Positions 1-64,000 are shown, counted from the first letter of the stretch. The stretch is DNA of 64,000 nucleotides from Streptomyces sp. CB02980 (GCF_014451325.2 NZ_JACSCH020000029.1:1-64000), one strand, 5' to 3'. The notes: generated by a model not told the origin, from the letters alone. Numbers and translations: made by a program.

Positions 1-3000
1 GCCCGGATCACGCGTTCCTGTGCGGGGCCGCTGGGTGCGGTGAGTCCGTTGGACGCGCCGTCCTGGTTGACGGCCGTACCGGCGACCACGGCAAGGACCT
101 CATGCCCCAGCCGACGGGCGTCGGACAGCCGCTCGACGACCAGGACACCGACGCCCTCGGCCCACGCCGTGCCGTCCGCGTCCGCGGAGAACGACTTGCA
201 GCGGCCGTCGGTCGCGAGTCCGCGCTGACGCGAGAACTCGACGAAGATGCCGGGCGTCGACATGACCGTCACACCGCCCGCGAGGGCGAGCGAGCACTCG
301 CCGGACCGCAGGGCCCGTACGGCCAGGTGCAGTGCGACGAGCGACGAGGAGCACGCCGTGTCGACCGTGAGCGCGGGGCCCTGCAGGCCCAGGGTGTAGG
401 CCACCCGGCCCGAGGCCACGCTCGACGTCGTGCCCGTCAGACCGAACCCGGCGGCACCCGCACCCGCCTCACCGAGCCGCGGACCGTACTCCTGGGCCAT
501 GACACCGGCGAACACGCCCGCCTGGGTGCCGCGCAGCGAGTCCGGGGCGATGCCGGCCCGCTCCAGGGCCTCCCAGCACGTTTCGAGGAAGGCGCGCTGC
601 TGCGGGTCCATCGCCAGCGCCTCACGCGGCGAGATCCCGAACAGCTCGGCGTCGAACTCCGCCGCGCCCTCCAGGAAGCCACCGTTGCGCACATACGTGG
701 TGCCCACATGGGCGGGGTCGGGGTGGTAGAGACCGTCGAGGTCCCAGCCCCGGTCCGCCGGGAAGCCCGAGATGACGTCGCGCTGCTCGGCGACGACCCG
801 CCACAGCGCCTCGGGGGAGTCCACCCCGCCCGGGAAACGGCAGCCCATGCCGACGATCACGATCGGATCGTCGTCCTGGTCGGCACGGTCCTCGGGAGCC
901 GCCGCGTCATGCCGCCCGTCGGCCAGCACCGCGGCCAGGGCGGCGGGGCTGGGGTGGTCGTACACCACGGTCGTGGGGAGCTTGCGCCCGGTGGCGGAGA
1001 CGAGCCGGTTGCGCAGCTCGACGACCATCACCGAGTCGATGCCCAGCTCCTTGAACGTCCGCCGAGGCTCGATCTCGGCGGCGGAGTCGTAGCGGAGCAC
1101 GGCGGCGGTGTGCGCCCGCACCAGCTCAAGGGCGGCCGGGCCGGTCAGCGAGCGGGTCGGCTCGGCGTCCTGCGCGTCCTCGGTGTCCTCCAGGGCCCCG
1201 ACGGAAGCCATCGGCGTCGGCGCGGTGCCGGCCGGCGGCAGCGCGCGGGCGGTGTCGGACGACCCGGCGATCCAGTGGCGGCGCCGCTGGAAGGCGTACG
1301 TCGGCAGCTCGGCGCGCGGGCCGCCGGAGGGCAGGACAGCGGACCAGTCCACGTCCGCGCCGTGGCAGAACGCCTCGCCGAACGCGAGCAGCAGCCGCTG
1401 CGGGCCGCCCTCGTCGCGGCGCAGGGTGCCCAGCGCGGCGACCGGCAGGTCCGCGGCCTCCGCAGTCTGCTGGACGGCGAGCGCGAGCACGGGGTGCGGA
1501 CTCATCTCGATGAACAGCTCGTGCCCCGCGTCGAGCAGCGCGCGTACGGCGGGCTCGAACTGCACGGGTTCCCGCAGGTTGCGGTACCAGTAGTCGACGT
1601 CCAGCTCGGACCCGTCGAGCGCCGTGGCGGTCACGGTCGAGTGCAGCGGCACGCTTCCGGTGCGCGGTGCGATTCCGGCCAGCTCCGTCGGCAGGGTGTC
1701 GCGTACGGCGTCGACGTGCGGGCTGTGCGAGGCGTACGCGACCGGCACGCGCCGGGTACGGACGTCCTCGCCGTACCGGGCGGCCAGGGCGTCCAGGGCG
1801 GCCCCGTCACCGGCGACCACGGTCATGCCGGGCGAGTTGACGGCGGCCACGCTCAACCCCGGGTACACCGCGAGGTCTTCGCGCACCCGGTCGGCGGGCA
1901 GCGACACGGTGAGCATGCCGCCGCCGCGTCCGGCCAGCGCGCCGAGGGCGGCGCTTCGTACGGCGACCAGTCGGGCCGCGTCGTCCAGGGAGAGGGCGCC
2001 GCTGACGGTGGCGGCGGCGATCTCGCCCTGCGAGTGGCCGACGACCGCGGCCGGTTCGACACCCGCCGCGCGCCACAGCGCGGCAAGACCGACCATCACG
2101 GCCCACAGCGCGGGCTGCACGACGTCGTCACGATCGAGGGCGGGCGCGCCGGGGCGGCCGCGCAGCACATCCGTCAGCGACCAGTCGCGGTACGGGCGCA
2201 GGGCGCGCTCGCAGTCCTCGACGACCCGGGCGAAGACGGGGGCGCCGTCGAGGAGTTCGGCGGCCATGCCGGCCCACTGGGAGCCCTGGCCGGGGAAGAC
2301 GAACACGGCCTCGCGAACGGCCTGGTGGCTGCTGCCCTGCACCGCGCCCCGGTCGACGCCGGCGTCGGCGACCGCGTCCAGGGCGGCCAGCAGCTCGTTC
2401 CGGTCGGCGCCGACGAGGACGGCCCGGTGGCTGAAGGTGGTCCGGTCGTGCGCGAGGGCCCGGGCGATCTCCGCGGCACCGAAATTCTGGTGCGCGGCGA
2501 GGAATTCGCGTAAACGGCCTGCCTGGGCGCGCAGCGCCTTGTCACCGCGCCCGGACAGGACCCAGGCGAGGGATTCGGAACCGTCCGAATCATCCCGCTG
2601 GTGCGGCTGGTGTGGCGTGGTCTCGGCGGCCGGAGCGGTCTCCTCCGGCCATGAGCCGAGCACCAGATGGCAGTTGGTTCCGCCCATTCCGACCGAGGTC
2701 ACACCGGCGACGAGCGGCCCGTCTGGATTCGGCCACGGTCCGGTTTCGGTGGCGGCGGTGAGCCGGAGATCGGCGAAAGGAATCTGCGGATTCGGGGTCT
2801 CGTAGTTCAGGGTCGGGACGAGTTCCCGTTCGGCGAGGCAGAGAATCGTCTTGACAAGCCCTGCGATGCCCGACGCGCCTTCGAGGTGGCCGATATTCGT
2901 CTTGACGGATCCGAGCCTGAGGGGATTATCCGAAGAGCGGGACGAGGCGAAAACAGCGCCCAGAGCAGATGCTTCGATGGGGTCGCCGACCCGGGTGCCC

Positions 3001-4043
3001 GATCCGTGTATTTCTACGTACTGTGCTTGTTCCAGCGGTATTCGCGCGTTATCCCAGGCATCGCGTATGACGCGTTCCTGGGCTTTTCCATTCGGGGTGG
3101 GAAGGGTGTCGCTCGCGCCGTCGCTGCCGACGGCTCCACCGTGCAGCACGCAGTGGATGCGGTCCCCGTCGGCCAGGGCCCGGCTGAGGAGCTTCAGCGT
3201 CACCACGCCGCCGCCCTCGCCCCGGACATAGCCGTTCGCCCGGGCGTCGAGTGCGTAACATCGACCGTCGGGCGAGAGGCTGCCGAAGGCGGCCAGGGCG
3301 TGGGTGCTCTCCGGCGCGAGGTTGAGGTTGACGCCGCCGGCGAGTGCCACGACGGACTCGCCGCGGCGCAGGCTCTCGCAGGCCAGATGCACCGCGACCA
3401 GCGCGGATGACTGTGCGGTGTCGACCACCATGCTGGGGCCCCGGAGCCCGAGGGCGTACGAGACCCGGTTGGCGATGATGCCCCGGTGCAGCCCGGTCAC
3501 GGTGTGCGCGGAGGTGGCGTCGGGTCCGGCCGCGTGCGTGACGGCCGTGTAGTCGTCGGCGATCGCGCCCATGAAGACGCCGGTGGCGGTGTCGGCGAGA
3601 GTGGCCGGGACGATGCCGGAGTCCTCGAGCGCCTCCCAGGCGAGTTCGAGGACGAGTCGCTGCTGCGGGTCCATCGCGGCGGCTTCACGCGGGGAAATGC
3701 CGAAGAATTCGGCATCGAAGGTGTCGACCCTGGGCAGGAAACCACCGGGACGCGGCGATCCGTCGGCCATGGAGGCAAGGTGTGCGCGATCTGCGGGCGG
3801 CTCGGCTATGGCGTCTCGGCCGGTCCTGAGGAGATCCCAGAATTCGGCGGGGTTCGCCCCGCCGGGAAAACGGCAGGAAAGTCCGACGACGGCGACCGTC
3901 CGGTCGTCGATCCCGCCCGGCACCAGCTGCGACGGTCCATCCTGGACCGTCGGTTCCCGCTTTTCCGCCGCACCGCCTGAAGGGCCTCGTACCGCGTCGT
4001 CTGATGGCGTTGCTGCCGCCTGAATTTGGGCATGGCGGATCAT
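1..4043 (-). CDS. Modular type I polyketide synthase, loading module plus first KS (5' part, runs off left edge)
   Basis: First 1347 residues of a larger protein read leftwards. Domain order is ketosynthase (about 45-470), acyltransferase (about 580-880), acyl carrier protein (about 970-1045), then a second ketosynthase from about 1058 that is cut by the window edge. The first KS reads DTAQSSALVAVH, with Gln211 where condensing enzymes have Cys, while HGSGT and NIGHLEG are kept: this is the KSQ decarboxylase type used in loading modules. The AT has GHSQGE (Ser671) and YASH (770-773), the pattern of methylmalonyl-specific ATs. The ACP serine is S1004 in LGIDSV. The second KS has a normal DTACSSSL (Cys1231). 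In known pathways such a module makes propionyl starter from methylmalonyl-CoA. ATG at 4043 follows a GGGGGGAG ribosome-binding site. The product cannot be told from this fragment. Confidence 0.95.
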   Translation of the reverse strand, partial: MIRHAQIQAAATPSDDAVRGPSGGAAEKREPTVQDGPSQLVPGGIDDRTVAVVGLSCRFPGGANPAEFWDLLRTGRDAIAEPPADRAHLASMADGSPRPGGFLPRVDTFDAEFFGISPREAAAMDPQQRLVLELAWEALEDSGIVPATLADTATGVFMGAIADDYTAVTHAAGPDATSAHTVTGLHRGIIANRVSYALGLRGPSMVVDTAQSSALVAVHLACESLRRGESVVALAGGVNLNLAPESTHALAAFGSLSPDGRCYALDARANGYVRGEGGGVVTLKLLSRALADGDRIHCVLHGGAVGSDGASDTLPTPNGKAQERVIRDAWDNARIPLEQAQYVEIHGSGTRVGDPIEASALGAVFASSRSSDNPLRLGSVKTNIGHLEGASGIAGLVKTILCLAERELVPTLNYETPNPQIPFADLRLTAATETGPWPNPDGPLVAGVTSVGMGGTNCHLVLGSWPEETAPAAETTPHQPHQRDDSDGSESLAWVLSGRGDKALRAQAGRLREFLAAHQNFGAAEIARALAHDRTTFSHRAVLVGADRNELLAALDAVADAGVDRGAVQGSSHQAVREAVFVFPGQGSQWAGMAAELLDGAPVFARVVEDCERALRPYRDWSLTDVLRGRPGAPALDRDDVVQPALWAVMVGLAALWRAAGVEPAAVVGHSQGEIAAATVSGALSLDDAARLVAVRSAALGALAGRGGGMLTVSLPADRVREDLAVYPGLSVAAVNSPGMTVVAGDGAALDALAARYGEDVRTRRVPVAYASHSPHVDAVRDTLPTELAGIAPRTGSVPLHSTVTATALDGSELDVDYWYRNLREPVQFEPAVRALLDAGHELFIEMSPHPVLALAVQQTAEAADLPVAALGTLRRDEGGPQRLLLAFGEAFCHGADVDWSAVLPSGGPRAELPTYAFQRRRHWIAGSSDTARALPPAGTAPTPMASVGALEDTEDAQDAEPTRSLTGPAALELVRAHTAAVLRYDSAAEIEPRRTFKELGIDSVMVVELRNRLVSATGRKLPTTVVYDHPSPAALAAVLADGRHDAAAPEDRADQDDDPIVIVGMGCRFPGGVDSPEALWRVVAEQRDVISGFPADRGWDLDGLYHPDPAHVGTTYVRNGGFLEGAAEFDAELFGISPREALAMDPQQRAFLETCWEALERAGIAPDSLRGTQAGVFAGVMAQEYGPRLGEAGAGAAGFGLTGTTSSVASGRVAYTLGLQGPALTVDTACSSSLVALHLAVRALRSGECSLALAGGVTVMSTPGIFVEFSRQRGLATDGRCKSFSADADGTAWAEGVGVLVVERLSDARRLGHEVLAVVAGTAVNQDGASNGLTAPSGPAQERVIR

Positions 4044-4122
4044 GATGTTCTTGCTCCCCCCGTGAAGCACGATCAACGGCATGGCCGACTCGGCGGCCCA
4101 GCCTGAGTCAATCTCAATTTGG

Positions 4123-4151
4123 ACCCTAGCATCGAGTCGGCGCTCCGTAAA
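4123..4151 (-). promoter_or_regulatory. Candidate promoter of the polyketide synthase gene
   Basis: Read on the minus strand, TTTACG and TAGGGT are separated by 17 nt, resembling a vegetative -35/-10 pair. Transcription would start about 70 nt before the ATG at 4043, leaving room for the ribosome-binding site. Assigned by eye only. Confidence 0.35.
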
Positions 4152-4463
4152 CCAATGGCCAGGGCGCGGGAGTTGATCCAAGAATCAATATGCCGGTAAT
4201 CGGGGGGACCGGCGTCGAGGACCTGTCTCGCGTAACCGCGCAGTTAACCATGCGGAAACAGCGCGTACTTGTGCAGCACGCGCTTTCTCGCCACGGAAGG
4301 CATATGCCGTCGGAGAGCGGCGGGCCCTCCGACAGCCCATGCCTTCCGGCCCGGCGGCCTCACCCAGGTCGGTCGACAAGGGCGAGAACCAGCCGGGCCG
4401 AAAGTCCGGAACCCTGGGGCCGAGACCACGGGGAAGCCGGCGGGGCGGGCGTGAAGTGCACGC
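4152..4463. other. Non-coding gap with a large hairpin
   Basis: No convincing gene lies here. A small inverted repeat (TTGATCCAAGAATCAA) is at 4173-4188. A larger interrupted hairpin spans 4295-4347: outer arms GGAAGGCAT and ATGCCTTCC, inner arms GTCGGAG and CTCCGAC. It lies beyond the end of the sigma-factor operon and could be a second terminator or an element between that operon and the polyketide synthase gene. The open frames crossing the gap lack coding-type third-position bias. Confidence 0.4.
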
Positions 4464-4486
4464 GGTCCACGGTCTGGCCGTGGACC
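4464..4486 (-). terminator. Hairpin terminator after the sigma-factor operon
   Basis: Perfect 9-bp inverted repeat GGTCCACGG / CCGTGGACC with a 5-nt loop, beginning 2 nt past the stop codon of the gene at 4489-4863. No U-tract follows, which is usual for actinobacterial terminators. Confidence 0.6.
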
Positions 4487-4488
4487 GG

Positions 4489-4863
4489 TCACCGGGAGGC
4501 GGCCGCGATGTTTCTTTCGGCCGCCGGCTCGCCCGCGGTCTTCGCCGCCGGGTCCGCCTTGGTGAGGGTGCAGACGCCGTCCACGCACTGGCGCTCCAGC
4601 CGACCGCGCGAGATCGTCTGCGCCAGGCCGACCATCCAGCAGGTGGGGCAGCCACGGAAGGCGATCAGCGCGAGCGGCGCCGCGAGCAGAGTGGCCGGAC
4701 CGGCGACGGGCACCATGGCGATCGAGCCGATGATCAGCCCGAAACCGATGACACCGCGCGCCAGGTGACGCGGGACGGACTTGCTGGCGAAGTTCATGTC
4801 GTTCGCCGGGGCCTTCGTGGTGACCCGGATCTGGTCGCCCTGTGCGGGCTTCACGATGTTCAC
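4489..4863 (-). CDS. Small inner-membrane protein, DUF2892/YgaP-like
   Basis: 124 residues. A short polar N-terminus leads into a hydrophobic hairpin at about residues 35-70, followed by GCPTCWMVG and a second cysteine pair (CVDGVC), then a charged tail. Size, the two-helix hairpin and the cysteine motif at its end resemble DUF2892 proteins (the membrane part of YgaP). The GTG start at 4863 is preceded by GGAGGAG. The gene lies 39 nt downstream of the ECF sigma gene and reads in the same direction, so the two are probably one operon. The substrate or partner is unknown; the cysteines would suit redox or metal sensing, but that is inference. Confidence 0.6.
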   Translation of the reverse strand: MNIVKPAQGDQIRVTTKAPANDMNFASKSVPRHLARGVIGFGLIIGSIAMVPVAGPATLLAAPLALIAFRGCPTCWMVGLAQTISRGRLERQCVDGVCTLTKADPAAKTAGEPAAERNIAAASR

Positions 4864-4902
4864 GGTCGTGACTCTCCTCCGACGGGGTGGTCGATGGCTC
4901 GA

Positions 4903-5484
4903 TCAAGCCGCCTGGTCGGTGGCCTGTTCGGGTGCTTGGTCGATCGCTTCCAGTGACTGACGTACCGCCGCGCGGGCTCGGTGCAGCCGGGACTTCATCG
5001 CGGCGTTGCTCAGACCGAGGGAATGAGCGACGGTCCTGCCGGGCAGACCCTGGACGTCCCGCATGATCAGGACCTGCCGCTGGTCGCGGGGCAGTGCGCC
5101 GACCGCGGCCGCGATCCGCTCCACTTCCAGCCTGTGCAGCACCGCTTCTTCGGCGGACGGCTCCGCGGACGCCTCCGGCTCGGCCGGCGGCTCGTCGTTG
5201 CGATGGACGAGAAACCGCACCTGCCGGAGGCATTCGTTGCGCACGATCCGGAACATCCACGAGGCGAGCGCACCGGTGGCCCGCAGGGTGCCGATCTTCC
5301 GGTAGAGGATGATCAGCGCCTCCTGCGCGGCGTCCTCGGCGTCCTGAGGCGAGGCGCACAGCGACCTGGCGAACTTGCGCACATGAGGCTGCGATTCCAT
5401 GACGACGGTGGTGAGCGACGTGACGTCGCCGTCCTGGGCAGCCTTGATCAGCCGCTCGTCCGGCCAGGAGAAACGTTGGTTCAT
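4903..5484 (-). CDS. ECF-family RNA polymerase sigma factor
   Basis: 193 residues with the two-domain ECF layout. Region 2 lies at about residues 25-90 (DAEDAAQEALIILYRK, then WMFRIVRNECLRQ). Region 4, with its helix-turn-helix, lies at about 125-180 (LPRDQRQVLIMRDVQG, then GLSNAAMKSRLHRAR). It would direct core RNA polymerase to a small regulon. No anti-sigma gene is adjacent; the co-transcribed partner is the small cysteine-bearing membrane protein downstream, which may link sigma activity to the membrane. The sequence TATGAG lies 6 nt before the ATG, so its own message may be leaderless. Confidence 0.92.
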   Translation of the reverse strand: MNQRFSWPDERLIKAAQDGDVTSLTTVVMESQPHVRKFARSLCASPQDAEDAAQEALIILYRKIGTLRATGALASWMFRIVRNECLRQVRFLVHRNDEPPAEPEASAEPSAEEAVLHRLEVERIAAAVGALPRDQRQVLIMRDVQGLPGRTVAHSLGLSNAAMKSRLHRARAAVRQSLEAIDQAPEQATDQAA

Positions 5485-5526
5485 GTGCTACTCATACCCG
5501 GCGGGCGCCCCGCGTGCAGGCACTCG

Positions 5527-5616
5527 TCAGCTTCGGCTCTTGTTGTAGCGCCGCATGAGGTGCCAGCTGCACGCGCCCACGAGCAGGACTCCGATGACTA
5601 CGAGGGCCGTGACCAT
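5527..5616 (-). CDS. 29-residue single-helix membrane peptide
   Basis: A very short frame starting at 5616 with an excellent ribosome-binding site (AGGAGG, 6 nt spacing). It encodes MVTALVVIGVLLVGACSWHL followed by a basic tail ending in KSRS, that is, one hydrophobic helix with a positively charged C-terminus. An in-frame upstream extension is possible, but the ribosome-binding site argues for this start. Tiny membrane peptides of this kind are common in Streptomyces and usually of unknown role. It sits alone between the sigma gene and rpsN. Confidence 0.6.
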   Translation of the reverse strand: MVTALVVIGVLLVGACSWHLMRRYNKSRS

Positions 5617-5797
5617 TGTGTTCCTCCTGTTGCTCCGCCGGCGCGTTCGGCCGGTACACACATAAGAGACGGCGACCCCCCAAGAGGATTCAGCTCCGGC
5701 CGAAGTTTTTTTGCCGTGCACCGCTCGGGGGCCGTCCAGGGGCGTCGTACCGGTCCACGGCGCATGCGTCGTGCCAGGTCGGAGCCTTGTGGCCGTA
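5617..5797. other. Intergenic region with no recognised gene
   Basis: This stretch holds the ribosome-binding site of the small peptide gene and an unusual run of seven T at 5706-5712 for such GC-rich DNA. I see no clear terminator hairpin for the rpsN transcript and no further gene. Confidence 0.4.
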
Positions 5798-6103
5798 CTA
5801 CCAGGAGGACTTGGTCACGCCGGGGAGGAAGCCCGCGTGCGCCTGCTGCCGGGTGCGGACGCGGGAGAGTCCGAACCTGCGCAGGTAGCCGCGGGGCCTG
5901 CCGTCGACGCTGTCGCGGTTGCGGACCCGGGTGGGGCTGGCGTCGCGCGGCTGCCGGTCCAGTTCCTCCCGGGCGGCCAGGCGCTGCCCGGCGGTCGACG
6001 ACGGGCGGCGGACGATCTCCTTCAGCTCGGCCCGCCTGGCGGCGTGCCGCGCGACGATCACCTTGCGCTTCTCGTTCCGCGCGATCTTGCTCTGCTTCGC
6101 CAT
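5798..6103 (-). CDS. rpsN: 30S ribosomal protein S14, zinc-free paralogue
   Basis: 101 residues, the long form of S14 found in the small-subunit head. The N-terminus [13 protein letters not shown] and the C-terminal [16 protein letters not shown] are diagnostic. The zinc-ribbon cysteines of C-plus S14 are missing: the positions read RDSVDGRP and GLSRVRTR. C-minus paralogues are made under zinc starvation so that zinc tied up in ribosomes can be released; this is established for Zur regulons in streptomycetes and other bacteria. Its ATG overlaps the stop codon of rpmB by one base, so the two are translationally coupled and share the divergent promoter near 6400. Confidence 0.95.
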
Positions 6104-6339
6104 CAGACCTTCCCCCCGCGCGCCCGGATCCGGGCCACGGCCGCCTCGATGCCGATCGAGTCCACCGTCCTGATCGCCCGGACGCTCAGGGTCAGCCGGA
6201 CGTTGCGGCCCTCGCTGGGCAGCCGGTAGCGCTTGTGCTGGATGTTCGGGTCGAAGCGGCGCGGGGTGCGCCGGTGGGAGTGGGAGATCGCGTTGCCGAA
6301 GCCGGGCTCGGCGCCGGTCAGCTGGCAGTGGGCGGACAT
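6103..6339 (-). CDS. rpmB: 50S ribosomal protein L28, zinc-free paralogue
   Basis: 78 residues. The motifs [16 protein letters not shown] and [15 protein letters not shown] mark L28. The first cysteine remains (C5, in CQLTG) but the second of the usual CxxC is Thr and no later pair exists, so it cannot hold the zinc ribbon. First gene of the minus-strand arm of the zinc-starvation island, running into rpsN. Its start at 6339 lies about 50 nt from the palindrome at 6390-6406, so it is probably controlled by the same operator as the plus-strand arm. Confidence 0.95.
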
Positions 6340-6383
6340 GGGTGTACCTGCCTCTCTCTGTGGCCGTCGTCGGCCATCACTTA

Positions 6384-6411
6384 TTGGAAATGAAAACCGT
6401 TGCCATATACT
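6384..6411 (+). promoter_or_regulatory. Promoter of rpmG arm with candidate Zur operator in the spacer
   Basis: TTGGAA (6384-6389) and TATACT (6406-6411) form a good -35/-10 pair with 16-nt spacing. The spacer is filled by an imperfect 17-bp palindrome, ATGaaAACcGTTgcCAT (6390-6406). The -10 ends 6 nt before the rpmG ATG and no ribosome-binding site is present, so the message is probably leaderless. The position and AT-rich symmetry suit a Zur repressor site controlling both divergent arms; the assignment to Zur is inferred from the genes served. Confidence 0.6.
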
Positions 6412-6417
6412 AGCCTC

Positions 6418-6582
6418 ATGGCACGCAACGAACTCCGCCCCGTCATCAAGCTGCGCTCCACCGCGGGCACCGGCTTCACGTACGTCACCCGCAAGAACCG
6501 GCGGAACGACCCCGACCGGCTGGTGCTGCGCAAGTACGACCCGACGGCCCGCCGCCACGTCGACTTCCGCGAAGAGCGCTGA
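6418..6582 (+). CDS. rpmG: 50S ribosomal protein L33, zinc-free paralogue
   Basis: 54 residues: [19 protein letters not shown], then [20 protein letters not shown], the whole length of L33. The four cysteines of the C-plus form are absent. An upstream in-frame ATG at 6400 lies inside the promoter palindrome and is rejected; the start at 6418 matches the family N-terminus and the predicted transcription start. First gene of the plus-strand arm rpmG - rpmE2 - COG0523 - rpsR. Confidence 0.95.
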
Positions 6583-6592
6583 GCACTCCCCG

Positions 6593-6625
6593 CCGCACAG
6601 AAGCCGCACAGAAGCCGCACAGAAG
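6593..6625 (+). repeat. Three perfect copies of an 11-bp tandem repeat
   Basis: CCGCACAGAAG occurs three times head to tail between rpmG and rpmE2, ending just before the AGAAAGG ribosome-binding site of rpmE2. Probably slippage in the spacer; it could alter the spacing or folding ahead of rpmE2. Confidence 0.9.
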
Positions 6626-6637
6626 AAAGGTCCTGCC

Positions 6638-6883
6638 ATGAAGCCCGGCATCCACCCCGCCTACGGCCCCGTCGTCTTCCGCGACACCGCCTCCGGCTCC
6701 GCGTTCCTCACGCGCTCCACCCTCACCAGTGAGAAGACGATCGAGTGGGAGGACGGGCAGACGTACCCGGTCGTCGACGTCGAGATCTCCTCCGTGAGCC
6801 ACCCCTTCTACACGGGCACCGCCCGTGTGATGGACACCGCCGGACGCGTCGAGCGCTTCGAGCGCCGCTACGGGGCCCGCTGA
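6638..6883 (+). CDS. rpmE2: 50S ribosomal protein L31, type B (zinc-free)
   Basis: 81 residues matching type B L31 throughout: [49 protein letters not shown]. Type B L31 lacks the CxxC of type A and replaces it on the ribosome under zinc limitation. The ATG at 6638 follows AGAAAGG. The stop codon overlaps the start of the next gene (TGATG), so it is coupled to the COG0523 protein. Confidence 0.95.
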
Positions 6884-8034
6884 TGGCGCGGGATTCCCGG
6901 CTGCCCGTCGTGATCGTCGCCGGGATCCACTCGGACGCCCGCAAGGAGGTCGTCGACCGCCTCCTGCGGGCCGTTCCCGGCAGCGTCGCCCTCCATCACG
7001 ACCTGACGGGCGCGCCGGACGGCACGGTGCGCCGCCTCGTCCGTGACGCGAGCGGACTGCTGTCCGAGGACGGGACGCCCCTCGTCAACGACTGCGCGTG
7101 CTGCGCGCTGCGCGAGGACCTCGTACCGGAGCTGGAGCGGCTGGCCGGCGCCGGCCTGACCCGGCTCGCCGTGGTCGAACTCTGGGACTCGGTCGAGCCG
7201 AAGACGATGGCCGAGGTCGTCGCCGCCCACGCCGGGGACGGCCTCACCCTCACCAACGTGATCACGGCGGTGGACCCGGCTCTCGTGCTGCCGTATCTCG
7301 GCAACGGCGACGACCTGGCCGAAGCCGGTCTGGCCGCCGCCCCCACCGACCGGCGAACCGTCGGCGACACCTTCGCCCGTCAGCTGGAGTACGCACCCGT
7401 CCTCGCCCTCGTCGACAGGGAGGAGGCCGACGGCGAGGACCGTGCGCTGCTCGCCCAGTTGCACCCCACCGCCCGCCGGGTGGCGGCCGACTCGGGCGAT
7501 CTGGCCGAGGCCGCCTTCGCCGGCTTCGACGTCGAGGCCGCCGCGGCGGCGCAGCATCCCGCGTGCGCGCTGCTGCCTCAGGACGCGGACGACGCCGGTG
7601 TCACGACACTCGTCTGGCACCGCCGACGGCCCTTCCATCCCGAGCGTCTGTACGCGGCGCTGGAGGACCTGTGCTGCGCCGCCGCGCGCAGTCGCGGCCG
7701 GTTCTGGCTGGCCGACCGCCCCGACACCCTGCTGGCCTGGGACGCCGCGGGCGGTGCGCTGTGCGTCGAGAGCGCCAGCCCGTGGCTCGCCTCCCTGCCG
7801 GACGCCGCCTGGGAGTCGGTCCCACCGATGCGCCGGGCCGCCGCCGCCCTGGACTGGCACCCCGAGCACGGCGACTGCTGCCAGCACCTCGTCTTCACCT
7901 CGCCGGGGCTCGACCGCGACGGGCTGGAACGGCTGCTCGAGTCCTGCCTGCTCACGGACGAGGAGTACGCGTCCGGGCCGGACGGCTGGAGGCACCTGCC
8001 CGCCGCCTTCGACTCCCTTCTCGACGCCGCCTGA
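6883..8034 (+). CDS. COG0523/CobW-like metal protein with degenerate GTPase site
   Basis: 383 residues. The fold cues of COG0523 metallochaperone GTPases are present: an N-terminal strand-loop-helix, the CxCC metal motif (C71-A-C73-C74), [11 protein letters not shown], and a C-terminal CobW_C-like part with [13 protein letters not shown]. The nucleotide site is eroded: the P-loop position reads [11 protein letters not shown] instead of GxxxxGK(T/S), and the NKxD position reads VDREEAD. It may bind zinc through CxCC and extra cysteines but probably does not hydrolyse GTP like YciC or ZagA relatives. Its place between rpmE2 and rpsR in a zinc-starvation operon suggests a zinc-handling or ribosome-remodelling role. 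It is coupled to rpmE2 by a one-base overlap. Confidence 0.8.
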
Positions 8035-8068
8035 CCCACGCACCACTCGACCCGGAAGGAAAACCCTC

Positions 8069-8305
8069 ATGGCCCGCCGTCAGGAACCCCGCCAGCCTCT
8101 GAAGTCCCGCCCCAACCCGCTCGACGCCGCCAAGATCACGTACATCGACTACAAGGACACCGACCTGCTGCGGACGTTCGTGTCGGACCGCGGCAAGATC
8201 CGCAGCCGCCGCGTCACCCGGGTCACCGCCCAGCAGCAGCGGCGGCTCGCCGCCGCCGTCAAGAACGCCCGGGAGATGGCACTGCTGCCGTACGCCGGCC
8301 GGTGA
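8069..8305 (+). CDS. rpsR: 30S ribosomal protein S18, zinc-free paralogue
   Basis: 78 residues. [46 protein letters not shown] and ALLPYA mark S18. The N-terminal cysteines found in C-plus S18 are missing. An AAGGA ribosome-binding site precedes the ATG. Last gene of the plus-strand arm; a hairpin follows 4 nt after the stop. Confidence 0.95.
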
Positions 8306-8309
8306 GATC

Positions 8310-8328
8310 CGGGCGGGGAGGCCGCCCG
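8310..8328 (+). terminator. Hairpin terminator after rpsR
   Basis: CGGGCGG / CCGCCCG with a 5-nt loop, starting 5 nt after the stop codon and closing the zinc-starvation operon. Confidence 0.6.
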
Positions 8329-8485
8329 CCGACCCGGCTCGGGGAGCACCCGTGGTCATGCTTCGTCATCCCTCTGCTCCATTCGGCAGGCGTCGTTCAT
8401 GCCCAGCAGTGAGTGCCCTCCCCGACCGGATCAACCCCGGAGGCCGTGCGTGGTGCTCCGACCAGGGGGAACGGACACTCGCGGC

Positions 8486-10426
8486 ATGAAATCCGATACT
8501 CAACGGCGCCCGGCGCGCCCTCGGAGGCGTACCGGCGCCGTCGGGCTCGCGTACGCCGTGTCCCTCGTCGCGGTCCCCGCGCTCATGCTCGGCCCGAGCG
8601 CGTCCGTCGCGCTCGCGGCCCCGCTTCCCGGGGGACTCGGTCCCTGTGTCCCCGGGGACTGTCCCGACGAGTTCCCCGAGATCGACAACGGCGACATCGC
8701 CGGACGCGACGACGCGATCAACATCTTCGTCGGGAACGACTTCCTCGTCCGGGGCCGGGCGGCCGAGGCCGAGGGGCGGGTCGTGGTCCTGGACGACTTC
8801 GACCAGAACAAGGACGCGGCCGCCGGCGGCACGTACAACCTCGGCATCGTCGGCGTGGGATCCCGGGTCCCTCCGCCCGACGGGTCGGACTTCCTCACCA
8901 CCGGCGGAGGTGTCACCATCGCGGCGGGCCAGACCCTCGACACGAAGGGCGGCCTGGTGGCGGAGCAAGGGATCGTCCGTCACGCGGGCCCGGTCTCGGG
9001 AACGGTGACCGGCACCCTCGTCGAGGACGCGAACGCCGTCGTGCCGTACGCCGGACTGCGTGACCGGCTCACCGCGGCCAGCCGCTGCTACGCCCGGGTC
9101 GACGGCCAACCGAGGACGCCCACCGGTACGGCGGTGAACCAGGGCGGCCAGACGCTCTTCACCGGTGACGGGACCTCGCAACTCCAGGTGTTCAACGTCG
9201 GCTTCGACCTGGAGGGGCCGAACGGTCAGCAGGGGATCGTCTTCGCGAACATCCCCGACACCGCGACGGTCCTCGTCAACGTCCTGGGCGACCAGGGCAA
9301 GATCACCACTTACAGCGGCGGCATCGACGACGACACCGACCCGCTCAACTCCTACCGCGAACGCCTGCTGTGGAACTTCCCCGACGCCACCACGGTGGAC
9401 CTCGCCGGCACCGGACAGTTCCAGGGCAGCTTCCTCATCGGCAACCAGACGTCGAGCACGACCGTCACCCTGCCCGGCATCAACGGCCGTTTCTTCACCA
9501 CGGGTTCCCTCACCCACACCAGCGCGGCATCGGGCGGCGGCGGGCAGGAGTTCCACGCCTACCCCTTCAACGGCGACCTTCCGGACTGCGACGGGACCAA
9601 CACGGTCACCGGCGAGGTGCGGGTCCTGAAGACGGACGCGGCGTCCGGTGCGGCGCTCTCGGGTGCGACCTTCCGGCTGTGGGAGGAGACGAACGGCGTG
9701 TCGGGTCTGCAGACGAGCGGAACGAACCCGGACACCGCGCTCGGCGGGCTCTGCACGACGGGTGCGGACGGTCTGTGCGAGCGGACGGTGGAGACGGGGA
9801 CGTACTACTGGCAGGAGACGGATGCTCCCGACGGGTACGACCTGCCGTCGCCGGCCGTGTTCGGACCGCTGGTGCTGACCGAGGCGAACGCCGACGCGGG
9901 CGTGTCCGTCACGGCGACCAACAGCCGCACACCGGTCACGCCCGGCACCGGCTCGGTCTGGCTGCTCAAGGCCGACGCGGACAGCGGCCTGCCGCTGAGG
10001 GGCGCGACGTTCGAGCTGTGGGAGGAGAGCAACGGGCAAAGCGGCCTGCAGACGGGCGGCACCGACCCCGACACCCGCGTCGGGACACCGTGCACCACCA
10101 ATGTGGTGGGGCTCTGCTCCTTCGGCGAGCTGGAGAACGGCTCCTACTACCTGAGGGAGACGGCCGTCCCGGACGGCTACGTCCTGCCCACCGACCCGGT
10201 CACGGGCCCCTACGTCATCGACGACGAGCAGAAGGCCGTGGTGGCCCGACTGGACAACAGCCGAGCCGACGACCACTGCGAGGACGGGGGCTACGGCGAC
10301 CCGGGATACGGCGACGAGGGATACGGAGATGAGGGGTACGGCGACCAGGGGTACGGCGACCAGGGGTACGGCGACTCGGGCTACGGCTCGTGCCTCCGCG
10401 GCAAGAGCCGCACCGGCGTCGCCTGA
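8486..10426 (+). CDS. Secreted choice-of-anchor A protein with two SpaA-like domains and a Gly-Tyr tail
   Basis: 646 residues from the ATG at 8486, which gives a clean signal peptide (basic RRRTG region, hydrophobic stretch, ALAAP). An upstream in-frame ATG at 8399 would bury it. Residues about 60-370 look like the choice-of-anchor A (BIIA) domain ([33 protein letters not shown]). Two repeated prealbumin-like SpaA/Cna-B domains follow ([17 protein letters not shown] ... [27 protein letters not shown] ... [10 protein letters not shown]), with the Lys and Glu of intramolecular isopeptide bonds visible. The C-terminus is about seven GYGD-type pentapeptides. No LPxTG signal or C-terminal membrane helix is present. 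Probably a surface or matrix protein; its partner is unknown. Confidence 0.8.
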
Positions 10427-10503
10427 TCGCTGCGGATGAACGCCGACGACAGCCTATGACGCTGATCGCCACTGGTCACCACTGATCACCGACCGAGCAT
10501 CGA

Positions 10504-10545
10504 CGAGGCGCGCCCACCGTCCCGAGTGACGGTGGGCGCGCCTCG
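10504..10545 (+). terminator. Strong hairpin terminator
   Basis: Perfect 18-bp stem (left arm 10504-10521, right arm 10528-10545) with a 6-nt loop, 77 nt after the surface-protein gene. It isolates that gene from the next one. Confidence 0.85.
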
Positions 10546-10682
10546 GTACGTGGGCGGCGGGCAGGACTCATGAGCAGCCGGGCAGTCGCGCACGTGATCG
10601 TGCCCTCACCCGTTCGTCCCGCCCTGCCTGGCCCGAACCATGCGCGGGGGATTGGCTGGGCGCACACCGTGAGGAGGCACCC

Positions 10683-11987
10683 GTGCCGGACGACGAGAAT
10701 CAGAACGAACTGGCCGCGTTGCGTGCGCGGGTCGCCGCGCTGGAGGGGGAGGCGGCCGCCCGGCCGGCTCGTCGCCATCGCGGCCGCTCGTTCCTGGCCG
10801 CCGTGCTCATCATCATCGGATGCCTCCTCGTTCCGTTGGGCATCGTCGCCGCGTGGACCTCCGACATCGTCGGAGACACCGACCGGTACGTCTCCACGGT
10901 CGCCCCGCTCGCCTCCGACGAGGACGTGCAGGCGGCGGTCGCCAACCGGGTCACCGGTGCGGTGATGGAGCACATCGACCTGGAGTCCCTCCTGGAGGGG
11001 GTCGCCCCCGAGCAGCGTCCGCTGCTCGCCAAGGCGCTGGGGAAGCTCGGCGGCTCGTTGGAGAGCGCGGTCAGCAGCTTCGTCCACGACAAGGCGCAGG
11101 ACGTCGTCGCGTCGGACGCCTTCGAGACCGTCTGGACCGACGCCAACCGGGCCGTCCACACCTCCGTCGTCCGCGCCCTGACGGGCAGCGGCGACGGAGC
11201 CGTACAGATCAACAACGACACCGTGACCGTCGATCTCGCACCCGTGATCGAGCGGGTCAAGGAGCGGCTCGTCGACGCGGGACTCACCGTGGCCGGCAAG
11301 ATCCCGGAGATCCACACCGATTTCACGGTCGTCAAGTCCGATGACATCGGCAAGGTCAAGACCGGGTTCCGCCTGCTTCAGGTGATGGGGCTGTGGCTGC
11401 CTGTGCTCGCGGTGCTGCTGGTGGTCGCGGGAGTCCTGCTGTCCACCCATCGCCGTCGCACCGTGATCGCCTCGGCGATTGGTGTCGCCGTCGCGGCCCT
11501 GATCCTCGGCATCGCTCTGACCGTGTTCCGTACGGTCTACCTCAACGCCCTGCCCGACACCGTCTCCCAGCCCGCCGCCGGGTCCGTCTACGACGCGCTG
11601 ATCCACTTCCTGCGCACCACGGTCCGCATGGTGGTGACCCTCGGCCTGGTGGTCGCCCTGGCCGCCTGGCTCACCGGCCCCAGCCGCCCCGCCGTCGTCA
11701 CCCGCCGCATGTGGAACTCCGGCATCGACGCGACCCGTACCGCGGCGGACCGGGCCGGCCTGCGGACGGGCCCGGTCGGCCCCTTCGTCCGCCGCTACCG
11801 CACGTGGATCACCTGGATCCTGGTGGCCCTGGCGGTCCTCGTGTACGTCCTGTGGGACCACCCCACCGCCTGGGTGGTCGTCGGTCTCGCGCTGGCCCTG
11901 CTGTTCGCCTTCGCGGTGGTCAGGTTCCTCGGGGCGGAGCCCGCGGAGCCCGCCGAGGACGGCGAGAAGACGTCCGTCCGGGCGTAG
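10683..11987 (+). CDS. Integral membrane protein of unknown function
   Basis: 434 residues. A short coiled-coil-like N-terminus (ELAALRARVAALEGE) precedes a first membrane helix at about 35-57. A large extracytoplasmic region of about 170 residues follows, then further helices at about 240-262, 266-290, 310-335, 375-392 and 395-415. GTG start at 10683 with a GAGGAGG ribosome-binding site. I recognise it as a conserved actinobacterial membrane protein without an assigned function. The YihY-like gene starts 27 nt downstream in the same direction, so the two are probably co-expressed. Confidence 0.75.
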   Translation: MPDDENQNELAALRARVAALEGEAAARPARRHRGRSFLAAVLIIIGCLLVPLGIVAAWTSDIVGDTDRYVSTVAPLASDEDVQAAVANRVTGAVMEHIDLESLLEGVAPEQRPLLAKALGKLGGSLESAVSSFVHDKAQDVVASDAFETVWTDANRAVHTSVVRALTGSGDGAVQINNDTVTVDLAPVIERVKERLVDAGLTVAGKIPEIHTDFTVVKSDDIGKVKTGFRLLQVMGLWLPVLAVLLVVAGVLLSTHRRRTVIASAIGVAVAALILGIALTVFRTVYLNALPDTVSQPAAGSVYDALIHFLRTTVRMVVTLGLVVALAAWLTGPSRPAVVTRRMWNSGIDATRTAADRAGLRTGPVGPFVRRYRTWITWILVALAVLVYVLWDHPTAWVVVGLALALLFAFAVVRFLGAEPAEPAEDGEKTSVRA

Positions 11988-12014
11988 GGCGGGCGGATGC
12001 CCGAAGGAGGCCGG

Positions 12015-12905
12015 ATGGCGCGCTGGGCGGCCCGAGGGCGGCATCTGCGCGCCAGGGCCGAGGAGCGGCTGCCCGTCCTGACCGAGATCGCGAGCCGGCT
12101 GCTGGGCGGCAACCTGCTGGACGCGGGGACCCGGCTCGCGGCTCAGGCCTTCCTGGCCGCCGTACCGCTGCTGTTCGCCGTCGCGGCGTTCGCCCCGGCC
12201 TCCGTCCGTGACCAGCTGCGGGAATCCCTGCGTGCCATGTTCGGGCTGACCGGGCGCTCCGACGTCGAGCTGGAGCAGGTCCTGGGCGATTCCGCCGACG
12301 ACGAGCTGCGGGAGACGACCGGTGCGGTCGGTCTGGTCATCGCGCTGGCCTCCGCCACCAGCTTCAGCCGGGCCATGGCGAGGGTCTGCGAGCGGGCCTG
12401 GGCCCTGCCCAAGGCCAAGACGCGGGTCGCGGCCTGGCGGTGGGTGGTGTGGCTGCTCGCGCTGCTCCTGGTGGTCCTCGTGCAGGGGCCGCTGCGGGAC
12501 GGCTTCGGCGCGGGCCTCTGGCTCGGGGTGCCGGTCTTCTTCCTCGTGAGCGTGGGCATCTGGATGTGGACACAGCACCTGCTGCTGGCGAAGCGGGTTC
12601 CGTGGCTGCCGCTGCTCCCCGGCGCGGTCCTGGCGGCCGGGGCGACGAGCGCCCTGGCCCTGACGGCCCGGCTGTACATGCCTACCGCGCTCAACAAGGC
12701 GCTGGCGGAGTACGGCTCCCTCGGCCTCGTCCTCACGATGCTGTCCTGGCTGATCGTCGTGTGCGCGGGGATCACGTTCGCGTTCACCATCGGGGCGGTA
12801 CTGGCCCAGGAACCGCCCCTGAGTCACCACCTCGGGCCGAGGACCGTCGCACCGGGTGGGGCGGTGGACGGGAAGGCGACCCCCTCGTCGGAGCCGGATC
12901 TGTGA
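12015..12905 (+). CDS. YihY/BrkB-family inner membrane protein
   Basis: About 296 residues from the ATG at 12015, chosen because GAAGGAGG lies 5 nt before it; an ATG at 11997 has no such site. The protein has roughly six hydrophobic segments, and the late motif AEYGSLGLVLTMLSWLIVV followed by an A/G-rich helix is typical of YihY/BrkB (once misnamed ribonuclease BN). The biochemical role of the family is unsettled. It ends 14 nt before the convergent LapA-like gene. Confidence 0.8.
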   Translation: MARWAARGRHLRARAEERLPVLTEIASRLLGGNLLDAGTRLAAQAFLAAVPLLFAVAAFAPASVRDQLRESLRAMFGLTGRSDVELEQVLGDSADDELRETTGAVGLVIALASATSFSRAMARVCERAWALPKAKTRVAAWRWVVWLLALLLVVLVQGPLRDGFGAGLWLGVPVFFLVSVGIWMWTQHLLLAKRVPWLPLLPGAVLAAGATSALALTARLYMPTALNKALAEYGSLGLVLTMLSWLIVVCAGITFAFTIGAVLAQEPPLSHHLGPRTVAPGGAVDGKATPSSEPDL

Positions 12906-12935
12906 CGCTGTGCGCGGCTCACCGCTGTGCGCGGC
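12906..12935. repeat. 13-bp direct repeat at a convergent gene junction
   Basis: CGCTGTGCGCGGC occurs at 12906-12918 and 12923-12935. The second copy encodes the last codons of the LapA-like gene, so the first looks like a duplication of that gene end. Confidence 0.7.
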
Positions 12936-13176
12936 GCCGGGCGATGAACAGGCCGAGGACGATGCCCACGAGAAGCGTGACGGTGAGGACGATCCACAGC
13001 GGAAGGGTGACCGTCGGGATCCAGAGCCGGACGGTGATCGAACCGGTGTTCGCGGCGATGAACCAGATGGCCAGGGCGGCGAGAATCACGAAACCGATGG
13101 TGCGCACGCGCATGTCCCGCCCCTTGACCGTCAAGGTCGAGGGTCCGTGCGGCTTGTTTGCGGTGTTCTGGCGCAT
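12919..13176 (-). CDS. LapA-domain (DUF1049) membrane protein
   Basis: About 85 residues if the ATG at 13176 is used; starts at 13185, 13245 and 13113 are also open, and 13113 has a fair GGGGCGGG upstream. The core reads RTIGFVILAALAIWFIAANT, then VTLPLWIVLTVTLLVGIVLG and a basic tail LFIARRRAQR: two membrane helices joined by an ITVRLWIP loop, as in LapA/DUF1049 proteins. In enterobacteria the LapA/LapB pair affects LPS assembly; that cannot apply to a Gram-positive actinobacterium, so the role here is unknown. Confidence 0.7.
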   Translation of the reverse strand: MRQNTANKPHGPSTLTVKGRDMRVRTIGFVILAALAIWFIAANTGSITVRLWIPTVTLPLWIVLTVTLLVGIVLGLFIARRRAQR

Positions 13177-13306
13177 AAATCCCATTATCGACCGATCGGG
13201 TCGTCCGGTCGATCGGACCAGGTGTGTGACCTGCTCGGCCCCCACGGAGCGGGTTATAGGGTGAACCGCTCCAGGGGTCGGAGCCAGAAGTCGGGTGGGG
13301 TGGGGA

Positions 13307-14131
13307 ATGCACCGGTTGTCCAGAAGAGGCCGCTACATCGCGTGGGCGGCGACGGGCGCCGTCGTCGTGGCGGGTGCCGGCGTCGCGGCGCAGACCTCGA
13401 TGGCGGCCCCGGCATGGCCGGCGCAGAAGACCTACACGGGCCGGGCGTTCGACGCCTGTACGGCGCCCTCGCTCACCGCGATGAAGGCGTGGAAGAAGGA
13501 CGCGTACTACGGCGGCGTCGCGGTCTACATCGGCGGCAGGAACCGTGGCTGTGCCCAGCCCAACCTGACGAGGTCCTGGGTGAAGTCGACGGACACGCTC
13601 GGCTGGCGCGTCATCCCGCTCTACGTCGGGGCCCAGCCGCCCTGCCAGAAGAGCAGGAACAAGGAGAGGTTCACCGCGGCCACGGCCGTCTCGGTCGGGG
13701 CGAGCAACGCCAACGACGCCATCGCCAAGGCATCGGCGCTCGGCATGAAGGCCGGAAGCCCGATCTACCTCAACATGGAGTCGTACGACATCGCCGACAA
13801 GGCGTGCAACGACGCCACCCTGGCCTACGTGCGCTCCTTCACCAAGACCCTGCGCGCCAAGACCTACCGCGCGGGCCTGTACGGCTTCAGCAGCTCCGGC
13901 GCCAAGGCGATCGCCACCGCCAAGAACCGCACGGACCTGCCGGGAAACCTCTGGTACGCCCTGTGGAACGGCCAGGAGACCACCACCAGGGACTGGCCCT
14001 GGGACCCGAAGCTGTACACCGACCACAGCCGCGGCCACCAGTACAAGGCCAACAGCAGGGAGACCCGCGGCGGCCACACCATCACCGTCGACCGCAACGC
14101 CTGGGACGCCCCGGTCGCCATCATCGGCTGA
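13307..14131 (+). CDS. Secreted DUF1906 (Rv2525c-like glycoside-hydrolase-fold) protein
   Basis: 274 residues. Start ATG at 13307 after GGGGTGGGGA. The N-terminus MHRLSRRGRYIAWAATG with a hydrophobic stretch ending in AAPA is a signal peptide, with twin arginines that could use the Tat route. The mature part has FDACTAPSLTAMKAWK, VAVYIGG, WRVIPLYVGAQ, IYLNMESYD and GLYGFSSSGAKAI, the strand-end motifs of the TIM-barrel DUF1906 family. Glu in LNMESYD is a plausible active-site residue. Related mycobacterial Rv2525c is Tat-exported and linked to cell-wall polymers. Single gene between two oppositely organised units. Confidence 0.85.
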   Translation: MHRLSRRGRYIAWAATGAVVVAGAGVAAQTSMAAPAWPAQKTYTGRAFDACTAPSLTAMKAWKKDAYYGGVAVYIGGRNRGCAQPNLTRSWVKSTDTLGWRVIPLYVGAQPPCQKSRNKERFTAATAVSVGASNANDAIAKASALGMKAGSPIYLNMESYDIADKACNDATLAYVRSFTKTLRAKTYRAGLYGFSSSGAKAIATAKNRTDLPGNLWYALWNGQETTTRDWPWDPKLYTDHSRGHQYKANSRETRGGHTITVDRNAWDAPVAIIG

Positions 14132-14209
14132 CCCGGTCGGACCGGTACAGCCGTGACAGCCGTGCCCCCGGTCAAAGGGGCAGTCGTGAGAGATGAGAGG
14201 GTCTAGCGG

Positions 14210-15460
14210 GTGAGCGAGACATCACCGAAAACCCTGCAATACCGCGTCGACGGGCAAGAAGAGGCCCCCGTCCTCGTCCTGGGCCCCTCGCTGGGCACCA
14301 CATGGCACATGTGGGACCGGCAGATACCGGAGCTCACCCGGGACTGGCGGGTCGTCCGATTCGACCTTCCCGGGCACGGCGGGGCCCCCGCCGAACCCCT
14401 CACCTCGGTCGCCGAGCTCGGCGACCGGCTCCTCGCCACCCTCGACTCGATCGGCGTCCAGCGCTTCGGGTACGCGGGTTGCTCCCTCGGCGGCGCCGTC
14501 GGCCTCGATCTGGCCCTGCGTGCGCCCCACCGGGTCGCCTCCCTCGCCCTGGTCGCCACCTCGCCCCGGTTCGGCAGCGCCGACGAGTTCCGCCAGCGCG
14601 GTGTCATCGTCCGCGCCAACGGTCTGGAGCCGATGGCCCGCACCGCGCCCGAGCAGTGGTTCACCTCGGTGTTCTCCGGCGCGCAGCCCGCGATCGTGGA
14701 CTGGGCCGTGCAGATGGTCCGGACGACCGACCCCGCCTGCTACATCGCCGCCTGCGAGGCCCTCGCCGTCTTCGACGTGCGTGAGGCCCTCGACCGGATC
14801 GCCATCCCGGCCCTCGTCCTCGTGGGCTCGGAGGACCAGGTCACCGGCCCCGCCGAGGCCCGCACCCTGGTGGCGGGGATCGCCGACGCCCGGCTCGCCG
14901 TCGTCCCCGGTGCCTCGCACCTGGCCCCCGTCGAGCAGCCCGCGGCCGTCACCGACCTGCTCATCGAGCACTTCGCCGGTACGGCTCCGGACACCAGCGG
15001 CATCCTGACCGTGCCGCCGCTGCCCGCGGCCCCGGCGCCCCCGGCCGAGCCGGTCCCGGACGCCGAGCCCGCCGAGGCCGGCCGCCCCGACCCGTACGAG
15101 AAGGGGCTCGGGCTGCGGCGCGAGGTCCTCGGCGACGCCCATGTGGACCAGGCCCTCTCCGGCGACGCCGACGGAGCCTTCCAGGACCTCGTCACCCGGT
15201 ACGCCTGGGGCGAGGTCTGGAGCCGGGACGGTCTCGACCGGCGCACCCGGAGCGTCGTCACCCTCACGGCCCTCATCGCCGGAGGCCACCGGGAGGCCCT
15301 CGCCGACCACACCCGCGCGGCCCTCCGCAACGGGCTGTCCGCCGAGGAGCTCCGCGAAATCGTCCTCCACGCGGGCGTGTACTGCGGCTTTCCCGCCGCC
15401 GAGACCGCGCTGCGCGTGATCGCCCGGGTCGTCGAGGAGGAGACGACGCCCCCGGCGTAG
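14210..15460 (+). CDS. pcaL: Fused 3-oxoadipate enol-lactonase / 4-carboxymuconolactone decarboxylase
   Basis: 416 residues, GTG start. Residues 1-265 are an alpha/beta hydrolase (PcaD): GCSLGG gives nucleophile Ser92, SEDQV the acid, ASHLAPVEQP the histidine. A Pro/Ala linker (about 270-300) joins it to a PcaC-type decarboxylase (about 305-410: DPYEKGLGLRREVLG, FQDLVTRYAWGEVWSR, LADHTRAALRNG, AGVYCGFPAA). The fusion, known as PcaL in actinomycetes, carries out two consecutive steps of the protocatechuate branch of the beta-ketoadipate pathway. No other pca gene is nearby, so it stands apart from the pathway or serves as a second copy. The metallo-hydrolase gene starts 9 nt after its stop. 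Confidence 0.93.
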   Translation: MSETSPKTLQYRVDGQEEAPVLVLGPSLGTTWHMWDRQIPELTRDWRVVRFDLPGHGGAPAEPLTSVAELGDRLLATLDSIGVQRFGYAGCSLGGAVGLDLALRAPHRVASLALVATSPRFGSADEFRQRGVIVRANGLEPMARTAPEQWFTSVFSGAQPAIVDWAVQMVRTTDPACYIAACEALAVFDVREALDRIAIPALVLVGSEDQVTGPAEARTLVAGIADARLAVVPGASHLAPVEQPAAVTDLLIEHFAGTAPDTSGILTVPPLPAAPAPPAEPVPDAEPAEAGRPDPYEKGLGLRREVLGDAHVDQALSGDADGAFQDLVTRYAWGEVWSRDGLDRRTRSVVTLTALIAGGHREALADHTRAALRNGLSAEELREIVLHAGVYCGFPAAETALRVIARVVEEETTPPA

Positions 15461-15463
15461 CCT
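15458..15463 (+). promoter_or_regulatory. Leaderless -10 element of the metallo-hydrolase gene
   Basis: TAGCCT lies 6 nt before the GTG at 15470 and no ribosome-binding site is present. The element includes the pcaL stop codon. Confidence 0.45.
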
Positions 15464-15469
15464 GGCCCC

Positions 15470-16105
15470 GTGAAGCTGACGAAGAAGTCCCACGCGTGCG
15501 TGCGGCTGGAGAAGGACGGGCGGACGCTCGTCCTCGACCCCGGCATGTTCACCGAGGAGGACGCGGTCCTCGGGGCCGACGCCCTGCTCGTGACGCACGA
15601 GCACCCCGACCACTTCGACGAGGGTCGCCTGCGGGCCGCGCTGGAGGCCGACCCGGCCGCCGAGATCTGGACGCTGCGCAGCGTCGCCGACCAGCTCTCG
15701 GCGGCCTTCCCGGGCCGCGTGCACACCGTCGGGCACGGCGACACGTTCACCGCCGCCGGGTTCGACGTCCAGGTGCACGGCGAGCTGCACGCCGTGATCC
15801 ACCCCGACATCCCGCGCGTCACCAACGTCGGCTACCTCGTCGACGGCGGCGCCGTCTTCCACCCCGGCGACGCGCTCACCGTGCCCGACCACCCCGTGGA
15901 CACGCTGCTGCTCCCCGTCATGGCCCCGTGGAACAAGATCTCCGAGGTCATCGACTACGTGCGCGAGGTCGAGCCGCGCCGCGCGTACGACATCCACGAC
16001 GCCCTGCTCACGGACCTCGCCCGGCCCATCTACGACCGCCAGATCGGCGCGCTCGGCGGCACCGACCACCAGCGGCTCGCCCCCGGCGCCTCCGCCGAGC
16101 TCTGA
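15470..16105 (+). CDS. MBL-fold metallo-hydrolase, UlaG-like
   Basis: 211 residues. THEHPDHFDE at about residues 42-51 is the HxHxDH metal signature. HAVIHPD, FHPGDAL and the late DIHDALLTD supply further ligands. Overall it resembles the short UlaG-like (L-ascorbate-6-phosphate lactonase-like) metal-dependent hydrolases, which lack a partner domain. The GTG start at 15470 follows pcaL by 9 nt. Read-through from pcaL is possible, but the adjacent -10 suggests its own transcript. The substrate is unknown. Confidence 0.85.
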   Translation: MKLTKKSHACVRLEKDGRTLVLDPGMFTEEDAVLGADALLVTHEHPDHFDEGRLRAALEADPAAEIWTLRSVADQLSAAFPGRVHTVGHGDTFTAAGFDVQVHGELHAVIHPDIPRVTNVGYLVDGGAVFHPGDALTVPDHPVDTLLLPVMAPWNKISEVIDYVREVEPRRAYDIHDALLTDLARPIYDRQIGALGGTDHQRLAPGASAEL

Positions 16106-16170
16106 GCCGGTCCGCCGGGCATCCGAGGCCGCTCCAGCCCGGCACGGCGTCGATTGTCGGACCCCGCACG

Positions 16171-16176
16171 TAGGCT
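16171..16176 (+). promoter_or_regulatory. Leaderless -10 element of the exonuclease gene
   Basis: TAGGCT lies 7 nt before the ATG at 16184; no ribosome-binding site is visible. It supports this start over an upstream ATG at 16154. Confidence 0.45.
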
Positions 16177-16183
16177 TGCGCCC

Positions 16184-16963
16184 ATGCGCATCGCCACCTG
16201 GAACGTCAATTCGATCACCGCCCGGCTGCCCCGACTCCTGGCCTGGCTGGAGAGCAGCGGCACGGACGTGCTGTGCATCCAGGAGACCAAGTGCACCGCC
16301 GAGCAGTTCCCCACCGAGGAGCTGCGCGCCCTCGGCTACGAGTCCGTGGTCAACGCCACGGGCCGGTGGAACGGCGTGGCCCTGGTCTCCCGAGTCGGCC
16401 TCGCGGACGTGGTCACGGGCCTGCCCGGCGGCCCGGACTACGACGGGGCCGAGGAGCCCCGGGCGATCTCCGCGACCTGCGGACCGGTCCGCGTCTGGTC
16501 GGTGTACGTGCCGAACGGCCGGGAGGTCGAGCACGAGCACTACGCCTACAAGCTGCGCTGGCTGGAGGCCCTGAAGGCGGCCGTCGCGGAGGACGCGGCG
16601 GGGGACCGGCCCTTCGCGGTCCTCGGCGACTACAACATCGCGCCGACCGACGACGACGTCTGGGACCGGGCGGCCTTCGAGGGCCTGACGCACGTGACGG
16701 AGCCCGAGCGGGCCGCGCTCGCCGGCCTCCGTGAGACCGGTCTGTCCGACGTGGTCCCGCGCCCCCTCAAGTACGACCACCCCTTCACGTACTGGGACTA
16801 CCGCCAGCTCTGCTTCCCGAAGAACCGGGGCATGCGCATCGACCTGGTCTACGGCAACAAGCCCTTCGCCGAGGCCGTCACGGACAGCTACGTGGACCGC
16901 GAGGAGCGCAAGGGCAAGGGCGCCTCGGACCACGCGCCCGTCGTGGTCGACCTCGACGTGTAG
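16184..16963 (+). CDS. xth: Exodeoxyribonuclease III
   Basis: 259 residues. MRIATWNVNSITARLP at the N-terminus, then IQETK (catalytic Glu), VYVPNGR, GDYNIAP, RIDLVY and the final SDHAPV are the ordered EEP-family motifs of ExoIII/AP endonucleases. It cuts DNA 5' to abasic sites and trims 3' ends in base-excision repair. The start at 16184 matches the family N-terminus exactly and a -10 element lies 7 nt upstream. A hairpin follows the stop codon, so it is monocistronic. Confidence 0.94.
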   Translation: MRIATWNVNSITARLPRLLAWLESSGTDVLCIQETKCTAEQFPTEELRALGYESVVNATGRWNGVALVSRVGLADVVTGLPGGPDYDGAEEPRAISATCGPVRVWSVYVPNGREVEHEHYAYKLRWLEALKAAVAEDAAGDRPFAVLGDYNIAPTDDDVWDRAAFEGLTHVTEPERAALAGLRETGLSDVVPRPLKYDHPFTYWDYRQLCFPKNRGMRIDLVYGNKPFAEAVTDSYVDREERKGKGASDHAPVVVDLDV

Positions 16964-16976
16964 CGGATGCGGCCCC

Positions 16977-17011
16977 CACCCGGCGGCGGAACGATCTCCG
17001 CGCGCCGGGTG
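16977..17011 (+). terminator. Hairpin terminator after the exonuclease gene
   Basis: Outer arms CACCCGGCG and CGCCGGGTG and inner arms GCGGA and TCCGC form a nested stem with one bulged base, 14 nt after the stop codon. Confidence 0.65.
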
Positions 17012-17045
17012 GTCGACCGGGAGGTGACGGTGCGAGGCTGTTCGG

Positions 17046-17489
17046 ATGAACATTCCATTCCTGGACAACTGGCGCAAGCGGCACGCACCCGAGGCGGCCG
17101 ACTCCCCGTTGGCCTCGGCCTTCGACCGTGACCCCGACGGTGTGGCCGATCTGCTCGCCGAGTGCGAGCTGCTGCGCTCCCGTGTCGCGCAGTCCGGGGT
17201 GGCACTCGACGACACCCCGCGTTCCCTCCAGGAGCTCGACCAGCTGCCGCCCCGCTGGCGCGACGACCCGGAGGAGCTGCCCTGGATCGGGAACGACGCC
17301 GGGCTCTACCTCGGCACCGTGATCGTGCGGAACGTACCGGGCGCGCGCTGGCAGGTCTGGCCCGGCGGCGGCCTGGTGGTGCGGCTCTCCTCCGGCCGGG
17401 AGATCGCGGTCGTCGAGGCCGGTCTCGACTGGGCGGTGACGGGCTCGCCGGAGCTCTCCCAGATGTACGCCGAGGCCGCCGAGTACTGA
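17046..17489 (+). CDS. Conserved Streptomyces protein, probably DUF6278
   Basis: 147 residues, soluble, acidic in the middle. Recognisable stretches are MNIPFLDNWRKRH at the N-terminus and a beta-rich C-terminal half (GLYLGTVIVRNVPGARWQVW, LSSGREIAVVEAG, SPELSQMYAEA). I know similar proteins only as a domain of unknown function in streptomycetes. No catalytic motif or membrane segment is visible. It stands alone between xth and gluA. Confidence 0.65.
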   Translation: MNIPFLDNWRKRHAPEAADSPLASAFDRDPDGVADLLAECELLRSRVAQSGVALDDTPRSLQELDQLPPRWRDDPEELPWIGNDAGLYLGTVIVRNVPGARWQVWPGGGLVVRLSSGREIAVVEAGLDWAVTGSPELSQMYAEAAEY

Positions 17490-17540
17490 GTCCGCCGCCC
17501 CGCTCGGGCCGGTCCCGCAGCCCGCTCCCGCCACCCTTTT

Positions 17541-17561
17541 GCAGTAAATACGGCTTATTGC
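17541..17561 (+). promoter_or_regulatory. AT-rich imperfect inverted repeat upstream of gluA
   Basis: GCAGTAAA and CTTATTGC are near-complementary arms around TACGG, about 90 nt before gluA and in unusually AT-rich sequence. It could be an operator or part of the promoter for the glutamate transport operon. Confidence 0.3.
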
Positions 17562-17649
17562 GGTTTCATGCGTGTCGGGCGTGAAGTCCCTTTTCTGGTG
17601 GATAGTTTGCGCTGACTCGACACCGCTGAGAAATGGGGCAGGGCAGCGT

Positions 17650-18396
<747 letters not shown>

Positions 18397-18410
18397 GCGG
18401 GGTGGGAACC

Positions 18411-19337
18411 ATGCCGCGTACGCACCGCCCGCTCCGCACCCCGGCCGTGCCCGCCCTGCTGCTCGCCCTGACGGCGGCGCTCGTCGGCTGCGGCAGGGAG
18501 GGCAGCCCGCCCGTCAAGGGCCCTCAGCCCGACCGACTCCCCGTCTACCAGGTCCAGTCCGGCTTCACCCTGCCGGACTCCAGCACCTGGAACCGGGCGA
18601 AGAAGCGTGGCCGTCTCGTCGTCGGCGCCAAGGAGGACCAGCCCTACATGGGCGAGAAGGACCCGGCCACCGGCCGCTACTCCGGCTTCGACATCGAGAT
18701 CGCCAAGATGATGGCGGCCTCCCTCGGCTTCGACCCGGCCGGCATCGACTTCCGTACGATCGCCTCGGCCAACCGCGAAACCGCCCTGCAGAACGGGCAG
18801 ATCGACTACTACGTCGGCACCTACACCATCAACGACAACCGCAAGAAGCTCGTCGGCTTCGCCGGGCCCTACTACCTGGCCGGCCAGTCCCTGCTGGTCC
18901 GCACCGACGAGAACGACATCAACGGCCCCCAGGACCTGGCCGGCAAACGCGTCTGCTCGGCCGCCGGCTCCACCCCGTACCAACGCATCGAGCAGGACTA
19001 CCCGAAGGCCGAACTCGTCGCCTACGACACGTACTCCGCCTGCGTGGACAACCTGCTGACCTACCAGGTCGACGCGGTCACCACCGACGACACGATCCTC
19101 ATGGGCTACGCCGCCAAGGTCCCGGACGAACTCAAGGTCGTCGGCAAACCGTTCTCGAAGGAGCCGTACGGCATCGGCGTCCCGCGCGGTGACAACGCCC
19201 TGCGCTTCGCCCTCGACGACGCCCTGGCCGCCCACGAGAAGAACGGCGACTGGAAGAAGGCCTACGACGCCACCCTCGGCCTCTCCGGGGTCCCCGCCCC
19301 GACACCGCCCCCCATCGACCGCTATCCGGCGAGCTGA
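18411..19337 (+). CDS. gluB: Glutamate-type ABC transporter, substrate-binding lipoprotein
   Basis: 308 residues. The N-terminus has a lipoprotein signal with LVGC (Cys27 lipidated). The mature protein is a family 3 solute-binding protein: [63 protein letters not shown], and a lysine-rich C-terminus ending DRYPAS. It captures glutamate or a similar amino acid outside the membrane and delivers it to the permeases. The ATG at 18411 follows GGGGTGGG; a GTG at 18402 is also in frame. Confidence 0.92.
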
Positions 19338-19355
19338 CGAGAGGAGCCTCCCGAC

Positions 19356-20000
19356 ATGGACGTCCTGACGGACAACTTCTCGCTCTACGCCGAGGGATTC
19401 CTGGGCACCGTCGAACTCACCGTCTACGCCTCGGCGTTGGCCCTCGTCCTGGGCTTCCTCATGGCCTCGTTCCGGGTCGCGCCGGTGGGATCCTTCCGGG
19501 TCTTCGGCACGGTCTGGGTCACCGTCCTGCGCAACACCCCGCTGACCCTGCTCTTCTTCGCCGTCATGCTGGGCCTGCCCCGGTTCGGACTCGTGCTGCC
19601 CTTCAAGCTGTTCGCGGTCCTCGCGCTCGGCTGCTACACCTCGGCCTTCATCTGCGAGGTGCTGCGCTCCGGCATCAACACGGTGCCGCGCGGGCAGGGC
19701 GAGGCCGCCCGCAGTCTGGGGATGAACTTCACCCAGTCCCTCGGCACGGTCGTCCTGCCGCAGGCCTTCCGTACGGTGATCCCGCCGATCGGCTCCACCC
19801 TGATCGCCCTCGCCAAGAACTCGGCCATCGCCGGAGCATTCAGCGTCACCGAACTCCTGGGCACCTACAAGACCTTGAGCGAGCTCGGCTACAACATCGT
19901 CTGGACCTTCGTCTGGATCGCCGTCGGATACCTCATCATCACCCTCACCATCAGCGCCCTCTTCAACGTCCTCGAGAAGCGCTGGGGAGTCGCCCGATGA
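19356..20000 (+). CDS. gluC: Glutamate-type ABC transporter, permease 1
   Basis: 214 residues with about five membrane helices in the HisMQ-type permease fold. [23 protein letters not shown] is the EAA loop that docks with the ATPase. [19 protein letters not shown] lies in the conserved core. The stop codon overlaps the start of gluD by four bases (ATGA), so the two permeases are made together. Confidence 0.92.
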
Positions 20001-20854
20001 CCGATTCCACCGCCCTCTACGACATTCCCGGGCCGCACGCCCGGCGGCGCCACCTCCTCTACGGCCTCGCGTCCACCGTCGTGATCCTCGCGCTGGCCGG
20101 CTGGATCCTCTATCTCCTCTTCGACAACGACCAGTTCACCTCCATCAAGTGGTCGCCCTTCCTCTACAAGGGCATCCAGGAGCTGCTGCTCGAAGGACTC
20201 GGCAACACCCTCAAGGCCTTCGCCTACGCCTCGGTGCTGTCGCTCGCCCTCGGCGCGGTCCTCGCCACCGGACGTCTCTCCGACCACCGGGTGCTCCGCT
20301 GGATCTCCACCCTGCTCGTCGAGTTCTTCCGCGCCATGCCCGTCCTCGTGATGATCTTCTTCATCTTCGTGGCACTCAAGGTGCAGGCCCTGCCCGCACT
20401 CGTCGCCGGACTGACCCTCTACAACGGTTCCGTCCTCGCGGAGGTCTTCCGCACCGGCATCCACGCCGTGGCACGCGGCCAGGGCGAGGCCGCGTACGCC
20501 CTCGGCATGCGCAAGACGCAGGTCATGACCTACGTCCTGGTGCCACAGGCCGTCCGCGCGATGCTCCCCGCCATCATCAGCCAGTTGGTGGTCGCCCTCA
20601 AGGACACCTCGCTCGGATTCCTCATCACCTACGAGGAGTTCCTCCACGCGGGCAAACTGATCGCCTCCAACCTGGACTACGACCTGCCGTTCATCCCGGT
20701 CGTCCTGGTGATCTCACCGATCTACATCGGGATGTGCATGCTGCTCTCCTGGTTCGCCACCTGGGTGGCCCGCAGAGAGCGCCGCAGTCCGAAGACGAAG
20801 GCCGTGGACGTCGACCCGGCCGAACCAGAGACGCTGCTGCCGGGACCGCAGTAG
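19997..20854 (+). CDS. gluD: Glutamate-type ABC transporter, permease 2
   Basis: 285 residues. An N-terminal cytoplasmic stretch and one helix ([16 protein letters not shown]) precede the same permease core as GluC, with its own EAA loop ([22 protein letters not shown]). The C-terminal helix ends in a basic, charged tail. Last gene of the operon; it converges on the S15 peptidase gene with a 37-nt gap and no strong terminator. Confidence 0.92.
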
Positions 20855-20891
20855 CGAGCGAGGGCCGCACCCGCCCGGCAGCAGCCGGTGA

Positions 20892-22451
20892 TCACTCCTT
20901 CCGCAGCGGTACCGACACGTACGACGGGTCGGCCGAGGGGGAGGAGAAGGTCAGCTGCGCGCCGGTCGGGTTGTGCTCGATGTAGAGCGGGTCGACGGTG
21001 TCGACGACCAGCGCGAGCCGGTGCCCCGCGGGGACGTCGTACGCCGTGGAGAACAGCTCCAGATCGACGCCGAACGCCTTGCCCGGGGTCCGGTCGTGGA
21101 AGGTGTACGGGGCATTGCCGACGAGCTTGCCGACGCCGAGCGGACCCACGTCGTAGAGGTACGCGACGAGGGTGCCGCTCTCCTCGGTGGAGGTGACGGT
21201 GGTGTGCACCTTCACGGTGCCGCGCACCCGCTGCGGAGTGTCGTACCGCTCCGACTGCCAGACGCCGGCGAAGGCGCGGGGGAGGAGGGGGACGGAGACG
21301 ACGGGCGGGATGCGGAGGAACTGGTCCAGGGCGTTGGTGAGCAGGGTGATGCCGCCGTTGGCGCCGGAGTCGATGTTCGCCCAGACCCGCTGCGTACCGC
21401 CGAGGTCGAACGTGCGCTGGTTCGCGTGGACGGACTTCCAGTCGGGGTAGCCCTCGTATCCGCCGGTGGAACGGGACTTGAGCTGGACGGGCTGCTCGCG
21501 GTCGATGCCGTTGTCGACGCCCTTGAGGTAGCGGTCGAACCACCGGTGGGCGCTGGTCCAGGTGTCGTTGGGCAGCCCGAACAGTCCGGTGGCCTCGGCG
21601 GTGGCGTGGTCGCCGGGCCGGAACTCCAGCCGCTTGGGGCCGGTGAGCTTCTCGAAGAAGCTCGCGTACTGGTTGGGCGGGAAGATGGTGTCGCCCCAGG
21701 CGTTGCCGAGCATGATCGCGGCACCGTTGGTGTTGATCCGGTCCAGCTGCTCGGCGGGGGAGCGCTTGCGGCCCCAGGCGATCATGTCCTCCTCCTTGTC
21801 CAGGTTGGAGGAGAGGAAGTCGCCCAGGATCTGCTTGAGTTCGGGACCGGGGCGGCCGGTGAGGTAGCCGGCGCCACCGAGCAGGGCGGCGGCCTGGAGG
21901 TGCTGGGTGCGGCCGCTGTAGATGGACTCGATGAGGTCGGCCCAGCCGCTGAGCGCGGCGACGGCCTTGATCCGCGGGTCGTGGGCGGCGGCGAGCAGGC
22001 TGATCCCGGCGCCGTACGAGACGCCCGCCATGCCGATGTGGGCGGGGTCGGCGGCGGTGTTGGCGAGGGCCCAGTCGATCACCTTGGAGGCGTCGGCGAT
22101 GTCCTTGGGCCCCGCCGTCTCGATCTCCCCGCCGGACTGCCAGAAGCCACGCGAGTTGTAACTCACCACGATGTAACCGGAGTCGGCGAGCTGCTTGGCC
22201 TGGGCGAGGTACTCGATCTGGGGCATGGCCCAACTGGTGGGCAGCACGATCAGGGGGTGGCGGGTGGTGCCGGTGGACCCGGCGGGGGTCACGACGTTCG
22301 CCTTGAGGACGGTGCCGCCCTCCCCGACGATGTCGACGAAGCGGATGCCGGCGCCGGCGGTCTCTCCGGCCTGGGCGGCGGGCGCGAGCCCGAGGGCCGC
22401 CCCGGCCACGAGGGCGGCCGAGACGGCGAGGGCCAGGGGTGTGCGTCGCAC
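20892..22451 (-). CDS. Secreted S15-type (X-Pro dipeptidyl-peptidase/CocE-like) hydrolase
   Basis: 519 residues with a signal peptide ending PAAQA (about residue 28). The alpha/beta hydrolase domain has GVSYGAG (nucleophile Ser145), an acid in GDTIFPPNQ and a histidine in GDHATAE. The C-terminal third is beta-rich (VWQSERYDTPQRVRGTVKV, YLYDVGPLG, YTFHDRTPGK), matching the jelly-roll domain of the S15/CocE group. Members remove N-terminal dipeptides or hydrolyse esters and amides outside the cell; which of these applies cannot be told. The gene reads away from the cluster of GGTAAC motifs near 22524-22578. Confidence 0.85.
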   Translation of the reverse strand: MRRTPLALAVSAALVAGAALGLAPAAQAGETAGAGIRFVDIVGEGGTVLKANVVTPAGSTGTTRHPLIVLPTSWAMPQIEYLAQAKQLADSGYIVVSYNSRGFWQSGGEIETAGPKDIADASKVIDWALANTAADPAHIGMAGVSYGAGISLLAAAHDPRIKAVAALSGWADLIESIYSGRTQHLQAAALLGGAGYLTGRPGPELKQILGDFLSSNLDKEEDMIAWGRKRSPAEQLDRINTNGAAIMLGNAWGDTIFPPNQYASFFEKLTGPKRLEFRPGDHATAEATGLFGLPNDTWTSAHRWFDRYLKGVDNGIDREQPVQLKSRSTGGYEGYPDWKSVHANQRTFDLGGTQRVWANIDSGANGGITLLTNALDQFLRIPPVVSVPLLPRAFAGVWQSERYDTPQRVRGTVKVHTTVTSTEESGTLVAYLYDVGPLGVGKLVGNAPYTFHDRTPGKAFGVDLELFSTAYDVPAGHRLALVVDTVDPLYIEHNPTGAQLTFSSPSADPSYVSVPLRKE

Positions 22452-22523
22452 GGGTCACTCCTCACTGGGTACTGCTGGGTAGGCAGTACGGGCACTGATG
22501 GGGGGCAGTGAAAGTGACCCGAC

Positions 22524-22578
22524 GGTAACCGGGGCGGCTTACTCATGGTAACTGGTCGGTAAGTTACGTGCGGGTAAC
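22524..22578. promoter_or_regulatory. Cluster of GGTAAC operator-like motifs
   Basis: GGTAAC occurs at 22524, 22547 and 22573 and GGTAAG at 22558, giving two inverted repeats: TTAC-N5-GTAA (22538-22550) and GTAACT-N8-AGTTAC (22548-22567). It overlaps the end of the TPR-like gene and lies 70-130 nt upstream of the S15 peptidase start. It resembles a TetR-type operator region; the regulator is unknown. Confidence 0.4.
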
Positions 22579-23802
22579 GATTGATGGCCGGGCGGTGCCG
22601 TCCAGGAGGTCGGCGGCCTCCGCGAGGTCCGTGTGCGCCTCCTGGTGGCGCCCGGTGGCCACCAGGAACAGGGCACGGTCGGTGAGGGCCTGGGGGAGGG
22701 CGGTCGCGGTGCCGTCCAGGCGGCGGGCGAGGGCGACACCCTCGTCGAACAGTGGCCGCAGGAGCCCCTCGCGCCCATGGGAGTGCCCGGCGAGTGCCGC
22801 CCGGAGGGTCAGCCTGCGGCGGACGACGTACAGCTCCGGCAGCGCGCCGGCCGCCGAGTGGCGGGCCGCCTCCGCTTCGAGGGCGGTGACCCCGTCACGG
22901 TAGGCCGCCCGCGTGTCGGGCGACCACTGGATGCCGTCCGCGCCGAACGGCGGCGCCGGTGCCTCCGGGGACGCGGCGGGCTCGTCGGAGCGGCCCGACA
23001 GCACGAACAGCGTGACCCACCGGGTGACCATGTGGCTCGTGGCCGTGCCGTGCTCCGCGAGCTGTCCGAGCACGTCCAGCGCCTCCTGCCGGGAGGCCGC
23101 CGCCTCGGCCGGGCGCCCGGCGTTCTCCAGGAGCCGGGCGTGGTGGACCAGCTCCCACACCAGATCGGCGGGTGGCATGCCGTTCTCGGCGGCCCGCCGT
23201 CTCCCGGCGTCCACGGTCCGGGCGAACGTGTCGACGGCCTCCTCGTGGAGCCCGGCGGCGGCCAGCTCGGCGGCCAGTTCGTACACACCCCAGGCCGAGA
23301 CCTCCGTCTCCGTGGCCTGGACGCGCCGGTGGATATCGGCCGCCTCCCGATGGCGCCCCTCCTCGGCGAGGACATACGCGAGGCGCCGAGGCCCGTACCA
23401 GGAGTGCGTCAGCAGCTCCCGGCCCTCCGGGCCCCACGCGGCGTCCGCCATCTCCTCGCAGACCGCCCGCGCCTCGGCCCGCCGACCCAGGGCGAGGAGC
23501 GCGCGCTCTCGGAAGTGCAGGGCGCGGAACAGCCGCTCCATCCGGTTCGGCGCGCCTGCCCCGATTCGCCGGCCCGCGGCCACCCCTTCGGTGTACAGCG
23601 CCAGTTCCACCTCCGGGTCGTCGGCGTTGTACCCGGCCTGCAGGAGCGTATCGACCAGCTTCGGCAGATACGCCCTGGGGCTCACCTCCGCGAGCACTCG
23701 GTACGCCCTCAACTGCTCCTGGAGGCCGAGCCGCCCCGATCCGAGCAGCAGTACCCGCGCTCGCAGCACCGCGTCCTCGTCCCACTTCGCCGTGTTCCCC
23801 AT
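22564..23802 (-). CDS. TPR-like helical-repeat protein of unknown function
   Basis: 412 residues, soluble and Ala/Arg/Glu-rich. Repeated helix pairs such as RALLALGRRAEARAVCEEMA, AYVLAEEGRHREAADIHRRV, AAGLHEEAVDTFARTVDAG and LVATGRHQEAHTDLAEAADL have the spacing of tetratricopeptide repeats and run along most of the length. ATG at 23802 after AGGGGG. No enzymatic domain is visible; such proteins usually mediate protein contacts. No obvious operon partner: the P450 gene is divergent. Confidence 0.7.
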   Translation of the reverse strand: MGNTAKWDEDAVLRARVLLLGSGRLGLQEQLRAYRVLAEVSPRAYLPKLVDTLLQAGYNADDPEVELALYTEGVAAGRRIGAGAPNRMERLFRALHFRERALLALGRRAEARAVCEEMADAAWGPEGRELLTHSWYGPRRLAYVLAEEGRHREAADIHRRVQATETEVSAWGVYELAAELAAAGLHEEAVDTFARTVDAGRRRAAENGMPPADLVWELVHHARLLENAGRPAEAAASRQEALDVLGQLAEHGTATSHMVTRWVTLFVLSGRSDEPAASPEAPAPPFGADGIQWSPDTRAAYRDGVTALEAEAARHSAAGALPELYVVRRRLTLRAALAGHSHGREGLLRPLFDEGVALARRLDGTATALPQALTDRALFLVATGRHQEAHTDLAEAADLLDGTARPSIVTRT

Positions 23803-23950
23803 GTGCCCCCTGTTCTCCGCGTGATGTACGACGGAGATTCTGGGATTCGGGGAACGGCCCGGACAAGGCTTGCGAACTGTGCGTTCCGTCCTACGAAAAC
23901 CGGCCCTGACCTGTCATGATGGTGACGTCTTCACCTCGACGGGAGGACCG

Positions 23951-25210
23951 TTGGAGAACCGGATCGTCGCACCCGACGTCTTCGACCCGCGGATCTACGC
24001 CGCAGGCATCCCGCACGACCGCTTCCGCGCCCTGCGCGACCACGCGCCCGTCGCGTGGCAGGAGGAGCCCGAGATCCTGGGCTGGCCCGCCGGTTCCGGG
24101 TTCTGGGCCGTCACCCGGCACGCCGACGTCGTCCGGGTGCTCAAGGACTCCGGGACGTACTCCTCGCACCTCGGCGCCACCCAGATCCGCGACCCCGACC
24201 CCGCCGATCTGCCCTTCATCCGGCGCATGATGCTCAATCAGGACCCTCCGGAGCACGGCCGGTTGCGGCGCCTCGTCAGCCGGGCCTTCACCCCGGGGCG
24301 GATCGAGCGGTTCGGCGTCACCGCGCGGGAGCGTGCGCGGCAGCTGCTCGCGGGCGCGGTCGACGCGGGCGGCGAGGTGGACCTCGTCCGCGCCGTCACC
24401 GACGACTACGCGCTGCTCAACCTCACCGATCTGCTCGGAGTGCCCCCGAGCGACCGGGGCCTGCTGCACACCTGGACCGAGCGGGTCATCGCGTACCAGG
24501 ACCCCGACGAACCGCCCGTCCTCGACGACGAGGGGCGGCCCGTCAATCCGCGGTCGCCGGCGATGCTCGCCGAGATGTTCGACTACGCCCAGGAGCTCGC
24601 CGCCCACAAGCGCGAGCATCCCGCCGATGACGTCATGAGCGTGCTCGCCACCTCAGAACTGGCCGACGCCGAACTGGAGATGTTCTTCTTCCTGCTGACC
24701 GTCGCCGGAAACGACACCGTCCGCAGCGCCGCCCCCGGCGGGCTCCTCGCTCTCGCCGAACACCCCGACGAACAACGGAGGTTGTGGAACGGAGACGTCT
24801 CCCCGGACACGGCGGTGGACGAACTGCTCCGCGTCCACCCGCCCGTGCTCTCCTTCCGGCGCACGGCCGCCCGCGACACCGAACTCGCGGGGCAGGCGAT
24901 CCGGCGCGGCGACAAGGTCGTCGTCTTCCACGCCTCCGCCAACCACGACGAGCGCGTCTTCCCCGACCCGCACCGTCTTGACCTCGACCGGAGCCCGAAC
25001 CCGCACGTGTCCTTCGGCGACGGCCCGCACGTCTGCCTCGGCGCGCACTTCGCCCGGCTTCAGCTCCGCGTGCTCCACGAGGAGGTACGCCGGGCCTGCC
25101 CCGGCGGCCTGGAGCTCGCCGGCCCGCCCCGGCGCCTCGTCTCCAACTTCATCAACGGCATCAAGTCGCTGCCGGTGCGACTACGGGAACCGTCCGCGCC
25201 GCGCGCGTGA
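23951..25210 (+). CDS. Cytochrome P450
   Basis: 419 residues from a TTG start at 23951, chosen because GGGAGGA lies 5 nt before it. Bacterial class I features are complete: I-helix AGNDTV with the acid-alcohol pair, K-helix ELLR, and the heme loop FGDGPHVCLG with Cys362 as iron ligand. It needs ferredoxin partners, none of which is encoded nearby. Full length and intact, so probably active. The substrate is unknown, and 20 kb and many unrelated genes separate it from the polyketide synthase. The last 50 nt overlap the convergent gene at 25161-25892. Confidence 0.93.
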   Translation: MENRIVAPDVFDPRIYAAGIPHDRFRALRDHAPVAWQEEPEILGWPAGSGFWAVTRHADVVRVLKDSGTYSSHLGATQIRDPDPADLPFIRRMMLNQDPPEHGRLRRLVSRAFTPGRIERFGVTARERARQLLAGAVDAGGEVDLVRAVTDDYALLNLTDLLGVPPSDRGLLHTWTERVIAYQDPDEPPVLDDEGRPVNPRSPAMLAEMFDYAQELAAHKREHPADDVMSVLATSELADAELEMFFFLLTVAGNDTVRSAAPGGLLALAEHPDEQRRLWNGDVSPDTAVDELLRVHPPVLSFRRTAARDTELAGQAIRRGDKVVVFHASANHDERVFPDPHRLDLDRSPNPHVSFGDGPHVCLGAHFARLQLRVLHEEVRRACPGGLELAGPPRRLVSNFINGIKSLPVRLREPSAPRA

Positions 25211-25892
25211 CATCGGCCACCAGCTCGACCACATCGGGGCCGTACGCCTGCGAGTTGACGACCTTCAGGAGCACCACGAAGGACCCGGAGCGGTGCAGAC
25301 GTGCCAACTCCTCGTAGTGGCGGGCGAGATAGCGGGTCGCCGCCTGGTTGGTGATGGCCCGCTGCCCGCAGAAGAGGAACACCGGCCGGCCCCCCTCCCC
25401 GGCGGTGAGCCGGGCGAGGATCACGTACTCGCTGACCCCCGGCTCCGAGGGGTAGCGCTCCCCGCCGATCAGGAACGCCCCGCGGTCCGCGCTCGGCTCG
25501 ACCTCGACGTTCACCTCGATGCCCGGGAGCAGGGTCGCCAGATGGGCGGCCATCCGCCGGTTCGAGTAGGGGCCGCCTACGCAGAACTCCGTCCGGTCGC
25601 CGAATCCCTGGTGGGCCTGATCGTGCGAGAGGATCCGGGCCTGCGCCCCGCAGTCCTTGATCAGCGCGGACAGTTCAAGGAGGGCGAACACGTCGAACCG
25701 GTGGACCGAGCGGTCGCCGCCCGACTCCCTGTTCACCACGAGCAGGCACTCCGAGTTCCCCGGCAGGCCGAAGAACTCCTGCTTGCGGCGGAGCCTCCGC
25801 CGCCAGAGGTACGTGCGGCCCAGCCAGCCGAGCGACGCGCTGACCCCCGTCGCGAGCACCCCGAGCACGATGTTGCGCAGGTCTTCGTCCAT
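25161..25892 (-). CDS. Membrane-anchored protein of unknown family
   Basis: 243 residues. One N-terminal membrane helix (about residues 7-27) followed by basic WRRRLRRKQ places the rest in the cytoplasm. The soluble domain has a regular alpha/beta look with two spaced motifs: FCVGGPYSNRRMAAHL in the first half and FLFCGQRAITNQAATRYL in the second, with VVNRES near its start. The paired GG-P-SN and CGQ-T-AA-RYL elements suggest a binding site, but I do not recognise the family. ATG at 25892 with TAGCAT 8 nt upstream. Its 3' end overlaps the P450 gene by 50 nt tail to tail. Confidence 0.7.
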   Translation of the reverse strand: MDEDLRNIVLGVLATGVSASLGWLGRTYLWRRRLRRKQEFFGLPGNSECLLVVNRESGGDRSVHRFDVFALLELSALIKDCGAQARILSHDQAHQGFGDRTEFCVGGPYSNRRMAAHLATLLPGIEVNVEVEPSADRGAFLIGGERYPSEPGVSEYVILARLTAGEGGRPVFLFCGQRAITNQAATRYLARHYEELARLHRSGSFVVLLKVVNSQAYGPDVVELVADVTRAARTVPVVAPAAT

Positions 25893-25997
25893 GGGCGCGC
25901 ATGCTAGCGGGGAAACGGCCTCCTGTTCGAGGCGGTCCTGACGGGAGGGGCCGGGGGAAGTTACGCTGCGCGGACGGTCATTGACTGGAGGTAGGGA

Positions 25998-27809
25998 ATG
26001 CGTCGCTCCGCCGCTGGGAAGGTCTCCGCTCTCGCCGTCGCGGCGACGGTGCTCTCGATGGGTGCCGCCGCTCCGCCCACGGCCCCACCGGCCGCACCGC
26101 CACCGCCCGTCAAGGAACCCGTCGCCGTCGGCTACGGCGGCGCGGTCGCCAGTGTGGACGCCGACGCCTCGGCCGCCGGTGTCGAGGTGCTCCGCAAGGG
26201 CGGCAACGCCGTGGACGCCGCCGTCGCCGTCGCGGCCGCGCTCGGCGTCACCGAGCCCTACTCGGCGGGCATCGGGGGCGGCGGCTACTTCGTCTACTAC
26301 GACGCGAAGAGCCGTACGGTCCACACCGTCGACGGACGCGAGACCGCGCCGCGCTCGGCCGACACGAACCTCTTCGTGGAGAACGGCGCGCCGATCCCCT
26401 TCGAGGAGGGGATGACCAGCGGCCGTGGCGTCGGCACCCCCGGCACCCCGGCGACCTGGAAGACCGCCCTCGACGCCTGGGGCAGCAAGAGGCTCGGCAC
26501 CCTGCTCGAACCCGCCGAGCGGCTGGCCCGCGAGGGCTTCACCGTCGACGCCACCTTCCGCGCGCAGACCGCGGGCAACGAGGCGCGGTTCCGCGACTTC
26601 CCCGCGAGCTCCGAACTCTTTCTTCCGGGCGGGCAGTTGCCCGTCGTCGGCTCGGTCTTCAAGAACCCCGACCTGGCCCGTACGTACGAGAAACTCGGGC
26701 GCGAGGGCGTCGGCGCGCTCTACCGGGGTCCGCTCGCCCGGGACATCGTGAACACCGTCCGCACGCCCCCGGTCCGCGAGGGCGCCACCCGGAAGGTGCG
26801 GGCCGGCGACCTGACGGAGCGTGACCTCGGCGCGTACCACACCGTGTTCCGCAAGCCCACCAAGGTTTCGTACCGGGATCTCGACGTCTACGGGATGCCC
26901 CCGTCCTCCTCCGGTGGCACGAGCGTCGGCGAGGCCCTCAACATCCTGGAGGGCACCGACCTCGCGAGCGCCTCCCCGGCCCGCTATCTGCACCGCTTCA
27001 TCGAGTCGAGCCGCATCGCCTTCGCCGACCGGGGCCGCTGGGTCGGCGACCCCGCCTTCGAGTCCGTGCCGACACGGGGGCTGCTCTCCCAGCGGTACGC
27101 CGACTCGCGCGCCTGCCTGATCCGGGACGACGCCGCCCTGACCAGCCCCCTCGCGCCCGGCGACCCGAACAGCCCGGTGCCGTGCGCGAGCGGTGGCACG
27201 GCGGCCCCGACCACGTACGAGGGGGAGAACACCACCCACCTCACGGTGGCCGACAAGTGGGGCAACGTCGTCGCCTACACCCTCACCATCGAGTCCACCG
27301 GCGGCAGCGGGATCACCGTGCCCGGCCGGGGCTTCCTGCTCAACAACGAACTGACCGACTTCTCCTTCGCCCCGGCGAACCCGGCCGTGCACGACCCGAA
27401 CCTGCCCGGCCCCGGCAAGCGGCCGCGCTCCTCGATCTCGCCGACGATCGTCCTCGACGGACACGACCGGCCGGTCCTCGCGCTCGGGTCGCCGGGTGGC
27501 GCGACCATCATCACGACGGTCCTCCAGACCCTCACCGGGGTCGTCGACCGGGGCCTGCCGCTCGTCGACGCGATCGCCGCGCCGCGGGCCAGCCAGCGCA
27601 ACCAGGCCACCACCGAGCTCGAACCCGGCCTGTGGAACAGCCCGGTCAGGGCGGAGCTCGAAGCCATCGGGCACGGCTTCCGGCAGAACCCGGAGATCGG
27701 CGCGGCGACCGGCGTCCAGCGCCTGCCGGACGGCCGCTGGGTGGCCGCGGCCGAGACCGTGCGCAGGGGCGGCGGGTCGGCGATGGTGGTCAGGCCGGCG
27801 GGGAAGTAG
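25998..27809 (+). CDS. ggt: Gamma-glutamyltransferase
   Basis: 603 residues. Signal peptide at the N-terminus, then GGNAVDAAVAVAAALGVTEPYSAGIGGGGYFVYYD and the autoprocessing site in GENTTH, where Thr412 becomes the N-terminal nucleophile of the small subunit. GMPPSSSGGTSVGEALNILEG and SPGGATIITTVLQTL are further family signatures. It hydrolyses or transfers the gamma-glutamyl group of glutathione-like peptides outside the cell. ATG at 25998 follows GGAGG. Monocistronic: a hairpin begins 5 nt after the stop. Confidence 0.95.
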   Translation: MRRSAAGKVSALAVAATVLSMGAAAPPTAPPAAPPPPVKEPVAVGYGGAVASVDADASAAGVEVLRKGGNAVDAAVAVAAALGVTEPYSAGIGGGGYFVYYDAKSRTVHTVDGRETAPRSADTNLFVENGAPIPFEEGMTSGRGVGTPGTPATWKTALDAWGSKRLGTLLEPAERLAREGFTVDATFRAQTAGNEARFRDFPASSELFLPGGQLPVVGSVFKNPDLARTYEKLGREGVGALYRGPLARDIVNTVRTPPVREGATRKVRAGDLTERDLGAYHTVFRKPTKVSYRDLDVYGMPPSSSGGTSVGEALNILEGTDLASASPARYLHRFIESSRIAFADRGRWVGDPAFESVPTRGLLSQRYADSRACLIRDDAALTSPLAPGDPNSPVPCASGGTAAPTTYEGENTTHLTVADKWGNVVAYTLTIESTGGSGITVPGRGFLLNNELTDFSFAPANPAVHDPNLPGPGKRPRSSISPTIVLDGHDRPVLALGSPGGATIITTVLQTLTGVVDRGLPLVDAIAAPRASQRNQATTELEPGLWNSPVRAELEAIGHGFRQNPEIGAATGVQRLPDGRWVAAAETVRRGGGSAMVVRPAGK

Positions 27810-27813
27810 CGGC

Positions 27814-27841
27814 GGGAGGGGGCACACGGGTGCCCCCTCCC
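27814..27841 (+). terminator. Hairpin terminator after ggt
   Basis: Perfect 12-bp stem GGGAGGGGGCAC / GTGCCCCCTCCC with an ACGG tetraloop. Confidence 0.8.
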
Positions 27842-27866
27842 CGTCCTGCGGCGGACGCGCGTCGCA

Positions 27867-28070
27867 GCGCGTCTGCCGCGTTCCGCGGGGGGACGCGCGT
27901 CCCCCCGGTGCGTCTGCCGCGTCCCGCAGTGGACGGTGCGTCCCCCTGTGCGTCTGCCGCGTCCCGCAGTGGACGGTGCGTCCCCCTGTGCGTCCGCCGT
28001 GCCCCCAGTGGACGTGCGTCCCACCCCGTGCGTCTGCCGCGCCCCTGTGGCGGGCGTGTGTCCTGCCGCG
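27867..28070. repeat. Tandem repeat, 40-bp unit, about five copies
   Basis: Two perfect copies (27908-27947 and 27948-27987) begin GTGCGTCTGCCGCG and end GGTGCGTCCCCCT. A diverged copy lies on the left (27867-27907) and two decayed ones on the right, up to about 28070. The array fills the gap between ggt and the convergent map gene. No coding frame or promoter is visible in it. Confidence 0.85.
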
Positions 28071-28083
28071 CGCCCTCCGCGTC

Positions 28084-28851
28084 CTACAGCGCCGTCAGCA
28101 CCCGCGGGCCCTCGTCCGTGATCGCCACCGTGTGCTCCGCGTGCGCCGCGCGTGAGCCGTCGACCGTGCGGATCGTCCAGCCGTCGCGCGCCGTGTAGTG
28201 GTCGTCCGTGCCGCCCCCGATCAGCATCGGCTCGATCGCGAGCACCATCCCGTGGCGCAGTTTCATGCCCCGGCCCGGTCGTCCCTCGTTGGGGACGCCC
28301 GGGTCCTCATGCATCGTGCGGCCGATGCCGTGGCCGCCGAAGCCGTCCGGGATGCCGTACCCGGCGGCGCGGCACACCCGGCCGATCGCGTGCGCGACGT
28401 CGCCGATGCGGTTGCCGACGACGGCGGCCGCGATGCCTGCCTCCAGGGCCTCCTCCGCCGCGGCGATCAGCCGGGTGTCCTCCGGCCGGGCCGGGCCGAC
28501 CGTGAAGCTGATCGCCGAGTCGCCCGCCCAGCCGCCGAGCAGGGCCCCGCAGTCAGCCGAGACCAGGTCGCCCGGGGCGAGCCGGGTGTCGTCCGGGATG
28601 CCGTGGACGATCGCGTCGTTCACGGAGACGCACACGACCGCGGGGAACGGCACCGGCGCCCATTCGGGGCGGTAGCCGAGGAACGGCGATCCGGCGCCCG
28701 CTTCGGCGAGGACCTCCCGCGCCGCGCGGTCGAGGTCGGTGAGCGGCACGCCGGGCGCCGCCTTCTCCCGTACGGCCGCCAGGGCGCGGGCGACCACCCG
28801 CCCCGCCTCACGCATCGCGGCCAGGTTCTCGTTCGTCTTGATCTCCACCAT
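28084..28851 (-). CDS. map: Methionine aminopeptidase, type I
   Basis: 255 residues with the five metal ligands in order: Asp in SADCGA, Asp in GDSAISF, His in GGHGIGRTMHEDP, Glu in IEPML and Glu in AEHTV. N-terminal IKTNENLAAMREAGRVVA is typical. It removes initiator Met from new proteins. No N-terminal zinc-finger extension is present. Streptomycetes usually carry more than one map gene and this one is separate from the ribosomal cluster. It is paired back to back with an XRE regulator; only 32 nt separate the start codons. The -10 TATAGT lies 7 nt before its ATG, so the message is probably leaderless. Confidence 0.94.
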   Translation of the reverse strand: MVEIKTNENLAAMREAGRVVARALAAVREKAAPGVPLTDLDRAAREVLAEAGAGSPFLGYRPEWAPVPFPAVVCVSVNDAIVHGIPDDTRLAPGDLVSADCGALLGGWAGDSAISFTVGPARPEDTRLIAAAEEALEAGIAAAVVGNRIGDVAHAIGRVCRAAGYGIPDGFGGHGIGRTMHEDPGVPNEGRPGRGMKLRHGMVLAIEPMLIGGGTDDHYTARDGWTIRTVDGSRAAHAEHTVAITDEGPRVLTAL

Positions 28852-28857
28852 GCCAAT

Positions 28858-28876
28858 TACTATACCGGTATTAGTA
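28858..28876. promoter_or_regulatory. Palindromic operator containing back-to-back -10 elements of map and the XRE gene
   Basis: A 19-nt near-perfect palindrome: outer arms TACTA and TAGTA, core ATACCGGTAT. On the minus strand TATAGT (28864-28859) ends 7 nt before map. On the plus strand TAGTAT (28872-28877) ends 6 nt before the XRE gene. Bound repressor would block both promoters at once; autoregulation by the XRE protein is the simplest reading. Confidence 0.6.
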
Positions 28877-28883
28877 TGGCGTC

Positions 28884-29135
28884 ATGGTGCGCACACCCCT
28901 GACCCCCGAAGAGCGCGAGCGCGGCGAGCGCCTCGGCCTGTTCCTGCGCGAAGCGCGCGGCGAGCGGTCGATGGTGGAGATCGCCGCCGCCGCCGGACTG
29001 TCCGCCGAGACCCTCCGCAAGATCGAGACGGGCCGGGCCCCCACCCCGGCGTTCTTCACCGTCGCGGCCCTCGCCCGGGTCCTCGGCCTCTCCATGGACG
29101 AGCTGGTCGTCCGCTGCGCGCTCGCGCCCGCCTGA
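28884..29135 (+). CDS. XRE-family helix-turn-helix regulator
   Basis: 83 residues, essentially a single DNA-binding domain. GLFLREARGERSMVEIAAAAGLSAETLRKIETGRAPTP is the Cro/CI-type helix-turn-helix, followed by FFTVAALARVLGLSMDELV, the closing helices. There is no ligand or dimerisation domain beyond the fold. It lies divergent to map with a shared palindromic promoter, so it probably regulates map and itself. Confidence 0.92.
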   Translation: MVRTPLTPEERERGERLGLFLREARGERSMVEIAAAAGLSAETLRKIETGRAPTPAFFTVAALARVLGLSMDELVVRCALAPA

Positions 29136-29203
29136 CGGCCCCCGACCCCGGGTGCGCGGGAATTCGGTGGCGCAGGGGACCGGCACGGACGATCATGCGA
29201 CGC

Positions 29204-29767
29204 ATGAGCGACGCACCCGCACGATGGACCACGGCGACCGTCTACCCCGACATGTGGGCGGACCCGGACGACGACCCCCGCAACAGCAACGGGGGTCCCG
29301 GCTCGGAGGGTGAGCTCGCGACCTTGCAGGACTGCCTGCGGGACTACCGGCTGACCCTGCGGATGAAGTGCGAGGGGCTGGACGCGGAGCAGCTCGCCCG
29401 CCGGTCGGTCCCGCCGTCGACCATGTCGCTGCTCGGCCTGGTCCGGCACCTCGCCGAGGTGGAGCGGGACTGGCGCAACTGGATCAGCGACGGTGAACCG
29501 CTGCCGAAGCTGTACGGCAGGAAGGACGCGGACTTCGACGGCGCCGTCGCCGAACAGGCCGTGGCCGACGCCGCGTTCGCCGATCTGGAGCGGGAGCAGG
29601 CGGCGCTCGACGCCGAGCTGGCCGAGCATCCGGACCTGGGCGTACGGGTGGGGAAGGACGAGATCGCGATCCGGGAGCTGATGGTGCACCGGATCGACGA
29701 GTACGCCCGCCACTGCGGCCACGCCGACCTGCTGCGCGAGTGCGTCGACGGCAGGGTCGGCCAGTGA
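29204..29767 (+). CDS. DinB-family (DUF664-type) putative metal-dependent protein
   Basis: 187 residues. TLRMKCEGLDAEQLARRSVPPSTMSLLGLVRHLAEVERDW is the four-helix DinB signature with the first His (RHLAEVE), and ELMVHRIDEYARHCGHADLLRE supplies the last pair. DinB-fold proteins are often thiol S-transferases (mycothiol or bacillithiol dependent) in actinobacteria, but the reaction is not established for this member. An ATG at 29195 is an alternative start; neither has a clear ribosome-binding site. Confidence 0.88.
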   Translation: MSDAPARWTTATVYPDMWADPDDDPRNSNGGPGSEGELATLQDCLRDYRLTLRMKCEGLDAEQLARRSVPPSTMSLLGLVRHLAEVERDWRNWISDGEPLPKLYGRKDADFDGAVAEQAVADAAFADLEREQAALDAELAEHPDLGVRVGKDEIAIRELMVHRIDEYARHCGHADLLRECVDGRVGQ

Positions 29768-29801
29768 CGGGCGCCGGGCGGCTCCAGGGCCGAGCCGGTT
29801 C

Positions 29802-30488
29802 CTAGACCGAGACCGCCAGCTGGACGCGGCTGTGGCGCGGGAGCTCGATCTCGTCGAGGAGCGCCCGGGCCAGGTCCGCGTGGGCGATCCGGCCGGCGCC
29901 GTCGATCACCGTGCCCACGGCCGTCCGGTAGCCCCCGGTCACCTCGGCCTCCGCGTTCAGGTCCTGCGGGGGTACGACCATCAGCCAGTCGAGCTCCTGC
30001 CCCGCCTCTGCGGTCAGCAGCGCGAACTCGGCCACGTGCCCCTGCGAGAACACCCGCCACTGTTCCGGGAACTCGGGTGCGTCCATGACCCGCACCCCCG
30101 GCTCCGTCTCCAGCGTCGTGGCGATACCCAGCGTCAACAGCCGTCGCACACCCGCCTCTTCGAGTCCCGTGATCAGCGCCTTGGCCGCCGCCGTGAAGTA
30201 CTCCTCCGAGGAGACGTCGAGGCGGACCGACGTGTTCACGGCGGCGTCATGGCCGGCCGCCAGGGCGGCCACCGAGGCCGGGTCGGTGACGTCGCCCCGT
30301 ACCAGCGTGACCGAATCCCCGTCCAGATCGGGGTACTTCGAAGGATCGCGGACCACCGCGGTCACCCGGTGGCCCCGGGTCACCGCCTCCGCGACGGCCG
30401 CGCGGCCGACCCGTCCACCCGCTCCGAAGACGACGATGCTCCTGCTGACGGCGTTCCCGCTCGTGTCGTTGCTCGTGTCGTTGTTCAT
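29802..30488 (-). CDS. NAD(P)-binding atypical short-chain dehydrogenase (NmrA/SDR-a5-like)
   Basis: 228 residues. IVVFGAGGRVGRAAVAEAVTRGH is the nucleotide-binding Rossmann motif, followed by VRGDVTDPASVAALAAGHDA and the late domain (DWLMVVPPQDL, YRTAVGTVIDGAGRIAHADLARALLDEI) of NAD(P)H-binding SDR-like proteins that often act as quinone or NADPH sensors or reductases. No Tyr-Lys catalytic pair of classical SDRs is visible. It is divergent from an HxlR regulator with 60 nt between starts, the usual layout for a redox- or aldehyde-responsive reductase and its regulator. TACGGT lies 6 nt before its ATG. Confidence 0.85.
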   Translation of the reverse strand: MNNDTSNDTSGNAVSRSIVVFGAGGRVGRAAVAEAVTRGHRVTAVVRDPSKYPDLDGDSVTLVRGDVTDPASVAALAAGHDAAVNTSVRLDVSSEEYFTAAAKALITGLEEAGVRRLLTLGIATTLETEPGVRVMDAPEFPEQWRVFSQGHVAEFALLTAEAGQELDWLMVVPPQDLNAEAEVTGGYRTAVGTVIDGAGRIAHADLARALLDEIELPRHSRVQLAVSV

Positions 30489-30494
30489 GGCAGG

Positions 30495-30542
30495 ACCGTA
30501 GAACCGGAGTGCCTGGTTACTTCAACGGTACTGGGCTAGCTT
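30495..30542. promoter_or_regulatory. Divergent leaderless promoters of the reductase and HxlR genes
   Basis: TACGGT (minus strand, 30500-30495) ends 6 nt before the reductase ATG. TAGCTT (plus strand, 30537-30542) ends 6 nt before the HxlR ATG. Neither gene has a ribosome-binding site. The 36 nt between them (with GTTACTTCAACGGTAC at 30516-30531) is the likely HxlR operator. Confidence 0.5.
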
Positions 30543-30548
30543 CGGCAC

Positions 30549-30923
30549 ATGAACCAGCCGCTGCCCACCGACCTCTTCCACGACCCGGACTGCTCCGACC
30601 GTGCCCAGCCCATCCGCGTCGGCGGCAAGTGGACCGCCGTGGTGCTCCGCTGTCTGGAGGACGGACGGCCGCGCCGCTTCTCCGAGCTGCGCGTCCCGCT
30701 CCACTGGATCACCCCCAAGGTCCTCACCGAGACCCTGCGCACCATGGAGCGCGACGGCTTCCTCACCCGCACCGCGTACGACGAGAACCCGCCGCGCGTC
30801 GAGTACGCGCTGACCGCCCTCGGCCGGTCGCTGATCGATCCCCTCGACGCCGCCTGCGCGTGGGCCCGCGACCATGTCCCGGAGATCACCGAGGCCAGGA
30901 CCGCGTACGCGCAGGGCGGCTGA
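30549..30923 (+). CDS. HxlR-family winged-helix regulator
   Basis: 124 residues. GGKWTAVVLRCLEDGRPRRFSELRVPLHWITPKVLTETLRTMERDGFLTR is the HxlR winged helix, with the wing in PPRVEYALTALG. The single cysteine near the N-terminus (DPDCSDRAQP) sits where many HxlR regulators sense oxidants or electrophiles. Probably controls the divergent reductase. Confidence 0.92.
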   Translation: MNQPLPTDLFHDPDCSDRAQPIRVGGKWTAVVLRCLEDGRPRRFSELRVPLHWITPKVLTETLRTMERDGFLTRTAYDENPPRVEYALTALGRSLIDPLDAACAWARDHVPEITEARTAYAQGG

Positions 30924-31003
30924 CGCCGGGGCGGCCGGACGGCGCGGACCGCGTCTTCGCCGCCCGGGAGACCCTGCCCCCCGCCTCCACTCCGACCCCG
31001 GCA

Positions 31004-31009
31004 TAGGCT
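31004..31009 (+). promoter_or_regulatory. Leaderless -10 element of the flavin/F420 protein gene
   Basis: TAGGCT lies 7 nt before the ATG at 31017 with no ribosome-binding site. Confidence 0.4.
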
Positions 31010-31016
31010 CCCGGGC

Positions 31017-31400
31017 ATGATGCCCGAAGAGCTGCGGCGCGGCCGCTACGTCAGCCTGACCACCTACCGCAAGAACGGCACGGGGGTCGCGACACCCGTC
31101 TGGTACGCGGTCGACGGCGACGAGCTGTACGCCTGGACCCGCACGGACTCCTGGAAGGTCAAGCGGCTGCGGAACGACCCGAGGGTCGAGGTCGCCGTCT
31201 GCGACCTGCGCGGCAACGTAGCCGAGGGCGCCGAGCGCTTCACCGGGGAGGGCCGGCTGGTGACGGGGGAGGAGCTGCGCCGGATCCGGGGGCTGCTCTC
31301 GCGCAAGTACACCTGGCAGTACTGGCTGACCGACGTGCCCGCCATGCTCGTCCGGCTCGGGAAGCGCCCGCACACCGGGATCGTCGTGCGATTCGGGTGA
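31017..31400 (+). CDS. PPOX-class F420-dependent oxidoreductase-like protein
   Basis: 127 residues: a single split beta-barrel. YVSLTTYRKNGTGVATPVWYAVDGDELYAWT near the N-terminus, KVKRLRNDPRVEVAVCDLRG in the middle, and the ending GIVVRF match the short Rv-type PPOX/F420-binding reductases of actinobacteria. These use F420H2 or flavin to reduce C=C or related bonds; the substrate is unknown. Two start codons lie side by side (31017 and 31020). Confidence 0.85.
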   Translation: MMPEELRRGRYVSLTTYRKNGTGVATPVWYAVDGDELYAWTRTDSWKVKRLRNDPRVEVAVCDLRGNVAEGAERFTGEGRLVTGEELRRIRGLLSRKYTWQYWLTDVPAMLVRLGKRPHTGIVVRFG

Positions 31401-31515
31401 ATTGGGCGGTAGGGCACGCGCAGGAAAACGGTCCGTAGTCGTCCCGTAACACGACTGCGGTCCAATACCCGCGGACCGGAAGGTTCCAGTCGACGGCGGG
31501 GCAGGTGCGGATCGC

Positions 31516-32820
31516 ATGACGGTGTATCAACTCCCGGCGGAAGTCGCCACGTTCAGGCAATGGTTGACGGAGCTCGCGTGCCGCATCCCGTCGGGCGGCG
31601 GCTGGTACGGAGTCTTCGTCGAACGCGACCCGGACGGGCTGCGCGCCTGCTTCGACGGGATGGAGATCCTGCCCTGGGACATCGTCGAGTCCCTGCTTCA
31701 GGACGCCGGCGAAGCGGTCGGGGGGCCGTTCGCCGTCCGGGGCGGGACGCTGTACGCGGCGGCCACCGGCGCCCACGACCGCCGCCCCGGCGGAGCGGAG
31801 GCGCTCACCGAACGCCGTGAGCTCATGGAGCGCGAACGCCGGTACGCCGAGTCCCGGGCCCGTGAACTGGGCGACCGGCTCCGTGCGACCCCGGCTCCCG
31901 GCCCGGACGACACGGCCCGCCTGGAGCACGACCTGGCCTGGACGCGCGACGACCACGCGCGGGCGACGGCACGGGTCGCCGACCTGACGGCCCGCCTCGC
32001 ACGGCTGGGGGAGCGGAGCGAGGGCGGCGCGACGCCGGGGCCGCCGCCGGCACCGGCACCGGCACCGGCACCGGCACCGGCACCGGCCAAGCGTCGCCCG
32101 CGTGGCGCGCGCTACGCGTGGCTTGACGCCGCTGCCGAGGACCAGGGGCCGGTGGCCGTGCCCGTTCCCGTACTCCCCACCGGGGGAGCGGCGCCGCGCG
32201 GGGCCCGGTTCGGGGGCGCCGCCCAGCCGGCCGAGGCCGCCGCGCCCGGCGCCGCCGACCCGGCGGTGCCCTCCGGGGCCGACCCCGCCGAGGCGGGCCG
32301 CGCCGCGGCCAACGCGGTCTACGCGCTCCAGCGGCTCCGCGCCCAGGGCCGCAGCGGCGAGGCCCACGCCCTGCTCTGCGAGGCGCTCAACGGGCCGCCC
32401 GTCCGGCTGCCCGCCCTCGCCGGGGAACTGCATCGCGCCGGCCTCGGCGCCGACTGGTCCATCCTGCTCTGGGAGGCGGCCTCGCTGCCGCCCGGCCGGC
32501 TCGCCGCCGTCGCCGGGGCGCTCGCCGACGCGGGCCGCGCCGCCGACTGCGATCAGCTCCTCCGTCAGGGCGTGGCCCGCCCCGTCGAGGAGCTCGCCGG
32601 GGCGTGCGCCGCCCTGCGGGCCGAGGGCCACCACCGCGAGGCCCACGCGCTGCTCACCGCCTTCGTCCGGGTCCGCGCCCCCGAGGACGCGGCCCGCCTC
32701 GCGGCCGAGGATCCGCGGGGGCTCGCGCCCCAACTCCTCGAAGCCGCCCGAGCGGTGTCCGCGTCCCGCGAGAGCGATCTGCTGCACGCCCTCCGCGTGG
32801 CCGGCCTCGCGGGTGCGTGA
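31516..32820 (+). CDS. Streptomyces protein of unknown function with a Pro-Ala linker
   Basis: 434 residues in three parts. Residues 1-90 are a compact globular domain (VATFRQWLTELACRIPSGGG, WDIVESLLQDAGE). Residues about 95-165 form an Arg/Glu-rich coiled coil, followed by a low-complexity linker of alternating Pro and Ala encoded by six to seven CCGGCA hexamers (about 32050-32088). The last 170 residues are helical repeats of pentatricopeptide/TPR character (YALQRLRAQGRSGEAHALL, AGALADAGRAADCDQLL, CAALRAEGHHREAHALL). Known relatives are conserved in the genus but uncharacterised. No signal peptide. A strong hairpin follows. Confidence 0.7.
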   Translation: MTVYQLPAEVATFRQWLTELACRIPSGGGWYGVFVERDPDGLRACFDGMEILPWDIVESLLQDAGEAVGGPFAVRGGTLYAAATGAHDRRPGGAEALTERRELMERERRYAESRARELGDRLRATPAPGPDDTARLEHDLAWTRDDHARATARVADLTARLARLGERSEGGATPGPPPAPAPAPAPAPAPAKRRPRGARYAWLDAAAEDQGPVAVPVPVLPTGGAAPRGARFGGAAQPAEAAAPGAADPAVPSGADPAEAGRAAANAVYALQRLRAQGRSGEAHALLCEALNGPPVRLPALAGELHRAGLGADWSILLWEAASLPPGRLAAVAGALADAGRAADCDQLLRQGVARPVEELAGACAALRAEGHHREAHALLTAFVRVRAPEDAARLAAEDPRGLAPQLLEAARAVSASRESDLLHALRVAGLAGA

Positions 32821-32840
32821 CCCGGCCGGGCGGGCTCCCT

Positions 32841-32898
32841 GCGGGGTGGGATTCCGGGCCCGGCGAGCTCCTCTCGCCCGGCCCGGAACCCGCCCCGC
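32841..32898 (+). terminator. Long hairpin terminator
   Basis: Interrupted stem of about 25 bp: GCGGGG / CCCCGC at the base, then GGG/CCC, TTCCGGG / CCCGGAA-type pairing and GGCGA / TCGCC near the loop. Starts 20 nt after the stop codon at 32820. Confidence 0.7.
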
Positions 32899-33056
32899 GC
32901 AGGAGGCCCGCGCCTGCACGTCTCCGTCATGCCCGGACGTGCCGGTACGTGTCGGTACGTGTCCGACGTGGACCACTCGGGTATGAAACATGATCGACCC
33001 CGCTGCTTCCCGGCGGCGGTCTTGCTCCGAGGTGTGACGGGGCTTACGTTCTCCTC

Positions 33057-33081
33057 CTACGCATCGCGTCTACGTGCGTAG
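33057..33081 (+). promoter_or_regulatory. Inverted-repeat operator upstream of the catabolic operon
   Basis: CTACGCA (33057-33063) and TGCGTAG (33075-33081) are perfect 7-bp arms. A further CTACG at 33070-33074 makes two direct and one inverted copy of CTACG. It ends 33 nt before the nitrilase start, in the region expected for the operon promoter, so a repressor site is likely. Confidence 0.5.
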
Positions 33082-33114
33082 AGGCTCTCTGACGCCGTGC
33101 CGAAGGAGCAGATC

Positions 33115-33957
33115 ATGACCGACGTCGTACGCGCCGCGCTCGTCCAGGCGACCTGGACCGGCGACACCGAATCCATGATCGCCAAACACGAGGAGTACGC
33201 CCGGGAGGCCGCCCGTCAGGGTGCCAAGGTGATCGGCTTCCAGGAGGTGTTCAACGCCCCCTACTTCTGCCAGGTCCAGGAGCCCGAGCACTACCGGTGG
33301 GCCGAGCCCGTCCCCGACGGCCCCACCGTCAGCCGGATGCGGGACCTCGCCCGGGAGACCGGGATGGTGATCGTCGTGCCCGTCTTCGAGGTCGAGAGCG
33401 AGGGCTTCTACTACAACACCGCCGCCGTGATCGACGCCGACGGCAGCTACCTCGGCAAGTACCGCAAGCACCACATCCCCCAGGTCAAGGGCTTCTGGGA
33501 GAAGTACTACTTCCGCCCGGGGAACGCCGGCTGGCCGGTCTTCGACACCGCCGTCGGCCGCGTCGGCGTCTACATCTGCTACGACCGGCACTTCCCCGAG
33601 GGCTGGCGCCAACTCGGGCTCAACGGGGCCCAGTTGGTCTACAACCCCTCGGCCACCCACCGCGGTCTCTCCTCCTACCTCTGGCAGCTGGAGCAGCCCG
33701 CCGCGGCCGTCGCCAACGAGTACTTCGTCGCCGCCATCAACCGCGTCGGCATCGAGGAGTACGGCGACAACGACTTCTACGGCACGAGCTACTTCGTCGA
33801 CCCGCGCGGGAAGTTCGTCGGCGACGTCGCCTCCGACAAGACGGAGGAACTCCTCGTCCGCGACCTCGACTTCGGTCTCATCGAGCAGGTGCGCCAGCAA
33901 TGGGCGTTCTACCGGGACCGACGCCCCGACGCCTACGACGGGCTGGTGCAGCCGTGA
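33115..33957 (+). CDS. Nitrilase-superfamily amidohydrolase, beta-ureidopropionase-like
   Basis: 280 residues with the Glu-Lys-Cys triad at E44 (GFQEVFNAPYF), K118 (GKYRKHHIP) and C155 (YICYDRHFPEG). The motifs KGFWEKYYFRPGN and NPSATHRGLSSYLWQLEQPAAAVAN match N-carbamoyl-beta-alanine amidohydrolases. It would convert N-carbamoyl-beta-amino acids to the free amino acid, CO2 and ammonia, the third step of reductive pyrimidine breakdown. ATG at 33115 follows GAAGGAG. First gene of the operon; its stop overlaps the next GTG by four bases. Confidence 0.9.
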   Translation: MTDVVRAALVQATWTGDTESMIAKHEEYAREAARQGAKVIGFQEVFNAPYFCQVQEPEHYRWAEPVPDGPTVSRMRDLARETGMVIVVPVFEVESEGFYYNTAAVIDADGSYLGKYRKHHIPQVKGFWEKYYFRPGNAGWPVFDTAVGRVGVYICYDRHFPEGWRQLGLNGAQLVYNPSATHRGLSSYLWQLEQPAAAVANEYFVAAINRVGIEEYGDNDFYGTSYFVDPRGKFVGDVASDKTEELLVRDLDFGLIEQVRQQWAFYRDRRPDAYDGLVQP

Positions 33958-35234
33958 GCAGTCTCTTCGACCGGCACAGGGCCGTCATCCCCGACTGGGT
34001 CGCCCTCTACTACAAGGACCCCGTCGAGATCACCCACGGCGAGGGCCGCCACGTCTGGGACGCCGACGGCCGCCGGTACCTCGACTTCTTCGGCGGCATC
34101 CTCACCACCATGACCGCGCACGCCCTGCCCGAGGTCACCAAGGCCGTCGCCGAGCAGGCCGGGCGGATCATCCACTCCTCGACGCTCTACCTCAACCGCC
34201 CGATGGTGGAGCTCGCCGAGCGGATCGCCGGACTCTCCGGCATCCCCGACGCCCGCGTCTTCTTCACCACCTCCGGCACCGAGGCCAACGACACGGCGCT
34301 GCTCCTCGCGACCGCGTACCGCCGGTCGAACCAGATCCTCGCCATGCGGAACAGCTACCACGGCCGTTCCTTCTCGACCGTCGGCATCACCGGCAACCGC
34401 GCCTGGTCGCCCACCAGCCTCTCGCCGCTGCAGACCCTGTACGTCCACGGCGGCGTCCGGACGCGCGGTCCGTACGCCCAGTACACCGACGAGCGGTTCA
34501 TCGAGGCCTGCGTCGCCGACCTCGAGGACCTCCTCGGCCACACCCGGGACGTCGCCGCGCTCATCGCCGAACCCATCCAGGGCGTCGGCGGCTTCACGGC
34601 CCCGCCCGACGGTCTGTACGCCGCTTTCCGCCGCGTCCTCGACCGGCACGGCATCCTGTGGATCTCCGACGAGGTGCAGACCGGCTGGGGCCGTACCGGC
34701 GAGCACTTCTGGGGCTGGCAGGCGCACGGTCAGGCCGGGCCGCCCGACATCCTCACCTTCGCCAAGGGCATCGGCAACGGCATGTCCGTCGGCGGAGTCG
34801 TCGCCCGCGCCGACATCATGAACTGCATCGACGCCAACTCGATCTCCACCTTCGGCGGTTCGCCCATCACCATGGCCGCCGGCCTCGCCAACCTCTCGTA
34901 CCTCCTGGAGCACGACCTCCAGGGCAACGCGCGCCGGGTCGGCGGTCTGCTCATCGAGCGGATCAGGGCGGCCTGCGCCGGAGTCGAGGCGGTACGGGAG
35001 GTGCGGGGCCGTGGCCTCATGATCGGCATCGAGCTCACCGAGCCGGGCACCGAGCGGGCGAACCCGGACGCGGCCGCCACCGTCCTGGAGGCCGCCCGCG
35101 AGAACGGCCTGCTGATCGGCAAGGGCGGCGGCCACAACACCAGCATCCTGCGCATCGCGCCACCGCTCTCGCTCACCGTCGCCGAGGCGGAGGAGGGTGC
35201 GGCGATGCTCGAAGCGGCCCTGCGCGAGCTGTAG
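33954..35234 (+). CDS. Class III aminotransferase
   Basis: 426 residues, GTG start overlapping the nitrilase stop (GTGA). PLP-enzyme landmarks: FFTTSGTEANDTALLLA, the Asp in WISDEVQTGWGRTG, and the Schiff-base Lys in LTFAKGIGNGMS. The pattern is that of omega-amino-acid:pyruvate or glyoxylate transaminases (AGXT2-like, including 3-aminoisobutyrate and beta-alanine enzymes). In this operon it would deaminate the beta-amino acid released by the nitrilase. A 24-bp tandem repeat separates it from hydA. Confidence 0.92.
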   Translation: MSSLFDRHRAVIPDWVALYYKDPVEITHGEGRHVWDADGRRYLDFFGGILTTMTAHALPEVTKAVAEQAGRIIHSSTLYLNRPMVELAERIAGLSGIPDARVFFTTSGTEANDTALLLATAYRRSNQILAMRNSYHGRSFSTVGITGNRAWSPTSLSPLQTLYVHGGVRTRGPYAQYTDERFIEACVADLEDLLGHTRDVAALIAEPIQGVGGFTAPPDGLYAAFRRVLDRHGILWISDEVQTGWGRTGEHFWGWQAHGQAGPPDILTFAKGIGNGMSVGGVVARADIMNCIDANSISTFGGSPITMAAGLANLSYLLEHDLQGNARRVGGLLIERIRAACAGVEAVREVRGRGLMIGIELTEPGTERANPDAAATVLEAARENGLLIGKGGGHNTSILRIAPPLSLTVAEAEEGAAMLEAALREL

Positions 35235-35243
35235 CCACCGCGG

Positions 35244-35356
35244 CCCGCCGTACCCGAGACGACACCGTCCGGCCGTACCGAGACGACACCGTCCCGCCGT
35301 ACCGGGACGACCCGTCCCGCCGTACCGAGAGCCACACCGTCCCGCCGTATCGAGCA
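35244..35356 (+). repeat. Tandem repeat inside the catabolic operon, unit about 24 bp
   Basis: About four and a half imperfect copies of a unit starting CCCGCCGTACCGAGACGACA fill the 133-nt gap between the aminotransferase and hydA, stopping just before the GGGAG ribosome-binding site of hydA. It probably weakens translational coupling or folds in the mRNA. Confidence 0.85.
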
Positions 35357-35367
35357 GGGAGAGTCCC

Positions 35368-36771
35368 GTGAGCATCCGAACCGCCATCCGGGGCGGCCTC
35401 GTCGTCACCGCCGCCGACGAACTCCACGCCGACGTGCTGATCGAGGACGGCCGCGTGGTCGCCCTCGCGGCCCACGGCTCCGACGCGGCGGCCGCCTGGA
35501 CCGCCGACCGGACGATCGACGCCACCGACCGCTACGTGCTCCCCGGTGGCGTCGACGCCCACACCCACATGGAGTTGCCCTTCGGCGGCACCTTCGCCTC
35601 CGACACCTTCGAGACCGGCACCCGCGCCGCCGCCTGGGGCGGCACCACCACCATCGTCGACTTCGCCGTGCAGAGCGTCGGCCACAGCCTGCGCGAGGGA
35701 CTCGACGCCTGGTACGCCAAGGCCGACGGCAACTGCGCGGTCGACTACGCGTTCCACATGATCCTCTCCGACGTCAACGAGCACACGCTCAAGGAGATGG
35801 ACAAGCTCGTCCAGGAGGGCATCACCTCCTTCAAGCTCTTCATGGCGTACCCCGGCGTCTTCTACAGCGACGACGGCAAGATCCTGCGGGCCATGCAGCG
35901 CTCCGCCGACAACGGCGGGCTGATCATGATGCACGCCGAGAACGGCATCGCCATCGACGTCCTCGTCGAGCAGGCACTCGCCCGCGGCGAGACGGACCCC
36001 CGCTACCACGGGGAGGTCCGCAAGGCGCTCCTGGAGGCGGAGGCCACCCACCGGGCGATCCAGCTCGCCCGGGTGGCGGGAGCGCCGCTCTACGTCGTGC
36101 ACGTCTCGGCGGAGGAGGCGGTCGCCGAGATCGCGACCGCCCGCGACAAGGGGCTGCCCGTCTTCGGCGAGACCTGCCCCCAGTACCTGTTCCTGTCCAC
36201 CGACAACCTCGCGGAGCCGGGCTTCGAGGGCGCGAAGTACGTGTGCAGCACCCCGCTCCGGCCGAAGGAGCACCAGGCGGCGCTCTGGCGCGGACTGCGC
36301 ACCAACGACCTCCAGGTGGTCTCCACCGACCACTGCCCGTTCTGCTTCGTCGGCCAGAAGGACCTCGGCCGCGGCGACTTCTCCAAGATCCCCAACGGGC
36401 TTCCCGGGGTGGAGCACCGCATGGACCTCCTGCACCAGGCCGTCGTCGACGGGCACATCTCGCGGCGCCGCTGGATCGAGATCGCCTGCGCGACACCGGC
36501 CCGCATGTTCGGCCTCTACCCGCAGAAGGGCACGATCGCCCCGGGCGCCGACGCCGACGTCGTGATCTACGACCCGCACGCCGTCCAGACCCTGTCCGCC
36601 GAGACCCACCACATGAACGTCGACTACTCGGCGTACGAGGGGAAGACGGTCACCGGCCAGGTCGAGACCGTCCTCTCACGGGGCGAGGTCGTCATCGACC
36701 AGCGCAAGTACGTCGGCCACGCCGGTCACGGCACGTTCGTGCCGCGTTCCACCTGCCAGTACCTGAACTAG
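35368..36771 (+). CDS. hydA: Dihydropyrimidinase (D-hydantoinase)
   Basis: 467 residues, GTG start after GGGAG. Binuclear-metal amidohydrolase ligands are visible: HTH at 65-67 (VDAHTHME), the lysine to be carboxylated at K156 (TSFKLFM), His in MMHAENG, His in VVHVSAEEA and Asp in STDHCPF. The C-terminus ending in GTFVPRSTCQYLN is usual. It opens the ring of 5,6-dihydropyrimidines or hydantoins to give N-carbamoyl amino acids, the substrates of the nitrilase encoded first in the operon. Confidence 0.95.
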   Translation: MSIRTAIRGGLVVTAADELHADVLIEDGRVVALAAHGSDAAAAWTADRTIDATDRYVLPGGVDAHTHMELPFGGTFASDTFETGTRAAAWGGTTTIVDFAVQSVGHSLREGLDAWYAKADGNCAVDYAFHMILSDVNEHTLKEMDKLVQEGITSFKLFMAYPGVFYSDDGKILRAMQRSADNGGLIMMHAENGIAIDVLVEQALARGETDPRYHGEVRKALLEAEATHRAIQLARVAGAPLYVVHVSAEEAVAEIATARDKGLPVFGETCPQYLFLSTDNLAEPGFEGAKYVCSTPLRPKEHQAALWRGLRTNDLQVVSTDHCPFCFVGQKDLGRGDFSKIPNGLPGVEHRMDLLHQAVVDGHISRRRWIEIACATPARMFGLYPQKGTIAPGADADVVIYDPHAVQTLSAETHHMNVDYSAYEGKTVTGQVETVLSRGEVVIDQRKYVGHAGHGTFVPRSTCQYLN

Positions 36772-36781
36772 GAGAGCGACG

Positions 36782-37795
36782 TTGGATTTTGGACTCGTCC
36801 TGCAGACCGACCCGCCCGCCTCGCAGGTCGTCGGCCTGATGCGCCGGGCGGAACGCAACGGCTTCCGCTACGGCTGGACCTTCGACTCCGCCGTCCTGTG
36901 GCAGGAACCCTTCGTCATCTACAGCCAGATCCTCGCCAACACCACGAAGCTGCACGTCGGCCCGATGGTGACCAACCCCGGGACGCGTACGTGGGAGGTC
37001 ACGGCCTCCACCTTCGCCACCCTGAACGACATGTACGGCAACCGGACCGTCTGCGGCATCGGCCGCGGCGACTCGGCGATGCGCGTGGCCGGCCGCAGAC
37101 CCAACACCCTGGCCCGCCTCGGTGAGGCCATCGACGTCATCCGCGACCTCGCTGAGGGCCGGGAGACGGAGGTGGACGGCAACCCGATCCACATCCCCTG
37201 GATCAAGAACGGCAAGCTCCCCGTCTGGATGGCGGCGTACGGCCCCAAGGCCCTCGCGCTCGCCGGGCAGAAGGCCGACGGCTTCATCCTCCAGCTCGCC
37301 GACCCCTTCCTGACGGAGTGGATGGTCAAGGCCGTCCGGGAGGCGGCCCGGGAGGCCGGCCGCGACCCCGACGCCCTGACGATCTGCGTCGCCGCCCCCG
37401 CCTACGTCACCGCCGACGACTCGCCCGAGGCCCTGGCGCACGCCCGCGACCAGTGCCGCTGGTTCGGCGGCATGGTCGGCAACCACGTCGCCGACCTGGT
37501 GTCCAAGTACGGCGAGCACTCCTCGATGGTGCCGGAGGAGCTGACGGCGTACATCAAGGACCGCCAGGGCTACGACTACTCGCACCACGGCCGCGCCGAC
37601 AATCCCGACACGACCTTCGTCCCCGACGAGATCGTCGACCGCTTCTGCCTTCTCGGACCCGCCGAGGCCCACATCGAGAAGCTGCGGCACCTGCGGGACC
37701 TCGGCGTCGACCAGTTCGCCGTCTACGACATGCACGACAACCGGGAGGGCACGATCGACGCCTACGGCTCCGACATCATCCCGGCGTTCCGCTGA
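36782..37795 (+). CDS. Luciferase-like (LLM) F420-type oxidoreductase
   Basis: 337 residues, TTG start at 36782 with GGAGAG upstream. TIM-barrel LLM features: MDFGLVLQTDPPASQVVGLMRRAE, FDSAVLWQEPFVIYSQILANTTKLHVGPMVTNPGTRTWEV, GIGRGDSAMRVAGRRP and LPVWMAAYGPKALALAGQKADGFIL. I place it with the F420-dependent LLM family often found next to dihydropyrimidinase genes. Known LLM enzymes either transfer hydride from F420H2 or act as FMN monooxygenases (RutA attacks uracil). It ends the operon; a hairpin follows 7 nt later. Its reaction here is not known. Confidence 0.88.
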   Translation: MDFGLVLQTDPPASQVVGLMRRAERNGFRYGWTFDSAVLWQEPFVIYSQILANTTKLHVGPMVTNPGTRTWEVTASTFATLNDMYGNRTVCGIGRGDSAMRVAGRRPNTLARLGEAIDVIRDLAEGRETEVDGNPIHIPWIKNGKLPVWMAAYGPKALALAGQKADGFILQLADPFLTEWMVKAVREAAREAGRDPDALTICVAAPAYVTADDSPEALAHARDQCRWFGGMVGNHVADLVSKYGEHSSMVPEELTAYIKDRQGYDYSHHGRADNPDTTFVPDEIVDRFCLLGPAEAHIEKLRHLRDLGVDQFAVYDMHDNREGTIDAYGSDIIPAFR

Positions 37796-37802
37796 GACGG
37801 AG

Positions 37803-37829
37803 GGGGCGGCCGCGAATGCCGGCCGCCCC
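37803..37829 (+). terminator. Hairpin terminator of the catabolic operon
   Basis: Perfect 10-bp stem GGGGCGGCCG / CGGCCGCCCC, 7-nt loop. Confidence 0.85.
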
Positions 37830-37955
37830 GGAGCCGCTTGACGCCGGCTATTCCTCTCGCCCCTTGATCACCCCTGCCCTCTGCAGTTCGTCATGGCGGT
37901 TCCTTTCGAAGATCGGACCCGCGCCAGCGGTGGCTCGATCGTCCGGTCCCCGGAA

Positions 37956-38816
37956 TCAGGGGAATCGTGCGGTGATCGCGTCCACGATCCGATCCGGTGC
38001 GTCTTCCTGGACGAAGTGGTTCGCCCGGCCGAGTTCGACGACGCTCAGGTCGGTGAAGGAGGAGCGAATGCGCGGGATGCACGCCTTCGGCCGGAACACC
38101 ATGTCCCGCATGCCCCAGACCGCCAGAGTCGGTCTGTCGCCGAGGAGGGCGGGGACCTCATGGGCGAGTTCCTCCAGCAGGGGCCGTGCGGCGCGGATCT
38201 CCCCGGGCATGACCGCGAGGCCGCGGCGGGCTTCCTTCGTGGGTTGCACCATGCGGTAGTGGTCGGCTTCGGCTGCTGTCAGAGCGGGACCGGTTCTGCC
38301 GAGCAGGAACTGCTCTACGAGAAGGTTCCGTTCGAGGATGCGCCGTTGCATGGGGCGGCTGCTCATGATCGCGCTGAACGCCCGGTTCGCCAGCGGCTCG
38401 ATCGGCCAGAACGCCGTGTTGCCCAACACGATCCCCCTGACGCGGTCCGCCCGCGCGGTTGCCGCGCCGAGACCGATGGGGCCACCCCAGTCCTGCCCCA
38501 TCAGGACGAATCCGTCGAGGCGTAGGTGGTCGATCAACTCGCCCATGACCGCCGTGTGTTCCGAGACCGTGTAGCCGAAGCCGGCCGGGCGCTCGGACAG
38601 GCCGAAGCCGAGGTGGTCGACAGCGATGCAGCGGTATCGGTCACGCAGGCCCTTCACGATGTGGCGGTACAGGAAGCTCCAGGTGGGCGAGCCGTGGCAG
38701 AAGACGATCGGCGGTCCTGACCCCTCGTCGATGTAGTGGACCCGGCCTGCGGAAGAGTCGAACCATCGTGATGCGAAGGGGTAGAGGTTCGGATCGGGAA
38801 CGAAGTCGATCATCAT
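37956..38816 (-). CDS. Haloalkane-dehalogenase-like alpha/beta hydrolase
   Basis: 286 residues. The nucleophile position is Asp109 in GQDWGGPIG rather than Ser, followed by Trp110, a halide ligand in haloalkane dehalogenases. The oxyanion loop reads HGSPTWSFLYRH, closest to the HGEPTW of the DhlA-type subgroup but with Ser43 at the Glu/Asn position. The histidine is in GRANHFVQEDAP. It could cleave carbon-halogen bonds; epoxide hydrolase-like activity is an alternative but would need cap tyrosines I cannot confirm. ATG at 38816 follows GGAGGAG. Third-position GC looks a little lower than in its neighbours, suggesting later arrival between the catabolic operon and its transporter. Confidence 0.82.
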   Translation of the reverse strand: MMIDFVPDPNLYPFASRWFDSSAGRVHYIDEGSGPPIVFCHGSPTWSFLYRHIVKGLRDRYRCIAVDHLGFGLSERPAGFGYTVSEHTAVMGELIDHLRLDGFVLMGQDWGGPIGLGAATARADRVRGIVLGNTAFWPIEPLANRAFSAIMSSRPMQRRILERNLLVEQFLLGRTGPALTAAEADHYRMVQPTKEARRGLAVMPGEIRAARPLLEELAHEVPALLGDRPTLAVWGMRDMVFRPKACIPRIRSSFTDLSVVELGRANHFVQEDAPDRIVDAITARFP

Positions 38817-38870
38817 GGCGCTCTCCTCCAGCTCGGTGCGGTGTCCTGCCGGCGCGGCCCCACAGTGCTA

Positions 38871-38882
38871 CTACAGGTGTAG
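38871..38882 (-). promoter_or_regulatory. Small palindrome upstream of the dehalogenase-like gene
   Basis: CTACAGGTGTAG (arms CTACA and TGTAG) lies 55 nt before the start at 38816. Possible operator; weak evidence. Confidence 0.3.
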
Positions 38883-39051
38883 AGCGAACGGCGACTCTCC
38901 TGCGCGAGACGCTTCACACACTTGCCCGGTGACCGCTCCCAGTCGTCAGCGTCGGACACGGGACCGGCGCCGGTGGAGGCATGTGGAGTCCGGTCCGGGA
39001 GTCACATTCCGCCGGGCCTGCCATCGCGCTCACGCTGGACACGATCAGCCG

Positions 39052-39405
39052 ATGAACACCACCGTCCTGCTCGCGACCCCCGCGACGCCGGCCGCCCCCG
39101 CTCTCCTCCTCCGGCCCTGGCACGTCGACGGCGTGGCGGAGTTGGCCGAGGCGTACCGGGATCCCGCTCTGCGCCGTTGGGCGACCGCGCCGATCGAGAC
39201 CGAGGGCGACGGACTGGCATGGGTGCGGGCCCAGGAGGAGGCGCGTGCGGCGTGCGTGCGGCTCGGGTTCGCCGTCGTCGGGGCGTCGTCCGGCGGGGAG
39301 CCGCAGCGGCTGGCGGGCGGCGTCCTGCTCAAGGAGCTCGCGCGTTCGACGGGATCCTCCCGGCAGCGCCTCCCGCCTTCCCGCTCGACGGCCATCTCCA
39401 CGTAA
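39052..39405 (+). pseudogene. Truncated GNAT acetyltransferase
   Basis: The frame opens with LLLRPWHVDGVAELAEAYRDPALRRWATAPIET and FAVVGASSGGEPQRLAGGVLLKELA, the N-terminal half of RimJ-type GNAT acetyltransferases. After about residue 100 it runs into unrelated sequence (SSRQRLPPSRSTAIST) and stops at 118. The acetyl-CoA-binding motif (R/Q-x-x-G-x-G/A) and the whole C-terminal half are missing, so it should be inactive. It is probably a remnant left by deletion or rearrangement near the dehalogenase-like insert. Confidence 0.7.
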
Positions 39406-39612
39406 GGGGAGGGTCGTAGGCGCCCCGCGGCCTCCGACGTGGTGCCGGGGGTCTACCCGCGTCCCACGCCGAGTGGAAGAATCGGTCCCCCACTCCTTGG
39501 CTGCAAGTGGTCCTTGACAGACCACGACGGAGCCGTTCCGGCATGGCACCCCTCGCCCCTCCCCGGGCGACACCTCGTTCCGTCCTCCCCGCCGAACGAA
39601 GGGTTCCTCCGT
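39406..39612 (+). promoter_or_regulatory. Upstream region of the NCS1 transporter gene
   Basis: This 207-nt region holds a consensus-like TTGACA at 39514-39519 inside a GTGGTC / GACCAC inverted repeat (39507-39525), about 95 nt before the ATG. No good -10 is obvious. The transporter therefore seems to have its own regulated promoter rather than relying on the catabolic operon. Confidence 0.35.
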
Positions 39613-41163
<1,551 letters not shown>

Positions 41164-42126
41164 GATAGGAGCGCACGCGGGTGTTCACGGCGGGAGTGTC
41201 GGTGGCGCACTCCTTGCCGTAGGACACCAGACCGACGACGTACGGCCGCCCCCGGACCACCCGGACCAGGGGGCCGCCGGAGTCGTACTGGCAGGTGTCG
41301 CGCCCGGGGGCGTACGTGCAGATCTGGGTGGGGGCGATCTGCGCCATGCCCCGGCTCGCGCAGGCCGAGTTGCTCATGGTGGAGAGGGCCACGGTCCGCA
41401 GCACGTCGGACGTGCGTCCGCCGAACGAGGTGGTGCCCCAGCCCGGCACCTCTACCTGGGTGCCGTCGACGCCGCCCGGGGCGGACGTCACCGGCAGCCC
41501 GATCGGGCGTACGTCGCGGTTGAGGGCGAGCGGCTCGGCGAGCTCGACCAGGGCGATGTCGTTCCGCTGGGTGTCGGGGTCGTAGTCCGGGTGCGGGACG
41601 AAGCGTGCCGCCGAGGCCAGGACCGCGTGGGGGCTGTCGGACCCGGTCGTCAGGTCGTGGTCGCCGAGCAGTACGCCCACCCGCGTGGGATCGCTGTACG
41701 AGCCCGTCAGACAGTGGGCGGCGGTGAGGACGTACCGGTCGCCGATCAGCGCCCCACCGCACATCACCCGGCGTTCGAGGACGTCCACGAGTCCCGCCAT
41801 GAAGGGGTACTGGTGGGGCCGTGCCTCCTGTCCGCCGACCACCGCCTGCGCGGGCGGCGCGATCCCGAGGGGGCTCACCGTGAGCACCGCTCCCGCGACC
41901 GCCGCCAGAAACCTCTTCGCCCGTGCCACCTGATCTCCGTACCGTCGACGCCGTGTTCCCGGGGCCCCGGTGTGCGGAGACGTTTCCGCACGTCCACCGC
42001 ACGCCGTCCCGGCCCGCACGGGCTCAACGACGCGGGCCGGATGGGGTCACCTGCCCGCGGGGCCGGACCGGTGACCGGTGCCGTGACCGGCGCGTCCGCG
42101 GTCAGGTGATGCGGCGACCGGACGAG

Positions 42127-43014
42127 TCAGCGGTCGGCGTCCGGGGCCCAGCCGGGGACGTGCGTCGCCACGGCCGCGTCCCACGCGGGGGCGCCGCCGG
42201 GGTAGGGCCAGGCCCGGGTGAGGTCGTACCCGCCGGCGATCGCCCTCAACTCGTCCGCGAGGCGGCGGCTCTGGTGCGCGATCCGCGACGCGGCGAGCGG
42301 CCCCTCCAGGGCGGCGACCCGCTTCTCGTACTCCTCCACGGGGCGGGCGGAGAGGAGCGCCACCCACTCGGGGTTCGCGACCGCCCGCGCGAGGATCAGC
42401 ACCTCCGGTCGCCCGCCCTCCGCGAGCGCCGCCGTCACGCGGTCGTGACCGTCGAGCACGACGGGGGAGTTGAGCCCGCTGATCCACCAGGCGAACACCG
42501 GTGGCAGGACACCCTCCCGGTACTGCCGGCGGTACGCCTTCACCCGCGGCGCCTCCGGGGCCGACAGCGCCCGCAGCGGCAGCAGGTCGCGCGCGTCCTC
42601 CAGGGGATCGCCGTATCCGAACCAGGTCAGATGCCCCCGGTCCGGATCGTGGGCGAGGAGTGTGGGCCAGTTGACGGCGTTGAACCACCGGTGGACGTCC
42701 GGGACCAACAGCCACTCGCCCGCGTGGAGCGGCCCCTCGGCGGCCCCGCGCAGCTCCCCTTCCGCGTACGCCGCCCAGCGCTCCGACCACTCCGCCGACC
42801 CCGGCGCCGCGAACTCCGCGGCCGCTCGCGCCCGTTCGGCCCGCAGCGGGGCGAACGGGGAGGAGTACCGGCCGCTGCGCGCGTAGTGCAGGCCACGATG
42901 GGTGGCCCGCTGCCGGGCGAAGAGCACGGGGGCGGCGCCCTGCATCAGCACCAGCCGTCGCCCGTCGGCGCACTCCATCCGCAACCCCGGCTTCACCGGC
43001 CCCTCGACACGCAT
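42127..43014 (-). CDS. Uncharacterised protein with a ParB-like DGHxR motif
   Basis: 295 residues, soluble, rich in Arg, Ala, Glu and Trp. The central part VFAWWISGLNSPVVLDGHDRVTAALAEGGRPEVLILA resembles the DGHxR loop of ParB/sulfiredoxin-like proteins, which often marks a nucleotide- or phosphate-binding site. Other conserved-looking parts are VLMQGAAPVLFARQRATHRGLHYARSG and YGDPLEDARDLLPLRAL. I do not recognise a named family. It reads in the same direction as the protease gene downstream, 197 nt away. Confidence 0.6.
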   Translation of the reverse strand: MRVEGPVKPGLRMECADGRRLVLMQGAAPVLFARQRATHRGLHYARSGRYSSPFAPLRAERARAAAEFAAPGSAEWSERWAAYAEGELRGAAEGPLHAGEWLLVPDVHRWFNAVNWPTLLAHDPDRGHLTWFGYGDPLEDARDLLPLRALSAPEAPRVKAYRRQYREGVLPPVFAWWISGLNSPVVLDGHDRVTAALAEGGRPEVLILARAVANPEWVALLSARPVEEYEKRVAALEGPLAASRIAHQSRRLADELRAIAGGYDLTRAWPYPGGAPAWDAAVATHVPGWAPDADR

Positions 43015-43063
43015 GCCGCCACCCTACGCAGCGGGCCCGCCCGCGGGGCGCGGCACCAGGGCG

Positions 43064-43222
43064 GCGTCTACGGGGCCGGCGCCGCGTCTACGGACCCGCG
43101 CCGTGTCTACGGCGCCTGGCGCCGCGTCTACGGACCCGCGCCGCGTCTACGGCGCCCGGCACCGCGTCTACGGGGCCCGCGCCGTGTCTACGGGCCCGCG
43201 CCGCGCCTACGGCACCCGCGCC
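43064..43222 (-). repeat. Eight imperfect tandem repeats of 19-21 bp running into the end of lplA
   Basis: Units start at 43064, 43084, 43103, 43124, 43143, 43164, 43184 and 43203 with consensus GCGTCTACGGnnCCCGCGCC. The last unit contains the lplA stop codon (CTA on the plus strand is TAG), so the array looks like repeated duplication of the end of that gene. Confidence 0.85.
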
Positions 43223-44274
43223 GTCCACTCCGCCGTCCCGAACTTGGTCTCCGCGAGCTCCTTCGCCCGCGTCAGCGCGTCCTCCGTGACATGGCCCTCC
43301 GACAGGCCGTACCGGCCCCGGAAGGAGGCGATCATCCGGTCGATCACGGTCTCGCGCGGCAGGCCGGTCTGGCGCCGCAGCGGGTCCACGCGCTTCTTCG
43401 CGCTCTTCGTGCCCTTGTCGGAGAGCTTCTCGCGGCCGATCCGCAGCACCTCCGTCATCTTGTCGGCGTCGATGTCGTACGCCATCGTCACGTGGTGCAG
43501 GACCGCCCCGTGGCCCGCCACCATCCGCTTCTGCGCCGCGCCCGCGATCTTGCCCGCGTCCGTGGCGATGTCGTTGAGCGGCTGGTACCAGGCGCGGATG
43601 CCCATGTCGCCGAGCGCGCCGAGCACCCAGTCGTCGAGGTAGGCGTAGCTGTCGGTGAAGGACAGGCCCTGCACGAGGGCGTCGGGCACGGAGAGCGAGT
43701 ACGTGATCGTGTTGCCGGGCTCGATGAACATGGCCCCGCCGCCGCTGATCCGGCGTACCACCTGGATGCCGTGCCGCTCGGCCGCCTCCGGGTCGACCTC
43801 GTTGCGGAGGGACTGGAAGCTGCCGATGACCACCGCGGGGGCACCCCACTCCCAGACCCGCAGGGTCGGCGGCCGGTGGCCCGCGGCCACCTCGGCCGTG
43901 ATCACCTCGTCGAGCGCCATGTGCAGGGCGGGGGACTGCGGCGGCTCGTGGATCAGCTGCCAGTCGTAGTCGGTCCAGTCCGTGGCGTGGGCGAGCGCCC
44001 GGCGGACCGCGACCCCGACGCCCTCCGCGGTCAGCCCGAACATCTGCGTGCCCGGCGGCAGCGCCGCGTCGATCCGCGCCGCGAGCCCGGACGCGTCGGT
44101 GTCGACCGGCGCACCCTCCAGGGCCCGGTCGATCGCCAGGATCGCCTCGTCCGGTTCGAGGAAGAAGTCGCCAGCGACCCGGACGTTCCGCAGGAACCCG
44201 TCCTCGGCGTCGAGGTCGACGACCACCAGCTTGCCGCCGGGGACCTTGTACTCACCGTGGTACGCGCCGTGCAC
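43207..44274 (-). CDS. lplA: Lipoate-protein ligase, circularly permuted form
   Basis: 355 residues from a GTG at 44274 after GGGAGG. The first 85 residues (GEYKVPGGKLVVVDLDAEDGFLRNVRVAGDFFLEPDEAI) are the accessory domain that lies at the C-terminus of E. coli LplA. The catalytic BPL/LplA domain follows: PALHMALDEVI, RRISGGGAMF (lipoyl-adenylate loop) and DAGKIAG (catalytic Lys). This permuted order has been reported for the Streptomyces coelicolor enzyme. It joins free lipoate to the E2 and GcvH domains. The C-terminal codons lie in a tandem repeat. Confidence 0.93.
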   Translation of the reverse strand: MHGAYHGEYKVPGGKLVVVDLDAEDGFLRNVRVAGDFFLEPDEAILAIDRALEGAPVDTDASGLAARIDAALPPGTQMFGLTAEGVGVAVRRALAHATDWTDYDWQLIHEPPQSPALHMALDEVITAEVAAGHRPPTLRVWEWGAPAVVIGSFQSLRNEVDPEAAERHGIQVVRRISGGGAMFIEPGNTITYSLSVPDALVQGLSFTDSYAYLDDWVLGALGDMGIRAWYQPLNDIATDAGKIAGAAQKRMVAGHGAVLHHVTMAYDIDADKMTEVLRIGREKLSDKGTKSAKKRVDPLRRQTGLPRETVIDRMIASFRGRYGLSEGHVTEDALTRAKELAETKFGTAEWTARVP

Positions 44275-44374
44275 GGAACCCTCCCTGTAGGTAAGGGGTG
44301 AACTCGGCCAAAGAGTACTCCCCGGGGAAACAGAGGGTGACAAATCCGCCGGTCCGGTTGTCAGCGCCCCGTGC

Positions 44375-44380
44375 TTAGCT
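44375..44380 (+). promoter_or_regulatory. Leaderless -10 element of the inositol-monophosphatase-like gene
   Basis: TTAGCT ends 6 nt before the ATG at 44387; no ribosome-binding site. Confidence 0.4.
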
Positions 44381-44386
44381 GGACGC

Positions 44387-45223
44387 ATGAGTGAAGAGTT
44401 CCTTGACCTTGTCCTGACCGGCCGTACGACCGAGGTGGAGGAGGCGGTCCGCAAGGCGGCCGCCGCCGAGATCATGCCGCGCTTCCGGCAGCTCGCCACC
44501 GACGACATCGTCGAGAAGAACGGTCCGCACGACCTGGTCACCGTCGCCGACCGGGCCGCCGAGGCCCACCTCACGGAGTCCCTGACCGCCCTGCTCCCCG
44601 GCTCGGTGGTGGTCGGCGAGGAGGCGGTCCACGCCGACCCCTCCGTCTACGACGCCCTGCGCGGCGACGCCCCCGTCTGGATCGTCGACCCCGTCGACGG
44701 CACCCGCCAGTTCGTCCACGGCGACCCCGGCTTCTGCACCCTCGTCGCGCTGGCCCAGCACGGCGAGCTGCTCGCCTCCTGGACGTACGCACCCGCCCTC
44801 GACGAGTTCGCCGTGGCCGTACGGGGCAGGGGCGCCACGCTCAACGGGCAGCCGCTGCACGCCGGGTCGCCCGCCCCCGGTGAGGTCCTCGAGGTCGCCA
44901 CCTCGCACCCCGACTACACCACCCCGGACCAGAAGCGGGCCCTGCTCGGCCTGGTCACCGAGGGTGTCGCCCCCCGGCCCTGCGGCTCCGCCGGACTGGA
45001 GTACCTGGCCGTGGCGCGCGGCGCGCTCTCCGCCACTGCGTTCTCCTGGGAGTACGCGTGGGACCACGCGGCCGGGCTGCTCCTCGTCACCGAGGCGGGC
45101 GGGACGCACACGACCCTCGCCGGCGAGCCGTTCAGGATCACCGGCGGGAACACCCTGCCGTTCACCGCGGCCCGGGACACGGCGACCGCCAACCGGATCC
45201 TCACCCTCCTCAGGGGGCAGTGA
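44387..45223 (+). CDS. Inositol-monophosphatase-family phosphatase
   Basis: 278 residues. Metal-binding motifs of the family are in order: VTVADRAAEAHL, GEEAV, WIVDPVDGTRQFVHG (the DPxDGT core) and AWDHAAGLLLVTEAGG (the WDxAAG motif). Members dephosphorylate inositol phosphates, histidinol phosphate or 3'-phosphoadenosine nucleotides; I cannot choose between these here. Divergent from lplA. The FAD oxidoreductase gene starts 63 nt downstream. Confidence 0.9.
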   Translation: MSEEFLDLVLTGRTTEVEEAVRKAAAAEIMPRFRQLATDDIVEKNGPHDLVTVADRAAEAHLTESLTALLPGSVVVGEEAVHADPSVYDALRGDAPVWIVDPVDGTRQFVHGDPGFCTLVALAQHGELLASWTYAPALDEFAVAVRGRGATLNGQPLHAGSPAPGEVLEVATSHPDYTTPDQKRALLGLVTEGVAPRPCGSAGLEYLAVARGALSATAFSWEYAWDHAAGLLLVTEAGGTHTTLAGEPFRITGGNTLPFTAARDTATANRILTLLRGQ

Positions 45224-45286
45224 GGCCCTCGGAACCACCGGCCTATCCTGGGAGCCCTGGCCATCGGCTGACGAAGGAGTCCGAAG

Positions 45287-46708
45287 GTGTCGAAGGTGAC
45301 GTCGATGCTCGATGCCGTCGTCGTGGGGGCGGGGCCCAACGGACTGACCGCCGCCGTCGAACTGGCCCGCCGCGGCTTCTCCGTGGCCGTCTTCGAAGCG
45401 AAGCCGACCGTCGGCGGCGGCGCCAGGACCGAGGAGCTCACCCTCCCCGGCTTCCGCCACGACCCCTGCTCGGCGGTGCATCCCCTCGGGGCCGGCTCAC
45501 CGGTCTTCCGGACGATGCCCTTGCAGCGGTACGGACTTGAGTGGCTCCACCCCGAACTGCCCATGGCCCACCCCTGGGACGACGGCACCGCCGCCGTCCT
45601 CGCCCGCTCGGTCGCCGAGACCGCTGCCTCCTTCGGGCCGCGCGACGCGGGCGCGTACCGCAGGCTCGTCGCCCCCTTCGCCGGCAAATGGGACACCCTC
45701 GCCCGGGACTTCATGCAGCTGCCGCTCACGGCGCTGCCCCGCGACCCGGTCACCCTGGCCCGCTTCGGCCTCGCCGGACTGCCGCCGTCCACCTGGCTGA
45801 TGCGCCGCTTCCAGGAAGAGAAGGCGCGGGGGCTGTTCGCCGGGATGGTCGCCCATGTCATGGCCCCGCTCGGCGGCTTCGCCACCGGCGCCGTCGGCCT
45901 GGTCTTCGCGCTCGCCGCCCACGCCGGCGGCTGGCCCGTGCCCCGGGGCGGCTCGCAGTCCATCTCCGACGCCCTCACCGCGTACCTCAAGGACCTCGGC
46001 GGCGCCGTCCACACCGACTTCGAGGTCAAGCGGCTCGACGACCTGCCGCCCGCCCGCGCCTACGTCTTCGACACCTCGCCCAGGGCCCTCGCCCGGATCG
46101 CCGGCTTCGGCGGCCACTACGACCGCTACCGGTACGGCGCCGCGGCCTTCAAGATCGACTATGCCCTGGACGGCCCCGTCCCGTGGACCGCCGAGGCGGC
46201 CGGACGCGCCGGAACCGTCCAGATCGGCCCCACCGCCGGCGAGATCGACACCGCCCTGCACCAGGCCTCCACCGGCACCGCGCCCGACGTGCCCTTCCTC
46301 ATCACCGCCCAGCCCAGCGTCGTCGACCCCTCCCGCGCCCCCGAGGGCAAGCACGTGTTCTGGGCGTACGGCCATGTGCCGAACGGCTGGCAGGGCGACC
46401 TCACCGACGCCATCGAGCGCCAGATCGAGCGCTTCGCCCCCGGCTTCCGCGACCGCGTCCTGGCCCGCGCCACCGCGGGACCGCCCCAACTCGCCGAGCG
46501 CAACGCCAACTACATCGGCGGCGACATCGCCTGCGGCGCCGCCGACGGCCTCCAGCTCGTGCTGCGCCCCACGCTCTCGCTCCGCCCCTACGCCACCCCG
46601 CACCCGGCGGTCTTCCTCTGCTCCTCCGCCACCCCGCCCGGGCCCGGCGTGCACGGCATGTCCGGGCACAACGCGGCGAAGGCCGTCTGGCGCCTGCTGC
46701 GAAAATAG
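45287..46708 (+). CDS. FAD-dependent phytoene-desaturase-like oxidoreductase
   Basis: 473 residues, GTG start with GAAGGAG upstream. The N-terminal dinucleotide fold is [41 protein letters not shown] with the GG motif. The C-terminal FAD contact is in [27 protein letters not shown]. It belongs to the NAD(P)/FAD-dependent group related to CrtI and PYROXD2. No carotenoid genes are nearby, so the substrate is unknown. The next gene starts 9 nt later. Confidence 0.9.
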
Positions 46709-46711
46709 ACT
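46706..46711 (+). promoter_or_regulatory. Leaderless -10 element of the YciO-like gene
   Basis: TAGACT ends 6 nt before the ATG at 46718; its TAG is also the stop codon of the oxidoreductase gene. Confidence 0.45.
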
Positions 46712-46717
46712 GCCCCC

Positions 46718-47338
46718 ATGGCGAAGTACTTCGACGTGCACCCCGACAACCCCCAGCCGCGCACCATCGGCACGGTGGCCGACAGCATCAGGAACGGTGC
46801 GCTCGTCGCGTACCCGACCGACTCCTGCTACGCGCTGGGCAGCCGACTCGGATCCAAGGACGGCATCAGCCGCATCCGGGCGATCCGCGACCTCGACGAC
46901 CGGCATCACTTCACGCTCATGTGCTCGAACTTCGCCCAACTGGGCCAGCTCGTGCACATCGACAACGACGTCTTCCGCGCGGTCAAGGCGGCGACCCCCG
47001 GCCCGTACACCTTCATCCTGCCCGCGACGAAGGAGGTGCCCCGGGCACTCCTCCACCCCAAGAAGAAGACGGTCGGCGTCCGTATCCCCGACCACGTCGT
47101 CACCCAGGCCCTCCTCGCCGAGCTCGGCGAACCACTGCTCTCCAGCACCCTGCTGCTGCCCGACGAGGCGGAGCCGCTGACGCAGGGCTGGGAGATCAAG
47201 GAGCGGCTCGACCACCTGGTGGACGCGGTCCTCGACTCCGGCGACTGCGGCACCGAGCCCACCACCGTCGTCGACTTCTCCAGCGGCGAGCCCGAGGTCC
47301 TGCGCCGCGGCGCGGGTGACACCACGCGGTTCGAGTAG
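46718..47338 (+). CDS. YciO-family (YrdC/Sua5-fold) protein
   Basis: 206 residues, the exact length of E. coli YciO, and similar to it along the whole chain: FDVHPDNPQPRTI, VAYPTDSCYALGSRLG, IRAIRDLDDRHHFTLMCSNFAQL, TPGPYTFILPATKEVPRALLHPKKKTVGVRIP, EPLLSSTLLLP, PTTVVDFS. The fold is shared with threonylcarbamoyl-AMP synthases (TsaC), but the KKTVGVRIP/HPDNP pattern is YciO-specific, so TsaC activity should not be assumed. No ribosome-binding site; the start follows from the -10 element and the family N-terminus. Confidence 0.9.
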   Translation: MAKYFDVHPDNPQPRTIGTVADSIRNGALVAYPTDSCYALGSRLGSKDGISRIRAIRDLDDRHHFTLMCSNFAQLGQLVHIDNDVFRAVKAATPGPYTFILPATKEVPRALLHPKKKTVGVRIPDHVVTQALLAELGEPLLSSTLLLPDEAEPLTQGWEIKERLDHLVDAVLDSGDCGTEPTTVVDFSSGEPEVLRRGAGDTTRFE

Positions 47339-47472
47339 CGGACGCGCCCGGAGCGGGCCACCGCCCGGGGCGAGCGGGCCACGGCTCGCGAAGCGGCCCT
47401 TACGGCACGGACCGCGATCACCGTACGGTCGGGTGGGCATCCGCCCGCCCGACCGACGGAGGACCGAGCCAC

Positions 47473-48234
47473 GTGATCGTCATCGCTCATGTCAGCGACA
47501 TCCATGTCGACCTGGAGCAGCGCAGCGCCGACCGCACCCGCGCGGTCATGCGCTACCTGGAGGAACTGCCGTACGACCTGGCGGCCGTTGTCGTCACCGG
47601 CGACATCGCCGACCACGCGGCACCCGACGAATACGCCCTCGTTCGGGAGCTGCTGACCTCCCGTCACCCGCTGCTCGTCTGCCCGGGGAACCACGACGAC
47701 CGGGCCGTCCTCCGGAAGGTCCTCCTCCCCGAGACGACCGGAACGCGTCCGTACGCCCCCGTCAACCAGGTGCTCCGGGGCGAGGGCTTCGTGGTCGCCC
47801 TCTGCGACTCGTCCGTGCCCGGCAAGCACGACGGATACCTGGAGGACGAGACCCTGGAGTGGCTGGACGGCGTCCTCGACGCCACCCCGCGCGACGTTCC
47901 CGTCCTCGTCGGCTTCCACCACCCGCCGGTCCCGCTGCACACCCCGTACGTGGACGAGATCCGGCAGTTCGGCGAGGAGCGGCTCGCCGCGCTCGCCGAC
48001 CGCCACCCGCACCTCACCGCCTTCCTCGCGGGCCACGTCCACACCGCCGCCGCCACCACCTTCGCCGGACGCCCGCTGCTCGTCGCGCCCGGGGTCGTCT
48101 CCTCGATCCGCCTCCCCTGGGAGCGCCCGGTGACGCATCCGCACATCCACCTCGACCAGCCGCCCGCGCTCGCCTTCCACGTCCTGGGGGACGACGGCAG
48201 GCTGACCACCCACTACCGGTCGGTCGCGGTCTGA
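47473..48234 (+). CDS. Calcineurin-like metallophosphoesterase (CpdA/GpdQ-like)
   Basis: 253 residues, GTG start after GGAGGA. All five metal-binding blocks are present: HVSDIHVD, VVTGDIADHA, CPGNHDDR, GFHHPPVPLHTPYVDE and FLAGHVHTAAAT. The order and short spacing match class III cyclic-nucleotide or glycerophosphodiester phosphodiesterases of the CpdA/GpdQ type. The substrate is unproven. Its last codons are part of a repeated segment that continues downstream. Confidence 0.9.
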   Translation: MIVIAHVSDIHVDLEQRSADRTRAVMRYLEELPYDLAAVVVTGDIADHAAPDEYALVRELLTSRHPLLVCPGNHDDRAVLRKVLLPETTGTRPYAPVNQVLRGEGFVVALCDSSVPGKHDGYLEDETLEWLDGVLDATPRDVPVLVGFHHPPVPLHTPYVDEIRQFGEERLAALADRHPHLTAFLAGHVHTAAATTFAGRPLLVAPGVVSSIRLPWERPVTHPHIHLDQPPALAFHVLGDDGRLTTHYRSVAV

Positions 48235-48395
48235 CCTCGCCGGCGGCCTCCGGCCGGTCGTGGCCCGGCCTCGCCGTGGGCTCCCCGGTGGTCGTGGCCC
48301 GGCCGTGGGCTCCCCGGTCGGTCGTGGCCCGGCCTGGGGCGCCCCGGTCGGTCGCGGCCCGAGCCCGCCGTGGGCCTCCCCGGTCGGGGCCGGAC
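48213..48395 (+). repeat. Imperfect tandem repeat spreading from the end of the phosphoesterase gene
   Basis: Six diverged units of about 29-36 bp begin CCGGTCGGTCG(C/T)GG and end near GTGGGCTCC. The first unit contains the phosphoesterase stop codon (GGTCTGACC); later copies have CCCGG in its place. No gene lies in the array. Confidence 0.75.
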
Positions 48396-48464
48396 CTCGG
48401 GCGCGGCGACGTCCATGTCGTTTTCTCGCCAGCCCGTGAGCCGTCCGTCCCCGATGCTGGACTC

Positions 48465-49949
48465 ATGCACACCGACACCGAGCGCTGCGTACGGGCCGTC
48501 CAGTCGAAGGACGCCCGCTTCGACGGCGTGTTCTTCACCGCCGTCCGCACCACCCGGATCTACTGCCGGCCCAGCTGTCCGGTCGTCCCGCCCAAGCCCG
48601 AGAACATGGAGTTCCACGCCAGCGCCGCCTCCTGCCAGCGCGCCGGGTTCCGGGCCTGCAAGCGGTGCCGGCCCGACACCAGCCCCGGCTCGCCCGAGTG
48701 GAACGTCCGCGCCGACGCCGTCGCCCGCGCCGTACGCCTCATCCAGGACGGCGTCGTCGACCGGGAGGGCGTCCCCGGGCTCGCCCGGCGGCTCGGCTGG
48801 TCCACCCGCCAGATCGAGCGCCAGCTCCTCGCCGAGCTGGGCGCGGGACCGCTCGCCCTGGCCCGCGCCCAGCGCGCCCAGACCGCCCGGGTCCTCATCG
48901 AGACGACCCCGATGCCGCTCGGCGAGGTCGCCTTCGCGGCCGGTTTCGCCTCGATCCGCACCTTCAACGACACCGTCCGCGAGGTCTTCGCCCTCACCCC
49001 GGGCGAGCTCCGCGCCCGCGCCGCCCGCCCCGCCGCCGACCGGGCGCCCACCCCCGGGGTGATCAGCCTCCGGCTGCCGTTCCGCGCCCCGCTGGAACCC
49101 TCCAACCTCTTCGGCCACCTCGCCGCGACCGCCGTCCCCGGCGTGGAGGAGTGGCGCGACGGGGCCTACCGCCGGACCCTCACCCTCCCGTACGGACACG
49201 GCATCGTCGCCCTCGCGCCCCGCGCCGACCACATCGCCTGCCGGCTCTCCCTCACCGACCCCCGTGACCTCACCCACGCCATCAGCCGCTGCCGCCGGCT
49301 CCTCGACCTCGACGCCGACCCCGTCGCCGTCGACGAGCGGCTGCGCGCCGATCCGCGGCTCGCGCCGATCGTCGACGCCGCCCCCGGCCGCCGGGTGCCG
49401 GGGACCGTCGACCCCGCCGAGTTCGCCGTCCGGGCCGTCCTCGGCCAGCAGGTCTCCACCGCCGCCGCCCGCACCCACGCCGCCCGGCTCGTCACCGCGC
49501 ACGGCACCCCCGTCGACGACCCCGAGGGCGGCCTCACCCACCTCTTCCCGGGCCCCGAGGCACTCGCCGCCCTCGACCCCGAGACGCTGGCCCTGCCCCG
49601 CAGCCGCCGCACCACCCTCCTCACCCTGGTCAGGGCGCTCGCCGACGGCTCACTCACCCTCGGCCCCGCCGACGACCGCGAGGAGGCCCGCGCCCGGCTG
49701 CTCGCCCTGCCCGGATTCGGCCCCTGGACCACCGAGATCATCGCCATGCGCGCCCTCGGCGACCCGGACGCCTTCCTCCCCGGTGACCTCGGCGTCCGCC
49801 GCGCCGCCGAGGGACTCGGCCTCCCGGGCACCCCGGCCGCCCTCACCACCCGCGCGGCGCACTGGCGCCCCTGGCGCGCGTACGCCGTCCAGTACCTCTG
49901 GGCGACCGACGACCACCCGATCAACCACCTGCCCAGCGAAGGACACTGA
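48465..49949 (+). CDS. Ada-type sensor fused to AlkA DNA-3-methyladenine glycosylase
   Basis: 494 residues. Residues 1-75 are the Ada zinc domain: C34, C38, C65 and C68 keep the exact 4-27-3 spacing of E. coli Ada, so C34 should accept methyl groups from phosphotriesters. Residues about 85-185 are an AraC-type helix-turn-helix (LARRLGWSTRQIERQL; GEVAFAAGFASIRTFNDTVREVFALTPGELR). The remainder is AlkA: VLGQQVSTAAARTHAARLV, then LLALPGFGPWTTEIIAMRALGDPDAFLPGDLG with the helix-hairpin-helix and catalytic Asp441. One protein thus senses methylation, activates transcription and removes alkylated bases. The ogt gene follows after 6 nt. Confidence 0.94.
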   Translation: MHTDTERCVRAVQSKDARFDGVFFTAVRTTRIYCRPSCPVVPPKPENMEFHASAASCQRAGFRACKRCRPDTSPGSPEWNVRADAVARAVRLIQDGVVDREGVPGLARRLGWSTRQIERQLLAELGAGPLALARAQRAQTARVLIETTPMPLGEVAFAAGFASIRTFNDTVREVFALTPGELRARAARPAADRAPTPGVISLRLPFRAPLEPSNLFGHLAATAVPGVEEWRDGAYRRTLTLPYGHGIVALAPRADHIACRLSLTDPRDLTHAISRCRRLLDLDADPVAVDERLRADPRLAPIVDAAPGRRVPGTVDPAEFAVRAVLGQQVSTAAARTHAARLVTAHGTPVDDPEGGLTHLFPGPEALAALDPETLALPRSRRTTLLTLVRALADGSLTLGPADDREEARARLLALPGFGPWTTEIIAMRALGDPDAFLPGDLGVRRAAEGLGLPGTPAALTTRAAHWRPWRAYAVQYLWATDDHPINHLPSEGH

Positions 49950-49955
49950 ACCGCC

Positions 49956-50459
49956 ATGGCCCCCATCGTCCGGCACACCGTCATGGACAGCCCGTACGAG
50001 CCGCTGACCCTCGTCGCCGTCGACGGCGTCCTCAGCCGCGTCCATATGACCGGGCAGCGCCACCGTCCCCCGGAGGAGACCTTCGGCGAGCCCGACCCGC
50101 GCCCCTTCCGGGAGGCGATCCGCCAGCTCGACGCCTACTTCGCCGGCGAACTCACCGAGTTCGACCTGCCCCTGCGCCTGATCGGCACCGACTTCCAGCT
50201 CCGGGTCTGGGAGGAGCTGTGCCGCATTCCGTACGGGGAGACCCGGACGTACGGCGAACTCGCCGAGCTGCTCGGCAGCCCGAGCGCCTCCCGCGCGGTG
50301 GGCCTCGCCAACGGCAAGAACCCGGTTAGCGTCATCGTCCCCTGCCACCGGGTGATCGGCGCGGGCGGCGGCCTCACCGGCTACGGCGGCGGCCTGGACC
50401 GCAAGCAGCGGCTGCTCGCCTTCGAATCGGGTACGGCGGAACCGGCCGCCCTCTTCTAG
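49956..50459 (+). CDS. ogt: Methylated-DNA--protein-cysteine methyltransferase
   Basis: 167 residues. VIVPCHRVIGAGGGLTGYGGGLDRKQRLL contains the acceptor Cys130 in PCHRV. IPYGETRTYGELAELLGSPSASRAVGLANGKNP is the DNA-binding helix-turn-helix region. It repairs O6-methylguanine by suicidal transfer to Cys130. The gene is 6 nt downstream of the Ada-AlkA fusion, so the two form an adaptive-response operon. Confidence 0.95.
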   Translation: MAPIVRHTVMDSPYEPLTLVAVDGVLSRVHMTGQRHRPPEETFGEPDPRPFREAIRQLDAYFAGELTEFDLPLRLIGTDFQLRVWEELCRIPYGETRTYGELAELLGSPSASRAVGLANGKNPVSVIVPCHRVIGAGGGLTGYGGGLDRKQRLLAFESGTAEPAALF

Positions 50460-50487
50460 GCCCTGTCGTCGAACTCCCGCCCGCCGC

Positions 50488-51207
50488 CTAGCGGAGCCGG
50501 TCGAGGAGCGCCGGGAGCGCCGTGCCGATCGGCTCGCGCACGACGTCGTCGGCGACGGCGTCGTACGGGGTGGGCTCGGCGTTCACGATGATCAGCCGGG
50601 CGCCGTGCTCGGCCGCGATCCCCGCGAGGGAGGCCGCCGGCTGGACCTGGAGGCTGCTGCCGACCACGACGAACACCGCGGTGGCCTTGGCGATCGACAC
50701 GGCGTTGCCGAGCACCACCGGATCGAGCCGCTGTCCGAACATCACCGTCGCCGACTTCAGGATCCCGCCGCACACCCGGCACGCCGGGTCGTCCTCACCG
50801 GCCCGTACCCGGTCGAGCGCCTCCGCCATCGCCGAGCGCGCGTGGCAGGCCGTGCACACCACCGACCGTGCCGAACCGTGGAGTTCGAGGACCTTCCGGG
50901 CCGGCACCCCGGCGGCCTGGTGCAGTCCGTCCACGTTCTGCGTGATCACCCGCAGCGGGTTGCCGCTCGTCCGCTCGTACGCGGCGATCGCACGGTGCGC
51001 CACGTTCGGCTCGGCGCTCAGGACCGGACCGTCGAGCCGCATCCGCCACGAGCGGCGGCGGATCTCCGGATCGGCCATGTACGGCCCGTACGTGACGAGC
51101 CGCTCGGCCTCGGGGTCCTTCCGCCACATGCCGTTCGGACCCCGGTAGTCGGGGATGCCCGAGTCGGTGGAGATACCGGCGCCACTGAGGATCGCGACCA
51201 TCGTCAT
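50488..51207 (-). CDS. Sirtuin NAD-dependent protein deacylase
   Basis: 239 residues. LSGAGISTDSGIPDYRG binds NAD, TQNVDGLH and LELHGS supply catalytic Asn/Asp and His, and CTAC ... CRVCGG is the zinc site. VVGSSLQVQPAA and IVNAEPTPYD complete the Rossmann domain. It removes acyl groups from lysine, consuming NAD. The start at 51207 follows TAGGGT at 6 nt with no ribosome-binding site. A frameshifted antitoxin gene lies divergent on the other side of the promoter. Confidence 0.93.
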   Translation of the reverse strand: MTMVAILSGAGISTDSGIPDYRGPNGMWRKDPEAERLVTYGPYMADPEIRRRSWRMRLDGPVLSAEPNVAHRAIAAYERTSGNPLRVITQNVDGLHQAAGVPARKVLELHGSARSVVCTACHARSAMAEALDRVRAGEDDPACRVCGGILKSATVMFGQRLDPVVLGNAVSIAKATAVFVVVGSSLQVQPAASLAGIAAEHGARLIIVNAEPTPYDAVADDVVREPIGTALPALLDRLR

Positions 51208-51213
51208 ACGAGG

Positions 51214-51265
51214 ACCCTAGGCACCGCCGAACCGCTCCCGCGAGCGGGTTTCCCGGTGCTAGGTT
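51214..51265. promoter_or_regulatory. Divergent leaderless promoters of the sirtuin and antitoxin-like genes
   Basis: TAGGGT (minus strand, 51219-51214) ends 6 nt before the sirtuin ATG. TAGGTT (plus strand, 51260-51265) ends 6 nt before the ATG at 51272. Neither start has a ribosome-binding site. Confidence 0.45.
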
Positions 51266-51271
51266 CCCGCC

Positions 51272-51476
51272 ATGGCCAAGGTGAACATCGGTCTCGACGC
51301 CGAACTCGTCGTGGAAGTCATGGTCCTGGCCGGCATCGGCAACCCTCCAGGACGCCGTCGAGGCAGTGGTCCGCGACTACATCGCCCGCGGCCACCGCAC
51401 GGAGGCCCGAGCCGTCAGTCGCGACCAGGCCGAGCGCACCGGCGAGGTCGTCCGGCCGGAACCGCCCCGGGGCTGA
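51272..51476 (+). pseudogene. VapB-type antitoxin gene with a single-base frameshift
   Basis: The first 24 codons read MAKVNIGLDAELVVEVMVLA, typical of short actinobacterial VapB/DUF2191 antitoxins. The expected continuation (QDAVEAVVRDYIARGHRTEA) is found one base out of frame after about 51345, where CCCTCCAG has one base too many, and ends in a stop at 51474-51476. As printed, the protein is scrambled after residue 24. Either a real inactivating insertion or a sequencing error. No VapC toxin gene is adjacent. Confidence 0.65.
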
Positions 51477-51482
51477 CGGGGG

Positions 51483-52592
51483 TCAGGCGGACTCGGTCAA
51501 CCGCACTGTCCGCTGCGCCAGTTCACGGATTCCGACCCCGTCGAAGCCGAAGACGGCGCTGCGCACCCGGTCACGCAGCGGCTCCGACCACTGCGGCGGG
51601 ATCGCCGCCGCCCCGCACCTCACCCCCGCCACCGATCCGGCCGTCGCGCCGTTGGAGTCCGTGTCCAGGCCGCCGCGCACGGTCAGGGTGATCGTGCGGG
51701 TGAAGTCCCCCTCCCCGTACAGGAGTCCGGCGGTCAGCACGGCCGCGTTGGGAACGGTGTGGATCCAGCCGAGCCCCGCCGTCCGCTCCGCCTGCGTGGT
51801 CAGCGTCGCCGACCAGTCGAGGCCCGCCTCGTGCAGCGCCATCGTGTCCCGAACCGTCCGGGCGAGCCGGCAGCTCGCCGGGATCCGCTCAAGGGACGCC
51901 TCCAGGGCGGACCGCACGTCCGGCGCGGTGAACGCCGCCGCGATCAGCGCCGCCGCCCACATCGCCCCGTACACCCCGTTCCCGGTGTGCGAGAGGACCG
52001 CGTCCCGCCGGGCGAGCGAGGCGGCCCGGCGCGGATCCCCCGGACTGGTCCAGCCGTGGACGTCGGCCCGGATCAGCGCACCGATCCACTCCTGGTACGG
52101 ATTGTCGTACGTGGCCGTCAGCGGCGGCCGCAGCCCGTTGGCGAGGTTCCGGTACGCGGCCCGCTCGGCGGTGAACGTCTGGAGGTACGGCATCCGCAGC
52201 AGCCACTCCCGGCCCACCTGCTCGGTCGTGAAGGCGGAGCCGTACGTCTCCAGGATGCGCAGCCCCAGGATCGACCAGTCGATGTCGTCGTCCCGGCAGC
52301 TGCCGTCGATCCCGCCGCGCACGCACTGCCGCCACTCGGGGCGCAGCTCGAAGCCGGTGGCGCCGGGCGGCGGGGGCGGCAGGTAGTCGGTGAGCGGGAG
52401 CGCGTCGGTCAGCCGCAGATAGGCATCGATGCGCTCCCGGGTCCAGTGGTCACCCTGCTCCACGGGCTTGCCCAGCATGTTCCCGGCGATCCGGCCGGTC
52501 CAGCCGCCCAGGACACGGTCCGCGAGCTCCGCACGGGGGAGTTCCCCGTGCGGGCGCTCGCCGTGCGTGCGTTCCCCGTGTGTCAGGCCCAT
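51483..52592 (-). CDS. ADP-ribosylglycohydrolase-family protein
   Basis: 369 residues. RVLGGWTGRIAGNMLGKPVE, SCRDDDIDWSILGLRILE and GGLDTDSNGATAGSVAGVRCG are the magnesium-binding blocks of the DraG/ARH family. Such enzymes remove ADP-ribose from proteins or small molecules. The N-terminus carries a short repeat (HGERTHGERPHGE) before the fold. The ATG at 52592 has GGAGG almost touching it, so initiation may be poor. The gene ends 7 nt from the antitoxin remnant and lies close to the sirtuin gene. Confidence 0.9.
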   Translation of the reverse strand: MGLTHGERTHGERPHGELPRAELADRVLGGWTGRIAGNMLGKPVEQGDHWTRERIDAYLRLTDALPLTDYLPPPPPGATGFELRPEWRQCVRGGIDGSCRDDDIDWSILGLRILETYGSAFTTEQVGREWLLRMPYLQTFTAERAAYRNLANGLRPPLTATYDNPYQEWIGALIRADVHGWTSPGDPRRAASLARRDAVLSHTGNGVYGAMWAAALIAAAFTAPDVRSALEASLERIPASCRLARTVRDTMALHEAGLDWSATLTTQAERTAGLGWIHTVPNAAVLTAGLLYGEGDFTRTITLTVRGGLDTDSNGATAGSVAGVRCGAAAIPPQWSEPLRDRVRSAVFGFDGVGIRELAQRTVRLTESA

Positions 52593-52930
52593 ACCTCCGG
52601 TGTACCGAACCGGGCGGCCGCCCGCGCGCCGAAGCGGCTCCCGGCCGGCAGCGAGGGGTGCCGGCGCCCTCCGGCGGATCCGTGTCCGTGCGCGCCTTCG
52701 CCGCCCGGCGCGGCCGGTGGTGGGGGTCCGCCGCCATCCCGATCCCGATGACCGTGCCGTCGGGCGGGTGCCGCTCCTGCTGCTCCTGCGGGGCCCGGCC
52801 GATCGGTTCCGCGCTCACGTGACCCCACTATGGTGCGAAATATCAGCCGATCCGGGGGTGGCACGCCGTCCGGCGGTACGGATAGGGTCGGCCACGGCGC
52901 GACTGCACGTTCGAAAGCAAGGGATGCAAG
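52593..52930. other. Gap with an orphan GC3-biased frame and the glycerate kinase promoter
   Basis: No confident gene. A minus-strand frame opening with GTG at 52818 (MSAEPIGRAPQEQQERHPPD) has G or C at nearly every third position for about 55 codons, then loses the bias and would overlap the ADP-ribosylglycohydrolase gene. It may be a small gene broken by a frameshift. TGGCAC (52859-52864) and TAGGGT (52883-52888), 18 nt apart, form a plausible promoter for glycerate kinase. Confidence 0.3.
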
Positions 52931-54082
52931 GTGACGGACGGGGCAGCAACTCAGGTCGCTCACGTGCTCGTGGCGGCCGACAAGTTCAAGGGCTCGCTCA
53001 CGGCCGTGCAGGTCGCGGAGCGGGTCACAGCAGGACTGCGACGGGTGATCCCGGAGCTCACGGTGGAGACCCTGCCCGTCGCGGACGGCGGCGACGGCAC
53101 CGTCGCGGCGGCCGTCGCGGCCGGATTCGAACGCCGCGAGGTCCTGGTGACGGGGCCGATCGGCGAGCAGGTCACCGCCGCGTTCGCGCTGCGCGACACC
53201 ACCGCGGTCGTCGAGATGGCCGAGGCCTCCGGGCTCCAGCTCCTCCCCGCCGGCGTCTTCGCCCCGCTGACCGCGACCACGTACGGCTCCGGTGAGCTGC
53301 TCCGCGCGGCGCTCGACGCCGGCGCGACCACCGTCGTCTTCGGCGTCGGCGGCAGCGCCACCACCGACGGCGGCGCCGGCATGCTCGCCGCGCTCGGCGC
53401 CCGCTTCCTCGACGCGTCCGGCGCGCCCGTGGGCCCCGGCGGCGCGGCCCTCGCCGACCTCGCCACGGCCGACCTCACCGGCCTCGACCCCCGCTTCGCC
53501 TCGGTCGACCTGATCCTCGCGAGCGACGTCGACAACCCGCTCACCGGGCCCAAGGGGGCCCCCGCGGTCTACGGGCCGCAGAAGGGCGCCACGCCGGACG
53601 ACGTCCGGACCCTGGACGCGGCCCTCGCCCACTTCGCCACCGTCCTGGAGAAGGCCATCGGCCCCAAGGCGGCCGAGGCGGCCGCGGCCCCCGGCGCGGG
53701 TGGCGCGGGCGGCATCGGCTACGGCGCGCTCATCCTCGGCGCGAGCTTCCGCCCCGGCATCGAGCTGATGCTGGAGGTCCTCGGCTTCGCGCCCGCGCTG
53801 GAGCGGGCGACCCTGGTCATCACCGGCGAGGGCTCCCTCGACGAGCAGACCCTGCACGGCAAGGCCCCGGCGGGCGTCGCGGCCGCGGCGCGCGCGGCGG
53901 GCAAGGAGGTCGTCGCGGTCTGCGGCCGCCTGGCCCTTCCGCCGGAGGCGCTGGGCACGGCGGGCATCCGCCGCGCGTACGCGCTCTCGGCCCTGGAGCC
54001 GGACCCGGCGAAGTCCATGGCCAACGCGGGCCCGCTCCTGGAGGACGCGGCGGCGAACCTCGCCCGAGACTTCCTCGTGTAG
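52931..54082 (+). CDS. Glycerate kinase
   Basis: 383 residues, GTG start with AAGGGA upstream. VLVAADKFKGSLTAVQVAE, VADGGDGTVAAAV, TTYGSGELLRAALDAG, GVGGSATTDGGAGMLAALGA and VITGEGSLDEQTLHGKAPAGVA are the class I (GlxK/GarK-type) glycerate kinase motifs. It phosphorylates D-glycerate to feed glyoxylate- and serine-derived carbon into glycolysis. No other glyoxylate gene is adjacent. The gap downstream carries palindromic repeats. Confidence 0.94.
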   Translation: MTDGAATQVAHVLVAADKFKGSLTAVQVAERVTAGLRRVIPELTVETLPVADGGDGTVAAAVAAGFERREVLVTGPIGEQVTAAFALRDTTAVVEMAEASGLQLLPAGVFAPLTATTYGSGELLRAALDAGATTVVFGVGGSATTDGGAGMLAALGARFLDASGAPVGPGGAALADLATADLTGLDPRFASVDLILASDVDNPLTGPKGAPAVYGPQKGATPDDVRTLDAALAHFATVLEKAIGPKAAEAAAAPGAGGAGGIGYGALILGASFRPGIELMLEVLGFAPALERATLVITGEGSLDEQTLHGKAPAGVAAAARAAGKEVVAVCGRLALPPEALGTAGIRRAYALSALEPDPAKSMANAGPLLEDAAANLARDFLV

Positions 54083-54668
54083 CCCGCTGCCCGGGGGCTT
54101 CGACCCCCGCCCGGGGCATCCCCCGCGCCGACGGGCCTCCACCCACCGCCTCCCGGGCCTCCGCCCCGGCGGGGCGGTGCCCACCGATCCGCGACGCCGG
54201 ACCTCGTTGTGGGCGTCTGCTCCGCTGGGGCGATGCCCACCCTCCCGGGCCGCCGTCCCCGCCGCCCACCCCCGCTGTGGGCCTGCGCCCGGGGCGCGCC
54301 CTCGCCGCCCCCTCGTTGTGGGCATGCGCTCCACCGGGGCGATGCCCACCCGCCCAGGGCGTGCCCCCGCCGACCGCCCTCGTTGTGGGCATTCGTTCCG
54401 CTAGGGCGGAACGGGTGGGCACAACGGACGGTGCCCCTTGCCGGGCCTAGGCTTCCGCGCCCTGACCCGCACCCCAGGTGCGGCGCGCTCGTGGTGCGGG
54501 CCAGGGCGCAAGGGGCGGAGGCGCCGCCAGGCGCGCCGTCCCGTGTGCCCACCCGTCCCGCCCCTGGGGGTCCCGCACAGCTGGGCGTGGGCTTGCCGCG
54601 GGGAGGCCGGTGGGCAGCGCTCAGCCGGTGCCGGTTCCCGTACGGCAGGGCCACCCCCGCGGCGGCCC
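54083..54668. other. 586-nt non-coding gap dominated by repeats
   Basis: No gene found. The central 54203-54426 part is described separately as palindromic repeats. The rest is GC-rich without coding periodicity; several short inverted repeats near the kinase end (around 54085-54110) may terminate its transcript. Confidence 0.5.
54203..54426. repeat. Family of palindromic repeats with CGTTGTGGGC arms
   Basis: Copies at 54203-54242, 54312-54350 and 54379-54426 begin CTCGTTGTGGGC; a decayed copy is at 54272-54300. Two copies pair GTGGGC-type and ATGCCCAC arms. The third is a symmetric hairpin: CGTTGTG / CACAACG outside, GTTCCGC / GCGGAAC inside, TAGG loop, with equal 7-nt internal loops. Copies are separated by variable GC-rich sequence. 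Confidence 0.8.
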
Positions 54669-55868
54669 CTACCCCGGTGACGTCAAGCGGAACGCGTCCA
54701 GTGCCAGTGTCATCTCCGTGAGGTCCCGCGGTCGCGACAGCGACCGGGCCGTCAGCTGCTCCAGGCGGCGCAGTCGGTTGAAGACCGTGTTCCGGTGGCA
54801 GTACAGCCGTCCCGCCGCCCGCCCCGCCGACCCCTCGCACTCCAGCCACGCGTCCAGCGTCTCCAGGAGCACCGCCCGGTCCGCCGGGTCCAGTTCGAGC
54901 AGGCCGCCCAGGACGTCCGAGACCAGCAGGCTCGCCACCTCCGGCTGGGCCACCACCAGCGCGCCCGCCATCCGCCGGTCGAGCCGTACGATCTCGCGGC
55001 TCCCCGGCGGGCACGTCCGCAGCGCCAGCTCGGCGAGCCGCCGCGCCCGGCCCAGCTCGGTCAGGCCCACCACCACCGGACTGATCCCCCCGGGACCCGG
55101 GCACCGCCCGTCGAGGAGTTCCGACAGCGCGTCCAGACCGGTGTCCCCGGCGAGCGCCACCACCCCCAGCTCGCAGTCGGCCCCCATCCGCCACAGGAAC
55201 CGCACGCCCTCGCCCTGCACCTGCCGGTGGAACAGCTCCCGCTCCTCCCGCCGGTCGTAGCGCAGCACCACCACCGCGTACCGCCCCTGCTCCGGCAGGT
55301 CCAGGCCCGCCGCCGCCCGCGCCACCAGCTCGGGCGACCGCTGGCCCTGGAGCAGCGCGTCGAGGAGCGCCTGGAGCTGCTCGTCCGTACGGCGGCGCAG
55401 TTCGAGCTCCGTCGTCCGGTACGCCTCTGATGCCGTGTCCGCCTGCGCGTCCACCGCCGACCACACCGTCGTCGCCGACTGCATCAGCGCCGCCAACTGC
55501 GCCGTGTCCGTCCCCGCGCCCTCGATCAGCGCGTCCCAGACGAGATGCCCGGCGTGCCGGTAGGCGTGCACGACCAGTTCGAGCGGCATGCCCTGCGCGG
55601 CCCGCCGCCGGCCCATCTCGTCCGCGTGCTCCAGGTCCCGCCGGGGCGAGCTCCGGGGCGCCGAGATCATCTCGATCCCGATGCGTATCGCCTCCTCGGC
55701 CTCCTGCCAATGCTGGTCGTACGGCAGGATCCGCCCGTAGGCGGGCTCGTACGCGTGGAGTTCCCTCAGATGCTCGTCCACCAGCTCCGGCAGCCGCTCA
55801 AGAAGCGCCGTGCACGCCTGCGCGAGCACCTTCCAGTCGTCACCGGTCCGCCGTCTGCGCCGTCCCAT
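54669..55868 (-). CDS. PucR-family transcriptional regulator
   Basis: 399 residues from the ATG at 55868. Residues about 20-160 are a helical sensor region typical of actinobacterial PucR proteins (LVVHAYRHAGHLVWDALI). A GGDEF-like middle region follows (GRYAVVVLRYDRREE, LGVVALAGDTGLDAL). The C-terminus is the HTH_30 domain: LLETLDAWLECEGSAGRAAGRLYCHRNTVFNRLRRLEQLTAR. PucR proteins usually control nitrogen or purine/amino-acid use. Divergent from the liv-type operon with 206 nt between starts, so it is the likely regulator of that transporter. Confidence 0.92.
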   Translation of the reverse strand: MGRRRRRTGDDWKVLAQACTALLERLPELVDEHLRELHAYEPAYGRILPYDQHWQEAEEAIRIGIEMISAPRSSPRRDLEHADEMGRRRAAQGMPLELVVHAYRHAGHLVWDALIEGAGTDTAQLAALMQSATTVWSAVDAQADTASEAYRTTELELRRRTDEQLQALLDALLQGQRSPELVARAAAGLDLPEQGRYAVVVLRYDRREERELFHRQVQGEGVRFLWRMGADCELGVVALAGDTGLDALSELLDGRCPGPGGISPVVVGLTELGRARRLAELALRTCPPGSREIVRLDRRMAGALVVAQPEVASLLVSDVLGGLLELDPADRAVLLETLDAWLECEGSAGRAAGRLYCHRNTVFNRLRRLEQLTARSLSRPRDLTEMTLALDAFRLTSPG

Positions 55869-56074
55869 GCCCGGAGGATCCACCGCCCCGGCCCCCTCCG
55901 CACAGCCCTGACGCGCAGCGTTGTGCGCATGCACAGCCCTTCGGCACGCCCGCTGGTCACCGGCAGCGATTCGGCCGCGGGCCGTGGACGCGCGGTCCGG
56001 CCCGGTGTTGGGGTGAGCGCCATCGAACGGCCGAGTAACAAGCATCGGCCGGGAACACCGGAAAAAGGGGAACC
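55869..56074. promoter_or_regulatory. Divergent regulatory region between PucR and the ABC operon
   Basis: GCACAGCCCT occurs twice, at 55900-55909 and 55931-55940 (31 nt apart, about three helical turns), and a TGTGC-GCAT-GCACA palindrome lies at 55922-55935. These are candidate PucR sites. No clear -35/-10 pair was picked. Confidence 0.35.
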
Positions 56075-56893
56075 ATGGGAGGTACCGCACCCGCCCTCGA
56101 GGTGACGGACCTGACGGCGGGATACGGACCGGTACACGCGTTGCGACAGGTGTCGCTGACCGTGCCGGCGGGTGAGGTCGTCACCGTCCTCGGGGCCAAC
56201 GGGGCCGGCAAGTCGACGCTGCTGCGGGCGGTCTCGCGCACCCTCCGGTTCCACGGCGGCGCCGTGGTCTCCGGCACGGTGAGCCGCGACGGCCGGCCGC
56301 TCGACGGGCTGCCGCCCGACCGCGTCGTCGCGGCCGGCGTCTCCCAGGTGCCCGAGGGCCGCCAGGTCTTCGCCCGGATGACGGTCGAGGACAACCTACG
56401 GGCCGGAGCGCTCGGCAGCCGCGGCGGACGGGCGGCCAAGGCGGCCTCCCTGCGCCGGGTCCACGAGCTGTTCCCGGTGCTCGCGGAGCGGGCCCGCCAG
56501 CCCGCCGGGCTGCTCTCCGGCGGCGAACAGCAGATGCTGGCCGTCGGCCGCGCCCTGATGGCTTCGCCGGGCCTGCTCCTGCTCGACGAACCCTCGCTCG
56601 GGCTCGCCCCGCTGATGGCGGCCCGGATCGCGGACGCGGTCCGGGAGATCAACGCCCAGGGCACCGCGGTGCTGCTCGTCGAGCAGAACGCGGCGCTCGC
56701 CCTGCGGCTCGCCTCCCGCGCCTACGTCCTGGAGGTCGGCGAGGTCACCCTCTCGGGCCCGGCCGCCGAACTCGCCGCCTCCGACGAGGTACGCCGCCGC
56801 TATCTGGGCGTGGTCGACGAGGACGCCGCCGCCGACGCGGCCCGCGCCCGTGCCACGCACCCGGTCCTGTCCCGCTGGGAGGAACCCCGATGA
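56075..56893 (+). CDS. livF: Branched-chain amino-acid-type ABC transporter, ATPase LivF
   Basis: 272 residues. Walker A GANGAGKST, VPEGRQVFARMTVEDNL (the LivF Q-loop region), signature LSGGEQQML, Walker B LLLLDEPSLGLAP and a switch region. The ATG at 56075 follows AAAGGGG. The stop overlaps livG by four bases. One of two ATPases of a hydrophobic-amino-acid importer (HAAT family). Confidence 0.92.
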   Translation: MGGTAPALEVTDLTAGYGPVHALRQVSLTVPAGEVVTVLGANGAGKSTLLRAVSRTLRFHGGAVVSGTVSRDGRPLDGLPPDRVVAAGVSQVPEGRQVFARMTVEDNLRAGALGSRGGRAAKAASLRRVHELFPVLAERARQPAGLLSGGEQQMLAVGRALMASPGLLLLDEPSLGLAPLMAARIADAVREINAQGTAVLLVEQNAALALRLASRAYVLEVGEVTLSGPAAELAASDEVRRRYLGVVDEDAAADAARARATHPVLSRWEEPR

Positions 56894-57735
56894 CAGCACG
56901 GCCGACACCGCCCTCGTCACCCGGCCCCGCAACACCACCCGCCCCCGATGCCCCCGCCTCCGACGTCCCCGCCCTCGAAGTCCGCGACCTCACCGTCCGC
57001 TTCGCCGGCCTCACCGCCCTCGACGCCGTCGGCTTCACCGTCCGGCCCGGCACCGTGCACGCCCTCATCGGGCCCAACGGCGCCGGGAAGTCCACCTGTT
57101 TCAACGTCCTGTCCGGTGTCTACCGCGCCACCGAGGGCTCCGTCCGCCTCGGCCCGCACGAGCTGACCGCCCTGCCCCCGCACCGGATCGCGGACCTCGG
57201 CGTCGGCCGGATCTTCCAGAACCTGGCCCTGCCGCCCCGCGCCACCGTCGAGGACAGCCTGATGCTCGGCCGCCACCGGCTGACCCGCACCGGCTTCGTC
57301 GCCGCCGGGCTCCGCCTCCCCTCCGCCGCCCGCGAGGAGGCGCGCCACCGCGCCCGGGTCCGGGAGATCGCCGCCTTCGTCGGCCTGGAGCAGCAGCTCG
57401 CGCGACCGGCCGGCTCGCTCCCGTACGGGCAGCAGAAGCTCGCCGAACTGGCCCGTGCCCTCTGCATGGAGCCGAAGCTGCTGCTCCTCGACGAGCCCGT
57501 CGCCGGGATGACCGCCGACGAGCGGCGCCGAACCGCCTCGGTCATCGCCGGGGTCCGCGACAGCCTCGGCATCTCTGTGCTCCTCGTCGAGCACGACATG
57601 GGCCTGGTGATGCGGCTCGCCGACTCCGTCACCGTCCTCGACTTCGGCCGCCGGATCGCCGACGGGGCACCCACCGACGTCCAGAACGACCCGGCGGTCG
57701 TCCGCGCCTACCTCGGAGAGGAGTCCGCCGCGTGA
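56890..57735 (+). CDS. livG: Branched-chain amino-acid-type ABC transporter, ATPase LivG
   Basis: 281 residues with a Pro/Ala-rich N-terminal extension of about 30 residues before the fold. Walker A GPNGAGKST, signature LPYGQQKLAELARAL (the YG form typical of LivG), Walker B LLLLDEPVAGM, and VLLVEHDMGLVM. It pairs with LivF. ATGA overlap with livF and a four-base overlap with livH. Confidence 0.92.
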   Translation: MTARPTPPSSPGPATPPAPDAPASDVPALEVRDLTVRFAGLTALDAVGFTVRPGTVHALIGPNGAGKSTCFNVLSGVYRATEGSVRLGPHELTALPPHRIADLGVGRIFQNLALPPRATVEDSLMLGRHRLTRTGFVAAGLRLPSAAREEARHRARVREIAAFVGLEQQLARPAGSLPYGQQKLAELARALCMEPKLLLLDEPVAGMTADERRRTASVIAGVRDSLGISVLLVEHDMGLVMRLADSVTVLDFGRRIADGAPTDVQNDPAVVRAYLGEESAA

Positions 57736-58622
57736 GCACCTTCGCCGAGTTCCTGATCAACGGCATCTCACTGGGCTCGATCTACGCCCTCATCGCCCTC
57801 GGCTTCGTGGTCATCTTCCGGGCCACCGAGGTCGTCAACTTCGCCCACGCCTCGCTCCTCCTCGCCGGCGGCTACGTCACCGCCGTCCTCCACGACGAGA
57901 TCGGCTTCTGGCCCGCCCTGCTCGCCGGCATCGCGGGCGCGGCGGTGGTCGGCGCGGCCGTCGAGTTCTTCGTGATGCGCCGCCACCGGGGCACCGACCA
58001 CAGCGTCCTCGCCATCGTCACCATCGGCGTCGACATCCTCCTCGCCACCGAGCTGACCCGCCGGATCGGCACCGACATCCTCGCCCTCGGCGACCCGTGG
58101 GGCGACGCCGTCGTCACCGTCGGCGGGGTCACGATCGCGGAGACCAGGATCGCCGCGCTGCTCGCGGCGGCCCTCCTCATCACCGCGTTCCTGCTCGCCT
58201 TCCGGTACACGTCCTGGGGCGTCGCCATGCGGGCCGCCGCCGAGAACCAGGAGACCGCCGCCCTCATGGGCATCCGGCTCGGCCGGGTCTCGATCGGCGC
58301 CTGGGCGGTCGCCGGCGGTCTCGCCGCCGTCGCCGCGCTCTTCCTCACCGTCTTCCCGACCCCGGGCCTTGAACGGGCCACCTCGCTCGCCGCCCTCAAG
58401 GCCTTCCCCGCCGCCATCCTCGGCGGCCTCGACTCCACCACGGGCGCCCTCGTCGGCGGGCTCCTCGTCGGCGTCACCGAGTCCCTCGCCACCGGCTACC
58501 AGAGCGACCTGGCGTTCCTCGGCCGGGGGATCGGCGACCTGGCCCCGTATCTCGTCATGGTCGCGGTGCTCCTGATCCGCCCGGCCGGACTCTTCGGCAC
58601 GAAGGAGTTGGCCCGTGTCTGA
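57732..58622 (+). CDS. livH: Branched-chain amino-acid-type ABC transporter, permease LivH
   Basis: 296 residues, GTG start overlapping the livG stop. About eight membrane helices. NGISLGSIYALIALGFVVIFRATEVVNFAHASL is the LivH signature and AAAENQETAALMGIRLGRVSIGAWAVAG is the EAA-like loop. It ends RPAGLFG, as usual for the family, and overlaps livM by 8 nt. Confidence 0.92.
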   Translation: MSTFAEFLINGISLGSIYALIALGFVVIFRATEVVNFAHASLLLAGGYVTAVLHDEIGFWPALLAGIAGAAVVGAAVEFFVMRRHRGTDHSVLAIVTIGVDILLATELTRRIGTDILALGDPWGDAVVTVGGVTIAETRIAALLAAALLITAFLLAFRYTSWGVAMRAAAENQETAALMGIRLGRVSIGAWAVAGGLAAVAALFLTVFPTPGLERATSLAALKAFPAAILGGLDSTTGALVGGLLVGVTESLATGYQSDLAFLGRGIGDLAPYLVMVAVLLIRPAGLFGTKELARV

Positions 58623-59751
58623 GACCCTCGCCCGGAGCGGCCTGCGGGTCGGCAGTCCCGCGGTGTACGGAGGGGCCGCGGCCTGCCTCGTCCTCCTCGT
58701 CCTGCCGTTCTACCTGGACCGGTTCTGGCTCCAGGCCGGCCTGTTCGCCATGGTCGCCGCCCTCGGCGCGATCGGCATCAACCTGCTGACCGGCGCCACC
58801 GGACAGCTCTCCATGGGCCACGCCTTCTTCCTCGCCGTCGGCGCCTACGGCTACTGCGCCTTCGCCGGGGACGGCGCCGACGGGCTCGCCGGACTCGGCC
58901 TGCCCGGCTGGCTCGCCGCCGTCCTCGCCGTCGCCTTCTCGGGCCTGGCCGGCGGGGTGTTCAGCCCCATCGCGGGACGGCTCCAGGGCGCGTACCTCGG
59001 CATCGCCACCCTCGCGCTCATCTTCATCGGCCAGCACGTCCTCTTCAACGCCCATGACCTCACGGGCGGCTACAACGGCCGCGCGGTCCCGCCGCTCTCC
59101 CTCTTCGGACTCACCTTCGACGACACCGAACTCCTCGTCGCCCAGGTGCCGTTCGGGGCGGTGGAGAAGCTCTGGTACCTCGGTCTTGTCCTGCTCCTCG
59201 GCGGGGTGCTCTTCGCCCGCGGCGTTCTCCGGGGCCGCCCCGGACGGGCGATGAACGCCATCCGCGACCACCGGATCGCCGCCGGCGTCATGGGCATCCC
59301 GGTCGCCCGCTACCGGGCCGCCGTCTTCGTCCTGTCCTCCATGTACGCGGGCCTCGCCGGCGTCCTGCTCGCCCTGGTCTTCCAGCGCACGGTGCCGGAG
59401 TACTTCGGCATGGCGCTCTCGCTCGAATACCTCGCCATGATCGTCATCGGCGGTCTCGGCTCGGTCGCGGGAGCGGTCGCCGGCGGCGTCTTCGTCTCCC
59501 TCCTGCCCCAGCTCCTCAACCGCTACAGCGACGCGCTCCCGCTGGTCTCCGCCCCGGGAACGGGCGGCATCGCACCGGGGGAGGCCGCGCGCTACCTGTA
59601 CGGCGCCGCCGTCGTCGCGGTGGTCCTGTTCCTGCCCGGCGGGCTGGCCCGGCTGGCCGCCCGAAGGCCCGGAAGAGCCGGAGCCGGCAAGAGCCCCAAG
59701 AACCCCACGCACACCCCGATCACCACCGAACCCTCAGGGGAGGCACGATGA
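58615..59751 (+). CDS. livM: Branched-chain amino-acid-type ABC transporter, permease LivM
   Basis: 378 residues, GTG start inside the end of livH. About nine membrane helices. GAIGINLLTGATGQLSMGHAFFLAVGAYG is the LivM signature, NAIRDHRIAAGVMGIPVARYR is its ATPase-docking loop, and YLAMIVIGGLGSVAGAVAGGVF a conserved late helix. The C-terminal tail is basic. Four-base overlap with the binding-protein gene. Confidence 0.92.
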   Translation: MSETLARSGLRVGSPAVYGGAAACLVLLVLPFYLDRFWLQAGLFAMVAALGAIGINLLTGATGQLSMGHAFFLAVGAYGYCAFAGDGADGLAGLGLPGWLAAVLAVAFSGLAGGVFSPIAGRLQGAYLGIATLALIFIGQHVLFNAHDLTGGYNGRAVPPLSLFGLTFDDTELLVAQVPFGAVEKLWYLGLVLLLGGVLFARGVLRGRPGRAMNAIRDHRIAAGVMGIPVARYRAAVFVLSSMYAGLAGVLLALVFQRTVPEYFGMALSLEYLAMIVIGGLGSVAGAVAGGVFVSLLPQLLNRYSDALPLVSAPGTGGIAPGEAARYLYGAAVVAVVLFLPGGLARLAARRPGRAGAGKSPKNPTHTPITTEPSGEAR

Positions 59752-61013
59752 ACCACCGACGACAGGCCGTGCGGGGCCTGGCCGCCGCGCTCGCCGCACT
59801 GGTCGCCCTCACCGCCGCCGGATGCAGCTCCAAGGCGAAGACCGGCGACGGCAAGCAGACCGGCGCGGGCGGGGTGAAGACCGGCGAGGGCGTCACCGAC
59901 AAGACGATCTCGCTCGGCGCGCTCACCGACATGACCGGCGTGTACGCCACCCTCGGCAAGAGCGTCACCCAGGCCCAGCAGCTGTACGTGAAGCAGGTCA
60001 ACGCCGCCGGCGGGATCTGCGGCCGGCAGCTGGAGCTGACGGTCCGCGACCACGGCTACGACCCGCAGAAGGCGCTCGCCGCCTACACCGAACTGGAGCC
60101 CAAGGTCGTCGGCTACACCCAGTTCATCGGCTCGCCGTTCGTCGCCGCCGTCAAGCCCCGGGTCGACACCACGGACAAGGGCCTCGTCCTCCCGCAGGCC
60201 TGGTCGGCCTCGCTGCTCGGCTCCCCGTACATCCGCGTCCTGGGCGCCACGTACGACGTCGAGACCATCAACGCCGTCGACTTCCTGCTCAAGGAGAAGG
60301 GCCTGAAGTCGGGCGACAAGCTCGGCCACGTCTACTTCGAGGGCGACTACGGCGAGAACGCGCTCAAGGGCTCGAAGTACGCGGCGGAGAAGGCGGGCCT
60401 GACCGTCGTCGAGCAGAAGATCAAGCCCACCGACAACGACATGTCGGCGCAGGTCGCGGCGCTCAAGCAGGCCGGGGTCAAGGCCATCGTCATCAGCGCC
60501 GGCCCCCGCCAGGCCGCCTCCCTCGTCGGAGTCGCCGCCGCCACCGGCCTGAAGGTCCCCGTCGTCGGCAACAACTCCGCCTTCGCGCCGCAGCTGCTCG
60601 GCACCCAGGCCGGTCCCGCCCTGGAGAAGATGTACTGGTTCGCCTCCCCGAGCCTCCCCATCGGCGCGGACACCCCGACCGCGAAGAAGCTCGTCGCGGA
60701 CTACAAGGCCGCCTACCCGAGCGACTCCCTCGACAACGGCATCGTCGCCGGCTGGACCGCGGCGAGCGTCTTCGGCGAGGCCCTGAAGAAGGCCTGCGAG
60801 AGCAAGGACCTGACCCGCGACGGTGTCGACAAGGCGCTCCTGACGCTGACGTCCTACGACGCCGGCTTCGGGATGAGCCACAACCTCGGCGACCCCAAGG
60901 CCCCGTCGTCCCGGGAGTCCGTCATCATCCAGCCGGACAAGAAGGTCCCCGGCGGCATGCGCACCGTCCGGCAGCCCTTCGTCGCGGACGCCGCGAAGTC
61001 CTACACCCCCTGA
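59748..61013 (+). CDS. livK: Branched-chain amino-acid-type ABC transporter, substrate-binding lipoprotein
   Basis: 421 residues. Lipoprotein signal ending TAAGC (Cys26). The mature part is a periplasmic-binding-protein type I (leucine-binding) fold: ISLGALTDMTGVYATLGKSVTQAQQLYVKQVNAAGGICGRQL, YFEGDYGENAL, IVISAGPRQAASLVGVAAATG. The ligand may be an amino acid, amide or urea; the family is broad. Last gene of the operon and ends 3 nt before the convergent epimerase gene. Confidence 0.9.
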   Translation: MNHRRQAVRGLAAALAALVALTAAGCSSKAKTGDGKQTGAGGVKTGEGVTDKTISLGALTDMTGVYATLGKSVTQAQQLYVKQVNAAGGICGRQLELTVRDHGYDPQKALAAYTELEPKVVGYTQFIGSPFVAAVKPRVDTTDKGLVLPQAWSASLLGSPYIRVLGATYDVETINAVDFLLKEKGLKSGDKLGHVYFEGDYGENALKGSKYAAEKAGLTVVEQKIKPTDNDMSAQVAALKQAGVKAIVISAGPRQAASLVGVAAATGLKVPVVGNNSAFAPQLLGTQAGPALEKMYWFASPSLPIGADTPTAKKLVADYKAAYPSDSLDNGIVAGWTAASVFGEALKKACESKDLTRDGVDKALLTLTSYDAGFGMSHNLGDPKAPSSRESVIIQPDKKVPGGMRTVRQPFVADAAKSYTP

Positions 61014-61016
61014 CGG

Positions 61017-61856
61017 TCAGCCCGGGTCCCGGTCCGCGAACCCCGTCCGCCAGGACGGGCGGGCCGGGGCCCAGCCCAGGGCACGGGCCCGGCCGTTCAC
61101 CGCGCCCCGCGCCCAGGGTGCCCCGCCCCCGCTCCGCGCCGGGGCCGGGACCCCCAGGGCCTTCGCGAGGACCGGCAGCCAGGCGTGGCCGGGCGCCGGC
61201 TCGTCGTCCACCACGTTGTACGCGCCCGGGGGCCACGCGAGAGCCCGTACGGCCGCCTCGGCCGCGTCGGCCACGTGCACGAAGGAGCTCACCGCCTCGT
61301 CGGCCGCCGTGCTCCCGAGGAACCGGGCGGCCGGGTCCCCGGCGAGCGCGGCGGCCACGGCGCCGCCCGGGGCGTACCAGGTGCCGGGGCCGTACAGGAT
61401 CCCGTACCGCAGCACGACCGCCTCGGGGAGCTCGGCCACCGTGTCCTCCAGGGCCCGCACCCCGGCGACGATCCGCGACCGGGGCGGCTCGTCCGCCGGG
61501 TCGAGCGGTACGGACTCGTCGGCGGGTCCGTCGCCGGGGGCGTACGCCCAGCTGATCGACTGCGCGACGATCCGGCCGACGCCGGCGCCGCGTGCCGCGT
61601 CCACCAGGTTCCGGGTGCCCTCGACCCGTACGCGGTTGTTCGCGGCCCCGTCCGCCGCACCCAGGTCCGTGAGCTGATGGACCACGGCGTCCGGCGCCGC
61701 CGCCGCCACCGCGCGGCGCACCGCCACGGCGTCCAGCACGTCCACGGGGTTCGGACCGCGCCGGGACAGACCCACGACCTCGTGGCCGGCCGCCTCCAGG
61801 CGCGGCACGAGCTGACGGCCGACGGCGCCCGTGGCGCCCGCTACCAGTACACGCAT
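61017..61856 (-). CDS. NAD-dependent epimerase/dehydratase-family protein
   Basis: 279 residues from the ATG at 61856. MRVLVAGATGAVGRQLVPRLEAAGHEVVGLSRR is the Rossmann motif. VEGTRNLVDAARGAGVGRIVAQSISWAY is the core with Ser, and LRYGILYGPGTWYAPGG follows. The usual YxxxK pair is not clear, so it may be an atypical extended SDR. TACGCT lies 6 nt before the start. Convergent with the transporter operon, divergent from the acetyltransferase gene. Confidence 0.87.
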   Translation of the reverse strand: MRVLVAGATGAVGRQLVPRLEAAGHEVVGLSRRGPNPVDVLDAVAVRRAVAAAAPDAVVHQLTDLGAADGAANNRVRVEGTRNLVDAARGAGVGRIVAQSISWAYAPGDGPADESVPLDPADEPPRSRIVAGVRALEDTVAELPEAVVLRYGILYGPGTWYAPGGAVAAALAGDPAARFLGSTAADEAVSSFVHVADAAEAAVRALAWPPGAYNVVDDEPAPGHAWLPVLAKALGVPAPARSGGGAPWARGAVNGRARALGWAPARPSWRTGFADRDPG

Positions 61857-61862
61857 GGGCCC

Positions 61863-61868
61863 AGCGTA
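61863..61868 (-). promoter_or_regulatory. Leaderless -10 element of the epimerase-like gene
   Basis: TACGCT on the minus strand ends 6 nt before the ATG at 61856; no ribosome-binding site. Confidence 0.45.
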
Positions 61869-61914
61869 AAAGATCTTCACGTTCCCGAAACATCGCGGTG
61901 TGAAGCTCGGGCCC

Positions 61915-62916
61915 ATGACTGCACGTATCGAGGAGAACCGCTCCCACCCACGCCTCCCTGACCTGCTGGCCGCCTACCACCTGGTCAACCAGGCCGAGAA
62001 GGGGACGGCGGTGGAGGCGGCCGCCCAGCTCCCCGCCGTATACCGCGCCGAGGTCGAGGACCCGGCCGGCGCGTTCGCCGCCGACACGGTCCTGCTCGCC
62101 ACCGCCCCCGGAGGGGACACGCCGTCGGGGTGCGTCGTCCTCAAGGCGGCCCCCGCGTGCGGAGCGCCCGAGATCAAGCGGCTCTGGGTGGCGCCCGAGG
62201 CCCGCCGCAAGGGGATCGCGAAGGCCCTCATGACCGAGGCCCTGCGCCGCGCCGCAGCCTCGGGAGCACCCGCCGTACGCCTCACGGTGTGGTCCTGGCG
62301 GGAGGAGCCGCTCGCCCTCTACCGGAGCCTCGGCTTCGGGAGCGTCGACTCGTGGGACGAGCGGCCCGACCTGGTCTGCCTGGAGAAGCCGTTCGACGTC
62401 ATCGAGCGCCTCACCCCCGACGAGGTCCGCGCCCACGCCTCCGCCGGTCTCGCCGCGCTCCTCCTCGACGCCGTGGACTCCGGCGCCTCCGTCGGCTTCC
62501 TGGCACCCCTCGCGGCCCGCGAGGCGGCCGCCTGGTGGGCGCGCGTCGCCGAGGAGGCAGCCGAGGGCGTACGGGACGTCTGGGCGGCCCACGGCCCCGA
62601 CGGGGGCCTCACCGGCGTCGTCACCCTCGTCCGAGGGGGCACGGCCAACGGCAGGCACCGCGGCGAGATCGCCCGCCTCCTGGTGCACCGCTCGGCCCGG
62701 GGCGGAGGCCTCGGGTACCGGCTGCTCGCCACGGCCGAGGCCCATGCCGCCGCCACCGGCCTCACCCTGCTCGTCCTGGACACCCAGACCGACAGTCCGG
62801 CCGAGCGTCTCTACCGGGGCGCGGGCTGGACGGCCGCCGGCACGATCCCGGACTTCGCCGCCGACCCGGCGGGCGTCCTGCGCGCGACCACGCTCTACTA
62901 CAAGCGTCTCGGCTAG
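61915..62916 (+). CDS. Tandem GNAT N-acetyltransferase
   Basis: 333 residues with two GNAT domains. The first (about 20-160) has IKRLWVAPEARRKGIAKALMTEALRRAAASG and LYRSLGFG; the second (about 180-330) has IARLLVHRSARGGGLGYRLLATAEAHAAATG and LYRGAGW. Both keep the acetyl-CoA loop R-x-x-G-x-G/A. Two-domain GNATs include mycothiol synthase, but the size fit alone does not prove that role. The ATG at 61915 is preferred; a GTG at 61900 is also open. A strong palindrome follows the stop. Confidence 0.88.
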   Translation: MTARIEENRSHPRLPDLLAAYHLVNQAEKGTAVEAAAQLPAVYRAEVEDPAGAFAADTVLLATAPGGDTPSGCVVLKAAPACGAPEIKRLWVAPEARRKGIAKALMTEALRRAAASGAPAVRLTVWSWREEPLALYRSLGFGSVDSWDERPDLVCLEKPFDVIERLTPDEVRAHASAGLAALLLDAVDSGASVGFLAPLAAREAAAWWARVAEEAAEGVRDVWAAHGPDGGLTGVVTLVRGGTANGRHRGEIARLLVHRSARGGGLGYRLLATAEAHAAATGLTLLVLDTQTDSPAERLYRGAGWTAAGTIPDFAADPAGVLRATTLYYKRLG

Positions 62917-62931
62917 CCCGGGGGGAACGGA

Positions 62932-62967
62932 AAGGGCCCCGGAGGCGATATCGCCTCCGGGGCCCTT
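62932..62967. terminator. Bidirectional terminator between the GNAT and pssA genes
   Basis: A perfect 36-nt palindrome, arms AAGGGCCCCGGAGGCGAT and its complement with no loop bases, flanked by A on the left and T on the right. It can end transcripts from both convergent genes. Confidence 0.9.
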
Positions 62968-62988
62968 CTCGTACGTACGTGTCCTGCG

Positions 62989-63861
62989 CTACGGCAGCTG
63001 CGCCGCACGCGCCTCCCGGCTCTCACGCCGGTTGCCGCGGAAGGTGTTCACTCGACGGGCCGTCGCGAAGAGGGGGATCACGGCGCCCATCACGACCTGG
63101 AGCGCGCATCCGGTCTGGAGCAGGAACTGCCCGCCCGGAGCGTCGAAGGCCCAGGCCGCCAGCATGCCCATCGCGCCGACGATCCAGCTGAGCATCGCCA
63201 CCGCGAGGATGCCCCGCGGCTTGGGGTACTCGACCCGGCTCACCATCAGCCAGGCGACACCGATGATCGCGAGCAGCGTCGGGATGAACGGCAGCTCGAG
63301 GAGCACGATCGAGACCACCGTCAGCGCGCCGAAGGGGCTCGGCATGCCCTGGAACATGCCGTCCTTCATGGTCACGCAGGAGAATCTCGCCAGCCGCAGC
63401 ACCACCGCGAGCAGCACCACGATCGCGGCCACCGCCGAGACCTTCTGCTGCGCGCCGGGCGTGACCATGCCGTACACGAGTACGAAGTAGGCCGGGGCCA
63501 GACCGAAGCTGATCAGGTCCGAGAGGTTGTCGAGCTCGGCGCCCATGGGGGAGGAGCGCAGCTTGCGCGCCACGATGCCGTCGAACAGGTCGAAGATCGC
63601 CGCGGCCAGCATCAGGATCACGGCGGTGGCGGCGCTGTTGCGCGCCATGCCGGTCTCCGTGCTGCCCGTGAGGTGCGGGATGAGGATGCCCGTGGTGGTG
63701 AAGTACACCGCCATGAATCCACACGTGGCGTTACCGAGCGTGAGGGCGTCCGCTATGGACAGCCTCAACGACAGCGGCATCTCCTCGGCCTCTTCGGACC
63801 CTTCCGTATCGGTGCCGGCGACCCAGTCGGCGGCCCGTGTGTCGGGATCAATCACGGTCAA
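62989..63861 (-). CDS. pssA: CDP-diacylglycerol--serine O-phosphatidyltransferase
   Basis: 290 residues, TTG start at 63861. DLFDGIVARKLRSSPMG followed by AELDNLSD is the CDP-alcohol phosphotransferase motif D-x2-DG-x2-AR ... G-x3-D-x3-D. About seven or eight membrane helices surround it, after a charged N-terminus of about 30 residues. It makes phosphatidylserine from CDP-diacylglycerol and serine. Its start overlaps the end of psd by 14 nt, coupling synthesis to decarboxylation. Confidence 0.94.
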   Translation of the reverse strand: MTVIDPDTRAADWVAGTDTEGSEEAEEMPLSLRLSIADALTLGNATCGFMAVYFTTTGILIPHLTGSTETGMARNSAATAVILMLAAAIFDLFDGIVARKLRSSPMGAELDNLSDLISFGLAPAYFVLVYGMVTPGAQQKVSAVAAIVVLLAVVLRLARFSCVTMKDGMFQGMPSPFGALTVVSIVLLELPFIPTLLAIIGVAWLMVSRVEYPKPRGILAVAMLSWIVGAMGMLAAWAFDAPGGQFLLQTGCALQVVMGAVIPLFATARRVNTFRGNRRESREARAAQLP

Positions 63862-64000
63862 TGCGAGTCACCCCCGCTGTGGTGGCCTGGCCGACCTCGA
63901 CGGCGACCTCGACACCCTCGGGGAGGTAGATGTCGACGCGTGAGCCGAAGCGGATCAGACCGATGCGGTCACCCTGCTCGACCTTGGTCCCCTGCGGGAT
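63848..64000 (-). CDS. psd: Phosphatidylserine decarboxylase (3' end only)
   Basis: The last 50 residues of a longer gene that enters from the right edge: GDRIGLIRFGSRVDIYLP then EGVEVAVEVGQATTAGVTRI. The FGS motif is the self-cleavage site at which Ser becomes the pyruvoyl group of the small subunit. It converts phosphatidylserine to phosphatidylethanolamine, directly following the pssA reaction. Partial because of the window boundary. Confidence 0.9.
   Translation of the reverse strand: MPQGTKVEQGDRIGLIRFGSRVDIYLPEGVEVAVEVGQATTAGVTRIDRD

Follow-up and report, generated by a model that had tools for sequence, protein, structure and literature searches.

The polyketide synthase (PKS) gene that runs off the left edge of the analysed stretch of Streptomyces sp. 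CB02980 DNA (64,000 nucleotides, here called the window) probably encodes the first part of a short collinear PKS-NRPS hybrid, which would start from propionyl, extend three times, form a thiazoline with cysteine and deliver its product to a flavin enzyme for oxidation. Judged by its sequence, the locus is an orphan representative of a known cluster type, predicted to make a short polyketide-cysteine hybrid and not a macrolide, and it apparently has no assigned product. It is compact (two megasynthase genes, ~24 kb), is conserved in many Streptomyces species in varied surroundings, and is an easy expression target for which a specific sulfur-containing mass is predicted.

The loading module at the contig edge

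On the minus strand of the window a frame is open from a TTG at 4181 down to base 3. Because window base 1 is also base 1 of contig C25 (83,419 bases; the assembly has 9.07 Mb in 85 contigs), this gene, which we call gene A, is cut by the assembly, and its 5′ part (3–4043, minus strand), comprising the loading module and the start of module 1, ends at the contig edge. The probable start is the ATG at 4043, which is preceded by a ribosome-site-like stretch, GGGGGGAG. The CB02009 ortholog of this 5′ part shows 92% identity, and a Pfam search of the long frame found two ketoacyl-synthase stretches, one acyltransferase (AT; 626–943 of the frame) and one phosphopantetheine site (1020–1085).

The first ketosynthase (KS) is a decarboxylase-type KSQ domain (2619–3902, minus strand). 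As the first-pass annotation had noticed, residue 211, counted from the ATG at 4043, is Gln in place of the active-site Cys (codon CAG at 3413–3411, minus strand, within VDTAQSSALVAVH), and Gln is kept in all 38 of the related loci that were aligned across the KSQ active-site stretch. This invariance excludes a sequencing error that hid a Cys at 211, and that explanation was rejected. The KSQ domain also retains both catalytic His residues (HGSGT and KTNIGH) and is followed by an AT and an ACP with its Ser, and these sequence features support its assignment as a decarboxylating loading ketosynthase.

The loading AT (1344–2306, minus strand; Pfam) carries GHSQG and YASH, as had been read earlier, and in our tree it falls with the GHSQG/YASH acyltransferases with support of 98/97, apart from the other clade, whose malonyl-type members carry GHSIG or GHSVG and in several cases HAFH; the clades are defined by motif and not by assay. 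The earlier classification as methylmalonyl-type agrees with both motifs and clade; malonyl specificity was looked for with the tree but not obtained, and it is rejected on tree and motif alike. Given these motifs and the placement in the methylmalonyl clade, a propionyl starter for the gene A line is a well-supported prediction, and together with Gln211 the AT upholds the original reading of a KSQ loading module with that starter. The loading ACP (918–1124, minus strand; Pfam) has its phosphopantetheine serine in LGIDS. The second KS, that of module 1 (3–872, minus strand), has its active Cys in a normal VDTACSSSLVALH and is cut by the contig end, its last 77 bases being those of the end of contig C49.

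The complete assembly line

The remainder of the cluster had been expected to lie to the left; the modules do run off the window's left edge, and they were found both in the CB02009 ortholog and on other contigs of the same genome. CB02009, S. nymphaeiformis and NBC_00572 each have the two PKS genes and a flavin monooxygenase gene complete. In these complete orthologs gene A (~3,210–3,255 aa) has the order KSQ-AT(YASH)-ACP / KS-AT(HAFH)-DH-ER-KR-ACP, and gene B (~4,410–4,460 aa) the order KS-AT(YASH)-DH-KR-ACP / KS-AT(YASH)-DH-like-ACP-Cy-A-PCP-TE, with a class B flavin monooxygenase directly after it. The domain families assigned to the CB02980 pieces themselves support this order; the last ACP of gene B is seen in the CB02980 piece, and the module 1 AT, on contig C44 of that genome, lies in the malonyl clade of the AT tree. 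DH1 and DH2 retain HxxxGxxxxP and the Asp, and both KRs have LDD and the catalytic YAAxN. The DH-like domain of module 3 has Phe in place of His with the Asp kept, and module 3 has no KR; the third extension should therefore stay a ketone.

The Cy domain has the motif DALIIDGFS (DxxxxDxxS type), and the core motifs of the A, PCP and TE domains are intact. The adenylation code, DLYNMSLIWK as read by eye with the usual Lys517 added, figures among cysteine signatures (PMC12283262). By its Cy motif, A code, PCP and TE, the terminal module has all the predicted features of a heterocyclising, cysteine-type Cy-A-PCP-TE.

The pieces of the line in the CB02980 genome

The break of C25 falls inside a repeated KS, and many other contigs of this assembly likewise end within PKS domains. 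At their left ends C25 and C49 have the same sequence over exactly 77 bases, and C49 and C18 have 77 bases in common at their other ends; such shared ends are the pattern that a k-mer assembler would leave where it halted at a collapsed repeat, as expected if KS and AT repeats broke the assembly. Within one strain the KS and AT of modules 2 and 3 are nearly the same. Modules 2 and 3 of gene B are ~88–89% identical over ~2.7 kb in CB02009 and S. nymphaeiformis. In NBC_00572 a 1,049-base AT stretch is 100% identical between the two modules, so gene conversion probably keeps these repeats alike, and the pattern suggests that recent gene conversion in gene B also explains the assembly breaks. The locus is thus a case in which KS and AT repeats split short-read assemblies and can lead to a wrong interpretation when only half of a cluster is visible.

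The line in CB02980 is spread over four contigs, with 90–95% amino acid identity to CB02009 and with both outer flanks ordered as in that strain. C25 holds the start; module 1 continues on C44, which also has the end of gene A and the beginning of gene B; module 2 and KS3 are on C49; and C18 carries the end of module 3, the NRPS module and the flavin monooxygenase. In CB02009 numbering the parts missing between contigs are residues 1401–1452 of gene A and 613–905 and 2054–2623 of gene B; these gaps of ~52, 293 and 570 residues correspond to part of KS1, to AT2, and to the end of KS3 with AT3. Both AT2 and AT3 fall in gaps, and their specificity in CB02980 is taken from the orthologs.

A KSQ domain with a methylmalonyl AT begins many macrolide synthases, and the CB02980 genome holds many further PKS modules; the first-pass annotation had accordingly taken gene A for the loading end of a large synthase making a reduced or macrolide-type polyketide. 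We regard this as extremely improbable. Genes A and B are contiguous on C44, and in the orthologs Cy-A-PCP-TE closes the line behind the third module, where a macrolide PKS would be a multi-module line with a macrolactonising TE right after a PKS module; moreover, the other PKS contigs of this genome have no match to the line at ≥75% identity. On the sequences compared, a large macrolide-type line starting at gene A is already contradicted by synteny, and it was rejected on this ground and on the terminal, apparently cysteine-specific module that follows the three extensions.

Contig C24 carries, at ~1–10571, another PKS that has a KSQ of its own (VDTGQSSSLVAVH), a YASH methylmalonyl loading AT and further modules. 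A long macrolide-like line, if there is one, more likely belongs to this PKS than to gene A.

Cluster limits, neighbours and distribution

A scan of GTDB species genomes gave 18 loci with a KSQ-AT 81–95% identical to that of gene A, all in Streptomyces, and the next matches were ≤57% identical. Directly upstream of the PKS in the window, and in relatives too, is a gene for a 124-aa small membrane-type protein with a GTG start (4489–4863, minus strand), and beyond it is an ECF-type RNA polymerase sigma factor gene (4903–5484, minus strand). Both are present in 17 of the 17 loci (among the 18) with enough upstream sequence, and the sigma factor keeps its position in relatives whose outer flanks differ; it is a likely regulator of the cluster.

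In all three complete orthologs the genes for the sigma factor and the membrane protein come first, then genes A and B, the flavin monooxygenase and a 144-aa protein, and after these, on the opposite strand, an acyl-CoA ligase gene and then the gene of a secreted protein. Neither the 124-aa nor the 144-aa protein could be placed credibly in a Pfam family. No CobW gene turned up in the S. nymphaeiformis or NBC_00572 stretches, and no ABC-type gene in that of S. nymphaeiformis. Since the inner order is kept while the outer neighbours differ, the conserved block has clear ends. The secreted protein at the cluster end (195 aa; L110:9065–9649) is 62–93% identical in relatives and matched no Pfam or NCBIfam family.

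Two further features of the window were recognised by eye. Beside the cluster, at 6333–8305, a CobW-like GTPase is accompanied by short frames resembling alternative ribosomal proteins (L31-type and S18-type), an arrangement that we take to be like that of zinc-starvation regulons. At 8399–10426 there is a large secreted protein with two SpaA-like repeat segments and a C-terminal GYGDxGYGD run.

Proposed product

All of the chemical steps proposed here are predicted from sequence, with which iteration or skipping of a module would also be compatible. Methylmalonyl-ACP would be decarboxylated to propionyl, to which module 1 would add a C2 unit with full reduction, giving pentanoyl. Module 2 would add a methyl-branched C2 unit with dehydration, giving 2-methylhept-2-enoyl, and module 3 a second methyl-branched C2 unit with the ketone left in place, giving 2,4-dimethyl-3-oxonon-4-enoyl. 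The Cy domain would join L-cysteine to this chain and close the thiazoline, and the TE would release the thiazoline product, expected to be C14H21NO3S before tailoring (hand arithmetic). The flavin enzyme would then oxidise the released product, and this is the least certain of the proposed steps. In the open-access literature we found no product matched to the same architecture, to a flavin monooxygenase together with a thiazoline, or to strain CB02009.

The flavin enzyme and the wider family

A search of 395 genomes of the same bacterial family gave three orthologs of the Cy domain, with 87–97% identity, and six relatives with 56–62% identity. Four of the six (G131, G313, G030 and G140) have the gene A architecture, a shorter gene B and an adjoining acyl-CoA-dehydrogenase-like enzyme, and the other two (G258 and G198) end in KS-AT-DH-like-Cy-A-PCP-TE with an adjoining LLM-class flavin oxidoreductase. 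On a linear plasmid of Streptomyces NBC_00162, genes for an LLM-class oxidoreductase and a flavin reductase come after a PKS-NRPS gene, and in a genome of another bacterial family (G557; Cy 54% identical) a class B flavin monooxygenase is near by. Thus a flavin enzyme recurs beside Cy-A-PCP-TE and comes from three superfamilies (class B flavin monooxygenase, acyl-CoA-dehydrogenase-like, and LLM class with or without a flavin reductase), the neighbours having been named by eye, apart from those on the annotated plasmid and the class B enzymes, which were identified by HMM.

In the gene B of the S. lydicus type (L147:9013–15846) the KS has VETACSS but SSTGT for HGTGT, and a shortened AT without GHSxG precedes ACP-Cy-A-PCP-TE; this module may for these reasons be non-elongating.

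Oxidative decarboxylation after release, by which the flavin enzyme would convert the thiazoline-4-carboxylic acid to a 2-substituted thiazole, is one particular form of the final step proposed above. The enzyme sits right after the TE, here and in distant relatives, and LynB7 of lyngbyapeptin B carries out just this conversion of a TE-released 2-thiazoline-4-carboxylic acid (PMC10127204). LynB7 is, however, a non-heme diiron enzyme and not a flavin monooxygenase, and Baeyer-Villiger oxidation, α-hydroxylation or S-oxidation of the β-ketone or thiazoline would be equally compatible with the data, so that we consider this particular conversion doubtful. It is a tentative and rather unlikely suggestion that the repeated pairing of the terminal module with a flavin enzyme, whose superfamily differs from lineage to lineage, marks an undescribed flavin-driven transformation of a β-keto thiazoline, for which ring oxidation, C-C cleavage and sulfur transfer would be candidates, and with it a new class of sulfur heterocycles. 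The recurrent pairing and the predicted masses, which are easy to test, are the part of this work that most deserves specialist attention.

Comparison with known systems

The loading module resembles the KSQ loading module of GfsA (PDB 9jj9, 9iyw) in its KSQ-AT order and in sequence similarity across KSQ-AT; as in GfsA-type KSQ domains, Gln replaces Cys and both catalytic histidines are present. In the comparison with GfsA, methylmalonyl motifs are stated for the loading AT of gene A only. The lyngbyapeptin B line (PMC10127204) resembles the predicted pathway in releasing a thiazoline-4-carboxylate that then meets an oxidising enzyme, but that enzyme is a non-heme diiron oxygenase there and a flavin monooxygenase here, and the polyketide part differs. 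The sister clusters with 54–62% Cy identity share the PKS module leading into Cy-A-PCP-TE and then a flavin enzyme; they differ in the flavin enzyme family and in module number, and in the G313 type the AT that precedes Cy is defective. We know of no product for any of them.

The closest described systems are those for thiolactomycin and Tu 3010 (TlmA-TlmB and TueA-TueC; PMC5518548), which we compared by description. Thiolactomycin assembly starts with a KSQ, builds a tetraketide whose third extension stays unreduced, and includes Cy-A(Cys)-PCP-TE (PMC5518548). Thiotetronate synthases and the present line have in common the KSQ start, tetraketide length, methylmalonyl extension, a final unreduced ketone and Cy-A(Cys)-PCP, and the TE is shared with TlmB. 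In addition, the branching and oxidation predicted at the carboxyl end (alkene then ketone in the last two steps) equal those of thiolactomycin. A thiotetronate-like outcome, in which cysteine would donate sulfur, attack on an oxidised polyketide carbon would follow and a five-membered thiolactone would be released, is therefore possible, but we think it quite improbable.

Thiotetronate synthases work with one iterative module and without a loading AT, and their clusters include a P450 and a KAS resistance gene (PMC5518548), whereas this line has three collinear modules, a loading AT in gene A where TlmA has none, a fully reduced first extension and a flavin monooxygenase. The conserved block contains no P450, the nearest matches being at C18:25641 (~19 kb from the flavin monooxygenase) and C25:24809, and no KAS resistance gene: a PF00109 search of C18 was empty and on C25 found only the KSQ and KS domains. 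Neither the single iterative module nor the AT-less KSQ-ACP initiator is seen here, and we rejected filing the cluster as a thiotetronate synthase, keeping that outcome as a rival only. Read as a short PKS-NRPS hybrid with a terminal thiazoline, the line can be set beside the iterative synthase of thiolactomycin as a collinear counterpart.
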